Source: Brachyspira pilosicoli (GTDB taxonomy: Bacteria; Spirochaetota; Brachyspiria; Brachyspirales; Brachyspiraceae). Taken from it: DNA of 64,000 nucleotides. Below are positions 1-64,000 of this stretch, in pieces. Within the stretch, counting starts at the first letter, position 1. The number at the start of each line of letters is the position of its first letter. The position numbers were made by a program, and so were the translations under genes. The stretch is from the NCBI RefSeq assembly GCF_008016535.1, contig NZ_SAXY01000072.1:1-64000 (forward strand), read 5' to 3'. The notes beneath the pieces are model-generated. The model was not told the DNA's origin, searched no databases, and was given only the letters and a program-made list of their open reading frames with translations.

Positions 1-146
1 TATTGTTTAAAATATATAAAAGTGATAAAAAGCATAGTTTCCAAAGAAAGTTTTCTTGGTCTGCCATTATTAAAACCTTTATATACTTTTCTTAATTCTT
101 CTAAAAGAAATAAATATGTTTTTTTAAACCAATCACACTTTGACAA
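1..146 (-). pseudogene. N-terminal fragment of a transposase-like protein, runs off the window start
   Basis: Reading the minus strand gives an open frame from a TTG at 144-146 to position 1, with a stop codon just upstream at 147-149. It includes the stretch KTYLFLLEELRKVYKGFNN followed by GRPRKLSLETMLF. The GRPRKLS pattern resembles the N-terminal domain of IS4/IS5-type transposases. There is no ATG or clear ribosome binding site, so it is probably a remnant. The assignment rests on pattern memory, and the rest of the gene lies outside the window. Confidence 0.35.
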
Positions 147-237
147 TCAATCATTTTTATAAAATCCTTTTTTACGAATATATTAACATAATTCTTACTT
201 CTTTGAAACTATAAATTGATTTGTCAAGTACTTTTGA

Positions 238-872
238 AACAAGTCTAATGTACTAAAAAGAAATAATCTTTGGAGATATAAAACAAAAAAGAAAAAGAAG
301 CGATATGATAAACGAAAATTTGTCTCTAAAATACAAAAAGAGGGCAAAATAGTTCAAATAGACACTAAATATATCAAATTAGGCAGAAAAACAGTTTATC
401 AATTCACTGCTGTAGATTTAGCTGCTCGTTATAGTTGGAGGCAAATCTATGAGGATAAAACACCTTATAGTGCTTTATCTTTCTTAAAATATGTCTTAAA
501 AACTTCACCTTTTAAGATACAAGCTATACAGACGTACAATGGTATGGAATATACTTATCGCTGTATTAATACTCCTAAAATAAATATTTTTGATGAATAC
601 TGCTTAAAAAATAAATTAGAGAGGAGATATATTCCTGTAGCAACACCAAGATATAACGGTGTAGTAGAAAGAGTACACGGTATAGACGAAAGAGAATTTT
701 ATTCACGATTAAATAAAAATATCACAGTAGAATTATTGAGAGAAAAATTAAAAGAATATACACATTTTTATAACAATCAAAGATTGATTTCTTCGTTATT
801 GTATATTACAATCAAAGAAAGAATCAAAAATATTATAGCAAGTAAAAGTACAATATCTATGGCTCCATGACA
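238..872 (+). mobile_element. Truncated IS481/IS3-like element (right part), inactive transposase
   Basis: An open frame from 238 to 870 encodes an rve-type (DDE) integrase core without a start codon for its first 100 codons. Stops lie just upstream (for example at 235-237). From about 541 to 872 it is nearly identical to the element at 15750-16777, including the terminal sequence ending CTCCATGACA at 872. Upstream of 541 the two copies are only distantly alike. The second catalytic aspartate, QTDNG in the other copy, is QTYNG here, so it should be catalytically dead. No opposite IS end is seen. It stops 10 bp short of the ABC transporter gene at 882. Confidence 0.75.
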
Positions 873-881
873 CATAAAAAA

Positions 882-1646
882 TCAATTATGAAATATTTTA
901 CTTAAAAACTCTTTAATTCTTTCATTGTTTTGATTATTGAAGAAGTTTTCAGAATTATCCATAGCAATGATTTTACCACTATCCATAAATGCTATATTTG
1001 TAGAAAGCTCTCTTACAAAACTAATCTCGTGGCTTACTATAATCATAGTCATTTTTTCTTTAGCAAGTCCCTTAAGTACAGCTAAAACCTCCCCTATAAG
1101 TTCAGGGTCTAATGCAGAAGTAGGCTCATCGCATAAAAGTATCTCAGGCTTCATTGCTAAAGCTCTAGCTATTGCAACACGCTGTTTTTGCCCACCAGAA
1201 AGTTCACTTGGATAACTGTCTTTTTTATCTTTAAGACCAACCATATCTAGCAACTTTAATCCCTCTTCTATTGCTTCATCTCTATCTTGCTTCTTTACAA
1301 TGATTGGTGCTTCTATGATATTCTCTAAAGCAGTCTTGTGGTGAAATAAATTAAAGTGCTGAAATATCATTCCTATCTTTTCTTTTCTCTTGATAAAATC
1401 TTCTTTGGATATAGTAATATTATTTGAAAATAAAGGTTCATTATCTATATAAACTTCACCAGAATCAGGTCTATCTATTTGTATAATATTTCTGAGAAGC
1501 GAACTCTTTCCAGCACCAGAAGGTCCTATAATAGAAACTATATCCCCTCTATTTACTGTAAAACTTACACCATTAACAGCAGCAGATTCTTTATATTTCT
1601 TTTTTAAATCAATAACTTGTAATTGTAAATTAGCTTCTAATGACAT
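882..1646 (-). CDS. Polar amino-acid ABC transporter, ATP-binding subunit
   Basis: This 254-residue ATPase would power amino-acid uptake with the permease encoded just upstream. Walker A is GPSGAGKS at residues 41-48, the ABC signature is LSGGQKQR, Walker B is ILLCDEP followed by TSALDPE, and the switch histidine is in VSHE. The family is GlnQ/HisP-like. The frame extends 10 codons further upstream, but ATG at 1644-1646 is preferred because GGAG lies 7 nt before it; this start overlaps the permease end by 17 nt. No solute-binding protein gene is adjacent, so the substrate is unknown. Confidence 0.88.
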
Positions 1647-2280
1647 ACTTCTTCTCCAAATTTCTAAAAATAGCAACTACAATAAATGTAAATACTAAAT
1701 ATATTATTCCTGCTATTACAAAAGGTATAAGCTTAAAATCTCTAGTTAAAATCTGTCTTGCATAAAGCATTAAATCGCCTATTCCAAGAACTATTACTAA
1801 TGATGTGTCTTTTATTAAGCTAATAGCTTCATTTGAAAGAGGAGGCAATACTTTTCTTATAGCCTGAGGAAGTATAATTCTAGTCATTATTTGTCTATAA
1901 TTCAAATTAAGTGCATAAGCTGCCTCATACTGACCCTTATCAATACTTTCTATACCAGCTCTAAATATTTCTATAAGATAAGAAGCATAATTAATAATAA
2001 AAGTAATAGCAGCAGAAGTAAATGCCGGTAAAGCTATTTTATTGTTAGTGATAAGCGGAATACCATAATAGAAAAATATTAATTGAAGTATTAAAGGAGT
2101 TCCCCTAAAAAGCCAAGTATAAACATCAAAAAGATATTTTATAAACTTTGGAGCACTAAATTGCAATGCCGCTAAAACTATAGACAATGGCACAGAAAAT
2201 AATGCTGTAATTAAATAAAGGCTTATTGTAACATATGTACCTTTTAATAAATAAATTGTTGTAGCTATTATGTATTCCAT
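1630..2280 (-). CDS. Polar amino-acid ABC transporter permease (HisM/GlnP type)
   Basis: The protein has 216 residues and about five membrane spans. The BPD_transp_1 EAA loop is visible as [30 protein letters not shown] (described here in two parts: [11 protein letters not shown], then [13 protein letters not shown]). An N-terminal TYVTISLYL stretch is typical of the HEQRO permease family. It is cotranscribed with the downstream ATPase, whose start it overlaps. The upstream 300 bp hold no binding-protein gene, so the transporter presumably uses a binding protein encoded elsewhere. The exact amino acid cannot be told. Confidence 0.88.
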
Positions 2281-2583
2281 ATCTCAAAACTTTACAAATA
2301 TATTTATAGTAATACTATTCATAATAGTATAATACCATTCATAAAAATATCAATACATTTATTAAAATACTATTAATAAAAATGTTGTTTTTAAAAAAAA
2401 TTAATATTTTTTAAATAAAAATTGGCTTATAACAATATACCCCCCCATATAATAAAATTTATAATAGTAATTTTTTGTAATTTTAAATTTAATAGTTTTT
2501 ATTTTTTTTAAATATATATGTTTTATTATCTAAACAAACAACTTTATTAATAATCTATAATAGAACACTAAATATTTGTAAAT
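2281..2583. other. AT-rich divergent intergenic region with a C-tract
   Basis: About 300 bp separate the start of the amino-acid permease (minus) from the start of the sulfatase-fold gene (plus), so both promoters must lie here. The only non-AT landmark is a run of C near 2442-2449. No open frame, structural RNA or clear consensus promoter was recognised. Confidence 0.5.
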
Positions 2584-4773
2584 ATGATAAAAAATTTAAT
2601 AAATAAAAAATTCTTAATAATATACTCTATACTAATATCATTGATATTTTTATCTTTATGCATATTATATATTCTTTGCAATATAGAAAGAACAGCTTAT
2701 TTGTCAAGTTTTAAAAAAGTATCTGACAATAATTATAATTGCAAAATAAACTACTACGATAATAAGTTTTTTAAGAATAATAAAATATTTATGGTATATC
2801 CATATTTTAATTATGATACAGATCATGTTCTCAATCAAAAAAATCTATCATATAAATTGACATCATATAATAATTTAGACTTTGATGATAAAATAGATAT
2901 TCAGTATAAATTAAAATTAAAAAAAGAAGTTTTTATATTTTTTATTTTTATAATATTAATATTTCCTATAGTTTATTTATATATAATACCAAACATAATA
3001 AACAATTATAAAATATATATACTTCTTTTAATAATACATATACTGCTTTATTTTCTATTAACTAAATTAATTCTTCCGTTATATTCAATGCTAAAATTGC
3101 AAACAAATATTTATGATATATTATATTCTTATTTATTTATAATAATATCCTATAATTTATTGTCTTATATACCAAATTGTGTGCATATAAAAAATCACAG
3201 GATAATTTTTACAATACTATTTTGTATAATAACGAACTTCTCTTTTTTTGTAATAGAAATTATTGCATTAAGCGTGTTAGATATGGTTGTATTATTTTCT
3301 GATATGCCTAATTTATACTCTTCGCTTATAACAGTGCTTACTATACAAATGAAAATTATAACAATAATATCAAGCATAATATATTTCTCTTCTTTGCTAA
3401 TATTATTATTTTTGTTTATATATAATCTATACAAAATGTTTAAGATGAAAAAATTGAATGCAATAATGATGATGTTATTAATAATATCTATATCATATAT
3501 TTTATTTTTAAGACCAAACAAAATAGAAATGTGGAGCATAGATTTTTTAAGAAATGCAAATAAAAGAGGAATAATATATACACTCAATTATAGAATAAAT
3601 TATGATAGAATGAACAACATAAAACCAAATAAAGAATTGGTATTAAACTCCATAAACTTATTAAAAACATATGAAGAAAAAAGAGATTTATCAAATTTAT
3701 TATTACAAGATAGTGAAAACAAAAGAGATATATTTTTAATATTTTTAGAATCTTTTTATGATTATTCTCATTTTGTAAAGCTATTTAATAAAGACCCATT
3801 CCCAAGAGAATATAGAAAGTGGGCAAACAGCTCAAAAAAAATAGCACCAAATGTTAACAACGGTAGTTTTTATGCAAGATTATCAGGACTTACTGCTTCA
3901 AGCCCATTATATCCAAAAACTCAATCAGAAAAAATAGATAAAACCTTAATAGGACTTTTAAATGAAAATGGATACTGCACATTAGCATTAGAAGAAGCAT
4001 TAAACACATACAATCTTAAAACTTTCTACCCATCAATAGGCTTCAGCAATTCAATATTCGGACTAAACATCACAAATATAAACAAATACTTAGAAACTAA
4101 TATAAATAATTTGAAACAACCACTATTTGTATCTGGCTTTACAATTTTGGGACACACAGATTCACATATAGAAAATGATTTTAATATAGCAGAAAAAAAT
4201 AAAAAGTTTATGAATTATTTTAACGGTAATGATAGAGTAAATTTATTAGAAACAATAGATAACTCTGTAATGACATCAATAGAGATAATAAAAATTAGAG
4301 ATACTATACTAAAACATTCGCCAAATGCATTAATAATATTCAAACATGACCATTTATATCCTTATTTAAGGGCAATAGTAGAGCGTTCAACTATAGATGA
4401 AAATATAAAGAGAAGTTTTTTAGAAGATAATAGCCCAAGCCCAATTCTTATATGGGACGGCACTAATGGAGCATACAAACCAGCTATAAATCTAATGCCA
4501 GAAAATATACCAATGTTTATAGCTATTAATGCAGGAGTTACAAATTATAAAAACTCTGTAATTTCATTGCTTTATAAAGAAGAGATTAATAATAATATAA
4601 GCACATATCATAAATATTATAAAGTCACTAACAACTCTATAATATTAGAAAATAATGTTGATGAAAGCTCTGAAATTTTTAAATATGAGAATGCTCAAAA
4701 AATATTATCACAGGATATATTTCAAGGCAAAAAGTATTATTATGAATTAATAAGCGATTTAGAAAATAACTAA
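2584..4773 (+). CDS. Membrane-anchored sulfatase-fold protein (phosphoglycerol-transferase/LTA-synthase-like)
   Basis: The 729-residue protein begins with a short membrane anchor (residues 10-32), then a periplasmic loop and several further membrane spans up to about residue 310. An extracytoplasmic alkaline-phosphatase-superfamily domain follows. Visible features of that domain are DIFLIFLESFYD at its start, a likely nucleophile region GSFYARLSGLTASSP, and the metal-ligand-like FKHDHLYP. The architecture matches enzymes that move phosphoglycerol or phosphoethanolamine onto envelope glycans. The substrate is unknown, and no strong ribosome binding site precedes the ATG. It ends directly against the convergent thiD gene with no spacer. 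Confidence 0.7.
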   Translation: MIKNLINKKFLIIYSILISLIFLSLCILYILCNIERTAYLSSFKKVSDNNYNCKINYYDNKFFKNNKIFMVYPYFNYDTDHVLNQKNLSYKLTSYNNLDFDDKIDIQYKLKLKKEVFIFFIFIILIFPIVYLYIIPNIINNYKIYILLLIIHILLYFLLTKLILPLYSMLKLQTNIYDILYSYLFIIISYNLLSYIPNCVHIKNHRIIFTILFCIITNFSFFVIEIIALSVLDMVVLFSDMPNLYSSLITVLTIQMKIITIISSIIYFSSLLILLFLFIYNLYKMFKMKKLNAIMMMLLIISISYILFLRPNKIEMWSIDFLRNANKRGIIYTLNYRINYDRMNNIKPNKELVLNSINLLKTYEEKRDLSNLLLQDSENKRDIFLIFLESFYDYSHFVKLFNKDPFPREYRKWANSSKKIAPNVNNGSFYARLSGLTASSPLYPKTQSEKIDKTLIGLLNENGYCTLALEEALNTYNLKTFYPSIGFSNSIFGLNITNINKYLETNINNLKQPLFVSGFTILGHTDSHIENDFNIAEKNKKFMNYFNGNDRVNLLETIDNSVMTSIEIIKIRDTILKHSPNALIIFKHDHLYPYLRAIVERSTIDENIKRSFLEDNSPSPILIWDGTNGAYKPAINLMPENIPMFIAINAGVTNYKNSVISLLYKEEINNNISTYHKYYKVTNNSIILENNVDESSEIFKYENAQKILSQDIFQGKKYYYELISDLENN

Positions 4774-5583
4774 TTAAAACTTTAAATATTTCCAAAGCTC
4801 ATAGAAATGATTAACAGGTCCATGACCCCTACCAACACTATCAACCTTAGCAGACTCTAAGGCATTAAATAAATAATCCTTAGCTAAAATACAAGATTCT
4901 AATGGTGTTTTTCCATGAGCAATATAAGAGCAAATAGCAGCAGATAATGTGCATCCTGTGCCATGAGTATTTTTAGTGTCTATTCTAACAGCATCAAGAA
5001 ACTCACGCTCTTTAGAGTTTATAAATAAATCTCTTGAAAGCTTTCCGTCTAAATGCCCTCCCTTAAGCATTACATTTTTTGCCCCCATTTTGAGTATATC
5101 ATTAGCAGCATTAATCATGTCCTCATCTGTAACAATTTTTTTATTAGTGATGTCCTCTGCCTCTGGTATATTCGGAGTAATTACTGTAGAAAGCGGTATA
5201 ATATATTTTTTTAAGCTCTCAACTGCATCCTCCAAAAGAAGCCTGTCCCCGCTCTTAGCAACCATAACAGGATCAACTATTATAGGTATATTTTTAGCAT
5301 TATTCTCTAAGAAGTTTGCAACAAGTTTTATTATATCATTATTAAACAGCATTCCTATTTTTATGGCATCTGGAATTATGTCATCAAATATACAATATAG
5401 CTGCTCTTCTATAGCCTTAATATCTATCTCATAACAACTTCTCACCCCTTGAGTATTCTGTACAGGCAATGCAGTTAATACACACATTCCATAACAGCCC
5501 AAAGCAGAAAACACTTTTAAATCGGCCTGTATGCCAGCTCCTCCTGAACCATCAAAACCGGCTATTGTTAAAGTCTTAATCAT
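4774..5583 (-). CDS. thiD: Hydroxymethylpyrimidine/phosphomethylpyrimidine kinase
   Basis: ThiD phosphorylates HMP to HMP-P and HMP-PP for thiamine synthesis in the cytoplasm. The 269-residue ribokinase-fold protein starts with TIAGFDGSGGAGIQADLK, which is diagnostic for ThiD. It carries the anion-hole motif NTHGTGCTLSAAI near the C-terminus and DPVMVAKSGDRLL in the middle. ATG at 5581-5583 is preferred over an in-frame GTG at 5599-5601 because AGGA lies a suitable distance before the ATG. No TPP riboswitch or other thi gene is nearby. The preceding gene on the same strand is a receiver-PilZ protein, so cotranscription is possible. Confidence 0.93.
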   Translation of the reverse strand: MIKTLTIAGFDGSGGAGIQADLKVFSALGCYGMCVLTALPVQNTQGVRSCYEIDIKAIEEQLYCIFDDIIPDAIKIGMLFNNDIIKLVANFLENNAKNIPIIVDPVMVAKSGDRLLLEDAVESLKKYIIPLSTVITPNIPEAEDITNKKIVTDEDMINAANDILKMGAKNVMLKGGHLDGKLSRDLFINSKEREFLDAVRIDTKNTHGTGCTLSAAICSYIAHGKTPLESCILAKDYLFNALESAKVDSVGRGHGPVNHFYELWKYLKF

Positions 5584-5601
5584 AATAAAAAATCCTGACA
5601 C

Positions 5602-6312
5602 TTAAGATACTAAATTTTTTTCTATATATTTTTCGTATATAAACTTACAAATTACTTTATGGTCAAAAGAAGATATATTTTCAAATAATCCAATATATTC
5701 TTTGCCTACTACTTCTATAATATTTAGAGAAAATGTCATCTTATAAGAACCTATAGACATATAAGTAAGCGGTATATTATATCCCACATTAAGATGAATA
5801 TTCTCATTTGGTATTAAAAATCTTATTCCCCTCGCAGATATACCTAATATCATAGCACGCACTATCTGTTTACTTTCTTCATGCCTAAAAACTATATCAT
5901 GATTTACATTGTTAATTATAGTATATTTTATTCTCTTAGGAAGCAAATTAGATTTAGACAATATGCTTGAAAATCTATTAAAAAAATCTTTTTCATTAAA
6001 TGGTTTAAATAATATTCCAGCTATACCTATTTTAAACATATTAGAAACAAACCCCGGTATAATTTCTGATACATAAATTAAAACTTTAACATTTTTATAT
6101 ATATTATTATCATGCATTTTTTCTAAAATATTATTGACTTCTTCATCATAAGGCGAGGTTTCTATAATGGCAATAGAGAAAGGCATTTTTGAACAAGTTG
6201 AAAGTATATGTCTTTTATCTTTTACAGCAACAACATCATAGCCTTGCATAAGCAGTATTGTTGTAATGTTATCTCTTATAATACGATTGGAATCGTAAAC
6301 TAATACCCTCAT
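5602..6312 (-). CDS. Receiver-like plus PilZ domain protein
   Basis: Residues 1-120 form a response-regulator receiver fold. An acidic residue is present in YDS at position 7 and the conserved lysine in LFKPF, but the phospho-acceptor aspartate position is Glu51 in AIIETSP. Residues about 130-236 look like a PilZ domain, with ISARGIRFLIPNE resembling the PilZ DxSxxG strand. PilZ domains usually bind cyclic di-GMP and act on motility or exopolysaccharide systems. The Arg-rich N-terminal PilZ motif is not obvious. A strong GGAGG ribosome binding site precedes the start. No histidine kinase is adjacent. Confidence 0.7.
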   Translation of the reverse strand: MRVLVYDSNRIIRDNITTILLMQGYDVVAVKDKRHILSTCSKMPFSIAIIETSPYDEEVNNILEKMHDNNIYKNVKVLIYVSEIIPGFVSNMFKIGIAGILFKPFNEKDFFNRFSSILSKSNLLPKRIKYTIINNVNHDIVFRHEESKQIVRAMILGISARGIRFLIPNENIHLNVGYNIPLTYMSIGSYKMTFSLNIIEVVGKEYIGLFENISSFDHKVICKFIYEKYIEKNLVS

Positions 6313-6462
6313 AAAGCACCTCCATTTGCCTATATATTAATTATAAGATAGTTAAAATTAAAATCAAGAAAAAAAACTAAATTATGTTATAATTATCAAA
6401 CAGGTATTTAATGCATAGTTTAATAACTAATAATAAACTAATACTGAATTAAGGGTAACATA

Positions 6463-7437
6463 ATGAAAGAAATAAAAATCACAGATATAGAAAATATAAA
6501 AATAGGAAACGCTCAAAATATAGAAGCTGCTACAGGCTGCACTGTAATAATATGCGAACGCGGTGCTAATACTTCTCTTGATGTACGCGGAGGAGGCCCT
6601 GCTTCGAGGGAAAGCGAACTTACAAAACCATTTGCAACTACAGAAATTATACATGCTGTACTATTAAGCGGCGGCAGTGCTTTTGGGCTTGATGCTTCGG
6701 GAGGAGTTATGAAGTATCTTGAAGAGAGGAATATTGGTTTTGATGTAGGGGTTACTAAAGTGCCTTTGGTTTGCGAGTCTTGTATATTTGATTTACGTAT
6801 TGGCGATTATAAGGTTCGTCCTGATATAGAAATGGGTTACAATGCTTGTATTGATGCTCAGAATAATAATCCAAAAATGGGAAATTATGGGGCAGGGACT
6901 GGGGCATCTGTTGGTAAGATATTGGGTGCTGATTATGCGATGAAATCTGGATTAGGTTTTTATGCTTTAGAAGTTGATGGGGTAAAAGTTGGGGCTGTTG
7001 TTTCAGTTAATGCTTTTGGGGATATATTTGATTATGACACAGGAGAAAAATTAGCGGGGCTTTTGAGTGAAAACAAAAAAAAGTTTAGAAGCTCTGAAGA
7101 GGAATTAATAAAACTAACAAGAGATAAAGAGATATCATTTACAAGCAATTTGGTAGAAAATACAACAATAGGAACTATTATAACAAATGCTAAGTTTACA
7201 AAAACACAAATGGGTAAAATAGCTTCTATGGCTCATAATGGTTTTGCTAGAACCATAAAGCCAGTACACACTACATTAGACGGGGATAGTATTTATGCTA
7301 TGTCTGTTGGAGATATTAAGGCGAGTATTGATGCGGTTGGAAGTTTGGCTGCTATTGTAATGGGAAGGGCTATTAACAATGCTGTAAAAAATACTTGTGC
7401 TGCTTATGGGCTAAAAGCATATAATGATATTTTTTAA
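6463..7437 (+). CDS. P1 family peptidase (DmpA/NylC-type N-terminal nucleophile hydrolase)
   Basis: This 324-residue protein belongs to the family that includes L-aminopeptidase/D-esterase DmpA and nylon hydrolase NylC. Recognisable segments are GGGPASRESEL, LLSGGSAFGLDASGG and NYGAGTGASVGK. The maturation site is likely Asn233-Thr234 in VENTTIGTI, where family members cleave themselves to expose the nucleophile. It has no signal peptide, so it is cytoplasmic. An AAGGG ribosome binding site precedes the ATG. The physiological substrate is not predictable from sequence. Confidence 0.87.
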   Translation: MKEIKITDIENIKIGNAQNIEAATGCTVIICERGANTSLDVRGGGPASRESELTKPFATTEIIHAVLLSGGSAFGLDASGGVMKYLEERNIGFDVGVTKVPLVCESCIFDLRIGDYKVRPDIEMGYNACIDAQNNNPKMGNYGAGTGASVGKILGADYAMKSGLGFYALEVDGVKVGAVVSVNAFGDIFDYDTGEKLAGLLSENKKKFRSSEEELIKLTRDKEISFTSNLVENTTIGTIITNAKFTKTQMGKIASMAHNGFARTIKPVHTTLDGDSIYAMSVGDIKASIDAVGSLAAIVMGRAINNAVKNTCAAYGLKAYNDIF

Positions 7438-7481
7438 TTATTTTTATTAAATTAGTATATTAAATTGATATATTTAAATTG

Positions 7482-8009
7482 ATGAAAAAAATATTTATTT
7501 TTATATTAATACTTACAACATTAGCTTTCAGTAATAATATAAGCAATAATCAATATAAAAACATAGATGATTATGCAGGAATATATTATGGAACATTGAT
7601 TGCATATTCTGATGCAGCAGGAGAAGTGCATTTACAAAATTTTAAAATAGAAATTTCAAAATCTGGAAATATTATATCCGTAATACCAACATCATTAATA
7701 ATAGGAATAGATACAGACACAGATGTAGAAGTAAATAAAAAAAATATTATAAGAAAATCAAGCAGTCAATACAAAATAGTGGATAATATCACAAAATACA
7801 TTATACCTAATATCTCAACAGTTTCAGCAAAGGGAGATATAATACTTAATTTTTATGATAATGGAAATATTTTAGAAGTAAATGGCAACTGCGAAGGAAG
7901 TGTAAGTTTTAATATAGAAGCATTCGATAAAACAATTATAGAGGCTAATAAATCTACAAAAGTAAATATTTACGGAACTTTTAATATCACTGAAAAAGTA
8001 TATGATTAA
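7482..8009 (+). CDS. Secreted or periplasmic hypothetical protein
   Basis: No family was recognised. The 175-residue product begins with a signal peptide, MKKIFIFILILTTLAFS, and cleavage is likely near residue 17. The rest alternates short beta-strand-like hydrophobic segments (for example DYAGIYYGTLIAY and GDIILNFYDNGNILEVNG), suggesting a small beta-rich domain. The true start is the ATG at 7482, one codon after an in-frame TTG. The pattern 'Y-A-G-x-Y/W ... G-T-F' loosely recalls the small lipoproteins at 25903 and 26420, but no homology can be claimed. Confidence 0.6.
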   Translation: MKKIFIFILILTTLAFSNNISNNQYKNIDDYAGIYYGTLIAYSDAAGEVHLQNFKIEISKSGNIISVIPTSLIIGIDTDTDVEVNKKNIIRKSSSQYKIVDNITKYIIPNISTVSAKGDIILNFYDNGNILEVNGNCEGSVSFNIEAFDKTIIEANKSTKVNIYGTFNITEKVYD

Positions 8010-8053
8010 ATAAAAACTTTTAGCAAACTTAAAGCCCTATAATTTTTAATAAA

Positions 8054-8683
8054 TTAAAAACCTAATTCTTCATTTATAAATAATATATGTATTCTGTTTT
8101 TTATATGGCATTTATTTATAATAACAGTATAAGCACATAATCTCTCTTCTATATCGCAATTCTCATTACATATCATATCACCTACACTGCAAGGATTATT
8201 TACTTTAAATCTTATAGAGTTTTGTGAAGCAGCAAAATCTTTAGCTCTCTTTAATGCATCTTGCTGAGTGTTGGCAACCTTATTTCTTCCTACAACTAAA
8301 TAAACTTTTTTTGGTCCGTAAATCATAGCAGAAACCCTATTTCCGCCTCCGTCTATAGCAATAACATCACCATTTTTACTTAAAGCATTAGCAGAACATA
8401 AATAAACATCAGCAGTAAATGCCTTAATCTCTGCATCTCTTTTTAATTCTTTGTTGTTTCTGTCTATAAAATTTTTATATCCTTTTAAATCTTCTAATAT
8501 ACCTATCTGATTAACACTAGTGCTTCCGCCGAATGTTATAACATCATCTTTTTTTATTTGACTTAGTAAAAACTTTTTAGACTCTTCTTTGTTTGCAAAA
8601 CTATCAAAAGCAAAACCTTTTTTATTAAAATTTGTTTTTAATATAGCAGATAAATTATTAAAATACTCTTCTTGAACTGTCAT
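8054..8683 (-). CDS. LUD domain protein (lactate-utilisation LutC/DUF162 type)
   Basis: The 209-residue protein carries the LUD fold signature: ITFGGSTSVNQIGILEDL near residue 50, a central DVYLCSANALSKNGDVIAIDG, and GPKKVYLVVGRNK. Family members include LutC of the lactate oxidation complex, but stand-alone copies like this one have no settled function. The C-terminal part has a cysteine cluster (NNPCSVGDMICNENCDIEERLC) that could bind metal. GGAG precedes the ATG. Its neighbours do not suggest lactate metabolism. Confidence 0.8.
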   Translation of the reverse strand: MTVQEEYFNNLSAILKTNFNKKGFAFDSFANKEESKKFLLSQIKKDDVITFGGSTSVNQIGILEDLKGYKNFIDRNNKELKRDAEIKAFTADVYLCSANALSKNGDVIAIDGGGNRVSAMIYGPKKVYLVVGRNKVANTQQDALKRAKDFAASQNSIRFKVNNPCSVGDMICNENCDIEERLCAYTVIINKCHIKNRIHILFINEELGF

Positions 8684-8779
8684 AAAAAAACTCCATAATA
8701 TAATTTAACATAAATTATACTTAATATAAAAATATTTGTAAATATATATCATTTTTTCTTTTTATATCTGTTTTATATG

Positions 8780-8808
8780 TTGACTTTTATAATTTTTTAT
8801 ACTATACT
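8780..8808 (+). promoter_or_regulatory. Sigma-70-type promoter of the encapsulin operon
   Basis: TTGACT at 8780-8785 and TATACT at 8803-8808 are separated by 17 bp, 70 bp upstream of the encapsulated ferritin start. An imperfect inverted repeat (TTATTA ... TAATAA) follows at about 8811-8833 and could be an operator, but no known regulator box was matched. Confidence 0.65.
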
Positions 8809-8879
8809 CATTATTAGTAATTAATATTAATAAGTAATTTATTGTATTAATATAATTAGGTATTTCAAAGGAGGAAAAT

Positions 8880-9230
8880 ATGCCTAGTTTTGCAAACCCG
8901 TTTAATGCAAATGTTGAAAGAAAAATTAGTAAAGAAGAATTGATACAGGCTGTGAGATTGGATATAGCTGGCGAATTGGAGGCTATATATTTATATGATG
9001 CTCATTGTATGGCTACAGATGACCCTGTTGCTAAGGCAGTTTTAGCTGATATTAGAGATGAAGAGAAAGCCCATGTTGGTGAACTTATGGCTCTTTTAAG
9101 ACATTTAGACCCTAAAGAGGCTGAACATTTTGCTTCTGGAGAAATGGAAGTAAAAGAGATGATGGAAGAATTGGGAATAAAAGAACCAGATTTATCAGGT
9201 CTTACAGTAGGAAGTTTGAAAAAAGAATAA
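8880..9230 (+). CDS. Encapsulated ferritin (EncFtn), encapsulin cargo
   Basis: This 116-residue ferritin-like protein oxidises and passes iron inside an encapsulin shell. The EncFtn ferroxidase ligands fall at Glu32 (AGELEAIYLY), Glu62 and His65 (DEEKAHVGEL), with Tyr39 nearby. These are the positions I recall for the Rhodospirillum rubrum protein. The C-terminus LSGLTVGSLKKE is a classic encapsulin targeting peptide. A strong AAAGGAGG ribosome binding site lies before the ATG, and the encapsulin gene follows 50 bp downstream in the same operon. EncFtn subunits form an annular decamer and need the shell for storage capacity. Confidence 0.93.
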   Translation: MPSFANPFNANVERKISKEELIQAVRLDIAGELEAIYLYDAHCMATDDPVAKAVLADIRDEEKAHVGELMALLRHLDPKEAEHFASGEMEVKEMMEELGIKEPDLSGLTVGSLKKE

Positions 9231-9280
9231 TTATTACTATAATAATATAGTATACAATAAAATTTAAAAAAGGAGAATAT

Positions 9281-10090
9281 ATGGACTTTTTAGCAAGAGA
9301 TGGTTCGCCTTTTGACAGCGACTTTTGGAGTAAAATAGATAAAACAGTAATAGAAACTGCAAGCAGAACTTTAATAGGAAGAAGATTTTTAAGTATATAT
9401 GGACCTTTAGGTTCTGGCAGTATAAGCGTGCAATATGATAGAAATGACAGAGAAGAAGTTTTTCAAGATGGTATAGTGAAAACTTCTGGAAGGCATTCTG
9501 TGGAACTTCCGCAATTATATCAAGACTTTACTCTTCTTTGGAGAGATATAGAAAATAATGAAAAAAATAAAATGCCTTTAGATTTATCTGTAACATCATT
9601 TGCAGCACAAACTCTTTCAAATAAAGAAGATGAATTAATTTTTTATGGCAATGAGTTTGTCGGAGTTACAGGAATACTGAACACTAAAGGCGTACAAAAA
9701 CTAAAAATTGGTGATTGGTCTGCTGGTGAAAACCCTTATATTGATATTGTGAAAGCTATTAATATGATTAGAGAAAAAGGAATAGTTGGAAGAATAGTAT
9801 TAGCTTTGAGTCAGGGATTATTTTTTGACTTACAGAGAATACAGCAAGGCACTGGAATGACTGAAGCTCAAAGAATAACTAATATGATTCATAATTTATT
9901 TAATATACCTACAATAAAAGGTAAGAAAGCTGCTATTATATGTGTAGAGCCTCAATATATAGATTTGGCTATTGGTGTTGATATGTCTACTGCTTATTTA
10001 GAGCAAAAAGACCTTAATCATACTTTTAGAATTATGGAAACAGTGTTGCCTAGAATTAAAGAACCTGATGCTATTGTTGTGTTAGAATGA
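9281..10090 (+). CDS. Encapsulin shell protein (family 1, linocin M18/CFP29-like)
   Basis: The 269-residue protein has the HK97-like fold of family 1 encapsulins. The typical start is ARDGSPFDSDFW followed by the N-terminal helix that forms the cargo-docking groove. Also typical are ARRFL-like GRRFLSIYGPLG, the central E-loop region, and the C-terminal strand SFRIMETVLPRI-like segment HTFRIMETVLPRIKEPDA. Length matches T=1 shells of about 24 nm. AAAAGGAG precedes the ATG. It follows its ferritin cargo gene directly. A terminator hairpin lies about 25 bp after its stop. Confidence 0.95.
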   Translation: MDFLARDGSPFDSDFWSKIDKTVIETASRTLIGRRFLSIYGPLGSGSISVQYDRNDREEVFQDGIVKTSGRHSVELPQLYQDFTLLWRDIENNEKNKMPLDLSVTSFAAQTLSNKEDELIFYGNEFVGVTGILNTKGVQKLKIGDWSAGENPYIDIVKAINMIREKGIVGRIVLALSQGLFFDLQRIQQGTGMTEAQRITNMIHNLFNIPTIKGKKAAIICVEPQYIDLAIGVDMSTAYLEQKDLNHTFRIMETVLPRIKEPDAIVVLE

Positions 10091-10115
10091 TACCCCGATA
10101 ATTTTTAAACGAAAG

Positions 10116-10154
10116 AAGCAAAAGTAAGTAATATAACTTATTTTTGCTTTTTTG
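10116..10154 (+). terminator. Rho-independent terminator of the encapsulin operon
   Basis: AAGCAAAAGTAAGT pairs with ACTTATTTTTGCTT (one G-U pair) around a short AATATA-type loop and is followed by a T-run. Confidence 0.85.
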
Positions 10155-10270
10155 TGTAAATATCAAAATAATAATAATTCAGCTAAAAAATAGTTATTAA
10201 TAACTATATCATTTTTTAAAAAAAGAAATATATTCTACACTAGAAAAGTATATTTAAATTGGAGCCTACA

Positions 10271-11239
10271 ATGAAAAGAGCGTATATTAAAAACATAGCC
10301 TATTATGTACCAGAAAAAATATTAGACAACAAATATTTTGAAAGCATATTAGATACAAATAACGAATGGATAGTAACTCGTACAGGTATAGAAACAAGAC
10401 GTATGGCAAGGCCAGATGAAACTATTTTTGAAATGGGACTTAATGCTGTTAGAAACTTAGAGAAAAAAGGCGTGGATTTAAAAGATGTTGATGCTATATT
10501 AGTTCCTACTGTAACAAAAGACTATATATTTCCATCTATGGCAGGACAATTGCAAAAAACATTAGGACTTAATCATTGTTTTGCTTTAGATTTATCTGCT
10601 GCTTGTTCTGGATATATATATGCATTAAACACAGCTGCTTCATTAATAGAAAGCGGACAATGTAAAAATATACTTATAGTTTGTAGTGAAAAACTTACTA
10701 AAGATATTAACTGGAAAGATAGAGGAACTGCTATTCTTTTTGGAGATGCTGCTACTGCTTCATTAATAACAACAAGAGAAGACGGAAAAGGAATAATAGG
10801 CATGCATATGCAAAGTGAGCCTGATATGAGTATTGTACTTAACGGCGGAAGTGCTTGCCCTATAAAAGCAGACAATGTAGATGCTCCCGAGTATAAAATA
10901 TATATGGAAGGTTCTGAAACTTTTAAGAGAGCTGTTACTGAGTTTTCTAATAGTATAGATAAAGTTTTAGAATCTACTGGAAAGAAATTAACTGATGTTA
11001 AATATTTTGTACCGCATCAGGCTAATTTAAGAATTATGCAGGCTGTTGCTAAAAGAATAGGACTTCCTATGGAAAAGGTAAGTGTGATATTAAATAAATT
11101 TGGAAACTCTTCTTCAACAAGTATAGGATTAGCTCTAACTGATGCTTTGGATAACAATAAAATTAATGATGGTGATTTAGTTCTTCTTACAGGATTCGGC
11201 GGCGGATTTACTTGGGGGTCTACTTTAATGATTTGGTAA
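10271..11239 (+). CDS. fabH: 3-oxoacyl-ACP synthase III (KAS III)
   Basis: FabH condenses acetyl-CoA with malonyl-ACP to start fatty acid synthesis. The 322-residue thiolase-fold protein has its catalytic cysteine at residue 112 in DLSAACSGYIYAL, the histidine in VPHQANLRIM and the asparagine in FGNSSSTSIG, which complete the Cys-His-Asn triad. The frame extends to a TTG at 10259, but ATG at 10271 is chosen because the GGAG at 10261-10264 is its ribosome binding site. It stands alone with its own terminator, not in a fab cluster. Confidence 0.94.
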   Translation: MKRAYIKNIAYYVPEKILDNKYFESILDTNNEWIVTRTGIETRRMARPDETIFEMGLNAVRNLEKKGVDLKDVDAILVPTVTKDYIFPSMAGQLQKTLGLNHCFALDLSAACSGYIYALNTAASLIESGQCKNILIVCSEKLTKDINWKDRGTAILFGDAATASLITTREDGKGIIGMHMQSEPDMSIVLNGGSACPIKADNVDAPEYKIYMEGSETFKRAVTEFSNSIDKVLESTGKKLTDVKYFVPHQANLRIMQAVAKRIGLPMEKVSVILNKFGNSSSTSIGLALTDALDNNKINDGDLVLLTGFGGGFTWGSTLMIW

Positions 11240-11262
11240 TAAGACCTTTTACAAATAATATA

Positions 11263-11300
11263 AAAAGGATAGCTTAATAAAAGCTGTCCTTTTATTTTCT
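11263..11300 (+). terminator. Terminator after fabH
   Basis: AAAAGGATAGCTT pairs with AAGCTGTCCTTTT (one G-U pair) across a 5-nt loop, followed by a T-rich tract. Confidence 0.85.
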
Positions 11301-11328
11301 AATAAAACATTTCATAAAAATATTGATT

Positions 11329-12078
11329 TCACAAATTTCTTAAATGAACTTTTCCATTTTTATCTATGGTTTTATTTCCTTTTTTGTACATTATAAAAAG
11401 ATAATTAAAACCTCTTAAATAATAATTATATTCTATAGCAGATAAATGATAATTACCCTTATTTAAACTTTTATTATGCCTCACAACAGAAACTATATCT
11501 ATAGGCATAAAATATTTACTCATAATCTCAAACAGCTTAAAACCTATAGGCATAAATGGATAATCTTTCTCATAAGAATCTGAAACATATAAAGCCATAT
11601 ACCTATCTTTTTTCATTATTCTAAATATTTCAGATATCACTTTCTCCATAGCATTATAATACTCATCTGTTTTTGCTGTTAATTTACCTATACAATTTTT
11701 TTCATTAGAATAATTTATATGCGTGCTATAAGGAGGGTCTATAAATACAAAATCAACTTTTTCATCTTCTATAGGTATCTTTCTAGCATCGGCTCTAAAA
11801 ATATTTTTTCTTTCTAATGCTTTTGGATTAATGTCATAACCCAAAGCTCTTCTGCCTAATTCTCTTGCCACATCAACAGTTGTACCGCTTCCAGCCATGG
11901 GGTCTACTACCAAATCTTTTTCTTTTGTGTATCTATTTAATAAATTCCATATTATATATGAAGGTGTTGCTCCTATATAATGTTTATGTTTTTCTTCCTC
12001 ACTTTTTAAATATTGCTGGGAAGGATAATCCCAAAGAGTTGTAGTTTGTAATTCTATTTTCTTTTTCATTTTTCTCAT
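11329..12078 (-). CDS. Orphan DNA methyltransferase (N4/N6-type, SAM-dependent)
   Basis: The SAM-binding motif I is VVDPMAGSGTTVDVARELG at about residues 58-76 and the catalytic motif IV is FIDPPYSTHINYS at about 113-125. An N-terminal TLWDYPSQQY motif is typical of the small methyltransferases related to TRM11/DNA N4-cytosine enzymes. At about 249 residues there is little room for a separate target-recognition domain. No restriction endonuclease gene is adjacent, so it is an orphan methylase. The DPPY motif fits adenine or cytosine amino-methylation of DNA. The start could also be the ATG three codons later; neither has a clear ribosome binding site. Confidence 0.75.
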   Translation of the reverse strand: MRKMKKKIELQTTTLWDYPSQQYLKSEEEKHKHYIGATPSYIIWNLLNRYTKEKDLVVDPMAGSGTTVDVARELGRRALGYDINPKALERKNIFRADARKIPIEDEKVDFVFIDPPYSTHINYSNEKNCIGKLTAKTDEYYNAMEKVISEIFRIMKKDRYMALYVSDSYEKDYPFMPIGFKLFEIMSKYFMPIDIVSVVRHNKSLNKGNYHLSAIEYNYYLRGFNYLFIMYKKGNKTIDKNGKVHLRNL

Positions 12079-12226
12079 TATACACTATAAAACTATATTA
12101 ACAAGTATAAACTATTGTAAAACATATTTTTATTGACTTTACTATATAAAACAATATTTTTTATCAGGAGATTATATAAAATAAAATTTAGTTGTAGATA
12201 TGTAATATATAATTTGTAATAATATA

Positions 12227-12267
12227 AATAAGGGGTAAAATTTAATCATTAAGTTTTATCCCTTATT
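12227..12267 (-). terminator. Hairpin terminator after the GT2 gene
   Basis: AATAAGGGGTAAAA and TTTTATCCCTTATT form a 14-bp stem (one G-U pair) that abuts the stop codon of the GT2 gene. On the minus strand the stem is followed by a T-rich stretch. Confidence 0.7.
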
Positions 12268-13161
12268 TCATTTTATTGAATTATATTTAAATCTTCTATT
12301 TTCTGATATTACTTTTCTTATAGCATTCATTATTAATCCTGTAATAATACTTATACCAGACAATAATATAAAACCTGTAGCAAGCACTGATGTAGCAATA
12401 GATACAAAACCAACTTTTATAAATGATATTATTACAGGAGTACCGTAATAAAAGCCAAATAAAGCAAATATAGCAGCTATTATCCACCAAAATACTATTG
12501 GCTTTTCTGTCATAAGAAGATAAATCATAAGGCCTAATATTCTAAAACCATCTCTGAAAGTATTAAGTTTAGAAAAAGAACCTTCTGGTCTGCTTTTATA
12601 CTCTGCTTCTAACTCTCCTATCTGCAAACGCATCTGCATAGCAAAAATTGTAAGCTCTGCTTCTATTTCAAAACCTCTAGAAGTACAAGGAAAGGTTTTT
12701 ACAAATTGGCGTGAAAAAACTCTGTATCCGCTTAATATATCATTAACATTATTGCCAAATAAAAATTTAGCAAAACCAGTAAGCATTTTATTACCAAAAG
12801 AATGACCTTTTCTATATTTACCAGCTTTACGAACCACTGTAACCATATCCATATCATAATCAATCAAATAATTAACTAATCTTGGAATAGCAGAAGCATC
12901 GCATTCATTATCACCATCTATAAGTATATAAATGTCGCTATCAACAATAGAAAAAGCTTGCCTTACTACTTCACCTTTACCTTGATACATAACTTTCTTT
13001 ACTATAACCCCAGTTTCTTTTGCTATATCATATGAATTATCTGTAGAATTATTATCAAATACGTAAATCTCACATTCAGGTGAATATTTTTTTATATCTT
13101 CTATAACTTGTTTTATTGTAATTTCCTCGTTATAACAAGGTATTATAGCTGATATTTTCAT
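12268..13161 (-). CDS. GT2 family glycosyltransferase with C-terminal membrane spans (dolichyl/undecaprenyl-phosphate sugar synthase type)
   Basis: Residues 1-230 form a GT-A domain opening with ISAIIPCYNEE and carrying the nucleotide-sugar DxD in LIDGDNECDA. Two membrane spans follow at about 230-285. This layout is typical of DPM1/GtrB-like enzymes that load a sugar on to undecaprenyl phosphate. It overlaps the preceding gene by 4 nt (ATGA), so translation is probably coupled. That neighbour looks like a GT-C membrane protein, a natural user of the lipid-linked sugar. The sugar is not predictable. Confidence 0.87.
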   Translation of the reverse strand: MKISAIIPCYNEEITIKQVIEDIKKYSPECEIYVFDNNSTDNSYDIAKETGVIVKKVMYQGKGEVVRQAFSIVDSDIYILIDGDNECDASAIPRLVNYLIDYDMDMVTVVRKAGKYRKGHSFGNKMLTGFAKFLFGNNVNDILSGYRVFSRQFVKTFPCTSRGFEIEAELTIFAMQMRLQIGELEAEYKSRPEGSFSKLNTFRDGFRILGLMIYLLMTEKPIVFWWIIAAIFALFGFYYGTPVIISFIKVGFVSIATSVLATGFILLSGISIITGLIMNAIRKVISENRRFKYNSIK

Positions 13162-15197
13162 TTTTTATTTCCAAATGATTTAATAAATTTCAATTCTGTG
13201 AAGAATTTTTTGAATCCACCTATATCATTAATAAATGTAATAAATGATATTAAAGACATTATAGAAATTGGAACTATAATATATATATATCTTAAATTAA
13301 TTACTGGGCTAAATATTATAACTATTAATGCTGTCATTATAGATGAAATACAAATGGACATACAAAAAATAAAAATATAGTTTTTTATGTAATTTTTATT
13401 GATGATAATCAAACATAATAATATAATAAATATTAATAAATCTAAAAATAAAAATATATATAGATTGATATCTATTAAATATTTATAAAAGAATGTAAAT
13501 AATGTTATATTTAAGTTAGAAATTTTTCTTATATAACTCTGAATTCCTGCTTGATTTAAACGATCAGAATAGAAATTAGAGTATTCATTAAAATTCATTC
13601 TAAAATTATTTTTTAAAAGTAATATATGTTTTCCAAAATTAGTTATATGTTTTAACCAACTAATAGGATGTTTAAATATAGCTTTAAAAAATACTTTTTG
13701 TACTTCATTTTGGGATATATCGTTAATAAATACTGTTGATACACCACCCCAACCAAAAGCATCAGCATTAATGCTATTTTTTAAATAAAATTCTTTAATA
13801 TAATCAAAATCTATTCCTTCTCTATACCATTGTTTTGGTATAACATCTTCATCATTTGACAATGCGGCACATGCTGATATTGGTAAATAATATAAATGTT
13901 GTGTAAATCCTGAATACAATGAAGAACTTTTTATCCATAAAGTAGGTTGATACTTAAATATTAATACTAATAATATAGCAAATATCAACATCAAATTAAA
14001 AAACATCAATATATATGATCTTATGTTAGTAATTTTTTTCTTATTCAAGATGATAAATGTAACTAATATAAATAAAGGATAAACAGTAACTATCATATTA
14101 TGTCTTGAAATCATAGATAGAATTAATATAAATAATCCAACTATTAATATAATAAAATTATTTTTAATTGGTATTAATAAATAAAATAATATAATTGAGG
14201 CTGATAACCAAAAATAATTTACTGCTGTAATATCTTTTATTTGATAGTTATTAGCAAACCATATATTGCCAATGAAAGATATTAATATTAAAAAATAGAA
14301 AAATATATTTTTATATTTTAGATATAAGGATATTATGATGATAAATAATCCTAAATACCAACATATTAAATTTATAATGAAAAAATATGAAGGACTATAT
14401 CCAAATAAATTATATAAAAAAGATAAAGTTACTTGATTAAATACAGGATGTCCATTCCAGTACTTATTATTATATCCAGATATAATTATATCTATATTAT
14501 CCCAACCTTTAAAATATCCTGGAAAATATATATATAATTGTAATAAAAATATTGACAATATAGAAAAAAATGTAACTAATATGAATAAATAATCTTTCTT
14601 ATTAAGATTAATTTTGTATTGATATACATTAATATTATTTTCATAAATAAAATAATATTTTGTAAATAAAAGCAAAAAAATGATTAACAAATTGAATATT
14701 ATAAATTGTGATACTAAATTAGTTTTCATTTTTAGAATATAATTTACATTATCAATCTTTTCAAAATCTATTATTTTAGTAGATATTAAATAGCCAAAAG
14801 GACTTCCATCTGAACTCATATATATATTTTCTATAAAAATCATTATCTTCAATAACTTTTTAAGATCAGGATATACGTTGTATATATCACTATGTCTAAA
14901 AATTTTATCATAATATTGCATTTTAAATCCATAACTATATTTGGTTATAGATTTATTTGTGTATATATATTCTGTTATAGCTTTATCATCAAGTACATTA
15001 TCTTTGTAAAAATTATTTTTTATATTTTCTAAATTATTAATTTCTAAAGTTCTATTAATATGTAATTCATCAAATTTAAATTCAGATATATAACCTACTC
15101 TTGTTTTTTTCCCTAATAGCGAAAAAACTATTAAAGTTATAATACAAAGTATTAATAATGAAAGATATATTTTTAATAATAAATATTTCTTTTTCAT
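13158..15197 (-). CDS. Large polytopic membrane protein, probable GT-C-type glycosyltransferase
   Basis: The 679-residue protein has a signal-anchor (residues 5-27), a periplasmic segment, then about ten or more membrane spans and a cluster of spans at the C-terminus. A conserved-looking loop reads YFKGWDNIDIIISGYNN followed by WNGHPVFNQVTLS. The acidic residue after the first long loop and the overall topology resemble GT-C enzymes and DUF6020-type proteins that transfer sugars from lipid carriers. No exact family was recognised. It is translationally coupled to the downstream GT2 gene, supporting a joint role in decorating an envelope glycan or protein. Confidence 0.6.
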   Translation of the reverse strand: MKKKYLLLKIYLSLLILCIITLIVFSLLGKKTRVGYISEFKFDELHINRTLEINNLENIKNNFYKDNVLDDKAITEYIYTNKSITKYSYGFKMQYYDKIFRHSDIYNVYPDLKKLLKIMIFIENIYMSSDGSPFGYLISTKIIDFEKIDNVNYILKMKTNLVSQFIIFNLLIIFLLLFTKYYFIYENNINVYQYKINLNKKDYLFILVTFFSILSIFLLQLYIYFPGYFKGWDNIDIIISGYNNKYWNGHPVFNQVTLSFLYNLFGYSPSYFFIINLICWYLGLFIIIISLYLKYKNIFFYFLILISFIGNIWFANNYQIKDITAVNYFWLSASIILFYLLIPIKNNFIILIVGLFILILSMISRHNMIVTVYPLFILVTFIILNKKKITNIRSYILMFFNLMLIFAILLVLIFKYQPTLWIKSSSLYSGFTQHLYYLPISACAALSNDEDVIPKQWYREGIDFDYIKEFYLKNSINADAFGWGGVSTVFINDISQNEVQKVFFKAIFKHPISWLKHITNFGKHILLLKNNFRMNFNEYSNFYSDRLNQAGIQSYIRKISNLNITLFTFFYKYLIDINLYIFLFLDLLIFIILLCLIIINKNYIKNYIFIFCMSICISSIMTALIVIIFSPVINLRYIYIIVPISIMSLISFITFINDIGGFKKFFTELKFIKSFGNKK

Positions 15198-15369
15198 AAA
15201 TTACTCCCACAGAATATAATAAAGGTTATATTTAGATTTAACAAAATATTTTTTGCAACAAGTATAAATTTGTTTAAGAGAGTAAAACTTGAGATTGTAT
15301 AGAAATGTTTGTTTGTTTGCATATGTATATCCATTACTTTATAGCATTATACTATAAAAACAACCCTTG

Positions 15370-15749
15370 TCAATTATAAGATTTATTCTTATTAAGAAAA
15401 AATACAAAAGAAAAAATACTAGTCAAAATCTCTGCCGATGGAAAAGATAGCCATACTCCTGTCATATTAAAAACACTTGATAAAATAAATATTGAAGGCA
15501 TTATGAATACAAAACCTCTTAATATAGATATTATAAATGCGGGCTTGGCTTTATCCTTAGCAGAGAAATATACACAAGTAACAATATTATATCCAACAAA
15601 TATAAAAGCTGTAAAATATATGCGAAGTCCATTAACAGATATTCTTTGTAATTTTTCAACATTATCTCTATTAAAAATATAAGTTATTTCATTAGCAAAT
15701 ACATATGTAATTATGTAAACTATAACAGAAATGCTAGTTGATAAAATTA
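15370..15749 (-). pseudogene. C-terminal remnant of a MATE efflux transporter, cut by an IS element
   Basis: On the minus strand an open frame from the IS boundary at 15749 to the TGA at 15370-15372 encodes about 125 residues. It contains NGLRIYFTAFIFVGYN, AKDKAKPAFIISILRG and FNMTGVWLSFPSAEILT, typical of the last spans of MATE family Na+/drug antiporters. The first two thirds of the gene are absent: the IS lies directly upstream and the DNA on its far side is non-coding. The gene is therefore broken and very probably not expressed. Confidence 0.8.
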
Positions 15750-16777
15750 TGTCATGGAGCCATAGATATTGTACTTTTACTTGCTATAATATTTTTGATT
15801 CTTTCTTTGATTGTAATATACAATAACGAAGAAATCAATCTTTGATTGTTATAAAAATGTGTATATTCTTTTAATTTTTCTCTTAATAATTCTACAGTTA
15901 TATTTTTATTTAATCGTGAATAAAATTCTCTTTCGTCTATACCGTGTACTCTTTCTACTACACCATTGTATCTTGGTGTTGCTATAGGAATATATCTCCT
16001 CTCTAATTTATTTTTTAAGCAGTATTCATCAAAAATATTTATTTTAGAGGTATTAATACAGCGATAAGTATATTCTATACCATTGTCTGTTTGAATACAA
16101 TGTATTCTAAAAGGAAAATAATCTATAAGCCGTTTCATAAAATCAATGGTACTGTATGGACTTTTTTCATCGTATAAATATCTAAAGCTCATTCTAGTAG
16201 CTACATCTACAGCAGTAAACTGATAATAACGTATTTCACCAAAAAAAGCATATTTGACATCTATTTGTACATTTTCTCCTGCTTCCTTGATATAAATTGC
16301 ATGTTTTCCTTTATGCTTCCTCTTAATTTTTTTTCTTTTTGCTCCTATACAAATTATGTTCTTTTAGAACAGTTTCTATTGCTGTTGTTCCTACTTTAAT
16401 GTCTTCTAACTCTAATTGTTTTTTTATTTTTAATTTACCATAACCGTATAATTTTCTTATCTCAATTATTCTTTTAATAATCTTTTTATCTTTCAATTTA
16501 TTTTTATTAGTTTTAGGTTTAGTAGATTTAGGGTTTATAATAGAACAAATTTCTAATTGTCTTTTCCAATAGTAATATGTTCTAATACTAATCTTATATT
16601 TTAAAGCTAATATTTCTTTATTCTTAACTTTATTAATTTTTATAACTATCTTTTTTCTTTGATTTGAAGTATATTCTTTCATAGGTATTCCTTTTGTTTT
16701 ATTTTAGTTAATTAAATTATAAGGAATACCTACTTTTTTAAACTAAAAAAACGTGCAATATGTATGGCTCCTAAACA
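15750..16777 (-). mobile_element. IS481/IS3-like insertion sequence, about 1.03 kb
   Basis: The ends are an imperfect inverted repeat that matches at 18 of 22 positions. The left end starts TGTCATGGAGCCATA and the right end, read inward, starts TGTTTAGGAGCCATA. The TGT...ACA ends, the length and the HTH-plus-rve layout fit IS481 or a one-frame IS3-group member. No target-site duplication is visible (AAAATTA on the left, ATACC on the right). The left end truncates a MATE gene. A second, partial copy lies at 238-872. Confidence 0.8.
15752..16682 (-). pseudogene. Transposase split by a frameshift at an A-run
   Basis: The upstream part (16323-16682) encodes 119 residues: a helix-turn-helix (residues 8-38) and an HTH_21-like region KRIIEIRKLYGYGKLKI. 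It ends at a stop within AAAAAAAATTAA. The rve catalytic part is open in the +1 frame from there to 15752. It carries Asp in QIDVKYAF, Asp in QTDNGIEY and Glu in NGVVERVHG, so all three DDE residues remain. In the copy at 238 the same junction is a single open frame. This indicates a one-base slip in the A-run here, though slippage during expression could still rescue it. Confidence 0.75.
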
Positions 16778-16797
16778 ATACCATTTAAGAAAAGTAA

Positions 16798-16826
16798 TTG
16801 ATTTTTATACCTATTTATAATATAAT
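16798..16826 (+). promoter_or_regulatory. Promoter of aspS
   Basis: TTGATT at 16798-16803 and TATAAT at 16821-16826 are 17 bp apart, 75 bp before the aspS start and just outside the IS end. Confidence 0.7.
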
Positions 16827-16901
16827 CATTATGTTTATTCAAAAAGAAATAGATCTTATTTTTTATAATAAAAAATAATCAATAAAAAAAGAGGAATTAA
16901 T

Positions 16902-18662
16902 ATGCGTTTTAAAAGTGCCTATAATGGAATATTAACAAAAGACGATATCGGCAAAGAAGTAAAACTAGCTGGTTGGGTTTTAAGAAGAAGAGATCATGGC
17001 GGAGTAATATTTGTAGATTTGAGAGATAGAACTGGATTTGTACAAATAGTATTTAATCCTGAAATAAGTAAAGAAGCACATAATGACGCTCAGGATTTAA
17101 GAAGCGAATATGTTATAAGTATAGAAGGTAAAGTAAGAGCAAGAAGCGAAGATATGATTAACCCTAAAATTCCTACTGGTGAAATTGAAGTTATGGTTGA
17201 AAAAATGGATCTTCTTAATACTTCTGAAACACCTCCTTTCTTACTTGAAGATGATATTGATACTGGTGAAGATATAAGATTAAAATACAGATACTTAGAT
17301 TTAAGAAGACCTACTGTATTCAACAATTTATATAAAAGATTTCAGATAACTAATGCTTTTAGAAAACATTTAGCTGATAATGGTTTTATAGATGTTGAAA
17401 CTCCTATATTAAACAAAAGCACTCCTGAAGGTGCTAGGGATTTTCTTGTTCCTTCAAGATTAAATGCTGGAGATTTTTATGCATTGCCTCAGTCACCTCA
17501 AATATTCAAACAAATACTTATGATTGGCGGTTTTGAGAGATATTATCAAGTTGCTAAATGTTTCCGCGATGAAGATTTAAGAGCAGACAGACAGCCTGAA
17601 TTTACTCAAGTTGATATTGAAACTTCTTTCCTTAATACTGATGAGTTTTTATCTATTATGGAAAGTGTTACTGCTAATATTGTTAAAGATGTTTATGATA
17701 TTGATTTGCCTACTCCTTTCCCTAGATTAAATTATTATGATGCTATGGAAATGTATGGAAGCGATAAGCCTGATACTAGATTTGAATTAAAACTTATTAA
17801 TGTTGAAGATGCTGTTAGAGGCTGTGATTTTGCCGTATTTAAAAATGCTTTAGACAATAAATTTATAATAAGATGTTTGAATGCTAAAGGCGGAGAGAAA
17901 TTAAGCAGAAAAGATATTGATGACTTTACTAAATATGTTGGTATATTTGGTGCTAAGGGTCTTGCTTGGATGAGAGTTACTGATAAAGGACTTGAGTCTA
18001 ACATCGTTAAATTCTTCTCTGAGGAAAATCAAAAGAAAATATTAGAAGTTACAAAAGCAGAAAAAGGTGATTTACTCTTCTTTGTTGCTGACACTCCAAA
18101 AGTTACATTCGATGCTTTAGGTAATTTAAGATTAAGAGCTGCTGAGAAATTAAACTTAATAGATAAAGATAAATTAAACTTCTTATGGGTAGTAGAGTTT
18201 CCATTATTTGAATACGATTACAAAGAAAAGAGAATATCAGCTACTCACCACCCATTCACTGCTCCTGTACCTGAAGATGTTGCTATACTTGAAAGCGAGC
18301 CTTTAAAAGTAAGAAGTGATACTTATGACTTAGTATTAAACGGCAACGAAATAGGCGGAGGCGGTCAGCGTATATATGACAGCAAAGTACAAGCTACTAT
18401 ATTCAAACTTTTAGGCATAGATGAAGAGAAAGCTAAAATAAGATTTGGTTTCTTACTTGATGCTTTAAAATATGGTGCTCCTCCTATGTGCGGTATGGCT
18501 TTTGGTATAGACAGAGTGATTATGCTGCTTCAAAAACAAGATAGCATAAGAGAAGTTATAGCATTCCCTAAAACTCAGAAGGGACAATGTTTGATGAGCA
18601 GCTGTCCTTCTACTGTTGATGCTGAGCAATTAGAAGAGCTTCATTTGAGCATAGAAGAATAA
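16902..18662 (+). CDS. aspS: Aspartyl-tRNA synthetase
   Basis: AspRS charges tRNA-Asp with aspartate. The 586-residue class II enzyme has an N-terminal OB-fold anticodon-binding domain (LAGWVLRRRDHGGVIFVDLRD, given in parts: LAGWVLRRRDHGG and VIFVDLRD). The QSPQIFKQ motif is followed by class II motif 2 in CFRDEDLRADRQPEFTQ and motif 3 in GMAFGIDRV. The bacterial GAD insertion domain lies between them. AAGAGG precedes the ATG. A terminator follows. Whether it is the discriminating or non-discriminating form cannot be judged here. Confidence 0.97.
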   Translation: MRFKSAYNGILTKDDIGKEVKLAGWVLRRRDHGGVIFVDLRDRTGFVQIVFNPEISKEAHNDAQDLRSEYVISIEGKVRARSEDMINPKIPTGEIEVMVEKMDLLNTSETPPFLLEDDIDTGEDIRLKYRYLDLRRPTVFNNLYKRFQITNAFRKHLADNGFIDVETPILNKSTPEGARDFLVPSRLNAGDFYALPQSPQIFKQILMIGGFERYYQVAKCFRDEDLRADRQPEFTQVDIETSFLNTDEFLSIMESVTANIVKDVYDIDLPTPFPRLNYYDAMEMYGSDKPDTRFELKLINVEDAVRGCDFAVFKNALDNKFIIRCLNAKGGEKLSRKDIDDFTKYVGIFGAKGLAWMRVTDKGLESNIVKFFSEENQKKILEVTKAEKGDLLFFVADTPKVTFDALGNLRLRAAEKLNLIDKDKLNFLWVVEFPLFEYDYKEKRISATHHPFTAPVPEDVAILESEPLKVRSDTYDLVLNGNEIGGGGQRIYDSKVQATIFKLLGIDEEKAKIRFGFLLDALKYGAPPMCGMAFGIDRVIMLLQKQDSIREVIAFPKTQKGQCLMSSCPSTVDAEQLEELHLSIEE

Positions 18663-18683
18663 TTATAAATAAGTTGTAAATAG

Positions 18684-18720
18684 AAAGCCTCTTAAAGTTA
18701 TAAGGGGCTTTTATTTTTTT
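18684..18720 (+). terminator. Terminator after aspS
   Basis: AAGCCTCTTA pairs with TAAGGGGCTT around AAGTTA and is followed by a long T-run. Confidence 0.88.
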
Positions 18721-18733
18721 AACTTTTTTCTAA

Positions 18734-19042
18734 TTCCCCGCCATTTATACTTTTAATTTTATCTGCAATTTATGTTTCCTATTTCTTTATTGTTGTATTA
18801 GAATTTATAGTACCCACCCAAGCGGATTTTTAATTTAAAAAGTTCACAACGCACGGTAAGCCAAACAAAAAATATAATCAAATTAAAAATTCAATTCTTG
18901 TTATATTAAAAAATTCGCTCACCGTGCGGTAAATAGCTTTTAAATCTAATTAAGATTGGGCGGGCGTGCTTTTATAATTTAAGTTTTAAATATAGATGAA
19001 GCTATAATTTTAAATATAATAATAAAGAATAAAGGGCGGGGA
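18734..19042. repeat. Intergenic GC-motif repeat, copy A (complete mirror form)
   Basis: Six short GC-rich motifs lie in AT-rich DNA and form three nested inverted pairs. The outer pair is TTCCCCGCC (18734) with AAGGGCGGGGA (19032). The middle pair is ACCCACCCAAGCG (18812) with TTGGGCGGGCGT (18956). The inner pair is AACGCACGGTAAG (18848) with TCACCGTGCGGTAA (18919). It fills the gap between aspS and the convergent GT61 gene. The sequence between motifs is not conserved with the other copies, but the spacing is. Confidence 0.8.
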
Positions 19043-19081
19043 TTTTAAATAATTTTTTATTTTTCTTTTTAATATTATAAC

Positions 19082-20167
19082 TTAAATGTCATTCTCAAAA
19101 TCATTAAGAACTTTTTTAAAGTTATCTAAATCTATACTAAAATTAAACTTATCTCTATTTTTAATATTATAAAAATAATGTATATTTTTAGGATTATTTT
19201 CTACATATTCATAATATTTCATACCTATTGTATCACATATATTTCTATGACAATCTTCATATCGTACATCTGTTACTATTCCAAGCACAGAAGTCTCTGT
19301 AGTACAACATACTATATTAGTTAATCCGCTTCCCAAAACAGATATTATTTTTTTAGCTTTATTAAACAAACAAAATTGTTCCGCTACAGAATAATCTTCA
19401 GGATAAATAATATTGTATCCTAAATTAATAAGTATATCAATTAATTCTTTTTCATTAAGTATGTTTCTTGTTTTCACTTTTCTGCGGCTTATGTATATTT
19501 TATCATAAAAATTAATAGTACATTTTTGTAATAAATTTTTAGTAAGTTCCAAAAACTTATCACATTCCCATTTTAAAGGCTTTGATGGAAGTATACTAGG
19601 AAATGAACTAAAAAATAAATTCTCACATTCTATCTTTTTTTCATCAGGTACGTTTAAAATATTTTTTATTCCAAATATTTCAATACTTTCTCTATAAAAT
19701 TTAGCTTTACATCCTTGACTTATAATGAAAGTATCTATCCTATCAAATAATCCTGAATCTTGTAACAAAAATAATCTTGCTAATATATCATGAATCCAAT
19801 GTCCATAATAGTTTTGCCACTGAGATTTTAACACAAAAACATTTCCTTTAATTTTCATTTTTCTTCTAAATTTAAAAAATAAAAATCTTCCTGCTAAAGC
19901 ACTAAGATGATCAAAAATATGATTCGGCAAACTATCCTTTATAAATTTACCTTCTTTTGTAAATATAAATCCCCAATCAGAATAAACAATTCCATCTTTT
20001 ATAGAACATATATAATTTATTTTTTCTGATGACTCATATTTTATCGGTATATAGTTTGTATATTCTGTATTTTTAGCTTCAATAGAATTCTGTTGTAAAT
20101 CTTTATATATTTTTTGAGAAAGTTTATTTCTTATACTAGAATGAAGTAATTTATCAAATATAGGCAT
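19082..20167 (-). CDS. GT61 (DUF563) family glycosyltransferase
   Basis: The 361-residue protein has the GT61 hallmark QNYYGHWIHDILARLFLL at about residues 118-135, followed by a conserved later segment, EQFCLFNKAKKIISVLGSG (positions near 265-283), and downstream ITDVRY-like GIVTDVRYED. GT61 enzymes transfer pentoses or GlcNAc in glycan synthesis; the bacterial members are mostly uncharacterised. There is no signal peptide. GGAG precedes the ATG, and a consensus promoter lies just upstream. It stands alone between repeat blocks. Confidence 0.78.
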   Translation of the reverse strand: MPIFDKLLHSSIRNKLSQKIYKDLQQNSIEAKNTEYTNYIPIKYESSEKINYICSIKDGIVYSDWGFIFTKEGKFIKDSLPNHIFDHLSALAGRFLFFKFRRKMKIKGNVFVLKSQWQNYYGHWIHDILARLFLLQDSGLFDRIDTFIISQGCKAKFYRESIEIFGIKNILNVPDEKKIECENLFFSSFPSILPSKPLKWECDKFLELTKNLLQKCTINFYDKIYISRRKVKTRNILNEKELIDILINLGYNIIYPEDYSVAEQFCLFNKAKKIISVLGSGLTNIVCCTTETSVLGIVTDVRYEDCHRNICDTIGMKYYEYVENNPKNIHYFYNIKNRDKFNFSIDLDNFKKVLNDFENDI

Positions 20168-20195
20168 ATAAAGACTCCAATAATATAATTAGTAT

Positions 20196-20224
20196 AATAT
20201 ACTAAAAATTAAAAATTTTGTCAA
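20196..20224 (-). promoter_or_regulatory. Promoter of the GT61 gene
   Basis: On the minus strand TTGACA (20219-20224) and TATATT (20196-20201) are 17 bp apart, about 30 bp before the start codon. Confidence 0.65.
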
Positions 20225-20342
20225 AAATTACTTTTATATTTTCTTTTTTTTAATAAAAGATATTGTCAAAATTATAATATTAAAATACATATAAATAAAA
20301 TTATATATAACAATTTTGTTTATAATAATTGTAATATATTAA

Positions 20343-20382
20343 ACGCACAGTAAGTTAAACAAAAATATAATGAAATTAACAA
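20343..20382. repeat. Single-motif remnant of the GC-motif repeat
   Basis: AACGCACAGTAAG at 20343 and the following 25 bp (AAACAAAAATATAATGAAATT-like) closely match the inner left motif of copy A at 18848 and its flank. No partner motifs are found nearby. The rest of the gap from 20168 to 20511 holds only the divergent promoters. Confidence 0.55.
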
Positions 20383-20414
20383 GTCCACACAAATATTAAA
20401 ATAAAAAAGTTATT

Positions 20415-20443
20415 TTGACAAAATTATAAAAATAATATATATT
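20415..20443 (+). promoter_or_regulatory. Promoter of the AGCS symporter gene
   Basis: TTGACA at 20415-20420 and TATATT at 20438-20443 are 17 bp apart. They lie about 70 bp upstream of the start. Confidence 0.65.
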
Positions 20444-20511
20444 ATTGTATAATTCTACAATTAGTAATTTTTCAAAATATAATGTTTATGATTTTTTAAG
20501 AGGTTATGCAT

Positions 20512-21921
20512 ATGAATATTATTAATTCTATTATAACAAACACAAATAATATTATGTATGGATATTTGCTTTTAGCAGTATTTTTTGTGGTAGCTGTATT
20601 TTTTACTATTATATTAAAAGGAATACAAATTTCGCACTCTATACATGCTCTAAAACTTCTATTTTCAAAACATGAAAAAGGCGATGGAGTTTCAGGGTTT
20701 GTAAGCTTTTGTATAAGTACTGCTTCAAGAGTAGGTACTGGAAACATTACTGGTGTTATGGGTGCTGTTTCTACGGGCGGACCGGGAGCTTTATTTTGGA
20801 TGTGGATTATGGCTCTTTTGGGAGGAAGTTTAGCTTTTTCTGAAAGTACACTCGCACAATTATATAAAGAAAAAGATTCTATGGGTAAGTTTATAGGAGG
20901 AGCTTCTTTCTATATAAAAAGTAAATTAAAAAAACCTCTGCTTGCAATGCTATTTGCTTTATGTATGATATTTACTTATACTACTTTTAACGGAGTTCAA
21001 GCGAATACTATATCAAATGCTTTATCAAAATATAATGTGTCTGTAATAATTACTGCTGTTATTTTAACAATTATTACAGCATTAATATTATTCAGTAAAA
21101 AAAGAGACACTATAACACATGCATGCGTATTTATAGTCCCTATTATGGCAATACCTTATATATTAATGGGACTTTTTATATTCTTCACTAATTTACCTTC
21201 AGTGCCTTCAGTATTTCAAAATATATTTATACAAGCATTTAAACCTAGTGCAATTTTTGGCGGTGCTATAGGTATTACAATTTCAAACGGATTAAAAAGA
21301 GGATTATTCTCAAATGAGGCTGGTATGGGAGGTGCTCCCCATGCTGCTGCTGCTGCTCATACTTCTCACCCTTGTAAACAGGGACTTATACAAATGTTCT
21401 CTGTATTTACAGATACTTTATTAATATGTTCTATTTCTGGTTTTATACTTTTATTATCTCCTGAGGCTATGAAAGAAGTTAAAAATATAGAAGGTATTAA
21501 TTTATTTCAATATGCTATGGAATCACATTTAGGAAGTTTTGGTTCTATATTTATCACTGTATGTATATTGTTTTTCTCATATAGCTCTATACTTGGAAAT
21601 TTCTTCTATATAAAAACAGGTGCTGCTGCTGTAAAAGATAATTTTGCATCATATATCATAGTAGGACTTATGACTATAGTAATGGTATTTGCTGGTTCAT
21701 TGGCAGAGTTCAAAACTATTTGGGGAGCAGGCGATATGTTTATGGGGTTTATGGCTTTATTAAACATTATTATAATGATAATACTTAATAAGCCTGTATA
21801 CTTACTTACAAAACATTATGTATCACAATTAAAAGAGCATAAAGAACCTAAATTCAATAAAAACTCTATTTCAGATTTATCTAACGATGATGCTATTAGT
21901 CAGTGGAATGGCAATGAATAA
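20512..21921 (+). CDS. Sodium/proton:alanine (AGCS family) amino-acid symporter
   Basis: The 469-residue protein has about ten membrane spans. It has the family signature GTGNITGVMGAVSTGGPGALFWMW (seen as GTGNITGVMGAVSTGG then PGALFWMW), followed by SFYIKS and the second motif GLFSNEAGMGGAPHAAAAAH. AGCS carriers import alanine or glycine with sodium. ATG at 20512 is preferred over the ATG at 20506, because AAGAGG at 20498-20503 is 8 nt from the former and only 2 nt from the latter. The segment SNGLKRGLFSNEAGMG is standard for the family. Confidence 0.93.
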   Translation: MNIINSIITNTNNIMYGYLLLAVFFVVAVFFTIILKGIQISHSIHALKLLFSKHEKGDGVSGFVSFCISTASRVGTGNITGVMGAVSTGGPGALFWMWIMALLGGSLAFSESTLAQLYKEKDSMGKFIGGASFYIKSKLKKPLLAMLFALCMIFTYTTFNGVQANTISNALSKYNVSVIITAVILTIITALILFSKKRDTITHACVFIVPIMAIPYILMGLFIFFTNLPSVPSVFQNIFIQAFKPSAIFGGAIGITISNGLKRGLFSNEAGMGGAPHAAAAAHTSHPCKQGLIQMFSVFTDTLLICSISGFILLLSPEAMKEVKNIEGINLFQYAMESHLGSFGSIFITVCILFFSYSSILGNFFYIKTGAAAVKDNFASYIIVGLMTIVMVFAGSLAEFKTIWGAGDMFMGFMALLNIIIMIILNKPVYLLTKHYVSQLKEHKEPKFNKNSISDLSNDDAISQWNGNE

Positions 21922-21931
21922 TTAAATATTA

Positions 21932-21980
21932 ATGTATGTAAGATAAGGGGTATAACTTTTATCACTTATCTTACATACAT
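21932..21980. terminator. Bidirectional hairpin between the AGCS and tape-measure-like genes
   Basis: ATGTATGTAAGATAAG (21932) pairs perfectly over 16 bp with CTTATCTTACATACAT (21965). The right arm encodes the last codons of the convergent minus-strand gene, so one hairpin serves both genes. The T-run is weak. Confidence 0.7.
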
Positions 21981-23075
21981 CTGAGAGTTTCTGTATTTAT
22001 AATCATTCATATACTTATAAACCTCTTCTTCTGTTAAAACTTGAGATACATTAAAAATTACATTCTCTATATGCATACCCTCCCTTGAATTATAATTATC
22101 ATTTAATTGAGCATTGCTTTGAACAGTAATTTTACCAGCATTATTTTTTATAAGCTCAGCACCCATCTCTCCAACTATTGCTGAGCCTCCGTCTGGAATG
22201 GTGTAACCTGTAGTACCAAAAGCAAACTTTGGAGGAGTAGGGGGATTAGATTTTACACTGTCTAAAGCATTTGTAGAAGATACTATACCAGAAGCAGCAG
22301 AAATAGCAGAAGCAATAGTTGTAGCAGAAACAGCTAACCCAGCAGCAAAACCAACTAATCCGCCTTCAGCAAAAGATGTTGCAACACCTAATGCAGATTT
22401 TGCTATTGCAAGCGAAGGTATTAAAACAGCATCGGCAATAGCCTTACTTTTTTCCATCTCTGCTAATTTTACTTCGTTTTCCCATTTTGCATAATCTTTT
22501 TTATATTCAGCCTCTGCTAAGTTTCTCTCTAATAATTCTTTTTGAGCATTCTTTTCTTTTTCTAATAATAATAATTTATTTTCTTCTTCTCTTTTTTTTG
22601 CTATCTCTTCTTTTTTTATTCTAATAGCCTCAGCACTCATCAAGTCATCATTTTCTATAGCAAGTTCTAATTCCTCATCTAACCTAGCTAAAAAATCATT
22701 ATAATACTCATCTTCTTTTTCTTTGCTGCTTTCTCTAAGCTCATTTTGATAATTATTAAACTCTTCTAGTTTTTGTTTTGCCTCATTTATAGCACTATCA
22801 TAGATACTCAAATCATAATCAAAAAACGAAAAGAAACTTGATGATATACTGCTATACAAAGTTGATGTACTTGAAAGTATACTGTTAATATCAGAAGAGA
22901 AACTTTTAATATCTATTTTATTTATGCTGTCTTTAATTAAATTAATGGAATCAGCAGCAATATTAGAGCTTTCTTTTAATTCAACACCGATAGCATTATT
23001 AATACTGCCTATATAAGCTTGAGTTTTAATAAGCTCTTCATTCATTTCTTTTATATAGTTTAAATTATTATCCAT
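21966..23075 (-). CDS. Phage tail tape-measure-like protein (C-terminal type), probable prophage or GTA remnant
   Basis: The 369-residue protein has an N-terminal helical region and a charged coiled coil (about residues 90-215, rich in Glu, Lys and Ala). A small-residue hydrophobic segment follows (about 215-265, LVGFAAGLAVSATTIASA). The C-terminal motif GGSAIVGEMGAELIKNN is close to the VGExGPEL motif at the end of many phage tape-measure proteins. It is short for a full tape measure. AAAGGAGC precedes the ATG. Other phage-type genes (terL, terS) follow on the same strand, but no head or tail genes are present. Confidence 0.6.
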   Translation of the reverse strand: MDNNLNYIKEMNEELIKTQAYIGSINNAIGVELKESSNIAADSINLIKDSINKIDIKSFSSDINSILSSTSTLYSSISSSFFSFFDYDLSIYDSAINEAKQKLEEFNNYQNELRESSKEKEDEYYNDFLARLDEELELAIENDDLMSAEAIRIKKEEIAKKREEENKLLLLEKEKNAQKELLERNLAEAEYKKDYAKWENEVKLAEMEKSKAIADAVLIPSLAIAKSALGVATSFAEGGLVGFAAGLAVSATTIASAISAASGIVSSTNALDSVKSNPPTPPKFAFGTTGYTIPDGGSAIVGEMGAELIKNNAGKITVQSNAQLNDNYNSREGMHIENVIFNVSQVLTEEEVYKYMNDYKYRNSQMYVR

Positions 23076-23159
23076 ATATGCTCCTTTTTATGTATTAAAA
23101 ATTTTTTGTATAAAATAATGTATTATAGTTGATAAATTTATGATTTTAGTATAAATAAT

Positions 23160-23495
23160 GCAGCCTTTTTGCTTCTTTGTGGCAACAAAAGAAGTGGGGT
23201 CTGGGGCAAAGCCCCAGATATAAAAACAAAAATATAAATTTATTTTTGACAAAATATAGTTGTTTAGGCATATACTTAAACAAATATATTCTGTCAAGCT
23301 TTGCATATTATAGAAAAGTTATCAACTTTTTTGTCGCACAAAAAAGTTGCAAAAAACGCGAGTGCTACAACCTTATATTATTACAATATGTATTAAAGAT
23401 GTTGTAATATATAAAATTTAGGCTAAAAATTCAGTTTTTTTGTTCTTTTATGAAGTCTGCAAAGCGAGCTGCGGGAAAAGGAACAATAAAAAAAT
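23160..23495. repeat. Second intergenic repeat type with perfect hairpins, no gene
   Basis: The 430-bp gap between the tape-measure-like gene and terL is not coding. It holds a CTTCTTT...AAAGAAG hairpin at about 23171-23192, a perfect TCTGGGGC-AAA-GCCCCAGA palindrome at 23200-23218, an AAGTT-ATC-AACTTTTTTG segment near 23317, and a GC-richer stretch GCGAGCTGCGGG near 23465. Its composition and motifs differ from the GC-motif family. It looks like a dispersed element, but no second copy lies in this window. Confidence 0.5.
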
Positions 23496-23505
23496 TATAA
23501 AAAAA

Positions 23506-24876
23506 TTAATTCCCAAAAATAAAATCCATCAAATTATTATTCTCATCTTCTACTTCAATTTTTTCATTATCTTCTGCCTCTTCCATTCCAAAGTTTATCA
23601 AGCTTGATAAAGCATCTGGAAAATCTAAATAGCTAAAAACATCTCCTTTAATATTGTTTACAGAATCATCAAAATTAAGCAATTGACGAAGGGCTATGTA
23701 TCCGCGTCCATTATTAGTTTGAAGCCATTTATCTGTGTCAGAACCATCAGGCACTTCCTGCCAGCCTATAGGGAAATACACCCTCTCATATATCACATAA
23801 CTTGCATTCACTATTCTCTCTATTTTATTTTTATGGACAAAGAAGGGAGTTACTTCAAAATGTTTTTCAAGCCTTTTTACTAATTCCTTTTGTGCAAAAT
23901 TACTTTCGCAAAATATTTTTTTAACTTTTCTATTTGATAAAAAATTTATAATGCTTTCATCAGTTGTTGAATTTGAATCATTACGCATAAGTCCGCTGTC
24001 TATCAAATAAATATCATTATTAATTTGTGTATATACTATAACAGCAGTAAAACAATTATTCTCCCCAAATGCAGGGTCAACTATTGCTTTATGCTCATAA
24101 GAATATATTTTCTCTCTTTCTTTATTTTCATCATAGAACTTTAATTTTGAATATAAAAAAACTTTTCCCTGTTTATTTTTGATTTTGCCGAGCCATATAT
24201 GTTCATACATTTTCGGCATAAGCTTTAATGTGGATAATCTTGATTTATTTAATATGTCGCTAAAATAATAATTGCCGTCATAGTTAATAAAAGTAATTAA
24301 TATATTAGCATCTTCATATTCTTTATAATAATACTCTTTGTTTGTTTTATCTCTATAAACTTTATTCTCCAAACTAAATTGACTTACAACCCTATAAATA
24401 AAATCAGTTTCAAAACGAGGATTAAATGCAAGCCATATTTCACTTTTATCAGCTCTTATAGAAGGCTCTAATATTTCGTAGCTTCTTTGTGTGAGAGTTT
24501 GTGCTTCTTCTATAAAACATATTTTCACATTGTAAATAGATTTAATTTCCTCTATAGAACATTCCCTAATGCCTAAGAATATAAACTTAGAGTTTGTTAT
24601 TTTATTTATTATCTCATTTCTTTTTACCATAAAAAACTCATTTAGATTAAGTTCTTTTATGATGCTTATAAGAAGAGGGTAGGTTGAATATGAAATAGAT
24701 TTTTGAATCTCCCTTGCACATAATATCACTCCGTTAATTTCAAAACTTTTAGCTATCAATATTCTTGCAATAGATTCACTTTTTCCGCCTCCGCGTCCGC
24801 CGAATGCTATTTTTAATCGTTTTTCTGTGTTAATCCATTTTTCAAAAGGTTTTAAAATGTTTATATCAATATTCAT
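23506..24876 (-). CDS. Phage terminase large subunit (PBSX type)
   Basis: TerL pumps DNA into phage capsids and cuts it. The 456-residue protein has the Walker A variant FGGRGGGKSES near residues 25-35 and Walker B VKICFIEEAQTL. It also has the later ATPase segment WLAFNPRFETDF and an RNase-H-like nuclease domain with acidic residues in AIVDPAFGEN, FCESNFAQKE and LDFPDALSS. All parts appear intact. ATG at 24876 is chosen; a GTG 12 nt further upstream is possible. It is preceded by a repeat block and then terS, an unusually wide separation for a packaging module. Confidence 0.9.
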   Translation of the reverse strand: MNIDINILKPFEKWINTEKRLKIAFGGRGGGKSESIARILIAKSFEINGVILCAREIQKSISYSTYPLLISIIKELNLNEFFMVKRNEIINKITNSKFIFLGIRECSIEEIKSIYNVKICFIEEAQTLTQRSYEILEPSIRADKSEIWLAFNPRFETDFIYRVVSQFSLENKVYRDKTNKEYYYKEYEDANILITFINYDGNYYFSDILNKSRLSTLKLMPKMYEHIWLGKIKNKQGKVFLYSKLKFYDENKEREKIYSYEHKAIVDPAFGENNCFTAVIVYTQINNDIYLIDSGLMRNDSNSTTDESIINFLSNRKVKKIFCESNFAQKELVKRLEKHFEVTPFFVHKNKIERIVNASYVIYERVYFPIGWQEVPDGSDTDKWLQTNNGRGYIALRQLLNFDDSVNNIKGDVFSYLDFPDALSSLINFGMEEAEDNEKIEVEDENNNLMDFIFGN

Positions 24877-24924
24877 AAATAGTCTCACGAATTTGTAAAA
24901 ATTATAAATTATTATAAGAAATAT

Positions 24925-25133
24925 TTACCGCACGCACGGTGTGAAGATAAAAATATAAAATAATTATTAATCAAAATTATTTTTTATTTACAGAGTATAT
25001 TTACCGTGCGTTAATAAAAATATAAATTTCATAATAGTTATGGGGTGGGTAGCTTTTATTTCTAATTTATGTTTTTAAATATAAATAAAATTATTAGTTT
25101 TTTAGTTAGCTCATAAAAATTATAGGGCGGGGA
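24925..25133. repeat. Intergenic GC-motif repeat, copy B
   Basis: This is the inner pair plus the right half. TACCGCACGCACGGTGTG lies at 24925, TTACCGTGCGTTAA at 25001, ATGGGGTGGGTAG at 25040 and ATAGGGCGGGGA at 25122. The inner pair is 76 bp apart, the next step is about 40 bp and the last about 82 bp, matching copy A. It separates terL from terS. Confidence 0.75.
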
Positions 25134-25270
25134 TGTATAAAGTTATTTATTTAAAATAACAAATAAAAAATAATTTTTTGAAGTATTCAATTTTTTTTAA
25201 TACTTCAAATGTATTTTTATATAAAATTTATATAATCAGTAAATCAAATTTTATTTTCTTTCGTCCCTTT

Positions 25271-25304
25271 TAAAACTTATGCTATTTTTTAGCATAGGTT
25301 TTTT
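25271..25304. terminator. Hairpin terminator next to terS
   Basis: AACTTATGCTA pairs with TAGCATAGGTT (one G-U pair) with a T-run on the plus strand and T-rich sequence on the minus strand. It lies directly after the terS stop. Confidence 0.7.
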
Positions 25305-25306
25305 TA

Positions 25307-25777
25307 TTAATTATTAAACCCTACTCTTATATTAATTCTATTATTATCTTCTTTCTCTTCTATTTTCTGTCTTATATATTCTAACCTTTTCTCTTTACGC
25401 TTTTTCAATAATTCAAAAAATACTATTATCGCTCTTTCACTTGGAGGATTGTATTTATAAACTATTTTTTTGGTTTTAGACTCATTACCTTCTTTATCTA
25501 TTTTTATTTCTTTTATAATATCTTTACTGTAATAACCCAATGACTTTTTTATTAATGCATTTTCTATTTTTATTTTGGCATCAATAAAATATTCATCTCT
25601 TGCTTTTCTCATCTTTTTTACTAGAGTTTTTTTATATTTTTTACTTGATTTATTAATATAGGTTTTTAATTTATCATAGCTTATATTTAATTCATTAGCT
25701 ATTTCTTCAATTGTTGGATTAGTTTTTTTTATAAGATAATATATTTTATCTTCTATTTTTTTAGTATATTTATCCAT
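25307..25777 (-). CDS. Phage terminase small subunit-like protein
   Basis: The 156-residue protein has an N-terminal helix-turn-helix (about residues 18-45, PTIEEIANELNISYDKLKTY in parts PTIEEIANELNIS and YDKLKTY). A basic helical linker follows, then the TerS-like pattern ALIKKSLGYYSKDI followed by a strand, and YNPPSERAIIVFFELLKKR. Many TerS proteins carry this 'PPS/D...A..FWLKNRRP' ending. It binds packaging sites and regulates TerL. It sits upstream of terL on the same strand. A regulatory protein of another type is less likely. Confidence 0.7.
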   Translation of the reverse strand: MDKYTKKIEDKIYYLIKKTNPTIEEIANELNISYDKLKTYINKSSKKYKKTLVKKMRKARDEYFIDAKIKIENALIKKSLGYYSKDIIKEIKIDKEGNESKTKKIVYKYNPPSERAIIVFFELLKKRKEKRLEYIRQKIEEKEDNNRINIRVGFNN

Positions 25778-25902
25778 AGTGTTCCATTTTTTTAAAATTA
25801 ATATATATTTAAGTGTTAAATATAAGCAATTATAATTAAAAATTTATTTGAAAAAGTGGCTTTTTTGTTATATTTAATAAAAATAAGAAAGGAAAGTAAA
25901 AT

Positions 25903-26343
25903 ATGAGTAAAAAAATATTAAGTTTAGTTTTATTTTTAATAAGTGCTTTAGCTGTAAGCTGCAGTAATGCAGATAAAACAGGCTCTAACACTTCTAGCAC
26001 TTCTAACACTTCTAACACTTCTAGCACTTCTAACACTTCTAGCAAAGGTTTAGGATATTATGCTGGTACTTGGTTGCTCACTGCACAACAAATAAATAAT
26101 GATATAATTCTAATTATATCAAGCGATGGCTCGGCTAGTATTGTAGAAGCAGCTACAGGTCCTGCTGATAAAAGTACAGATGTTACTGATAAAGGAAATG
26201 AAACATATGATGTAAAATTTGTAGATCAAGGCCCTAATCCTGGAACATATATATTAACTTTAAAATTTAATGATGATACTAGCGGAACTTTTAGTATCTC
26301 TGATGGTCAAGATACTTTTAACGGTACTATTAGAAAACAATAA
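25903..26343 (+). CDS. Small surface lipoprotein, paralogue 1
   Basis: The 146-residue protein has a lipoprotein signal with lipobox LAVSC and the lipidated cysteine at residue 20. A Ser/Thr/Asn linker (residues 27-46) is encoded by tandem 9-bp units of ACTTCTAAC/ACTTCTAGC. The folded part resembles a small beta-barrel, with YYAGTWLLTAQQ and LTLKFNDDTSGTFS. It shares a nearly identical signal region and C-terminal strands with the next gene. AAGGAAAG precedes the ATG. The function is unknown. Confidence 0.8.
   Translation: MSKKILSLVLFLISALAVSCSNADKTGSNTSSTSNTSNTSSTSNTSSKGLGYYAGTWLLTAQQINNDIILIISSDGSASIVEAATGPADKSTDVTDKGNETYDVKFVDQGPNPGTYILTLKFNDDTSGTFSISDGQDTFNGTIRKQ
25984..26043 (+). repeat. 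9-bp in-frame tandem repeat encoding a Ser/Thr/Asn linker
   Basis: About six to seven units of ACTTCTAAC or ACTTCTAGC lie in the first lipoprotein gene and are absent from its paralogue. Changes in unit number would keep the frame and alter only linker length. Confidence 0.85.
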
Positions 26344-26359
26344 AATCAATAAATATTTT

Positions 26360-26392
26360 AAAGGCTTTAAACTTATAGTTCAAAACCTTTAA
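26360..26392 (+). terminator. Degenerate hairpin between the two lipoprotein genes
   Basis: AAAGGCTTTAAAC and GTTCAAAACCTTT form a stem with two mismatches, lacking a T-run. It is a decayed copy of the hairpin after the second gene. Confidence 0.45.
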
Positions 26393-26419
26393 TTATAAAG
26401 TAAAAAAGGAGAGTAAAAT

Positions 26420-26815
26420 ATGAGTAAAAAAATATTAAGTTTAGTTTTATTTTTAGTGAGTGCTTTAGCTGTAAGCTGCAGTAATGCAGATAAAACAGGA
26501 AGCGGTGATAATAATAGCGGAAGCACAACTCCTCAAGGCATAGCAAAATATGAAGGCACTTGGCAGCTCACTGATTTAGTACCAACTACAATTCTAACTA
26601 TATCAAATAATGGTGCAGTCACTTATAATGGTGAAACAAGTACAAATGTTGCTAATAATAGAAATGAAACATATGAGGTAAAATTTGTAGATAAAGACCA
26701 CCCTGCTGGTCCTGGAGGAATATTGACATTAACTTTAAAATTTAATGATGATACTAGCGGAACTTTTAGCAATAGTGATGGTTTAAAAAGTACTATTAAA
26801 AAACAAAAAAAATAA
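26420..26815 (+). CDS. Small surface lipoprotein, paralogue 2
   Basis: The 131-residue protein shares with the upstream gene the first 25 residues almost exactly (lipobox LAVSC, Cys20) and the end motif LTLKFNDDTSGTFS. It has a shorter Gly/Ser linker (GSGDNNSGSTT) in place of the 9-bp-repeat linker. The fold is predicted to be a small beta-barrel with KYEGTWQLTD. AAAAGGAGAG precedes the ATG. The two genes are a tandem duplication that includes the leader and terminator. The function is unknown; an outer-membrane or periplasmic location is inferred from the lipobox. Confidence 0.8.
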   Translation: MSKKILSLVLFLVSALAVSCSNADKTGSGDNNSGSTTPQGIAKYEGTWQLTDLVPTTILTISNNGAVTYNGETSTNVANNRNETYEVKFVDKDHPAGPGGILTLTLKFNDDTSGTFSNSDGLKSTIKKQKK

Positions 26816-26835
26816 TAAATATTTTAATTAATACA

Positions 26836-26867
26836 AAAGGCTTTAAACATTTGTTCAAAGCCTTTTT
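26836..26867 (+). terminator. Terminator after the lipoprotein pair
   Basis: AAAGGCTTTAAACA pairs with TGTTCAAAGCCTTT (one mismatch) and is followed by a T-run. Confidence 0.85.
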
Positions 26868-26907
26868 ATATAATCTAAACCCCATACACTTTCTATATTT
26901 TAATAAA

Positions 26908-28005
26908 TCATTTCTTTACCAAGCTTTTTTTTGTAATTAAATCTACTATATCCGTGTTGCCGTTTTCCATAGCATACATCAAAGCATTTTTTGATAAATT
27001 ATCAACTATATTTAAATCTGCATTGCCGTCAAGTAAATACTCTACAGAATCATAATCGCCATTCTCGGCAGCAAACATCAAAGCTGTTTTACCGTCATTA
27101 TCTTTAATATTAACATCGGCATTAGCATTAATTAATGATAATACAATATCTTTCTTACCAGATATACTAGCCCATATTAAAGCAGTTCTTCCGTCAGCCA
27201 TTCTATAATTAATATCAGCCTTACCTATTAAAAGTGATGATACTATATCATTCAAGCCCAAAGATGAAGCCAAAGCAAGTGTTGTAATATTTCCATAATA
27301 CCCATAACTAGATACCACATTAGCATCAGCATTTCTCTCAAGAAGCATTTTAGTCACTTCTCCATTACCCTTAGCTATAGCATAAAATAAAGCATTAGCT
27401 CCAACATTATTAACTTTATTTATCTCGCTTCCATTATCAAGCAATAATTTAACTATATCATCATGATTATTATAAGCGGCAACCATAAGAGGACTCATGT
27501 TATAATTGGCATCATCAGGATTAATATAAAGACCAGACATATTAACATCAGCACCAGCATTAATAATCATTTCTGTTATAGTATAATATCCTTTACCAGC
27601 TGCCTGAAGTAAGGCTGTAGTGCCGTTATTAACTTTTATATTTGGATTTGCATTTTTAGCAAGCAAATAAGAAGCTATATCAACATATCCATTTTCTGCC
27701 GCATAAGTTAAAGCAGTTTTTCCATGTATACAGCTAGCATTAACATCTATTTTTTGAGATAATAGCAAAACAACTATGTCTTTATATCCTCTAAAAGTAG
27801 CTGTTATTAAAGCATTATGTCCCTGCATATCTCCGAAATTTATATAGCTTGAAATAGAACCATCGGATATTAACCTTCTTATTCCATTGATATTGCCTGT
27901 ACTTGCATAGTCTAATAATTGGTCTAATTTGCCAGTATTAGCATTTTGAGAAAATAAAAAAGATATATTAAAAATAAATATAAAAATCAAACTAAGATAA
28001 CGCAT
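26908..28005 (-). CDS. Secreted ankyrin-repeat protein
   Basis: The 365-residue protein starts with a signal peptide (residues 1-19, ending SFLFSQ) and is then almost entirely ankyrin repeats. About nine to ten units of about 33 residues are seen, such as GKTALTYAAENGYVDIASYL and GKTALMFAAENGDYDSVEYL. Ankyrin domains bind proteins, and in host-associated bacteria they may act outside the cell. Here export to the periplasm or surface is supported, but the partner is unknown. The protein ends in a short basic tail. A GAGGAA ribosome binding site precedes the start. Confidence 0.88.
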   Translation of the reverse strand: MRYLSLIFIFIFNISFLFSQNANTGKLDQLLDYASTGNINGIRRLISDGSISSYINFGDMQGHNALITATFRGYKDIVVLLLSQKIDVNASCIHGKTALTYAAENGYVDIASYLLAKNANPNIKVNNGTTALLQAAGKGYYTITEMIINAGADVNMSGLYINPDDANYNMSPLMVAAYNNHDDIVKLLLDNGSEINKVNNVGANALFYAIAKGNGEVTKMLLERNADANVVSSYGYYGNITTLALASSLGLNDIVSSLLIGKADINYRMADGRTALIWASISGKKDIVLSLINANADVNIKDNDGKTALMFAAENGDYDSVEYLLDGNADLNIVDNLSKNALMYAMENGNTDIVDLITKKSLVKK

Positions 28006-28110
28006 AATAAATATTCCTCAAATATAGTTTTAGCCTTATTGCAAATTCGGAATTCGTATATATAATATTAAATGATTGGCACAAAAAACTTGATTTAAGT
28101 AATAATTTAT

Positions 28111-28310
28111 TTACCGCACGGTAGGCAGATTTTGTTTATAATTTAGGTTATAATTTTAGCTGTTATAATATTTATGGTTTATTCTGCGTGCGGGTAGTAA
28201 GATTAAAAACTTAAAGAAAACTTGGGCGGGCGTTAATATTTCTTATCAGACAATCAAAAATATAAAACTAAAAGGTTCATATAAAAGCAATAAATGTATA
28301 GGGTGGGGAG
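28111..28310. repeat. Intergenic GC-motif repeat, copy C
   Basis: The motifs are TTACCGCACGGTAGG at 28111, CTGCGTGCGGGTAG at 28184, ACTTGGGCGGGCGTTA at 28220 and ATAGGGTGGGGAG at 28298. The steps of about 73, 38 and 78 bp match the other copies. It lies in the divergent gap (28006-28491) between the ankyrin gene and the metal/corrinoid ABC operon. The last 170 bp before the operon are AT-only, and I see no cobalamin riboswitch there. Confidence 0.75.
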
Positions 28311-28491
28311 TGTAATTAAATTTTTTATTTATTTTTTTATAACTTTATTAATAATTGTTTGATGGATATTCATTTTAGTTTATTTTTACTAATAAATATA
28401 TTATTTTTTAAACTAAATTTTTAAATCATTAATTGAAAAAAATTATTATTTTATTTATAATTTGTAAAATTACATAAGAAAGGTTGATAAA

Positions 28492-29616
28492 ATGAAAAAA
28501 TATTTATTGCTTATGTTATTTATAGCTTTATGTTTTATTTCATGCAATAATTCAAAAGATGTAAATAACATAAATAATTCGTCAGATACTGTAACAATTA
28601 TAGATGCTTTAGGAAGAGAAGTAACTTTAAAAAAAGATATAACAAAAATAATATCAATAGATAGAGGATTTATTCCACAAACTTTAAAAGCATTAGGAAA
28701 AGATAATTTATTAGTAGCCACAGGCGGAGTATATCCTCAGTCAGGACCTTATAATACAGAGAGATCCGATAACTTCTATATAGTAACAAATATATTATCA
28801 ATTCCGAATGTAGGCTGGGCAGGATATGGAAGTTATAATTTTGAAAAAATATTGGAAGTATCTCCTGATGCTATTATAATAGTACCTTATGGTTCTCTAT
28901 CTGAAAACAGCTACCATCAGGAATTAATTAACAGAATAGAAAACGAATTTAAAATACCTGTAATAATATTGAATGATCATACTATAGCAACTAATTTAAA
29001 CTCTTATTATGATAATATAAGAATAATATCAAAAGTTGTTAATGCTGAAGATAAATCAGAGGAACTCATAAAAAAACTTCAAGAATATGTCGATTTAGCT
29101 AAATCTTTCAAAAAAGATAATGATACAGATAAAATGCTTTTTTTGGGACTTACAGATTCAGAAACAGGTGCAGGATATGTTCATGGAAAAGATTATGGCG
29201 GAGCTGCATATACAACATCAATATTAGGAATCAGTAATGCTTATGAAAAATCAGAAATGCCTATTCTTGGTGCAGAAGATATATTAGAGATGAATCCTGA
29301 TGTTATAGCTATGATAGATTCACCTCAATATTCAAAGGCTATAGAAACATATACAAAAAATCCAGTATTTCAAAATATTAATGCTGTAAAAAATAAAAGA
29401 GTATATAGTATGGGACAAGTTTTGTGGTGGTCTGATCCTAAACTATTACTTCCTATACAGCTTCTTTTATTTAGCTATGTATATTATATGCCTGAAAATG
29501 TTAATATTAGAGAAATATATGATAATTATATGTCAGATATATTTGGTATAAAAGAAACTGATAAACTTATTGTACTTCATAAATTAGAACCATTTTTTGA
29601 ACAAATAAAAAATTAA
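28492..29616 (+). CDS. Iron-siderophore/cobalamin-type ABC transporter, substrate-binding lipoprotein
   Basis: The 374-residue protein has a lipoprotein signal ending CFISC, with lipidation at about residue 18. A class III (helical-backbone) periplasmic binding fold follows. The usual start is VTIIDALGREVTLKK and there is a conserved INAVKNKRVYSMGQVLWWS-like strand near the C-terminus (seen as INAVKNKRVYSM). It captures iron chelates, heme or corrinoid for the permease and ATPase that follow immediately. AAAGG precedes the ATG. Which of these ligands it binds cannot be told. Confidence 0.87.
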   Translation: MKKYLLLMLFIALCFISCNNSKDVNNINNSSDTVTIIDALGREVTLKKDITKIISIDRGFIPQTLKALGKDNLLVATGGVYPQSGPYNTERSDNFYIVTNILSIPNVGWAGYGSYNFEKILEVSPDAIIIVPYGSLSENSYHQELINRIENEFKIPVIILNDHTIATNLNSYYDNIRIISKVVNAEDKSEELIKKLQEYVDLAKSFKKDNDTDKMLFLGLTDSETGAGYVHGKDYGGAAYTTSILGISNAYEKSEMPILGAEDILEMNPDVIAMIDSPQYSKAIETYTKNPVFQNINAVKNKRVYSMGQVLWWSDPKLLLPIQLLLFSYVYYMPENVNIREIYDNYMSDIFGIKETDKLIVLHKLEPFFEQIKN

Positions 29617-29623
29617 AAATATT

Positions 29624-30616
29624 ATGAAGAATAAATCAATAATAATATTATCATCTATACTTGTAATATTATTTATATTATCTATATTTATAGGTTCATG
29701 GGATATTTCACCTATAGAAATTATTGATATATTCTTTAATAAAACTGAGGATATTAATAAAGCAATAGCAATACTCAATGTAAGGCTTCCTAGAGTACTT
29801 TTAGCGGTATCAAGCGGAGCCATACTTGGAGTATGCGGAGTGATATGTCAATCATGTTTTCAAAACCCTTTGGTTGATCCTTATTTTTTAGGTATATCAT
29901 CAGGTTCTGCATTCGGAGCTGCTTTTGCTATAGTGTTCTCATTACCAATATTTTTGACAGCACCATTATTTACTTTTATAGCCGTACTAATACCGATGTT
30001 TTTTTCATTTAGAAGTTCATCAGTATTAAAGCTGCTTTTTATGGGGATAGTAATTAATTCAGTATTTTCTTCAGGACTTTCTATATTAAAAGTAGCTGCA
30101 GAAATTGGTAAACTTAGAGAAATAACTTTTTGGCTTATGGGAAGTTTAGGTAATACTAATATAAGATATACATTAATACTATTATTTGTATTTATTATAG
30201 CATTATTTTTCTTTTTAATGCAGTCTTCTAAAATAGATGCCCTCACATTGGGAGAGCTTCATGCTTATGATAAAGTAAAAGATATTAGAATTTTTAGACT
30301 TCAATTACTTTTTGTAGTTTCTATATTAATGTCTATGTCAGTGCTTGCCACAGGAATAATAAGCTGGGTGGGATTAGGAGTGCCTCATCTTTCAAGGATA
30401 ATATGGAAAACTTCAGCTTCTTCAAAATTGCTTATCAATTCTGCATTTGGCGGTGCAATACTTCTATTATTATGCGATTTAGTTATAAGGTCTATAATAA
30501 AAATGCCTCTGTTTGGAGGAAGAATAGTTGGCGAACTTCCTATATCTGTTGCTACTTCATTATTCGGGGCGATATTTTTATTTGTATTTTTATTTAGAAG
30601 AAGTAAATATGATTAA
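29624..30616 (+). CDS. FecCD-family ABC transporter permease
   Basis: The 330-residue permease has about ten membrane spans. Family hallmarks are LNVRLPRVLLAVSSGAILG, the Q-N-PLVDPYFLGISSG segment and the coupling-helix region with GVPHLSRIIW. It forms the channel for the binding protein encoded 8 bp upstream and for the ATPase 22 bp downstream. No strong ribosome binding site is visible, consistent with translational coupling to the preceding gene. Confidence 0.93.
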   Translation: MKNKSIIILSSILVILFILSIFIGSWDISPIEIIDIFFNKTEDINKAIAILNVRLPRVLLAVSSGAILGVCGVICQSCFQNPLVDPYFLGISSGSAFGAAFAIVFSLPIFLTAPLFTFIAVLIPMFFSFRSSSVLKLLFMGIVINSVFSSGLSILKVAAEIGKLREITFWLMGSLGNTNIRYTLILLFVFIIALFFFLMQSSKIDALTLGELHAYDKVKDIRIFRLQLLFVVSILMSMSVLATGIISWVGLGVPHLSRIIWKTSASSKLLINSAFGGAILLLLCDLVIRSIIKMPLFGGRIVGELPISVATSLFGAIFLFVFLFRRSKYD

Positions 30617-30638
30617 TAATTTATAAAGAGATTATTAT

Positions 30639-31373
30639 ATGATATATTGTAAAGATTTGATTTTAGAATATAAAAATAAAAAAGTTCTGCAATTAGATGA
30701 ACTTAGCATAAATGAAAATGGAATATATATACTTTTAGGAGCTAATGGAAGCGGAAAAAGTACATTTATAAAATCTCTTATAATGGACAGCAGTGTAAAG
30801 AGAAGCGGAATTATAAATATCAATAATAATCCTCTTTCCAAAGAAGTAATATTTAATGATATAGGTTTTATGCCGCAATTTTTAAATGTTAATTTTCCTT
30901 TTAGAGCAATTGAAGTAGTTATGATGGGGCATAAAGAATATGGCATATTTTTTGATGAGAAAAAAATAAAAAAAAAGGCTTTGGAAATAATGGAATCTTT
31001 GAACATTCTACATTTACAAAATAGAAATGTTGAAAACTTATCTGGAGGAGAAAGAGCTTTGGTATTTTTAGCTAAAACATTATGCAAAAATACAAATATC
31101 ATTCTTTTAGATGAGCCTGATAGTTCACTAGATTTTCAAAATAAAGTAAAACTTTTTCATTATTTAGAGGATAATAAAAGCAATAAAATTATTATATTAT
31201 CTTCTCATGATATAGTTTCTATTACAAAAACTGATTATATAATAAAATTTTCAAAATCTTCTAATTATAAACCTATACATAAAAAAGATATTAATAAAAA
31301 TGAATTAAAAGATATATTTCCCGATGTAAATTATGATGAAATATTAAAAGATATATTTTCTGTAATAAGTTAA
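30639..31373 (+). CDS. Iron/cobalamin-type ABC transporter ATP-binding protein
   Basis: This 244-residue ATPase has Walker A LGANGSGKST near residue 33-42, the Q-loop in GFMPQFLNV, signature NLSGGERALV, Walker B IILLDEPDSSLD and the switch histidine in SSHDI. It is the last gene of the operon. The protein is slightly short relative to the FepC/BtuD family, lacking a C-terminal extension. It is followed by a GC-motif repeat block rather than a clear terminator. Confidence 0.92.
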   Translation: MIYCKDLILEYKNKKVLQLDELSINENGIYILLGANGSGKSTFIKSLIMDSSVKRSGIININNNPLSKEVIFNDIGFMPQFLNVNFPFRAIEVVMMGHKEYGIFFDEKKIKKKALEIMESLNILHLQNRNVENLSGGERALVFLAKTLCKNTNIILLDEPDSSLDFQNKVKLFHYLEDNKSNKIIILSSHDIVSITKTDYIIKFSKSSNYKPIHKKDINKNELKDIFPDVNYDEILKDIFSVIS

Positions 31374-31480
31374 ACTATAGTAAAAACTATTATTGATAAA
31401 ACTTAGTATTAATATATTTTTTAGCATAAATAAAAATATAGTAGTTGGGATATATAAATATTTTTAAAACTTTATTTACA

Positions 31481-31683
31481 TTCCCCGCCCTTTAAAATTT
31501 TTTGCATCAATTTGCAATTATTATTTCATTTGTTTTTAATGCCAATATTAGTAAAAGCATACCCCCCCCAAGCGTTTATTAGATTAATGAATTTTTATTA
31601 ACGCACGGTAAATGCATTTTTTATATAGTTTAAATTATTGTTTTTAATAAACATATATTTTAAATTTTACTTACCGTGCGTGA
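31481..31683. repeat. Intergenic GC-motif repeat, copy D (mirror orientation)
   Basis: This is the left half plus the inner pair. TTCCCCGCCCTTT lies at 31481, a C8 run followed by AAGCGTTTA at 31560, TTAACGCACGGTAAA at 31598 and TTACCGTGCGTGA at 31671. The steps are about 79, 38 and 73 bp, the reverse order of copies B and C. It occupies the convergent gap between the ABC operon and the bgl operon, and the last motif ends 16 bp from the bglA stop. Confidence 0.78.
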
Positions 31684-31698
31684 TAGTGAATCTAAATA

Positions 31699-34982
<3,284 letters not shown>

Positions 34983-35052
34983 CAGCTTGCCTCCAATATA
35001 ATAAATTTTTATTTATAATAATGAAGGTTTGGCCAACTTAATGTCACCATCC
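34983..35052 (-). promoter_or_regulatory. RAT-like site and hairpin covering the EIIBCA ribosome binding site
   Basis: A 27-nt sequence at 35026-35052 starts GGATGGTGAC and ends GGCCAAACC, matching the ribonucleic antiterminator (RAT) that BglG/LicT proteins bind. Its 3' end overlaps the 5' arm of a second hairpin (CCTTCATTATTATAAAT with ATTTATTATATTGGAGG). The other arm contains the GGAGG ribosome binding site at 34990-34994. There is no T-run, so the hairpin would mask translation rather than end transcription. Confidence 0.6.
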
Positions 35053-35092
35053 AAAATTAATTTTAAGCTTTTAAAAAAAATATATATATAAA

Positions 35093-35938
35093 CTATTCTT
35101 TCCTCCTAACTTTTTCTATATGTATAGTCAAATATAGCTGTTCTTCTTCACTTATAGAATAGCTATAAACTTCATTAATATATTTGAGTATTTTTAAAGT
35201 ACATTCATAAGAAGATTTATATTTTTCTATAACTGTTAATAATAAATTTTCATCATTATTTTTGTCATTATAAACTGTATCACTAAAGAGTCTTAAAGCA
35301 AAAAACTTTAAATGTGTTATAAATCTATAATAATATACAGATTCCTCTTCAAATTGTATATTAAAATGATATTGAACTATTTTTACTATACTGTTTATTA
35401 GATTTGTAACTTCTTCTATTTTTTGTATTTTATTGCATTTCTGATTTGATTGAGCATTAACTATATGCAAAGCTATAAAACCTGCCTCATCATCTGAAAG
35501 TCTTATATTAAAATCATTCTCTATGATATCTAAAGCTTTTAGACCTATATTGTATTCATCTTTATAGAATTTCTTTATATCCCAAAGCATCATATTTTTT
35601 ATATTAATACCTTCTTTAGTTCTTACTATTGCCATATATATATGATCTATTAAAGTAATATACAAAAAATCGTTTAAACTTCTTTCTGCTTTAGTTTTAG
35701 CATATTCAATAATTTTTTCTGTGGTATTTAAATACTCTGCAGGTATATCTTTTAATAATTGCTGAAGTTTGTTGTTATTATCTAAATTTTCTAACAAAAA
35801 AGTTTTATCAATTTTTTCTTCGTCTATAGTATCGCCAATTTTTTTACCAAAGGCTATACCTCTGCCCATAACAATTTTTTCGGTTTTACCGTCTTCAACC
35901 ACCACCACATTATTATTAAGTATCTTTCCTACTTTCAT
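35093..35938 (-). CDS. bglG: BglG/LicT-family transcriptional antiterminator
   Basis: The 281-residue RNA-binding regulator prevents termination in bgl leaders when phosphorylated in the right PTS state. The N-terminal CAT RNA-binding domain (residues 1-55) contains KILNNNVVVVEDG and GRGIAFGKK. Two PRD domains follow, with phospho-histidines in LIDHIYMAI and FIALHIVNAQ (PRD1) and FITHLKFFALR and TIHIEKVRR (PRD2). It is the first gene of the operon, controls its own leader by the terminator upstream, and has AGGAG before the ATG. Confidence 0.95.
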   Translation of the reverse strand: MKVGKILNNNVVVVEDGKTEKIVMGRGIAFGKKIGDTIDEEKIDKTFLLENLDNNNKLQQLLKDIPAEYLNTTEKIIEYAKTKAERSLNDFLYITLIDHIYMAIVRTKEGINIKNMMLWDIKKFYKDEYNIGLKALDIIENDFNIRLSDDEAGFIALHIVNAQSNQKCNKIQKIEEVTNLINSIVKIVQYHFNIQFEEESVYYYRFITHLKFFALRLFSDTVYNDKNNDENLLLTVIEKYKSSYECTLKILKYINEVYSYSISEEEQLYLTIHIEKVRRKE

Positions 35939-35960
35939 AATAAATTCTCCTAAAAATAAA

Positions 35961-36026
35961 AAAACCTACTTATATAAAAACAAAATATATAATTCTTCCG
36001 AATTTCATTTTTATATAAATAGGTTT
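35961..36026 (-). terminator. Leader terminator of the bgl operon (attenuator)
   Basis: On the minus strand AAACCTATTTATATAAAAA pairs with TTTTTATATAAGTAGGTTT over 19 bp (one mismatch/wobble), followed by a T-run, just before bglG. The 5' arm overlaps the end of the RAT-like sequence, so binding of BglG there would prevent the terminator from forming. Confidence 0.8.
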
Positions 36027-36070
36027 AGCTTGTCTTTAAAAAAGTTTAAGGTAAAAAACAATTACTATCC
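36022..36070 (-). promoter_or_regulatory. Ribonucleic antiterminator (RAT)-like site in the bgl leader
   Basis: The site starts GGATAGTAATTG and ends CAAGCTAAACC, with an AT-rich loop between. It has the RAT pattern at both ends but a longer loop than usual. It overlaps the terminator arm by five bases. Confidence 0.55.
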
Positions 36071-36084
36071 AATATGATACTATT

Positions 36085-36113
36085 ATGATAAACCATATAA
36101 CATTAATTGTCAA
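36085..36113 (-). promoter_or_regulatory. Promoter of the bgl operon
   Basis: On the minus strand TTGACA (36108-36113) and TATCAT (36085-36090) are 17 bp apart. Transcription from it would start a few bases before the RAT-like site. Confidence 0.7.
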
Positions 36114-36146
36114 CAGTTTTTTTATATTAACTTATAAAATAAATAA

Positions 36147-36241
36147 AACTTGGGCGGGCGTTAACATTTCTTTTTAAACAATAAATAAATAAAAAACAAA
36201 AATAACAGAATAAAGCAATAAAATATAAAGGGCGGGGAGTG
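36147..36241. repeat. Intergenic GC-motif repeat, copy E (outer half only)
   Basis: AACTTGGGCGGGCGTTAAC at 36147 and AAGGGCGGGGAGTG at 36228 are 80 bp apart, as in the other copies. The inner CGCACGG pair is absent. It sits in the divergent gap between bglG and the DUF262 gene, just beyond the bgl promoter. Confidence 0.7.
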
Positions 36242-36341
36242 AGAGGAAATTTTTAAATATATAATGTTTAAATTGTACAAAATTTTATAGAGTTTTTACA
36301 AAAATAGTGTATTATTAGGTATAGAGTTTTAGGAGTAAATA

Positions 36342-38396
36342 ATGAAAGCTAATGAATCTAATTTGAATAAATTTATTACAATGAGTAATGTGCAGTTTGT
36401 TATACCAATTTATCAAAGAAATTATGATTGGACTATAAAAGAATGTAAAGTTCTATTAAATGATATAAAAGAAGCAGGTAAATTAAATAGAGATCATTTT
36501 ATAGGAAGTATAGTATATGTTAATGATAATAGTACAGTAACAAGTGTACAGGAATTGATAATAATAGATGGACAGCAAAGATTAACTACAATAATATTAA
36601 TTTATTTAAGAATATATAAATTAGCTGAAAAGTTAAAAGATGATGATTTAAAAAATGAGATATGTGATTTATATTTAGTGAATAAACATGCAAAAGTAGA
36701 TGATAAAATAAAATTAAAAACAACAGAAAATAATGATAAAGCATTAAAATCTATTTTTTCAAATACTATTTTTAAAGAAAAATCTAATATAATAGATAAT
36801 TTTAATTTCTTTGAAAAATTTATAGATGAAAATAATTATTTAGATATTTTAAATGGATTAAAAAAATTAATATTTGTTGATATGTCTTTAGACAAAAGAT
36901 ATGATGATCCTCAACGTATATTTGAAAGTTTAAACTCTACTGGTTTAGCATTATCTCAAAGCGATTTAATAAGAAATTATATTTTGATGAAATTAAATTC
37001 AAAAGAACAAAAATATATTTATGAAAATTATTGGCAATATATAGAGATAAATGCAAGAGATGAAACTCTTAATAAAAATATGGTATCAGATTTTATTAGA
37101 GATTTTATTACAAGTAAATATAGTAAAATCCCAAATAAAAATAGGGTATATGAAGAGTTTAAGTTAAAATACTCCATTGATAATTTAGGCGATATAAAAA
37201 AATATTTGGAAGAATTAAAAGAATATTCAATTTATTATAATAAATTAATCAATCCTAAAAATGAAAGAGATAAAGATATATCGTTAAAATTAGACGATAT
37301 AAAAACATTAGAAGTGAATGTTTCATATCCATTTTTTTTGAAAATTTATAAAGATTATAATGATAAAGTTATAGATAATAAAACTTTTTTAAAAATTATT
37401 GATTTAATAGAATCTTTTGTATTTAGAAGATTTATATGCGATGTATTTAGTAATGCTATGAATAAAATATTTATGTCATTATATAGCAAAATAGATAAAA
37501 ATAATTATTATGATTCATTAGAGGAATATTTATGCAAATTAAAAAATGTTCAGAGATTTCCAGATAATAATGAAGTTATTAATAAATTAAAAGAAAAAGA
37601 TATATATAATGGTATTAACACAAAAAGAAAATTATACTTATTTAATAAACTAGAAATGGGACTTGGAAAAACGGTTGTTGATTTTTCAAAAACTGATTTT
37701 GAAATAGAACATATATTTCCTCAAAATCCTGTAAAAGAATGGAAGGATAATTTAACAGATGAAGAATATAAAACAATGCAAAGTAGACTTCATACAATAG
37801 CTAATTTAACAATATCAGCAAACAACAAAGAACTTTCAAATAAAACTTTTTTAGATAAGAAAAATATGAATGTGGATAATAAAGAACAGGGATATAAATA
37901 CAGTCATCTTTGGCTTAATGAATATTTAAAAACTATAGATGAATGGAATATTAAAAATTTAGAAACACGTTTTGATGAATTAAAAGACAGATTTATTAGA
38001 GTATGGATATATCCAGATATAAAAATAGAAAAAAATAATAATATAATTACTGAAGAAGTTAATATATTTGAGGCAGATGACCCTACAGGTAAAAAATTAG
38101 ACTATATAATATTTAATGGAGAAAAAATAAATATAACTGATGTATCAAAATTATTTAGCTATATATTAAAATATTATTATAATCAAAATACTAATTTATT
38201 TTTTACTGAGGAGATGCAAGATTTAATACAGATTACAAAAAATAAAGATGAGCTTAGATCTAAATATTCAATAGATATAGATGATATATATTTTGCAGAA
38301 AATAATTACAGCAGTGAAAGAAAATTTTATTTAATTAAATATTTGATAGAAAAATTTGATATGGAAGATGAGCTTTATATTAAGTATAAAGATTAA
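36342..38396 (+). CDS. DUF262/DUF1524 protein (GmrSD-like, possible type IV restriction or anti-phage nuclease)
   Basis: The 684-residue protein joins two domains usually found in GmrSD-type systems. The DUF262 domain has the ParB-like signature IPIYQRNYDW at about residue 22 and IIDGQQRLTTIIL at about 76. The DUF1524 HNH-like nuclease domain carries EIEHIFPQN at about 455-463, followed by LHTIANLTIS and the N-K-E-L-SNKTF segment. Such proteins cut modified DNA using NTP hydrolysis. It appears full length and stands alone beside repeat copy E. A defence role is inferred from the family, not shown. Confidence 0.82.
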   Translation: MKANESNLNKFITMSNVQFVIPIYQRNYDWTIKECKVLLNDIKEAGKLNRDHFIGSIVYVNDNSTVTSVQELIIIDGQQRLTTIILIYLRIYKLAEKLKDDDLKNEICDLYLVNKHAKVDDKIKLKTTENNDKALKSIFSNTIFKEKSNIIDNFNFFEKFIDENNYLDILNGLKKLIFVDMSLDKRYDDPQRIFESLNSTGLALSQSDLIRNYILMKLNSKEQKYIYENYWQYIEINARDETLNKNMVSDFIRDFITSKYSKIPNKNRVYEEFKLKYSIDNLGDIKKYLEELKEYSIYYNKLINPKNERDKDISLKLDDIKTLEVNVSYPFFLKIYKDYNDKVIDNKTFLKIIDLIESFVFRRFICDVFSNAMNKIFMSLYSKIDKNNYYDSLEEYLCKLKNVQRFPDNNEVINKLKEKDIYNGINTKRKLYLFNKLEMGLGKTVVDFSKTDFEIEHIFPQNPVKEWKDNLTDEEYKTMQSRLHTIANLTISANNKELSNKTFLDKKNMNVDNKEQGYKYSHLWLNEYLKTIDEWNIKNLETRFDELKDRFIRVWIYPDIKIEKNNNIITEEVNIFEADDPTGKKLDYIIFNGEKINITDVSKLFSYILKYYYNQNTNLFFTEEMQDLIQITKNKDELRSKYSIDIDDIYFAENNYSSERKFYLIKYLIEKFDMEDELYIKYKD

Positions 38397-38417
38397 TAAT
38401 ATATTAAGGAGTTTTTT

Positions 38418-38594
38418 ATGTTTCCTTTTAATGGACCTTTCCTTTATAAATGTAATGATTGCGGTAAAACTTTTGATAAGTCTAAAAAAATACCTCTTGG
38501 GGCTATAACGATTTTAGGTATGCTTGTTAAACCTAAATGTCCTAAATGCGGAAGCAGAAATACAAAATCAATAGATTATATGATAAGAAAATAA
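38418..38594 (+). CDS. Small zinc-ribbon protein
   Basis: A 58-residue protein starts MFPFNGPFLYKCNDCGKTF and has two CxxC knuckles, KCNDCG (residues 12-15) and KCPKCGSRN (41-44). A hydrophobic stretch GAITILGM lies between them. AAGGAG precedes the ATG, and it starts 21 bp after the DUF262 gene, so they are probably cotranscribed. This resembles FmdB-type small zinc ribbons, but there is no firm family. A link to the defence-like neighbour is only positional. Confidence 0.7.
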   Translation: MFPFNGPFLYKCNDCGKTFDKSKKIPLGAITILGMLVKPKCPKCGSRNTKSIDYMIRK

Positions 38595-38819
38595 AATTAT
38601 ATTATTTACTTATCTTTTGCTATACCTTGAGCGGTTTTGCATTTATTGTTTTTATATTGATGTATTGGTTTAATTTTAATATAGAATGCATTAGCAAAGT
38701 TTTTTTGTTATTAAATACAACTTTTTACAAAAATAAAAACCTTATTTAGAATATAGAATCAAAAAGTCAATATACATGTGTATAGTATAATGTTTATGAG
38801 GCAGATATATCGCATATTT

Positions 38820-38862
38820 TTTAACTAAAAAGTGGGCAATATCTATTACTCCTAAATACAAT
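38820..38862. repeat. Solo, decayed end of the IS481/IS3-like element
   Basis: TTAACTAAAAAGTGGGCAAT followed by ATCTATTACTCCTAAATA matches, with several changes, the right terminus of the element at 16740-16777 (AACTAAAAAAACGTGCAATATG, in parts AACTAAAAAAACG and TGCAATATG, and CTCCTAAACA). Only this end is left. The rest of 38595-38969 is AT-rich and shows no gene apart from the promoter below. Confidence 0.5.
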
Positions 38863-38906
38863 ATTGATTTTTTTGTTTTAAATTCATATTTTTACGTATA
38901 TTTTTA

Positions 38907-38935
38907 TTGATTTTAGTTAGTTAGTTTACTATACT
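38907..38935 (+). promoter_or_regulatory. Promoter of the NitT/TauT-type transporter operon
   Basis: TTGATT at 38907-38912 and TATACT at 38930-38935 are 17 bp apart, about 35 bp before the beta-propeller gene. The tandem TTAG units in the spacer (GTTAGTTAGTT) are a possible regulator site. Confidence 0.65.
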
Positions 38936-38969
38936 AATAATATAAACAAATATATAAGAGGTGTTTTTT

Positions 38970-40058
38970 ATGAATGATTTAGAAAAAAAATTAATGGAGT
39001 TTTCTGTTAAATTGATAGATGAAAAAAAGGCTAAAATTATAGTGCCAGTAACACCAGAAACAGGATATTGGTTTGGCGGCGGAAATATGGTTGAAGATAA
39101 AGAAGGTAATTTATATATTTCTGGAAGATATAGAAACTCTGGAGATTCAAGAACAGGTTTAGATTTAGGAGATAGGGGTGCTGAATTAGCAATATTTAAA
39201 TCTTCTGATAAAGGTAAAACTTGGACAAAAATAAAAAGCATATTAAAAAAAGAACTTCCTAGGGGTGTTTTATCTATAGAGGGTACTGCTTTGAGGTTTA
39301 ATAAAGATAATGAAGTTGAGCTTTACATATCTTCTGAGAAATCTGAAAATAATTATCCGCCTCATCTTAAAGAGTATTTAAAACCTGGTACTGGAGTATG
39401 GGATATTGATGTAATAGTAGCAGACAAGATAGAGAATTTAAATGCTTCAAATCTAAAAGAGCTTATTAAAGGTGAGGATTCGAGATTTATACATTTAAAA
39501 GACCCTTTTGTGTATGATAGTTATAATGGAGAGAAATATTTATTATTCTGCACACACCCATATAACTGGACTAGTTCAAACACAGGATATATGTTAAGAA
39601 GGGGTGAAAAACTTAATTTTGAAGCTCCTGTATTTTATTTCTTTGAAAAAGGACATACTTGGGATATTGCTATGACTAGGGGTACTTGTGTAGTAGATAT
39701 GCCTCAGGTTGGAGTGCTTAAAAACAGAAGAATAAGTTTGTTCTTCTATGACGGAGGGGAATGTGTGAGAAATTTAGATGAACATGAGAGAGCTGTAAAA
39801 AGACCTAGAGGTTATTCTTGTGAGGAATTGGGAGGAGTTGCTTATATAGAAAACGGTTCATTTGCACATATTGAAAGAATAAGTAAAGAATTACCATTAT
39901 TTGTGAGTCCGTATGGAACAGGATGTTCAAGATATGTTGATGTGTTAGTAACAAAAGATGGTATGTATGCTACTTGGCAGCAGTCTCAGGATAATAAATC
40001 TCAGCCTTTAGTTATGAATTTTTTAAGCAATGCTGAAATAGAAGAGATATTAAAATAA
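38970..40058 (+). CDS. Sialidase-like beta-propeller protein (BNR/Asp-box family)
   Basis: The 362-residue protein lacks a signal peptide, so it is cytoplasmic. An Asp-box is visible as SSDKGKTWTKI, and several repeated beta-sheet blades are suggested by ISGRYRNSG, LSIEGTALRF, LLFCTHPYNW and GTCVVDMPQV. The family includes exo-sialidases and related glycoside hydrolases. The ATG at 38970 is preferred over a GTG at 38961 because AAGAGG is 8 nt before it. It heads an operon with an ABC transporter, so it probably processes the imported substrate. Sialic acid is only one possibility. Confidence 0.65.
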   Translation: MNDLEKKLMEFSVKLIDEKKAKIIVPVTPETGYWFGGGNMVEDKEGNLYISGRYRNSGDSRTGLDLGDRGAELAIFKSSDKGKTWTKIKSILKKELPRGVLSIEGTALRFNKDNEVELYISSEKSENNYPPHLKEYLKPGTGVWDIDVIVADKIENLNASNLKELIKGEDSRFIHLKDPFVYDSYNGEKYLLFCTHPYNWTSSNTGYMLRRGEKLNFEAPVFYFFEKGHTWDIAMTRGTCVVDMPQVGVLKNRRISLFFYDGGECVRNLDEHERAVKRPRGYSCEELGGVAYIENGSFAHIERISKELPLFVSPYGTGCSRYVDVLVTKDGMYATWQQSQDNKSQPLVMNFLSNAEIEEILK

Positions 40059-40074
40059 TAAATGGAGTAAAATT

Positions 40075-41055
40075 ATGAAAAAAATATTATTAATATCTGT
40101 TTTATTATTTAGTTTTTTAATATCTTGCGGTGGTAAGTCAAATGAGAATGCAAATAAAATAAGAGTAGCATATCATCCAAATGTTGGAGGAGCTTCCGCT
40201 ATTATTACAGGAATTAAGCAGAATTATTTTAAAGATGAGGGTTTGGATATAGAGTTAGTAAAGTTTACAAGCGGACCTAGTGAAATAGCTGCTATGGTTT
40301 CAGGAGACATACAAATAGGATATATAGGTTTTGGGTCTCATACATTAGCCGCTGAGGGAAAAGTTCAGATAATAGCTACTGACGGTATAGCTGTTGTTGA
40401 AGGAATAAGAACTTTAAAAACGTCTGGTATAGATACTGTTGAAAAATTAATTGGGAAAACTCTTATCACACAATTAGGTACATCTGGAGAAACTATTATA
40501 GATCAGGTTTTAGTTGGTACGGGAGTAAAAAAGTCAGATATAAATATACTCAATGCTGAAGTTTCAAGTGCTGTTGCTTCTTTCTTGGCTAATAAGGTTG
40601 ATGCTGTATCTGTATGGCCTCCTTATACTGTTGAAATAGATAATAGAATAGGTATAGAAAATTTAAATATTATAAAACCTCAAGATATAGGGGTTGATTC
40701 TACTGCAAGCTGGATAGTAACTCCAAGCTATTTAGAAAATAATACTGACACTGTTGTAAAATTTACAAGGGCATTATATAAAGCAATGGATTATAGAAAA
40801 GAGCATTTAGATGAAGCTATTACAAATGTAGCTGAACTTGTTGGTTTGGATATAGCTACAGTTTCTCAAGAAAAATACAGTTCTGATTGGATGGATTCTA
40901 AAACTATGAAAACAAAAATAGATGACGGAAGCATAAATGATATTTACAAAAAACAAATAGAATATTTTGTTGAGAATAATAGATTAAATTCAGAGCCTGT
41001 TGCTGTAGATAAATATGTTAGAGTAGATATTATAAAAAAGGCTTTAGAGCAATAA
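40075..41055 (+). CDS. NitT/TauT-type ABC transporter substrate-binding lipoprotein, copy 1
   Basis: The 326-residue protein has a lipoprotein signal ending FLISC (Cys at about residue 19). A type II periplasmic binding fold (NMT1/THI5, SsuA-like) follows, with YIGFGSHTLAAEG near residue 83 and the conserved TSASWIVTPSYLE-like segment (seen as STASWIVTP). It captures a small acidic solute, such as a sulfonate, nitrate-like ion or pyrimidine, for the permease and ATPase that follow. It is about as similar to the later copy at 44393 as to any family member, so the pair likely arose by duplication. Confidence 0.87.
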   Translation: MKKILLISVLLFSFLISCGGKSNENANKIRVAYHPNVGGASAIITGIKQNYFKDEGLDIELVKFTSGPSEIAAMVSGDIQIGYIGFGSHTLAAEGKVQIIATDGIAVVEGIRTLKTSGIDTVEKLIGKTLITQLGTSGETIIDQVLVGTGVKKSDINILNAEVSSAVASFLANKVDAVSVWPPYTVEIDNRIGIENLNIIKPQDIGVDSTASWIVTPSYLENNTDTVVKFTRALYKAMDYRKEHLDEAITNVAELVGLDIATVSQEKYSSDWMDSKTMKTKIDDGSINDIYKKQIEYFVENNRLNSEPVAVDKYVRVDIIKKALEQ

Positions 41056-41085
41056 TATTTAAGTTTTTAAGTTTAAGGAAGAAAT

Positions 41086-41856
41086 ATGAATAGCAAACCT
41101 ATGGGTAAAAAGAAGTATATATTTACTATTGCCTCTATAATTATTGCTTTATTAGTATGGCAATTAATATCTTCTTCTGTGGCAGGGGCTGTTATTGCAA
41201 GTCCTGCTGATGTATTAAAATCATTTGTAAGAGAGATTAGTAACGGTAAGTTACTTAATCATATAGGTATAAGTTTATTTAGGGTATTATCTGGCTTTGG
41301 ACTTGCTTTTGTTATATCAATACCTATAGCATTTTTGATGGGTTGGTATCAGCCTGTTCAATTACTTATAGAGCCTGTAATACAATTTGTAAGGAATATA
41401 CCTGCTTTGGCATATATACCTTTAGTTGTAGTTGCTCAGGGTGTTGGAGAGAGTGCTAAGATTACGGTTATATTTATATCTACTTTTTTGGTAATGATTA
41501 TAACGGTTTATCAGGGTGTGAGGGAGGTTGATCAAACTTTAATAAAAGCTGCTAGGGTGTTAGGAGCAAAAGATAAAGATATTTTCTTAAAAGTTGTAAT
41601 ACCTGCTTCTGTGCCATATATACTTGTTGGTATGCGTTTAGGATTAGGCGCTTCTCTTACAACATTAATTGCTGCCGAATTAACAGGTTCTAGTTCTGGT
41701 TTAGGACAAATGATTCAGGAGGCTAGTCTTTATTTTAGAATGGATATAGTTATGCTTGGTATAATACTTATTGGTATTACAGGTTTAATATTAAATTTTA
41801 TAGTAGGTTTAATAGAAAACAAGTTAACTGTATGGCAGGAGAAGAAAAAAAGATAA
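41086..41856 (+). CDS. NitT/TauT-type ABC transporter permease (SsuC/TauC-like)
   Basis: The 256-residue permease has about six membrane spans and the BPD_transp_1 EAA loop with AARVLGAKDKDIFLKVVIPA. An N-terminal cytoplasmic stub precedes span one, and a later segment LSDLIGAE-like LAAELTGSSSGLG is typical of the family. It pairs with the binding proteins at 40075 and 44393. AAGGAAG precedes the ATG, which lies 30 bp after copy 1. Confidence 0.92.
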   Translation: MNSKPMGKKKYIFTIASIIIALLVWQLISSSVAGAVIASPADVLKSFVREISNGKLLNHIGISLFRVLSGFGLAFVISIPIAFLMGWYQPVQLLIEPVIQFVRNIPALAYIPLVVVAQGVGESAKITVIFISTFLVMIITVYQGVREVDQTLIKAARVLGAKDKDIFLKVVIPASVPYILVGMRLGLGASLTTLIAAELTGSSSGLGQMIQEASLYFRMDIVMLGIILIGITGLILNFIVGLIENKLTVWQEKKKR

Positions 41857-41892
41857 TAATTAATAAGGTATATAAAAAAAAGAGATTATAAT

Positions 41893-42678
41893 ATGTCAAA
41901 CAAAGAAGTAAAAGTAAAAATTTCTAATGTAAGCAAAACATATAAAGGTACAACTAAAGATGTTCATGCTTTAGATAATGTTAATTTAGATATATATAAA
42001 AATGAGTTTGTATGTGTAATAGGCTCTTCAGGATGCGGTAAAAGTACATTACTTAATATACTTGCAGGGCTTGACACTCCGAATTCCGGCATTATAGAAA
42101 TAGACGGAAAGCCAATAGAAGGTACAGGGGTTGATAGGGGGGTTGTATTTCAGCAGTATGCATTATTTCCTTGGCTTACTGTTGGAAAGAATGTTGCTTT
42201 TGGGTTGGAATTGCAGAAAAAATCAAAGTCTGAAATAAATGATATAGTTGATCATTATCTTAAGGCTGTTGGTTTAATAGATTTTAAAAATGCATATCCG
42301 AAAGAGCTTTCAGGAGGTATGAAGCAGCGTGTAGCTATAGCAAGGGCTTATGCTGTTAATCCTAATATTCTTCTTATGGATGAGCCTTTTGGGGCTTTGG
42401 ATGCTCAAACTAGAGCACAATTACAGACTGAGCTTTTAAATACTTGGGACAATGAGAAGAAAACTTGTTTCTTTATTACGCACGATGTGGATGAAGCAGT
42501 ATTTTTAGCTCAGAGGGTTGTTATAATGAGTCCGCGTCCCGGAAGAATTAAAAGTATAGTTGAAGTTCCTATTAATTATCCTAGAGTTGCAGAAACTAAA
42601 TTATCTAAAGAGTTTAATGATATTAAAAATCAATTATGGCAATTAGTATATCAGGAATATTTAGAGGCTAAAAAATAG
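41893..42678 (+). CDS. NitT/TauT-type ABC transporter ATP-binding protein (SsuB/TauB-like)
   Basis: This 261-residue ATPase has Walker A GSSGCGKST, Q-loop VFQQYALFPWLT, signature LSGGMKQRVAIA, Walker B ILLMDEPFGALD, and switch HDVDEAVFLA. The VxQxxALFPWLTV and VVIMSPRPGRI segments are diagnostic for the nitrate/sulfonate/taurine class. It completes the transporter and is followed 13 bp later by the DUF7916-like gene. Confidence 0.95.
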   Translation: MSNKEVKVKISNVSKTYKGTTKDVHALDNVNLDIYKNEFVCVIGSSGCGKSTLLNILAGLDTPNSGIIEIDGKPIEGTGVDRGVVFQQYALFPWLTVGKNVAFGLELQKKSKSEINDIVDHYLKAVGLIDFKNAYPKELSGGMKQRVAIARAYAVNPNILLMDEPFGALDAQTRAQLQTELLNTWDNEKKTCFFITHDVDEAVFLAQRVVIMSPRPGRIKSIVEVPINYPRVAETKLSKEFNDIKNQLWQLVYQEYLEAKK

Positions 42679-42691
42679 AGGAGTACCTAAA

Positions 42692-43639
42692 ATGAAAAGA
42701 ATATTCGAGCTTAATTATACAGATACTTTTAATATGGATACTAACACTCTTATAGAAACAATTAGAAACTCTGAAGGAAGAACTCTTATGGCTGAGTCTT
42801 TAATATATAAAAGGCCATTGGTAGAAAGAGTAACCGATCCTGAAATTTTAGCTGCTATGGGAGTAGATTTAATTACGTTAAATATATTTGATTTGCTTAA
42901 CCCTTTTATATATGATTTAGATGAAGTTCAAGGAGATGAATCTATGCCTTTAGTTGAAAGAACTTTTAAGGGGCAGCTTAAATTATACAAATCTTCAAGA
43001 AAGAGAAATGACCATATAGAGAGAATAAAAAAATATACGGGAAGATTTATAGGTATTAATTTAGAGCCTGTAGGAGAAGGGGTTGATTATCCTGAAGGCT
43101 TAAAGGCTAGTAAAGATAACTATAAAAGGGCATTAGATTTTGGAATTGATTATATAGTATTAACAGGCAATCCTCATACAAAAGTTTCTATGGATACAAT
43201 AGCAAGGGCAACTGAAGAATTGTCTTCTATGGCTAAAGGTAGAATGATGATTGTATCAGGTAAAATGCATGGGGCAGGAGCTGGAAATACTGATACACTT
43301 AAAACAGTAAAACAAATTGCTGATGCCGGTGCTGATGTAATAATGTTTGGAGCACCCGGAACTTTACCAGGATATGATGTAGAAAAAGTGCATGAGCTTA
43401 TAGATGAAGCAAAAAGACTTGGAATGCTTACAAAAACAGCTATAGGTACAGCTCAAGAGGGAGCACCTATAGATACAATAAAACAAATAGCTTTAATGTC
43501 AAAAATGGCTGGAGCAGATATAATGCATATAGGAGATGCAGGAGTAGGTGGAATATCAAGCCCTATGAATGCTATGGCTATATCATTGGTATTGAGAGGG
43601 GAAGTTCACACATATAGAAGAATGGCTTTGAGAAGATAA
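42692..43639 (+). CDS. TIM-barrel protein of the DUF7916 type (often labelled haloacid dehalogenase-like)
   Basis: The 315-residue protein is built like a (beta/alpha)8 barrel. Examples are GRFIGINLEPVGEG, IDYIVLTGNPHTKVS and a C-terminal ADIMHIGDAGVGGISS. A catalytic-looking GKMHGAGAGNTD segment lies near residue 187. Similar proteins in other genomes are annotated as HAD-like or PEP-mutase-like but are, as far as I know, uncharacterised. It follows the transporter ATPase closely, with AGAGGAG before the ATG, so it should act on the transported compound. Its last stop-codon base lies at the IS1595 target site. Confidence 0.6.
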   Translation: MKRIFELNYTDTFNMDTNTLIETIRNSEGRTLMAESLIYKRPLVERVTDPEILAAMGVDLITLNIFDLLNPFIYDLDEVQGDESMPLVERTFKGQLKLYKSSRKRNDHIERIKKYTGRFIGINLEPVGEGVDYPEGLKASKDNYKRALDFGIDYIVLTGNPHTKVSMDTIARATEELSSMAKGRMMIVSGKMHGAGAGNTDTLKTVKQIADAGADVIMFGAPGTLPGYDVEKVHELIDEAKRLGMLTKTAIGTAQEGAPIDTIKQIALMSKMAGADIMHIGDAGVGGISSPMNAMAISLVLRGEVHTYRRMALRR

Positions 43640-43647
43640 AAAATTAA

Positions 43648-44354
43648 GGGGCTGGCCCAGATAACTTAAATTTGTTAAAATTTAAGTATGAAACGTAGTA
43701 AATTAAGTAAAGATAAACAATTAAAATTAATAGAGCATTTTTCAGCAGGAACTACAGCAAGGACAGCTTCAGTTTTAGTTAAGGTTAATAAGACTACAGC
43801 TTCGTATTATTTTTTAAGATTAAGAGAATTAATATTTGAATATGAAAAAGAAAAAGAAGAAGAAGTTTTTAATGGAGAAATAGAAGCAGATGAGAGTTAT
43901 TTTGGAGGAAAAAGAAAAGGAAAAAGAGGAAGAGGAGCTTGCATATAAAATACCAGTGTTTGGTTTATTAAAAAGAGGAGGAAAAGTATATATAAAAATA
44001 ATAAATAATACTAAAATTAATGCCTATTATTAGGCAAAAAGTACAGCCTGATAGTATAGTTTACTCAGATTATTATCATAGTTATGATGTATTAGATGTG
44101 TCAGAATTTAAGCACTTTAGAATTAATCATAGTGAAAAGTTTGCTGAAGAAAAGAACCATATTAATGGTATAGAGAATTTTTGGAATCAAGCAAAAAGAC
44201 ATCTTCGTAAATTTAATGGAATACCAAAAGAACATTTTCACTTATTTATTAAAGAATGTCAATTTAGATTTAATAATCCAAAAGTTGACAAACAGTTGGA
44301 AATTATATATAATTTAGCAAAAAAGGAGCTTTTTTAGTTATCTAGGACAGCCCC
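43648..44354 (+). mobile_element. IS1595-family insertion sequence (707 bp)
   Basis: Terminal inverted repeats of 18 bp are GGGGCTGGCCCAGATAAC on the left (43648-43665) and, read inward, GGGGCTGTCCTAGATAAC on the right (44337-44354), with two mismatches. The flanks carry a 9-bp direct repeat AAAAATTAA on both sides, which fits a target duplication (8 bp is usual for this family, so the A-rich flank may add a base). It sits directly after the DUF7916 gene and splits the second binding protein from the operon. Confidence 0.88.
43688..44337 (+). pseudogene. IS1595 transposase, broken by two frameshifts
   Basis: Frame one (43688-43948) encodes the zinc/HTH-free start and first catalytic region, EIEADESYFGGKRKG. 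Then the frame shifts: the next stretch, AYKIPVFGLLKRGGKVYIK, is in another frame from about 43943 and meets a stop near 44029. The third part (44020-44337) restores the fold with SIVYSDYYHSYDVLD and the DDE-type NGIENFWNQAKRHL. Motifs match the ISXO2/IS1016-like DDE domain. Two indels mean the element cannot transpose by itself. Confidence 0.85.
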
Positions 44355-44392
44355 AAAAATTAATATATATAATATTATAGGAGGAGAAACGA

Positions 44393-45400
44393 ATGAAAAA
44401 AATTATATGTATATTATCTATGTTTGCAGTTTTAATGTCTTTGATTTTGTCTTGTTCTGGATGTAAAAATAAAGATGTGAATAATAAAGAAACTGCTAAA
44501 ATAAGAGTTGCTTATTTAGCGGATTTTGCAGGTACTTCGTCTGCTGCTATAGCTCAAGAAAAAGGTTTTTTCAAAGAAGAAAATTTGGATGTTGAATTAG
44601 TTAAATTTTTGAATGGTCCTGCTGAAGTTGCTGCTATGCTTTCTGGAGACATACAATTTGCATATATAGGACATGGGGCACATTCATTGGCTATACAGGG
44701 TAAGGTTAATATATTATTTCCTAATGGTTTGAGTAAATCTGAGCAAATTATTGTTGGTAAATGGTCTGGAGTTAATGATGTTGCCGGATTAAAAGGTAAA
44801 ACTGTAGGTACTCAGCTTGGAACTTCTGGCGATATAGTATTAGATATTGCTTTGAGAAAAGTTGGACTTACAAAAAATGATGTTAATGTTGTTAATATGG
44901 ATGTTAGCGGTATAGTATCTGCTATGGTTGGTAAAAAAGTTGATGCTGTTTCTGTATGGGCGCCTTATACTTTTGAAATATCTAAACAGCTTGGAGATGA
45001 GGTTGTTGTAGTAACTTCTATTACTAATTATTTAGATGAAGCTGTATTTCCAAGCAGTTGGATAGTAACTCCTGATTATCAAAATAAAAATCAAGATATA
45101 GTTAATAGATTTTCAAGGGCTATATTAAAAGCTATGGATTATAGAACAGATAATATAGATGAAGCAGTTGAAATAGTATCTAAATTAAATGGTACTCCTA
45201 CTGATTCTGTTGCTTTAGAAAAAGAAACTGCTATATGGTTTAATTCAAATGATGTAAAAGATGCTTATAATAATGGTGATGTTGCTAAATGGTATGAGGC
45301 TCAACAGAAAATATTTATAAATTCTAAGGTTGTAGATAAAGCTGTAGATGTTAATAATTATGTACAAATTAAATATATGAAAGATAATGTATTGAAATAA
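44393..45400 (+). CDS. NitT/TauT-type substrate-binding lipoprotein, copy 2
   Basis: The 335-residue protein has a lipoprotein signal (lipobox LILSC, Cys at about residue 21) and the same binding fold as copy 1: YLADFAGTSSAAIAQEKGFF, FAYIGHGAHSLAIQGK and SSWIVTPDYQN. It is a diverged paralogue, probably with a shifted ligand preference. It follows the IS1595 element and has AGGAGGAG before the ATG. A terminator is 30 bp downstream. Before the IS inserted it was likely the last gene of the transporter operon; it may now depend on readthrough or its own promoter. Confidence 0.87.
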   Translation: MKKIICILSMFAVLMSLILSCSGCKNKDVNNKETAKIRVAYLADFAGTSSAAIAQEKGFFKEENLDVELVKFLNGPAEVAAMLSGDIQFAYIGHGAHSLAIQGKVNILFPNGLSKSEQIIVGKWSGVNDVAGLKGKTVGTQLGTSGDIVLDIALRKVGLTKNDVNVVNMDVSGIVSAMVGKKVDAVSVWAPYTFEISKQLGDEVVVVTSITNYLDEAVFPSSWIVTPDYQNKNQDIVNRFSRAILKAMDYRTDNIDEAVEIVSKLNGTPTDSVALEKETAIWFNSNDVKDAYNNGDVAKWYEAQQKIFINSKVVDKAVDVNNYVQIKYMKDNVLK

Positions 45401-45431
45401 TTTATTTTATTTGATAAAATATGTTTTCATT

Positions 45432-45466
45432 AGCGATGCATTATATATTATGTGCATCGCTTTTTT
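45432..45466 (+). terminator. Terminator after binding protein copy 2
   Basis: AGCGATGCA (45432) pairs perfectly with TGCATCGCT (45453) and is followed by a run of six T. It ends the transporter operon before the ROK gene. Confidence 0.88.
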
Positions 45467-45497
45467 AATAAAAAATAAAGTATAAAGATAGAAATGT

Positions 45498-46691
45498 GTG
45501 AAAAGATTAAAGGCTACAAATTTAAAAGAGCAAAATTATATTGATATAGTTAAATTATTAAAAATAGGCAATTATTCTAGGGCAGATATAGCATATAATT
45601 TAGAATTAAGTAAAGCTAGCATATCTGTATTAGTTGATGATTTAATTAATATGGGTATTATATATGAAAAATGTGACGGAGAGTCTTCCTCTGTCGGAGG
45701 TAAAAAACCAATACTTCTTGATATTAATAAAAATCTTGGATATTTTATAGCGGTGCATTTTAGAAGAGAGATTTGTAACATAGCTGTTGTTAATCTTGAA
45801 AATGAGATTTTAGAAGAATGTGAGTCAGAGGTTAAAATATTCGATGATTTTAGATTAACTTTTAATCCTATAATAGATAAAATAAAAGAATTTATAGTTA
45901 AGTATAAAAAAATATTTTCTGTAGGTGTATCAGTACCCGGAAAAATAGGAAAGAAAAACAATTTGCTTATAGATTGTATGGGTATAAAAGAATGGAGTAA
46001 TATACCGTTAAAAGAATATATTGAAGAAAATATTAGTATAGAAGTAATTATAGATAGATATGCTTGTGCTATGCTTACATATAATATGCTTGAGGAGATG
46101 AAAAAATCTATGCCTATACAAAATTCATCTGTATATATTTATTTGAGCAATTGGATAGGTGTATCTGTTTCTCATAATGGCAGAATTTTATATGGTACGC
46201 ATGACACTGCTGCCAATTATTCTCATACTATAGTAACAGATTCTGATTATATATGTAATTGCGGTAAAAAAGGCTGTTGGGAGTCTGTGGCAAGCATAAG
46301 AGCTTTTATGAATGAGCTAAAAAAGAGAGATAGTAAATATAGTAATTTAAGTTTTGATGATATTGTAGAAGAACATATAAATGATGATATTGTAGTTGAT
46401 ACTTATAAAAACTTTTTAGCTCATTGGGTTTCTATAGGTATATATAATATTATTAACACTTTTGACCCTGAAATTATATTTATTGGCGGAGAGATGCTGT
46501 ATTTAAGAGATAGCTTTATAGAAGAGATAAAATATAATATAAAAAATAAATTTAATTCTTATAATTTTGTAACAGATATACAAATAGTTGATAATTTTAA
46601 AGATATTGAGATAAATGCAGCAGCTTCTGTAGCTATTTACGATTTTTATAATAATAGTTTATATAGAAAGCTTAGAGGTAAATACATATAG
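45498..46691 (+). CDS. ROK-family transcriptional repressor (NagC/XylR-like)
   Basis: The 397-residue protein has an N-terminal winged helix (YSRADIAYNLELSKASIS at about 28-45). The ROK sugar-kinase-like fold follows, with the zinc motif CNCGKKGCWE. The ROK ATP-binding GG-x-G motif appears as FIGGEM near the C-terminus. Such repressors sense sugars or sugar phosphates, consistent with control of the upstream operon. It starts with GTG at 45498, and no strong ribosome binding site is visible. Its 3' end overlaps the convergent TauE gene by 33 bp. Confidence 0.85.
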   Translation: MKRLKATNLKEQNYIDIVKLLKIGNYSRADIAYNLELSKASISVLVDDLINMGIIYEKCDGESSSVGGKKPILLDINKNLGYFIAVHFRREICNIAVVNLENEILEECESEVKIFDDFRLTFNPIIDKIKEFIVKYKKIFSVGVSVPGKIGKKNNLLIDCMGIKEWSNIPLKEYIEENISIEVIIDRYACAMLTYNMLEEMKKSMPIQNSSVYIYLSNWIGVSVSHNGRILYGTHDTAANYSHTIVTDSDYICNCGKKGCWESVASIRAFMNELKKRDSKYSNLSFDDIVEEHINDDIVVDTYKNFLAHWVSIGIYNIINTFDPEIIFIGGEMLYLRDSFIEEIKYNIKNKFNSYNFVTDIQIVDNFKDIEINAAASVAIYDFYNNSLYRKLRGKYI

Positions 46692-47468
46692 GTTGTATAT
46701 ACTTATAAATATTATTAATATTAATATTATAATAAATATTTTATCAAAGGAACTTGAGTTTAATTTTTTGCTAATTTTTCTTCCGATAATTCCTCCTCCT
46801 ATTCCTCCTATAATCATTACTATTAATATGTATATGTTGATATTTTGTATTTCATTTTTTATAAGGGTTGTAAGTACGCTAGATATTTGAGAAAATAATA
46901 TAATATATAATGAGTTTTCTGCGGCTGTTTTATTATCCATAGCAAAAAATATATATAGGAAGGCTATATTAAAGGGGCCGCCTCCTATACCCAAATATGA
47001 GGATAGAAGCCCCAAAATCATACCAATTATAGCAGATAAAAATATATTATTAATATGCATTGGTTTTATTTTATTTTTTGACATATTTTTTATTGTAAAT
47101 ATTACAGTAAAGATTAAAAGTATTATTAATATAGAAGATTGTATAATACCAGCAATATTTTGATTATTAAAGAAGTGTATAGTATAAGAAAATAGTATTT
47201 TTCCTATTAGTCCGCCCAATACGGCACCTAATGCAAATGGAGTAGCTATTTTTGTATCGACTAAACTTTTTTTTGATAATTTAGAGTTTATAAATGTATA
47301 TAGGCTCATAGACAGTACAGTGCATGATGAAAGAAAACTTATTTTTGTAACTTCCATTATATTAAGGGAATCTAATATTGGTTTTATTATAACCCCGCCG
47401 CCTATACCAAATACAGCTCCTATAGAAGAAGCAAATAAACTTACTACAAAAAATATTAATACGAGCAT
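46659..47468 (-). CDS. TauE/SafE-family sulfite/organic-anion exporter
   Basis: The 269-residue protein has about eight membrane spans with the TSUP repeats: GIGGGVIIKPIL near the start and LGIGGGPFNIAFLY halfway along. TauE exporters move sulfite, sulfoacetate or related anions out of the cell. ATG at 47468 is chosen; a further TTG-start extension has no ribosome binding site. It is convergent with ROK and overlaps it by 33 bp. Its position near the NitT/TauT-type operon suggests a sulfur-containing substrate, but this is inference. Confidence 0.85.
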   Translation of the reverse strand: MLVLIFFVVSLFASSIGAVFGIGGGVIIKPILDSLNIMEVTKISFLSSCTVLSMSLYTFINSKLSKKSLVDTKIATPFALGAVLGGLIGKILFSYTIHFFNNQNIAGIIQSSILIILLIFTVIFTIKNMSKNKIKPMHINNIFLSAIIGMILGLLSSYLGIGGGPFNIAFLYIFFAMDNKTAAENSLYIILFSQISSVLTTLIKNEIQNINIYILIVMIIGGIGGGIIGRKISKKLNSSSFDKIFIIILILIIFISIYNLYVFTSKLSI

Positions 47469-47619
47469 AATATTAATATAATATATATGTTTTGTATATT
47501 TTTCAATATTCAATTATAATATAGTTGTATTATTTTATATGAATTAGTTTATATTGTATTTTAATATCAGCAAATTAATTAGTTTTATGAAAAAAATATA
47601 AATTTATTTAAAAAAGCTA

Positions 47620-47648
47620 TTGATTTTTTTATTTTGTTGGTTTATAAT
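47620..47648 (+). promoter_or_regulatory. Promoter of the str-S10-spc ribosomal operon
   Basis: TTGATT at 47620-47625 and TATAAT at 47643-47648 are 17 bp apart. They are followed by a leader of about 180 nt with a TAGTATT...AATACTA hairpin (47681-47719) before rpsL. The leader has no open frame that I can support. Confidence 0.72.
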
Positions 47649-47832
47649 TTTCTAACTTTCAGATAAGCGATTAAAGCGTTTAGTATTAGTTTTCTTTACA
47701 ATTATGTAGATAAATACTATAAAAGCTCGGCTGTTATAAGCTGTTTCGTTTGAAGATTTAATTTTAATATATATAAATCCTTTTTAATAAAAGGTAAAAA
47801 TAAAAAAATAAAGATTAGAGGTTTTGTATTGT

Positions 47833-48207
47833 ATGCCTACAATTAATCAATTAGTAAGAAAAGGTCGTAAACGTATAGTAAATAAGACAAAATCACCTGC
47901 GTTAATGAAATGTCCGCAAAGAGAAGGTGTTTGTACTCGTGTAACAACAACTACACCAAAAAAACCTAACTCAGCTATGCGTAAAATAGCTCGTGTAAGA
48001 ATAACAAACGGTATGGAAGTAACAGCATATATACCTGGTATAGACCATACTTTACAAGAACACAACCGTGTACTTATAAGAGGCGGAAGGGTTAAAGACT
48101 TACCTGGTTGTCGTTATCACATAGTTCGCGGAAGCCGTGAAGCTACAGGTGTAGAGAAGAGAATGAAAGCTAGAAGTAAGTATGGTACTAAAAAACCTAA
48201 GGCTTAA
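47833..48207 (+). CDS. rpsL: 30S ribosomal protein S12
   Basis: S12 sits at the decoding centre. The 124-residue protein begins [14 protein letters not shown] and contains [11 protein letters not shown] and [10 protein letters not shown], where the two lysines linked to streptomycin resistance are unchanged. ATG at 47833 is chosen over the in-frame TTG at 47824. AGAGG lies about 11 nt before it. It opens the str operon. Confidence 0.98.
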
Positions 48208-48221
48208 TGGAGTGAATTAAT

Positions 48222-48692
48222 ATGGCAAGAAGAAGAAGAGCACAAACAAGAAAAATAAATGCTGATCCAATTTACGGCAGTGTTGTTATAAGTAAATTTA
48301 TAAACAAATTAATGTATGACGGCAAAAAAAGTAAAGCTGAAAACATTTTTTATAAAGCTATGGATTTGGTAAAAGAGAAAACAGGAAAAGATGGTTTAGA
48401 GGCTTTTAATGAAGCTATTAATAATATAAAACCGCAAGTAGAAGTAAAATCAAGAAGAGTTGGAGGTTCTACTTATCAGGTACCTGTTGAAGTTAGACAA
48501 GACAGACAAAACTCATTAGCATTCACATGGCTTATAGATGCTTCAAGAAAAAGAGGCGGAAGAAGCATGATAGAGCGTTTATCGAATGAAATAGCTGATG
48601 CGATAGAGGGTAAAGGTCAGGCAGTTGCTAAGAGAGATACAGTACATAGAATGGCTGAAGGTAATAAAGCATTTGCACACTTTAGGTGGTAA
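48222..48692 (+). CDS. rpsG: 30S ribosomal protein S7
   Basis: The 156-residue protein organises the 30S head and 16S 3' domain. Its start, [20 protein letters not shown], and [19 protein letters not shown] are typical. It lies 14 bp after rpsL and is followed by fusA. S7 normally regulates the str operon in other bacteria; no matching site was looked for here. Confidence 0.98.
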
Positions 48693-48712
48693 GGTTTAAG
48701 GAGATAGAATAA

Positions 48713-50794
48713 GTGGCACGTCAAATTTCGTTAGAAAATACACGTAATATTGGTATTATGGCTCACATCGATGCTGGTAAAACTACTTTAAGTGAGCGTA
48801 TATTATTCTTTACAGGTAAAACACATAGATTAGGTGAGGTTCATGAAGGTGCAGCTGAAATGGACTGGATGGAGCAGGAGAGAGAAAGAGGTATTACAAT
48901 TACTTCTGCTGCAACTACTTGTTTTTGGAATGGTCATAGAATTAACTTAATAGATACTCCGGGGCACGTTGACTTTACTGCTGAGGTAGAAAGATCTTTA
49001 AGGGTATTAGATAGTGCTGTAGGAGTTTTCTGTTCTGTAGGCGGTGTTCAGCCTCAAAGTGAAACAGTATGGAGACAAGCAAGTAATTATAAAATCCCAA
49101 GAGCTATTTTTGTTAATAAAATGGACAGGATTGGTGCTAACTTCTACGCTGTTTTAGATCAAACAAGAGATAGATTAAAAGCAAACAGTCACCCAGTAGT
49201 TATACCTATAGGTGCAGAAAGCAATTTTGAGGGTGTTGTTGACTTAGTAAAAATGAAAGAGATAGTTTGGGTATCTGAAGACGGCATGAAGATGGAAGAG
49301 AGAGAAATTAGACCTGAACTAAAAGAACAAGCAGAAAAATATAGAAATGAATTATTAGAAGCAATTGTTGAATATGATGATGATGCTATGAATAAGTTTT
49401 TTGAAGGTGAGGAAATAGATATTCCTACTATAAAAAGACTTATAAGAACAGCTACATTAACAGCAGACTTCTTCCCAATGTTCTGCGGTACAGCTTTCAA
49501 AAACAAAGGTATTCAGGTATTAATAGATGCTGTAGTTGATTATTTACCATCTCCATTAGATAAGCCTGAAATAGAAGGTACAGATTTAGATGGTAATGTT
49601 ATAAAAAGAAAAGTAGCAGATGATGAAAAATTCAGTGCATTAGCATTCAAAATAATGACAGACCCGCATGTTGGAAAAATAGCATTCTTAAGAGTTTATT
49701 CAGGAATACTAGAAGCTGGTTCTTATGTATATAATGCTACAAAAGGTAAAAGAGAGCGTATCGGAAGAATACTTCAGATGCATGCTAACAAAAGAGAAGA
49801 GATTGAACAAGTATATTGCGGTGATATAGCAGCAGCAGTAGGACTTAAAGAAACTACAACAGGTGATACATTATGTCCAGAAAATGCTCCTATCATCTTA
49901 GAATCAATCAACTTCCCAGAGCCAGTAATTAATGTTGCTATAGAGCCAAAAACTAAAGGCGATAGAGATAAAATGTCTATAGCTTTATCAAGACTTGCTG
50001 AAGAAGATCCAACATTTAGAGTTAGTTTTGATGAAGAAACAGGACAAACAATTATCGCAGGTATGGGTGAGCTTCACTTAGAGATTATCTGTGATAGAAT
50101 GAAAAGAGAATACAAAGTTGAGGCAAATGTAGGCCGTCCTCAAGTATCTTACAGAGAAGGTATTAAGAAGACAGTTGAAGTTGAAGGTAAATTTGTACGT
50201 CAGTCAGGCGGTAAAGGTCAGTACGGTGATGTATGGTTGAGAATAGGACCTAATGAGTCTAATGCAGGATTTAAATTTAATAACGAAATCGTTGGCGGTG
50301 TTGTTCCAAAAGAATATATACCAGCTGTAGAGAAAGGTTGTGTTGAGGCTATGAATACAGGTGTTCTTGCTAACTATCCTATGCTAGACGTTATAGTATC
50401 AGCATTTGATGGTTCATTCCACCCAGTAGACTCATCAGAAATGGCATTCAAAATTGCTGCTTCAATGGGTTTCAAAGACGGATGTAAAAAAGCAGACCCT
50501 TATTTGTTAGAGCCTATGATGAGCGTAGAAGTTGTAACACCAGAAGATTATATGGGTGATATTATCGGTGACTTAGCTTCAAGAAGAGGACAGGTTCACG
50601 GATTTACTGATAAGTCTGGTTACAAATCTATTAATGCTACAGTACCTCTTGCAGAGATGTTTGGTTATACAACAAGTATAAGAAACGTATCACAAGGTAG
50701 AGCAAGCTACACAATGCAATTCTCACACTACGAGGAAGTACCTAAGAATGTAGCAGAAGAGATAATAGGTGCTAGAATGGGTAACGCTAAATAA
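48713..50794 (+). CDS. fusA: Elongation factor G
   Basis: EF-G catalyses translocation. The 693-residue GTPase has the P-loop [15 protein letters not shown], a standard switch [20 protein letters not shown] and NKMDR. Domains II to V follow, with GRGQ-like segments near the end. The start is GTG with AAGGAG upstream. Note that its switch I is canonical, unlike the EF-Tu gene next to it. Confidence 0.98.
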
Positions 50795-50859
50795 CAAAAA
50801 ATAAAAATAAATAAAAAAAAATTTCCTAGAGAATAGGGATAAATAATTGGAGGATAAAA

Positions 50860-52086
50860 ATGGCTAAAGGAACTTATGAAGGTACAAAAACACACGTAAA
50901 CGTTGGTACTATCGGTCACGTTGACCACGGTAAAACAACATTAACATCAGCAATCACAGCAGTATCATCTGCAATGTTTCCAGCAACAGTACAGAAAGTT
51001 GCATACGATTCAGTAGCAAAAGCTTCTGAGAGTCAAGGTAGAAGAGACCCTACAAAAATTTTGACAATCGCTACTTCACACGTAGAATATGAATCTGATA
51101 ACAGACACTATGCTCACGTAGACTGTCCAGGCCACGCTGACTATATTAAAAACATGATAACAGGTGCTGCTCAGATGGACGGTGCTATCTTAGTAGTATC
51201 AGCAGAAGACGGTGTAATGCCGCAAACAAAAGAACACGTACTTCTTTCAAGACAAGTAGGTGTAAATTACATCGTAGTATTCTTAAACAAATGTGATAAA
51301 TTAGATGACCCAGAAATGGCAGAAATAGTAGAGGCAGAAGTAGTAGACGTATTAGACCACTATGGTTTCGATGGCTCTAAAACTCCTATTATTAGAGGTT
51401 CTGCAATCAAAGCTATTCAAGCAATTGAAGCAGGTAAAGACCCTAGAACAGATGCAGATTGTAAATGTATAGTAGACTTATTAAACGCACTTGATACTTA
51501 TATTCCAGATCCAGTTCGTGAAACAGATAAAGACTTCTTAATGTCAATCGAAGACGTATACTCAATTCCTGGAAGAGGTACAGTTGTTACAGGTAGAATA
51601 GAAAGAGGACAAATTAAAAAAGGTGATGAAGTAGAAATCGTTGGTATAAGACCTACTAAGAAAACTACTTGTACTGGTGTAGAAATGTTCAAGAAAGAAG
51701 TTGTAGGTATAGCTGGTTATAACGTTGGATGTCTTTTAAGAGGTATTGAACGTAAAGAAGTAGAAAGAGGACAGGTATTAGCTAAACCAGGTACAATCAC
51801 ACCTCATAAAAAATTCGAAGCAGAAGTATATATCTTGAAAAAAGAAGAAGGCGGAAGACATAGCGGTTTCGTAAGCGGTTACAGACCACAAATGTACTTC
51901 AGAACAACAGACGTAACAGGTGTTATTAACTTACCAGAAGGCTCTCCAATGATAATGCCAGGTGATAACGCTAACTTAACAATCGAGCTTATCACTCCAA
52001 TAGCTATGGAAGAGAAACAAAGATTCGCTATACGTGAAGGCGGTAAGACAGTAGGTAACGGTGTTGTAACAAAAATATTAGAATAA
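50860..52086 (+). CDS. tuf: Elongation factor Tu with an atypical switch I
   Basis: EF-Tu carries aminoacyl-tRNA to the ribosome. The 408-residue protein has the P-loop [22 protein letters not shown] and NKCDK. The usual RGITINTSHVEY of switch I is replaced by [17 protein letters not shown]: the RG is lost, about seven residues are added before it, and Thr69 appears to stand in for the Mg2+-binding threonine. AGDNVG in domain 2 reads AGYNVG. GGAGG precedes the ATG. It is the only tuf in the window, so it is probably the working EF-Tu. Confidence 0.97.
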
Positions 52087-52105
52087 TTAAGGAAAGAAGA
52101 AAATA

Positions 52106-52136
52106 AAGGGATATGTTTTAATAAAATGTATCCCTT
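52106..52136 (+). promoter_or_regulatory. Hairpin between tuf and rpsJ
   Basis: AAGGGATATGTTTT and AAAATGTATCCCTT form a 12-bp-plus stem with an internal mismatch, without a T-run. It may attenuate or stabilise the mRNA at the str/S10 boundary. Confidence 0.5.
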
Positions 52137-52167
52137 AATAAAAGAATAAAAGCGAGTAATTCAAACT

Positions 52168-52473
52168 ATGAAAGAACAGAAAATAAGAGTTAAATTAAAA
52201 GCCTTTGATATAGAATTAATTGATCAATCAGCTCAGTCAATAGTTGCTAGTGTAAAGAAGACAGGTGCAAGAGTATCAGGACCTATACCGCTACCAACAA
52301 GCATAAGAAAGGTAACAGTAATAAGAAGTCCGCATGTAAACATTAAGTCAAGAGAACAGTTCGAGATGAGAGTTTACAAGAGATTAATAGATATCTTTGA
52401 TGTAACACCTCAAACAACTGAGTCTTTGAAGAAGTTGGCGCTTCCAGCTGGTGTAGATGTACAGTTGAAATAA
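52168..52473 (+). CDS. rpsJ: 30S ribosomal protein S10 (NusE)
   Basis: The 101-residue protein joins the 30S head and, as NusE, antitermination complexes. The beta-loop region with [19 protein letters not shown] and [17 protein letters not shown] is typical. It opens the S10 part of the cluster, which here continues directly from tuf. A strong hairpin follows before rplC. Confidence 0.97.
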
Positions 52474-52486
52474 GAAAGGTTTTTTA

Positions 52487-52528
52487 AACCGTGTGAATAA
52501 AACTTTACTACGTTTTATTTATATGGTT
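52487..52528 (+). promoter_or_regulatory. Strong hairpin between rpsJ and rplC
   Basis: AACCGTGTGAATAAAAC (52487-52503) pairs along all 17 positions with GTTTTATTTATATGGTT (52512-52528), with G-U wobbles, around an 8-nt loop. There is no T-run. It is probably an RNA element, perhaps for ribosomal-protein feedback, in the unusually long 125-bp rpsJ-rplC gap. Confidence 0.65.
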
Positions 52529-52598
52529 ATAATTTTAATAGTTTGACTTAAAAGATTGGTAAAAAAGAAGTAGTAAAATCATTATAGAGGATTAGCCG

Positions 52599-53255
52599 AT
52601 GGTAGGAATAATTGGCAGAAAATTGGGTATGACAACAGTTTTCGATGAAACTGGAAATGCTATAGCAGTAACAGTTGTAGAGGCTGGGCCATGCACAGTT
52701 ATGCAGGTTAGAGATAATGAGAAAGATGGCTATAATGCTATTCAATTAGGTTATGGTGCTGTAAAAGAAAAGCATTTAAAAAAGCCACAAATAGGGCAAT
52801 TTAAAAAAGCAAATTTAGAGCCTAAGAAATATTTAAAAGAATTTAGGTTAGATGATTCAAGTGCTTATACAGTTGGTCAGGAACTTAAAGTAGATATATT
52901 TCAAGCGGGCGATTTTATAGATGTTAGTTCTTTGAGCAAAGGTAGAGGATTTGCCGGCGTAATGAAAAGACATAATTATGATGGCGGTCCTATGAGTCAT
53001 GGTTCTAATTTCAGAAGAAGAGCAGGTTCTATAGGTTGTAACAGTTACCCTGCAAGAGTATGGAAAGGCAAAGGTATGCCTGGTCATATGGGTAATACTT
53101 TAACTACTATACAAAACTTAAAAGTAGTTGAAATAAGACCAGAAGATAACTTGATTATGATTAAAGGTTCTATACCTGGAGCTATAAACGGTATAGTAAA
53201 AATCACTCAAGCAGCTAAGAAGAAAAATAAGAAGAAGAACTCAATGACTAAATAA
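52599..53255 (+). CDS. rplC: 50S ribosomal protein L3
   Basis: L3 helps start 50S assembly. The 218-residue protein has GIIGRKLGMTTVFDE at the start, the long loop segment GRGFAGVMKRHNYDGGPMSH and the MPGHMGN motif near the peptidyl-transferase centre. It ends in a basic lysine-rich tail. AGAGG precedes the ATG. Confidence 0.98.
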   Translation: MVGIIGRKLGMTTVFDETGNAIAVTVVEAGPCTVMQVRDNEKDGYNAIQLGYGAVKEKHLKKPQIGQFKKANLEPKKYLKEFRLDDSSAYTVGQELKVDIFQAGDFIDVSSLSKGRGFAGVMKRHNYDGGPMSHGSNFRRRAGSIGCNSYPARVWKGKGMPGHMGNTLTTIQNLKVVEIRPEDNLIMIKGSIPGAINGIVKITQAAKKKNKKKNSMTK

Positions 53256-53273
53256 TAAAAGCAGGATGATAAA

Positions 53274-53921
53274 ATGGAAGTAGTAATACTAAATGAAAAT
53301 GGAGATAGCGTAGGTAATTTAGAGGTAGTTGACGAGATATTCAAATCAGAAGTTAACAACAATCTACTTTACGAAGCAATCAAAAATGAGTTGGCGAACA
53401 GACGTCAAGGAACTCACTCTACTAAAACAAGAGCAGAAGTTTCAGGAGGCGGTAAGAAGCCTTGGAGACAAAAAGGTACAGGCAGAGCAAGAGCAGGTTC
53501 TACACGTTCACCAATTTGGGTAGGCGGCGGTAAAACACATACTCCTAAGCCTAGAGATTATAGTTATAGATTGCCTAAAAAGATGAAACGTAAGGCTCTA
53601 TTGTCTGTTTTATCTTTGAAATATGGTAACAATGTTCTTAAAGTTTTTGAGGATTTCACTTTTGATGCTCCAAAGACAAAAAGAATGGCAAGTTTTATAA
53701 GTAAGGTTAAAGAGCCAAATAGCAGAAAGGTAGCATTTGTAGTAGGTAAAGATGAATCATTAGGTGATAATTACAATAAGTTATTATTATCTTTAAGAAA
53801 CATCAAAGATTTAAAGCTTGTAAATGCAGACAGTATGTCTATACATCCTTTATATTATGCTGATGAAGTATATTTCACTAAAACAGCTTTATCTAAATTA
53901 AATGCTAGAATTAAGGGATAA
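53274..53921 (+). CDS. rplD: 50S ribosomal protein L4
   Basis: The 215-residue protein lines the exit tunnel and in other bacteria represses the S10 operon. The extended loop appears as GGGKKPWRQKGTGRARAGS followed by SPIWVGGG. It is 18 bp after rplC. The N-terminal domain is as long as in most bacteria. Confidence 0.98.
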   Translation: MEVVILNENGDSVGNLEVVDEIFKSEVNNNLLYEAIKNELANRRQGTHSTKTRAEVSGGGKKPWRQKGTGRARAGSTRSPIWVGGGKTHTPKPRDYSYRLPKKMKRKALLSVLSLKYGNNVLKVFEDFTFDAPKTKRMASFISKVKEPNSRKVAFVVGKDESLGDNYNKLLLSLRNIKDLKLVNADSMSIHPLYYADEVYFTKTALSKLNARIKG

Positions 53922-53926
53922 TAAAT

Positions 53927-54226
53927 ATGAGCATGTATTCACTTTTAATAGAGCCTATACTTACAGAAAAGAGTAATATCCTTAGAACTGAGCCTAAAGG
54001 AACAGAGAAGCGTTATTATGTATTTAGAGTAAGACAGGATGCTAATAAGCAAGAGTTGAAGAAAGCGGTTGAAAAAATATTTAATGTACATCCGCTAGAT
54101 TGTAAGATAATAAATGTAAAGCCTAAGAAGAAAAATCGCAGAATGAGCAGACGCGGTTATACACGCAGTTATAAAAAAGCGATAATAGTTCTCGATGGCA
54201 AAGAATCAATAGATATAGTAAAATAA
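53927..54226 (+). CDS. rplW: 50S ribosomal protein L23
   Basis: The 99-residue protein forms the exit-tunnel docking site for trigger factor and SRP. LIEPILTEKS at the start and the basic C-terminal half (KKKNRRMSRRGYTRSYKKA) are characteristic. It starts 5 bp after rplD. Confidence 0.97.
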   Translation: MSMYSLLIEPILTEKSNILRTEPKGTEKRYYVFRVRQDANKQELKKAVEKIFNVHPLDCKIINVKPKKKNRRMSRRGYTRSYKKAIIVLDGKESIDIVK

Positions 54227-54240
54227 GTTGAGGGATACCG

Positions 54241-55077
54241 ATGGCTATTAAGAAATTTAAACCGACAACACCAAGTTTACGTTATCGTACAGTAGTTGAT
54301 TTTTCGGATATAACAACAAATGAGCCTTGTAAATCATTAGTATGCGGTAAAAAACGCATAAGTGGAAGAGGTTCAAACGGTCGTATCACTATGCGTCGTC
54401 GCGGTGGTGGACACAAGAAATTATTTAGATTAGTAGATTTTAGAAGAGATAAGCATGATATAGAAGCTAAAGTAGTTTCTATAGAGTATGATCCTAACAG
54501 AACAGCTCGTATAGCTCTTTTACATTATACAGATGGTGAAAAAAGATATATAATATTGCCATTGGGACTTAATGTAGGCGACAGAGTTGTTAGCGGAGAA
54601 AATGCTAAAGTAAAAGTAGGTTGCACTTTACCTTTAAGAAAGATACCTTTAGGTACTATAATACATAATATAGAAATAACACCAGGAAAAGGTGGTCAGC
54701 TTGTTAGAGCAGCAGGCGGTGGTGCTCAGATAACAGCAAAATCTGGCGGTTATTGTGTAATAAGACTTCGCTCTGGTGAAGAGAGAAGAATATTAGAAGA
54801 TTGTTATGCTACTATAGGACAAATAGGTAACTTAGACCATTTCAACACTACAGACGGTAAAGCTGGTACTACTAGACATAAAGGTAGAAGACCAAAAGTA
54901 AGAGGTGTTGTAATGAACCCAGTAGATCACCCACACGGCGGTGGTGAAGGTAAGAGTGGACAGGGTAACCCGCATCCAGTATCTCCTACAGGTGTACCTA
55001 CTAAGGGATATAAAACTAGAAAGAAAAACAAATATTCTGACAGATTAATAATTAAGAGAAGAGGGGGTAAGAAGTAA
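54241..55077 (+). CDS. rplB: 50S ribosomal protein L2
   Basis: The 278-residue protein is essential for the peptidyl-transferase centre. The segment with the key histidine, [17 protein letters not shown], is present, as are [15 protein letters not shown]-like [19 protein letters not shown] and GRRPKVRGV. The stop overlaps the rpsS start by one base (TAATG). Confidence 0.98.
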
Positions 55078-55346
55078 TGTCTCGCTCTATTAAGAAAGGA
55101 CCTTTTGTAGATAAAAATCTTTTCAAGAAGATACAAGCTGGAGATAACAAGCACCAAATAAAAACTTATAGCCGTGCTTCAACAATTATTCCAGAGATGA
55201 TAGGTTTTACAATCAATGTTCATAATGGCAAAACATTTGTAGCAGTTTATGTACAAGAGAATATGATAGGTCATAAATTAGGTGAATTTGCTCCTACTAG
55301 AACTTTTCGTTCACATGCAGGTGCAGCTAAGGTAGCTAAGAAATAA
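55077..55346 (+). CDS. rpsS: 30S ribosomal protein S19
   Basis: The 89-residue protein binds the 16S 3' domain with S13. It starts [13 protein letters not shown], and later shows GKTFVAVYV and [13 protein letters not shown]. It overlaps rplB by one base, consistent with coupled translation. Confidence 0.98.
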
Positions 55347-55357
55347 GGAATTGGACT

Positions 55358-55762
55358 ATGGAATATAAGGTAAAGGTACGTTATTTACGTATAGGTCGCA
55401 GGAAAGTAGCAAGATTACTTCCTTTTGTTAAAGGTGAGTATGTTAACCATGCAATCGCTAATCTTACAGCTATGCCACAAATGTCATCAGTTGTACTTAG
55501 AAAGGCTATAAAAAGCGGTATAGCAAATGCTATTTCTCAGACTAGAACTATTAACCCAGACACATTATGGGTTAAGACAGCTTTTGTTGATAAAGCACCA
55601 TCATTGAAACGCATAAGAGCAGCAAGTCGTGGTAGTGCTGATCCTATATTAAAAAGAAATTCACATATTACTATAGTATTAAGTGATGAAAAAAAACCTG
55701 AGAAGAAAAAAATTAAGAGAGTTGCAAAAAAAGAAGAAGCAGCTAAAGTAGCGGAGGTATAA
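55358..55762 (+). CDS. rplV: 50S ribosomal protein L22
   Basis: The 134-residue protein lines the exit tunnel; the long loop is seen in VKTAFVDKAPSLKRIRAAS. Compared with the usual length of about 110, it has a lysine/glutamate-rich tail (KKPEKKKIKRVAKKEEAAK). It ends 4 bp before rpsC. Confidence 0.97.
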   Translation: MEYKVKVRYLRIGRRKVARLLPFVKGEYVNHAIANLTAMPQMSSVVLRKAIKSGIANAISQTRTINPDTLWVKTAFVDKAPSLKRIRAASRGSADPILKRNSHITIVLSDEKKPEKKKIKRVAKKEEAAKVAEV

Positions 55763-55765
55763 ACT

Positions 55766-56503
55766 ATGGGTCAAAAGGTTAGTCCAATAGGTTTAAGACT
55801 CGGAGTTAATAAAACTTGGTCTAGTAAATGGTTCGAAGATGGCAGAACTTATGCAGATAGTTTGCATGAAGATTTATCTATAAGACGCTATATAATGAAC
55901 TATTATTATAAGACATTAAAAGAAGAACAGAAAAAAATTGGCGGAAAGAAAGAGTCTTTTGATCCTGCTATATCTGACATACAAATAGTACGTTTCCCAG
56001 ATAGAATCAATGTATTTATATCTACAGCTAGAGCTGGTGTTGTTATAGGACCAAAAGGTCAGAGAGCTGAAGTAGTAAAGACAGCTGTACAAAAGTTAGT
56101 AAAAAAGCCTATTAATGTTTCTATATCAGAAATCAAAGAGGCTGAATTAGATGCTACATTGGCAGCACAAAGCGTAGCTCGTCAATTAGAAATGCGTGTT
56201 GCTTTCAGAAGAGCTATGAAGAATGTTATTACTCAAGCTATGAAGAAAGGTGCTAAAGGTATAAAAGTTATGTGTTCTGGCCGTTTAGCAGGGGCAGATA
56301 TCGCTAGAACAGAACAATACAAAAATGGTTCAGTACCTCTTCATACAATAAGAGCAAATATAGATTATGGTACTGCTGAAGCTTCTACTACATTTGGTAT
56401 CATCGGGGTAAAAGTGTGGATATATAAAGGCGAGATTCTTGATAAGAAAGAAAGCAAACAAGATGATGCGGGTAAAGTTATCAGTGCTAAAGGAGATAGA
56501 TAA
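55766..56503 (+). CDS. rpsC: 30S ribosomal protein S3
   Basis: The 245-residue protein binds mRNA at its entrance and has a type II KH domain with [26 protein letters not shown] begins the protein. The C-terminal [12 protein letters not shown] strand is complete. Its stop overlaps the rplP start by one base. Confidence 0.98.
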
Positions 56504-56916
56504 TGTTACAACCATCAAGAACTAAGTATCGTAAACAGCATAGAGGCAGAATGAAAGGTAAGTCCAAAAGAGGAAGTAACTTAACTTTTGGAGATTATGG
56601 TTTAATGGCATTAGAGCCTGTATGGCTTACAGATAGACAAATTGAAGCTGCACGTATTGCTATATCAAGACATGTTAAACGTGTAGGTAAAATGTGGATA
56701 AAAGTATTTCCAGACAAACCTTATACTAAAAAGCCAGCAGAAACAAGAATGGGTAAAGGTAAAGGTAACGTTGAATATTGGGTAGCAGTTGTAAAGCCAG
56801 GTAAAGTTATATTTGAAATAGCAGGTGTACCAGAAGAATTAGCACAGTCTGCTTTCAGATTAGCTGGTTTCAAGCTTCCTATTAAAACTAAGTTCATTAA
56901 GAGGGAGGCTATATAA
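56503..56916 (+). CDS. rplP: 50S ribosomal protein L16
   Basis: The 137-residue protein lies near the A-site of the 50[21 protein letters not shown] and [19 protein letters not shown] are typical. It overlaps the preceding and next genes by one base each, so translation is probably coupled. Confidence 0.98.
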
Positions 56917-57122
56917 TGGCTAAAGATAAAAAAGATTATAAGTCATTAGGTTTAGAAGAGCTTAAGGGTGAACTTCTAAAATTAGAAAAAGAATATCAAG
57001 AGCATAGATTTGAAAAAGTAGTTGGTGATGCAAGACAGACTCATCAATTAAAGAAAGCTCGCAAAGATATAGCTAGAGTTAAGACATTTATACGTCAGCA
57101 TGAACTTGGCATAAAAAAATAG
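56916..57122 (+). CDS. rpmC: 50S ribosomal protein L29
   Basis: The 68-residue helical protein sits at the tunnel exit. The characteristic order is [20 protein letters not shown] followed by [13 protein letters not shown]. It overlaps rplP by one base and is followed after 14 bp by rpsQ. Confidence 0.96.
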
Positions 57123-57136
57123 TGTGAGGTATTACT

Positions 57137-57499
57137 GTGGAAAACAAAGCAAAAAAATATAAAAGAGTACTTGAAGGAATTGTAGTTTCTGATAAAATGG
57201 ATAAAACTATAGTTGTAAAAGTAGAGAGTAAACAGAAACACCCCCTTTATGGTAAGACTATAAGTAAGAATAAACGCTATAAAGCTCATGATGAAAAAAA
57301 TGAATGTTTTGAAGGCGATTTAGTAAGAATAATAGAGTGCAGACCTATTAGTAAAGATAAAAAATTCAGATTAGTAAAAATCGTTAAGAAGTCTGATCGT
57401 GTAGAGAAAGATTCTATGGATAGCGATGTAGAAAACGTATTAAAACGTGAGAAGCATGCTCCAGAAGCAGCAGTTTCTTCACAGGTTGAAGGAGAGTAA
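57137..57499 (+). CDS. rpsQ: 30S ribosomal protein S17, with long C-terminal tail
   Basis: Residues 1-85 are a standard S17 OB-fold: [19 protein letters not shown] and [19 protein letters not shown]. The tail from about 86 to 120 ([19 protein letters not shown] in parts) is acidic and extra to the usual length of about 85. It starts with GTG. Confidence 0.96.
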
Positions 57500-57504
57500 G
57501 AATT

Positions 57505-57873
57505 ATGATACAAGTACCAACTACTCTTAATGTAGCCGACAACACAGGCGTAAAGAAGTTGAAATGTATTAAGGTATTAGGAGGAAGTAGACGCAGATAT
57601 GCTACTTTAGGAGATGTTATAGTTTGTTCTGTAACTGATATAATCCCTACTTGCTCTATAGAAAAAGGTAAAGTTGTAAAAGCTGTAATAGTGAGAGTAA
57701 AGAAAGAAGTTAGACGCCCTGACGGTTCATACATACGTTTTGATGAGAATGCTGCTGTTATAGTAGACGATAAAAAAGAGCCTCGCGGTAAACGTATATT
57801 CGGACCTGTAGCTCGTGAACTTAGGGATAAAGGCTTTATGAAAATCGTATCACTTGCACCAGAGGTAATATAA
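57505..57873 (+). CDS. rplN: 50S ribosomal protein L14
   Basis: The 122-residue protein sits at the subunit interface with L19. It starts [20 protein letters not shown] and ends with [19 protein letters not shown]. It lies 5 bp after rpsQ and 2 bp before rplX. Confidence 0.98.
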
Positions 57874-57875
57874 TT

Positions 57876-58217
57876 ATGATAAAGAAAAAAGATTTTAGTA
57901 ATACAAAATACAAAATAAAAAAAGGCGATACTGTTGAAGTGATAGCTGGAGAGCAGAGCGGAGAACGCGGTGAGGTATTGTCTATAGACAGAGCAAAGGG
58001 AAGAGCTTTCGTAAAGAATATTAACATGATTAAAAAAACTATGCCTAAAAGTCAAGAGAATCAAAAAGGCGGTATAGTTGAGAAAGAGGCTTCTATACAT
58101 ATATCTAATCTTATGTTGGTTGACAAAGGCGGTAAAACTACTAGGGTTGGAAGAAAAGAAGTTGATGGAAAATTAAAAAGATATGCTAAAAAATCAGGCG
58201 AAGTTCTTGATAAGTAA
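57876..58217 (+). CDS. rplX: 50S ribosomal protein L24
   Basis: The 113-residue protein has a KOW motif (KKGDTVEVIAGEQSGERGEV) and the following VKNINMIKKTMP. L24 starts 50S assembly with L3. The end is a short lysine-rich stretch. It lies directly after rplN. Confidence 0.96.
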   Translation: MIKKKDFSNTKYKIKKGDTVEVIAGEQSGERGEVLSIDRAKGRAFVKNINMIKKTMPKSQENQKGGIVEKEASIHISNLMLVDKGGKTTRVGRKEVDGKLKRYAKKSGEVLDK

Positions 58218-58233
58218 GTAGGAGTTATTAAAT

Positions 58234-58797
58234 ATGTCAGTATTGAAAGATAGATATAAAAATGAAATAAGACAATCTTTATTAAAAGATATGAATTTAA
58301 GCTCCTCTATGGCTATACCTAAAATAGAGAAAATTATTATCAATATGGGTATTACTCAAGCTGTAACAGACAAAAAATATGTTGATTCTGCTGTAGAAGA
58401 ACTAAGTCAAATAGCAGGTCAAAGAGCTGTTATCACTAGAGCTAAAAAGTCTATAGCTAACTTCAAATTAAGACAAGGTATGCCTATAGGTTGTAGAGTA
58501 ACTTTGAGAGGAGAAAGAATGTATGACTTCTTGGAAAGGTTAATTTTTATAGCTTTACCAAGAGTAAGAGACTTCCAAGGTATTCCTAGAAGAGGTTTTG
58601 ACGGAAGAGGTAATTACAATTTAGGTATAAAAGAGCATATTATATTCCCAGAAATAAGTTTCGACAAAACAGATGCTGTTAAGGGATTAAATATAACAAT
58701 AGTAACAACTGCAGATAATGACGATATGGCCCGCACTTTATTAGAACGTATAGGTTTGCCATTTCGTGCTGCACCTAAAAGTCAGGAGAATAAATAA
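58234..58797 (+). CDS. rplE: 50S ribosomal protein L5
   Basis: The 187-residue protein binds 5S rRNA. Diagnostic segments are [32 protein letters not shown] and [18 protein letters not shown]. It overlaps rpsN by one base. Confidence 0.98.
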
Positions 58798-58982
58798 TGG
58801 CTAGATTGGCACTTAAAGTTAAAGCTACAAAAAAACAAAAATATAAAACAAGACAATATAATCGCTGCCCTATATGTGGAAGACCTCGTGCTTATATAAG
58901 ACAGTATAAAATGTGTAGAATCTGTTTTAGAGATTTAGCAAATAAAGGTTTAATTCCGGGCGTAACTAAGTCTAGTTGGTAA
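58797..58982 (+). CDS. rpsN: 30S ribosomal protein S14, zinc-binding type
   Basis: The 61-residue protein has the zinc-ribbon form with Cys24-x2-Cys27 (CPIC) and Cys40-x2-Cys43 (CRIC). This compact form is called type Z. It overlaps rplE by one base. No zinc-free paralogue is seen in the window. Confidence 0.98.
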
Positions 58983-59000
58983 TTTAAGGAGAGTATATAA

Positions 59001-59402
59001 ATGAGCGTACATGATCCAATAGCAGATGCTTTAACTGTGATTAGAAATGGTTGTAGAGCAAAAAAAGAGAATGTAACTATACCTTTTTCTACAAAAATGG
59101 AAAATATACTTGCAATTTTGAAAAAAGAAGGGTATATTAATGACTTCAAAAAAATAGAAGTAAAAGATAAAAATTTCTTCCGCATAGAAATAGATTTGAA
59201 ATATTATGAGGGAAATTCTGTTATAGAAGGTATTCAAAGAGTATCAACTCCTGGTCTTAGAGTTTATACATCAGTAGATACTATTCCTCAAGTAAAAAAT
59301 GGTTTCGGTATATCTGTAATCTCTACTAGCAAAGGCGTTATGACTGATAAAGAAGCTAGAAAAGAGAAAGTCGGCGGCGAAATTTTATGTTATGTATGGT
59401 AA
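59001..59402 (+). CDS. rpsH: 30S ribosomal protein S8
   Basis: The 133-residue protein binds 16S helix 21 and in other bacteria represses the spc operon. It starts MSVHDPIADALTVIRNG and ends with the conserved GGEILCYVW; the STSKGVMTDKEAR motif is present. AAGGAG precedes the ATG. Confidence 0.98.
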   Translation: MSVHDPIADALTVIRNGCRAKKENVTIPFSTKMENILAILKKEGYINDFKKIEVKDKNFFRIEIDLKYYEGNSVIEGIQRVSTPGLRVYTSVDTIPQVKNGFGISVISTSKGVMTDKEARKEKVGGEILCYVW

Positions 59403-59427
59403 TATAAATTGAGAGAGGGTATTTACA

Positions 59428-60000
59428 ATGAGTAGATTATCAAATAAGCCTATGGCGATTCCTCAAGGCGTTGAAGTAAAAATTGACGGTCATAAAGTAA
59501 TCGTAAAAGGTAAAAGAGGGGAGTTGACAAGAGAGTTTTTTGATTATATAATACTTGAACTTGAAAATAATTCTCTTTGGGTTAAACCTCCTAAGATTGA
59601 TAGCACTGATGAAAAAGCTATAAAAGAAAATAAAGCTAAGTATTCTGCTAAATTAGGTTTAGTTTGGAAACTTATTTCTAATATGATTGAGGGTGTTAAT
59701 ACTGGTTATAAAAAAGTATTGCAGTTAGAAGGTACAGGTTACCGTTCTAATGTTCAGGGAGATACTTTAACATTACAATTAGGTTTTTCTAGTGATGTAA
59801 AAATGAAAATCCCTGAAGGCATCAAAGTAACAGTAGAAAAAGACACTAAAATCATTATAGAAGGTAATGATAAAGAGAAAGTAGGCGAACTCGCTATGAA
59901 TATTAAAAAGAAAAGACCTGTTGAGCCATATAAAGGTAAAGGTGTAAGATTTGAAGGCGAGTATGTTAAAATGAAAGAAAGTAAAAAAGCTGCTAAGTAA
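59428..60000 (+). CDS. rplF: 50S ribosomal protein L6
   Basis: The 190-residue protein lies near the factor-binding stalk. The segment LEGTGYRSNVQGDTLTLQLG and the C-terminal KRPVEPYKGKGVRFEGEYV are diagnostic. An insertion of about eight acidic/lysine residues near position 60 slightly lengthens the first domain. Confidence 0.97.
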   Translation: MSRLSNKPMAIPQGVEVKIDGHKVIVKGKRGELTREFFDYIILELENNSLWVKPPKIDSTDEKAIKENKAKYSAKLGLVWKLISNMIEGVNTGYKKVLQLEGTGYRSNVQGDTLTLQLGFSSDVKMKIPEGIKVTVEKDTKIIIEGNDKEKVGELAMNIKKKRPVEPYKGKGVRFEGEYVKMKESKKAAK

Positions 60001-60012
60001 GGGGTAAGCTAT

Positions 60013-60369
60013 ATGAGTTTAAGAGAAAAAATTAAAGCTCAACGCGAAAGAAGAAAGAGAAGCATACGTATAAAAATAGAAGGAAGTTCAAAGCGTCCTA
60101 GACTTACAGTTTATAAAAGTCTTAAATATGTATCTGCTCAAATAATAGATGATAGTAAAGGTGTAACTTTAGTATCAGCATCTTCTCAAGAGAAAGATTT
60201 AAAAAGCGGTAAGAATGTAGATGTAGCTAAAGAGATAGGTAAAGTATTAGCTACAAGAGCGAAAGAAAAAAATATTAGTGAGGTAGTGTTTGATAGAAAC
60301 GGCTATATATATCATGGAAAAATAAAATCCTTAGCTGACGGTGTTCGTGAAGCAGGATTGAAATTTTAA
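60013..60369 (+). CDS. rplR: 50S ribosomal protein L18
   Basis: The 118-residue protein binds 5S rRNA with L5. The pattern [20 protein letters not shown] and the ending [14 protein letters not shown] are typical. A run of basic residues ([18 protein letters not shown] in the first 22) leads the protein. Confidence 0.97.
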
Positions 60370-60380
60370 GGAGTATAACC

Positions 60381-60893
60381 TTGGCACACGATAATAACGA
60401 AGAAAAAAGTATGTTTGAAGAGCGTCTAATAACTCTAAACAGAGTAGCTAAAGTTATGAAAGGTGGCAGACGTTTTAGATTTGCAGCTTTAATGGTTTTA
60501 GGTGATAAGAACGGACATGTTGGTTTAGGTTACGGTAAAGCAAACGAAGTACCTGATGCTATAAGAAAAGCTATAGAACAGGCTAAAAAGAATATGATAG
60601 AAGTGAACCTTAAAGGTGAAACTATTCCTCATAATACAGTTGGCGTATTTAGAAGCAGCAGAATAATAATGAAACCAGCTTCTAAAGGTACAGGAGTTAT
60701 TTCAGGCGGTCCTGCTCGTGCTGTATTAGAGTTAGCAGGAGTTAAAAATATTCTTTCAAAATCTTTAGGTAATAACAATTCTATGAACTTAGCTAAAGCT
60801 GCTTTTGAAGGTTTAAAATCTTTACAAACAGTTCAAGATATGGCTAACAAAAGAGGACTTAGTGTTGACCAGATTTATGGGAGGGCTGAATAA
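60381..60893 (+). CDS. rpsE: 30S ribosomal protein S5
   Basis: The 170-residue protein guards the mRNA entry and fidelity. Segments [26 protein letters not shown] (in parts [14 protein letters not shown] and [12 protein letters not shown]) and [22 protein letters not shown] are diagnostic. It starts with TTG, and AAGGAG lies 7 nt upstream. Its stop overlaps the rpmD start. Confidence 0.97.
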
Positions 60894-61072
60894 TGGCTAA
60901 AGTTGTAATAACATTAGTTAAATCTCCTATAGGCTATGAGAAGTCTCAAAGAGATACTGTTGTAGCTTTAGGTTTCAAAAAGAGAAGAAGAGTTGTAGAA
61001 CATGAAGCAACTCCTCAAATAAATGGAATGATTAATAAAATATCACATCTTTTAAAAGTAGAGTATAAGTGA
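60893..61072 (+). CDS. rpmD: 50S ribosomal protein L30
   Basis: The 59-residue protein starts [20 protein letters not shown] and has [20 protein letters not shown] (in parts). It is the small L30 of the spc operon, placed as usual between rpsE and rplO. It overlaps rpsE by one base (TAATG) and ends 10 bp before rplO. Confidence 0.95.
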
Positions 61073-61082
61073 GGGCTAGAGA

Positions 61083-61562
61083 ATGGCACAGGAAAATACA
61101 AAAATATTAAGAGCTCCAAAAGGATCGAGCAAGAATCGTCATAGAGTAGGACGCGGACAAGGTTCTGGTTGGGGTTGTACTGCAGGAAGAGGTGATAAAG
61201 GTGCTCAGTCTCGTGCAGGTTACAGCAGAAGAGCTGGTTTTGAAGGCGGACAGATGCCTTTACATAGAAGAATTCCTAAAAGCGGTTTCACTAATGCTAC
61301 TTTCAAAAAGTCTGTAGATGTTATCAATGTTGGAGATTTAGATTCATTAGGTTCTAACGAAATATCGAGAGAGGCTTTGGTTAAATTAGGTTATTTATCT
61401 TCTACTAAAGATTATATAAAACTTCTTTCTATGGGTGAAGTTAAAGGTGCTATCACTATTACCGTTGATCTTGCTAGCAAAAAAGCTATAGAAAAGATTG
61501 AAAAATCTGGCGGTAAAGTTATAATACATGAACGTAAAAAATATATTAGAGAAAAGAAATAA
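61083..61562 (+). CDS. rplO: 50S ribosomal protein L15
   Basis: The 159-residue protein has the Gly/Lys/Arg-rich N-terminal tail (GRGQGSGWGCTAGRGDKGAQ in parts) and the segment GGQMPLHRRIPKSGF. It stabilises the 50S. It is followed 12 bp later by secY. Confidence 0.97.
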   Translation: MAQENTKILRAPKGSSKNRHRVGRGQGSGWGCTAGRGDKGAQSRAGYSRRAGFEGGQMPLHRRIPKSGFTNATFKKSVDVINVGDLDSLGSNEISREALVKLGYLSSTKDYIKLLSMGEVKGAITITVDLASKKAIEKIEKSGGKVIIHERKKYIREKK

Positions 61563-61574
61563 GGTTGTTTATAA

Positions 61575-62915
61575 ATGTTTAAGTCATTAACTAATATATT
61601 TAGAGTACCAGAATTAAGAAGCAGGATACTGTTTACAGTTCTTGCTATTTTGGTATATAGAATAGGCAGTCATATTCCAACTCCGGGTATAGACCCAACT
61701 GCTCTTTTGGGCTTTTTATCATCAGCTCAAGGCGGCGGCGGTCTTTTAACTATTATGGACTTATTTTCCGGCGGTGCTTTGTTTAGATTTTCTGTATTAG
61801 CACTTGGAATTATGCCTTATATATCCGCTTCTATCATCATGCAGCTTTTAGGTGTTGTTATACCTGCACTTGAGAGAATGCAAAAAGAAGGTGAAAGCGG
61901 CCGTAAAAAAATTAACCAATATGTTAGATATCTAACACTTGGTCTTTGTGTGGTTCAATCTGCAGCTATGGCTAGCTGGATTCAAAGTATAAATGAAGGT
62001 GCTATGATATTTATGAGACCTGGTTTGGGTTTTATACTTCTCGTAGTGATTACAGCTACTACTGGTACCATGTTCTTAATGTGGCTAGGTGACCAAATTA
62101 CAGAACGCGGCCTTGGTAATGGTATATCTGTAATAATATTCGCTGGTATTGTTGCCCGCATTCCTGCAGGATTCTATGATGTTATACAGAAAAAAGATAC
62201 TGATTACTTGAACTCATTAGTAATAGTTCTTTTCTTTATAATATTTGCTATAGTTATATTCTGCGTAGTTTATGAAGAAAGCGGACAGAGAAGAATACCA
62301 GTTCAATATGCTAAGAGAGTTGTAGGAAGAAGGGTTTTTGGTGCACAATCAACTCATATACCTTTCAAAATTAACCCATCTGGTGTTATACCTATAATAT
62401 TCGCATCAGCTTTGATGGCTATTCCAGCACAGATTGCTAGTTTAACAAGAGGTGTTCAATGGAGATGGTTGGATGCTTTGCTTAGATTTTTCTCTTATGG
62501 AAGTTGGGCTTATATAATTCTTTATTGTCTTTTAGTTATTATGTTTGCCTATGTTTATACATCTGTACAATTTAACCCAGATGATATAGCAGAGAATCTT
62601 AAAAAACAAGGCGGATTTATCCCCGGTTACAGACCCGGCACACAAACTGCTGAATATTTAAGAACTGTATTAAGCAGAATAACAATAGGCGGTTCATTAT
62701 TCTTGGCTGCTATTGCAGTGTTTCCAGATTTAATGTCTAAGATTCCTGTTTTTGCTCCTTTCAAAGGAACTAATAATTCTTTAGTTTATTTGATGGGCGG
62801 TACATCTGTAATGATTAGTGTAAGTGTTGCTGTTGAGTTATTAAAGCAAATAGAGTCTTACTTACAGATGCATAATTATGATGGTATATTGAAGAAGTCT
62901 AAGGTGAGAAGGTAA
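61575..62915 (+). CDS. secY: Protein translocase subunit SecY
   Basis: The 446-residue protein has ten membrane spans. [24 protein letters not shown]-like [15 protein letters not shown] and the loop between spans 8 and 9 with [14 protein letters not shown] are diagnostic. SecY forms the export channel with SecE and SecG. Genes adk and map, often next in this operon, are absent; infA follows immediately. Confidence 0.98.
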
Positions 62916-62920
62916 TTAAT

Positions 62921-63139
62921 ATGGCAGAGAAAGAAAATATAGAGGTAGAAGGTACAGTAGTAGAGCCTCTTCCTAATGCTACTTTTAGAGTAGAGTTAGA
63001 GAATGGTCATAAGATATTGGCACATATTTCTGGAAAGATGCGTATGAACTTTATTCGTATACTTCCCGGAGATAAAGTAACTATAGAAATGTCGCCCTAT
63101 GATTTAACAAAGGGTAGAATAATTTATCGTTATAAGTAA
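62921..63139 (+). CDS. infA: Translation initiation factor IF-1
   Basis: The 72-residue OB-fold protein has [20 protein letters not shown], then [18 protein letters not shown] and the ending [13 protein letters not shown]. It blocks the ribosomal A-site during initiation. It lies 5 bp after secY. Confidence 0.98.
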
Positions 63140-63159
63140 AATAATGGAGAACATTTAAT

Positions 63160-63276
63160 ATGAAAGTAAAAAGTTCGGTAAAAAAACGTTGTAATGACTG
63201 TCAAATAGTAAGAAGAAAAGGCGTAGTTAGAGTCATATGTAAGAAAAACCCAAGACATAAACAAAAACAGAAGTAA
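63160..63276 (+). CDS. rpmJ: 50S ribosomal protein L36, zinc-binding type
   Basis: The 38-residue protein begins [20 protein letters not shown]. Cys11, Cys14 and Cys27 and the histidine near the end (NPRHKQ) form the zinc site. It lies 20 bp after infA and 22 bp before rpsM. Confidence 0.97.
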
Positions 63277-63298
63277 TTAATTTAAGGAGATAATTAGT

Positions 63299-63688
63299 AT
63301 GGCACGTTTAATGGGTGTTGAAATAAGAAATAATAAAAGAATAGAAATCGCCCTAACAGATATATATGGTATAGGACGTACTTTAGCACATGTAATTTGT
63401 GATAAGGCTAATATAGATTATTCTATTAAAGCTAAAGACCTTACAGATGCTCAAATTACAGCTTTAAGAGATGCAATAGAAGCCACAACTAAAGTGGAAG
63501 GAGATTTGCGTACAGAGCTTTTTAATAATATTAAACGTTTAAAAGATATTCACTCATATCGCGGAATGCGTCATATAAAAAGACTTCCAGTACGCGGACA
63601 AAGAACAAGAACTAACTCTCGTAACGCTAGAGGCGGCGGAGCAAGAAAAGCTATAGCTGGTAAGAAAAAAGCACCAGGTAAGAAGTAA
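63299..63688 (+). CDS. rpsM: 30S ribosomal protein S13
   Basis: The 129-residue protein contacts the 50S and the P-site tRNA. VEIRNNKRIEIALTDIYGIG and the tail GMRHIKRLPVRGQRTRTN are diagnostic (given in parts), with a long lysine-rich C-terminus. AAGGAG precedes the ATG. Confidence 0.98.
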   Translation: MARLMGVEIRNNKRIEIALTDIYGIGRTLAHVICDKANIDYSIKAKDLTDAQITALRDAIEATTKVEGDLRTELFNNIKRLKDIHSYRGMRHIKRLPVRGQRTRTNSRNARGGGARKAIAGKKKAPGKK

Positions 63689-63714
63689 AAAATAAACTTT
63701 AATGGGGGAGAATA

Positions 63715-64000
63715 GTGGCTACTCAAAAAGGTAAAAAAACACTAAAAGATAAAAAAATAAAAAAAGATAGAAAAGTAGAAGCTTTTGGTATAGTGCATAT
63801 AAAAGCTAGCTTTAATAATACAATAGTTACTATCACTGACAGAAACGGTGATACTTTATCTTGGGCTAGTGCTGGCTTAGATGGAGAATATAAAAGCAGT
63901 AAGAAATCTACTCCATTTGCTGCACAGGTTGCTAGTGAGAAGGCATCTAAAAAAGCTTATGAGATGGGTGTAAGAGAAGTTGAAGTTTATGTAAAAGGTC
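63715..64000 (+). CDS. rpsK: 30S ribosomal protein S11, 5' part (gene continues beyond the window)
   Basis: The first 95 codons are visible. After a lysine-rich start (residues 1-20), the typical [20 protein letters not shown] follows (in parts) and then [15 protein letters not shown]. The start is GTG with GGGGGAG upstream. The window ends inside the gene, and rpsD and rpoA usually follow. Confidence 0.96.

Follow-up and report, generated by a model that had tools for sequence, protein, structure and literature searches.

The stretch of Brachyspira pilosicoli DNA that was analysed, referred to here as the window, is 64,000 nucleotides long. Two adjacent genes on its forward strand encode an encapsulated ferritin (EncFtn) and an encapsulin shell protein. 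An earlier note on this DNA had described them as a two-gene operon with a promoter ahead of it and a terminator behind it, and all three were recovered (Table 1). The operon is a complete, conventional EncFtn encapsulin of a known type. What is new here is its predicted place in a PerR-type oxidative-stress regulon and in a shell clade related to T=3 and T=4 shells.

Table 1. Features of the encapsulin locus, with positions in the window.
Feature	Positions	Strand	Basis
Promoter: -35 TTGACT, 17 nt, -10 TATACT	8780..8808	+	Consensus scan
Candidate PerR-type operator TTATTAGTAATTAATATTAATAA, imperfect inverted repeat just 3' of the -10	8811..8833	.	Conserved upstream alignment
Ribosome-binding site AAAGGAGG of the cargo gene	8867..8874	+	Read from sequence
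EncFtn/EncB-family cargo, 116 aa	8880..9230	+	ORF; NCBIfam, Pfam, and PDB matches
C-terminal targeting peptide LTVGSLKKE	9201..9227	+	Sequence; TVGSL core in homologues
Ribosome-binding site AAGGAGA of the shell gene	9270..9276	+	Read from sequence
Family 1 encapsulin shell protein, 269 aa, HK97 fold	9281..10090	+	ORF; family matches; AlphaFold
AT-rich intrinsic-terminator-like hairpin, U-rich 3' arm	~10112..10153	+	Folding

The TTGAC of the promoter is invariant among 21 aligned Brachyspiraceae upstream regions, and its surroundings barely align. The hairpin behind the shell gene folds at -22.3 kcal/mol (z = -6.77). A G+C-based consensus terminator scan found no terminator. This blank was judged a false negative because the stem is AT-rich. 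Rfam gave no match within the window. A LUD-domain gene (8054-8683, reverse strand) lies divergent to the operon. It is seemingly not conserved in the genus, since upstream DNA resembling this region was seen only in B. pilosicoli-like genomes in the upstream alignment.

The cargo protein matches the NCBIfam model EncB_fam at 2.6e-49 and the Pfam EncFtn-like model at 3.5e-7, both over the cut-off. Its predicted model is helical, with two long helices (18-45 and 49-76) and one shorter helix. Numbered from Met, Glu32, Tyr39, Glu62, and His65 are the residues of the di-iron site of Rhodospirillum rubrum EncFtn, in which these positions bind iron (PMC5012862). All four are unchanged throughout an alignment of 17 homologues. 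The ferroxidase residues that had been read from the sequence earlier, Glu32, Glu62, and His65, are in place within a protein predicted to have two long helices. The R. rubrum protein (5da5) is a weaker match to the cargo (4.6e-8), and its entry-site Glu31 is replaced by Gly31 in Brachyspira. The nearest solved cargo is Pyrococcus furiosus EncFtn (5n5e) at 2.9e-17, which is also the best PDB match of the cargo model in a fold search, with 44% identity. The P. furiosus EncFtn is fused to its shell protein (PMC8346489), whereas the Brachyspira cargo is encoded by a separate gene and carries a targeting peptide. This peptide agrees with the LTVGSLKK motif described previously, and its TVGSL core is kept in the cargo homologues whose gene adjoins a shell gene. 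A degenerate DNA pattern for TVG-S-LK had a single match in the whole genome, the cargo C terminus, and no second cargo with a motif of this type was found by that pattern.

The shell protein scores over the cut-off against Linocin_M18 (1.1e-64) and encap_f1 (4e-76). Its AlphaFold model has a pLDDT of 90.6, and the top PDB fold matches are all encapsulins. As in family 1 encapsulins, the adjacent cargo bears a C-terminal targeting peptide. The PDB was compared by means of a profile built on 28 relatives. The best matches were Myxococcus EncA (2e-86), Dendrosporobacter (4e-83), Bacillus methanolicus (2e-81), and Quasibacillus (1e-80). Scores against the Myxococcus, Quasibacillus, and Bacillus-type shells span 2e-86 to 3e-69, and most shells of this group are of size T=3 or above. 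For the T=1 shell of Thermotoga, the score is only 7e-33. The proteins group in the same way in the fold search, where the Thermotoga shell first appears at rank 30. The description of the shell in the earlier note as T=1-type does not agree with this grouping, and a Brachyspira shell of T=3 or larger appears more likely from the comparisons. A T=1 particle of 60 subunits is somewhat unlikely. It would be in keeping with the ability of a close relative, Myxococcus EncA, to form T=1 particles (7s21), and the Brachyspira shell is without about 8 loop residues that are present in several T=3/T=4 shells. Against it are the best sequence and fold matches, which all belong to the Myxococcus/Quasibacillus/Bacillus group, and the distance of the Thermotoga shell in both score and rank. 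The T number is not fixable from sequence, since the fold-search matches include EncA as T=3 and as T=1 particles, along with engineered T=4 ones.

Myxococcus xanthus EncA is the nearest shell by profile and among the nearest by fold, and its EncB and EncC cargo proteins are EncFtn-type ferroxidases like the Brachyspira cargo. Brachyspira differs in having one adjacent cargo gene, a loop of its shell is shorter by about 8 residues, and the shell identity is only about 36%. The Quasibacillus thermotolerans shell (6nj8) is likewise related, and it is a T=4 shell (PMC6668986). Its IMEF cargo belongs to a ferritin-like family other than EncFtn (PMC6668986, PMC7762939).

Presence across Brachyspira species had been proposed as a check of the system, and it was found. 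The shell is encoded in 20 of the 25 other Brachyspira genomes examined, in one copy each and at 75-99% identity. It is also present in one of three other genomes of Brachyspiraceae outside the genus. The window shell is 98% identical to that of B. pilosicoli. The cargo gene is 5' of the shell gene in every genus member with upstream DNA available, and the cargo ends in LTVGSL where it could be read. Absence of the encapsulin from five Brachyspira genomes (G008, G010, G015, G018, and G023, four of which are at least 99% complete) is a matter of loss or replacement within the genus. All five keep ferritins, and the four complete ones keep catalase.

The gene pair and targeting peptide are kept across Brachyspiraceae, Deferribacteraceae, and Clostridia. 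The nearest loci outside the family are those of gut Deferribacteraceae, with 57-58% shell identity. Next are Clostridia and a few Thermodesulfobacteriota, with 43-51%. Most of these loci share the gene pair, with cargo tails of the TVGSL type. The shells of other spirochaetes are just 21-24% identical and form a separate clade with full support. The kinship of the Brachyspira system with those of gut anaerobes suggests that it was transferred between gut lineages. A literature search for encapsulins in Brachyspira or spirochaetes found nothing pertinent. Two further observations were made among these loci. The EncFtn proteins of gut Deferribacteraceae (L063, L064, and L065; 5495-5983 in L063) contain, after the ferritin part and ahead of the LTVGSLLKK tail, a His/Cys/Asp-rich stretch of about 45 residues (for example, CDDSHGDDGHTHGDKSSCCGG) that could bind metal inside the shell. 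In one Clostridia locus, the shell gene (L086:6001-6827) is broken into two frames, perhaps through a frameshift or a sequencing error, and the EncFtn gene beside it is intact.

The upstream regions indicate how the operon may be controlled. In the 21 aligned Brachyspiraceae regions, conservation is found mainly in the TTGAC, the -10, and a near-palindrome, TTATTAGTAATTAATACTATTAA, just downstream of it. This candidate operator is 23 bp long and is kept across the genus, and its geometry resembles the 7-1-7 inverted repeat of Fur-family boxes. There are exactly three sites within one mismatch in the 2.76-Mb genome. The best is before the encapsulin operon, another is before a catalase gene, and the third is 88 bp 5' of a superoxide dismutase gene that is followed by a rubrerythrin gene. 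At one mismatch, a reversed-pattern control gave 0 sites in this genome, and 0 sites were found in six Markov genomes. For the genus as a whole (26 genomes, both strands), there are 101 one-mismatch matches and 14 for the control. Three of the 26 genomes are without any one-mismatch site, and two of these three carry the encapsulin. Since encapsulin promoters were the source of the motif, the encapsulin sites are not independent evidence.

In the relatives, the operator is before the same orthologues as in this genome. Among the fetched loci, the catalase site lies 12-14 bp before the ATG in ten other genomes, and the catalase promoter has the same layout as that of the encapsulin operon (TTGAAA or TTGCAA, 17 nt, TATAAT, operator). 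The operator was also found 88 bp before superoxide dismutase and 12 bp before a rubrerythrin gene. The superoxide dismutase site is upstream of the likely -35, unlike the start-site position seen elsewhere. In four encapsulin-free genomes (G008, G010, G015, and G018), the operator persists at catalase, and in three of these it also persists at superoxide dismutase. The operator is thus common to the catalase, superoxide dismutase-rubrerythrin, and rubrerythrin sites, as members of a PerR regulon would be expected to share it.

The conserved block might be no operator at all, only the core promoter or start-site sequence of an AT-rich genome, with the operon expressed constitutively. The genome is very AT-rich, and the wider pattern at two mismatches is no commoner than the control, being at chance level in this genome (12 and 11 sites versus 12 and 12). 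For this reason, the wider pattern was not used alone. Constitutive expression is nonetheless very improbable, given the excess of one-mismatch matches over the control in the genus and the recurrence of sites, across many species, at the same orthologues for oxidative-stress defence.

Other genes near the operator deserve mention. In several species, it is found 65-69 bp before a gene for a ZIP metal transporter and about 40 bp before a gene for an M50 (RseP-like) protease (L154:1553-2450, L156:1500-2393, and L131:172-1595). In this genome, two-mismatch sites stand before the ZIP and M50 orthologues that bear the operator in the relatives, and both genes may belong to the regulon too. The catalase gene behind the operator in this genome (L090:1501-3023, contig C70) appears broken in this draft assembly. 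Its normal start codon is lost, and after about two thirds of its length it is interrupted by an insertion-sequence transposase, whose kind is also found at 15752-16192 in the window. The catalase gene is intact in relatives.

A single Fur-family protein is encoded in the genome, at C65:52755-53102. Its nearest solved relative is Bacillus subtilis PerR (8e-22, versus 6e-15 for the best Fur), and it is identical to that protein at all five of the aligned positions H37, D85, H91, H93, and D104. These residues are the ligands of the sensing metal in PerR. Among NCBIfam models, those for PerR score highest, yet under their curated cut-offs, and the Fur models score lower still. A PerR-like sequence alone is no proof of peroxide sensing. 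As far as can be judged from the sequences, control of the encapsulin operon by PerR is the best-supported reading. In the passages of PMC7762939 that were consulted, PerR is tied to Dpr and not to encapsulins.

The encapsulin could instead be mainly an iron store, with the Fur-family protein acting as an iron-responsive Fur and not as a peroxide sensor. Because there is only one such protein, it may serve the roles of both Fur and PerR, and the Fur models do match it, albeit below those of PerR. This alternative is unlikely. The nearest solved protein is a PerR by a clear difference in score, the residue aligned with B. subtilis D104 is an Asp, and the other targets of the operator are catalase, superoxide dismutase, and rubrerythrin. 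No iron-uptake operon was found among the fetched operator sites.

Searches of the genome for the ferritin family turned up a rubrerythrin and two ferritins of the classical kind. The encapsulin as the only iron store of the cell was considered and rejected because these two ferritins exist. The idea of an iron-storage compartment for iron or oxygen pulses, put forward in the earlier note, is independently supported in its oxygen-stress part by the operator shared with catalase and superoxide dismutase. No Dps mini-ferritin was found in the genome with the ferritin family model. In Bacillota, Dps/Dpr mini-ferritins under PerR place iron sequestration under a peroxide sensor (PMC7762939). In Brachyspira, an encapsulin-EncFtn compartment would fill that place, and by this analogy it may take over the peroxide-induced, iron-removing role of Dps-type proteins. 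EncFtn proteins alone are unable to hold mineral and require a shell (PMC8346489, PMC7762939).

The locus is probably a peroxide-inducible, iron-sequestering encapsulin-EncFtn compartment under PerR-type control. EncFtn subunits would pair and so create the di-iron ferroxidase sites, probably as a ring of five dimers, and the LTVGSLKK tail would hold them on the inner wall of the shell. Fe(II) entering the shell would be oxidised by EncFtn, and the Fe(III) mineral would gather in the lumen. The PerR-type repressor, the sole Fur-family protein, would occupy the near-palindrome, which covers the start site, and leave it when peroxide oxidises the sensor. The compartment would then be made jointly with catalase, superoxide dismutase, and rubrerythrin, and it could take away Fenton-active iron during oxygen or peroxide pulses. 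The operator common to the catalase and superoxide dismutase genes suggests that the encapsulin is produced under oxidative stress. The chances are about even for a more specific proposal, that the Brachyspira encapsulin-EncFtn is a PerR-controlled, peroxide-induced substitute for Dps/MrgA, with a shell from a clade of gut anaerobes that is still uncharacterised and a particle larger than T=1.

To our knowledge, the inducers of encapsulin iron compartments are poorly known. The operator common to catalase and superoxide dismutase genes leads to a direct prediction, that anaerobic gut spirochaetes use these compartments in their defence against peroxide. The closest solved relative of the Brachyspira/Deferribacteraceae/Clostridia shell clade is about 38% identical to the window shell, and this clade could reveal how shell size is determined.
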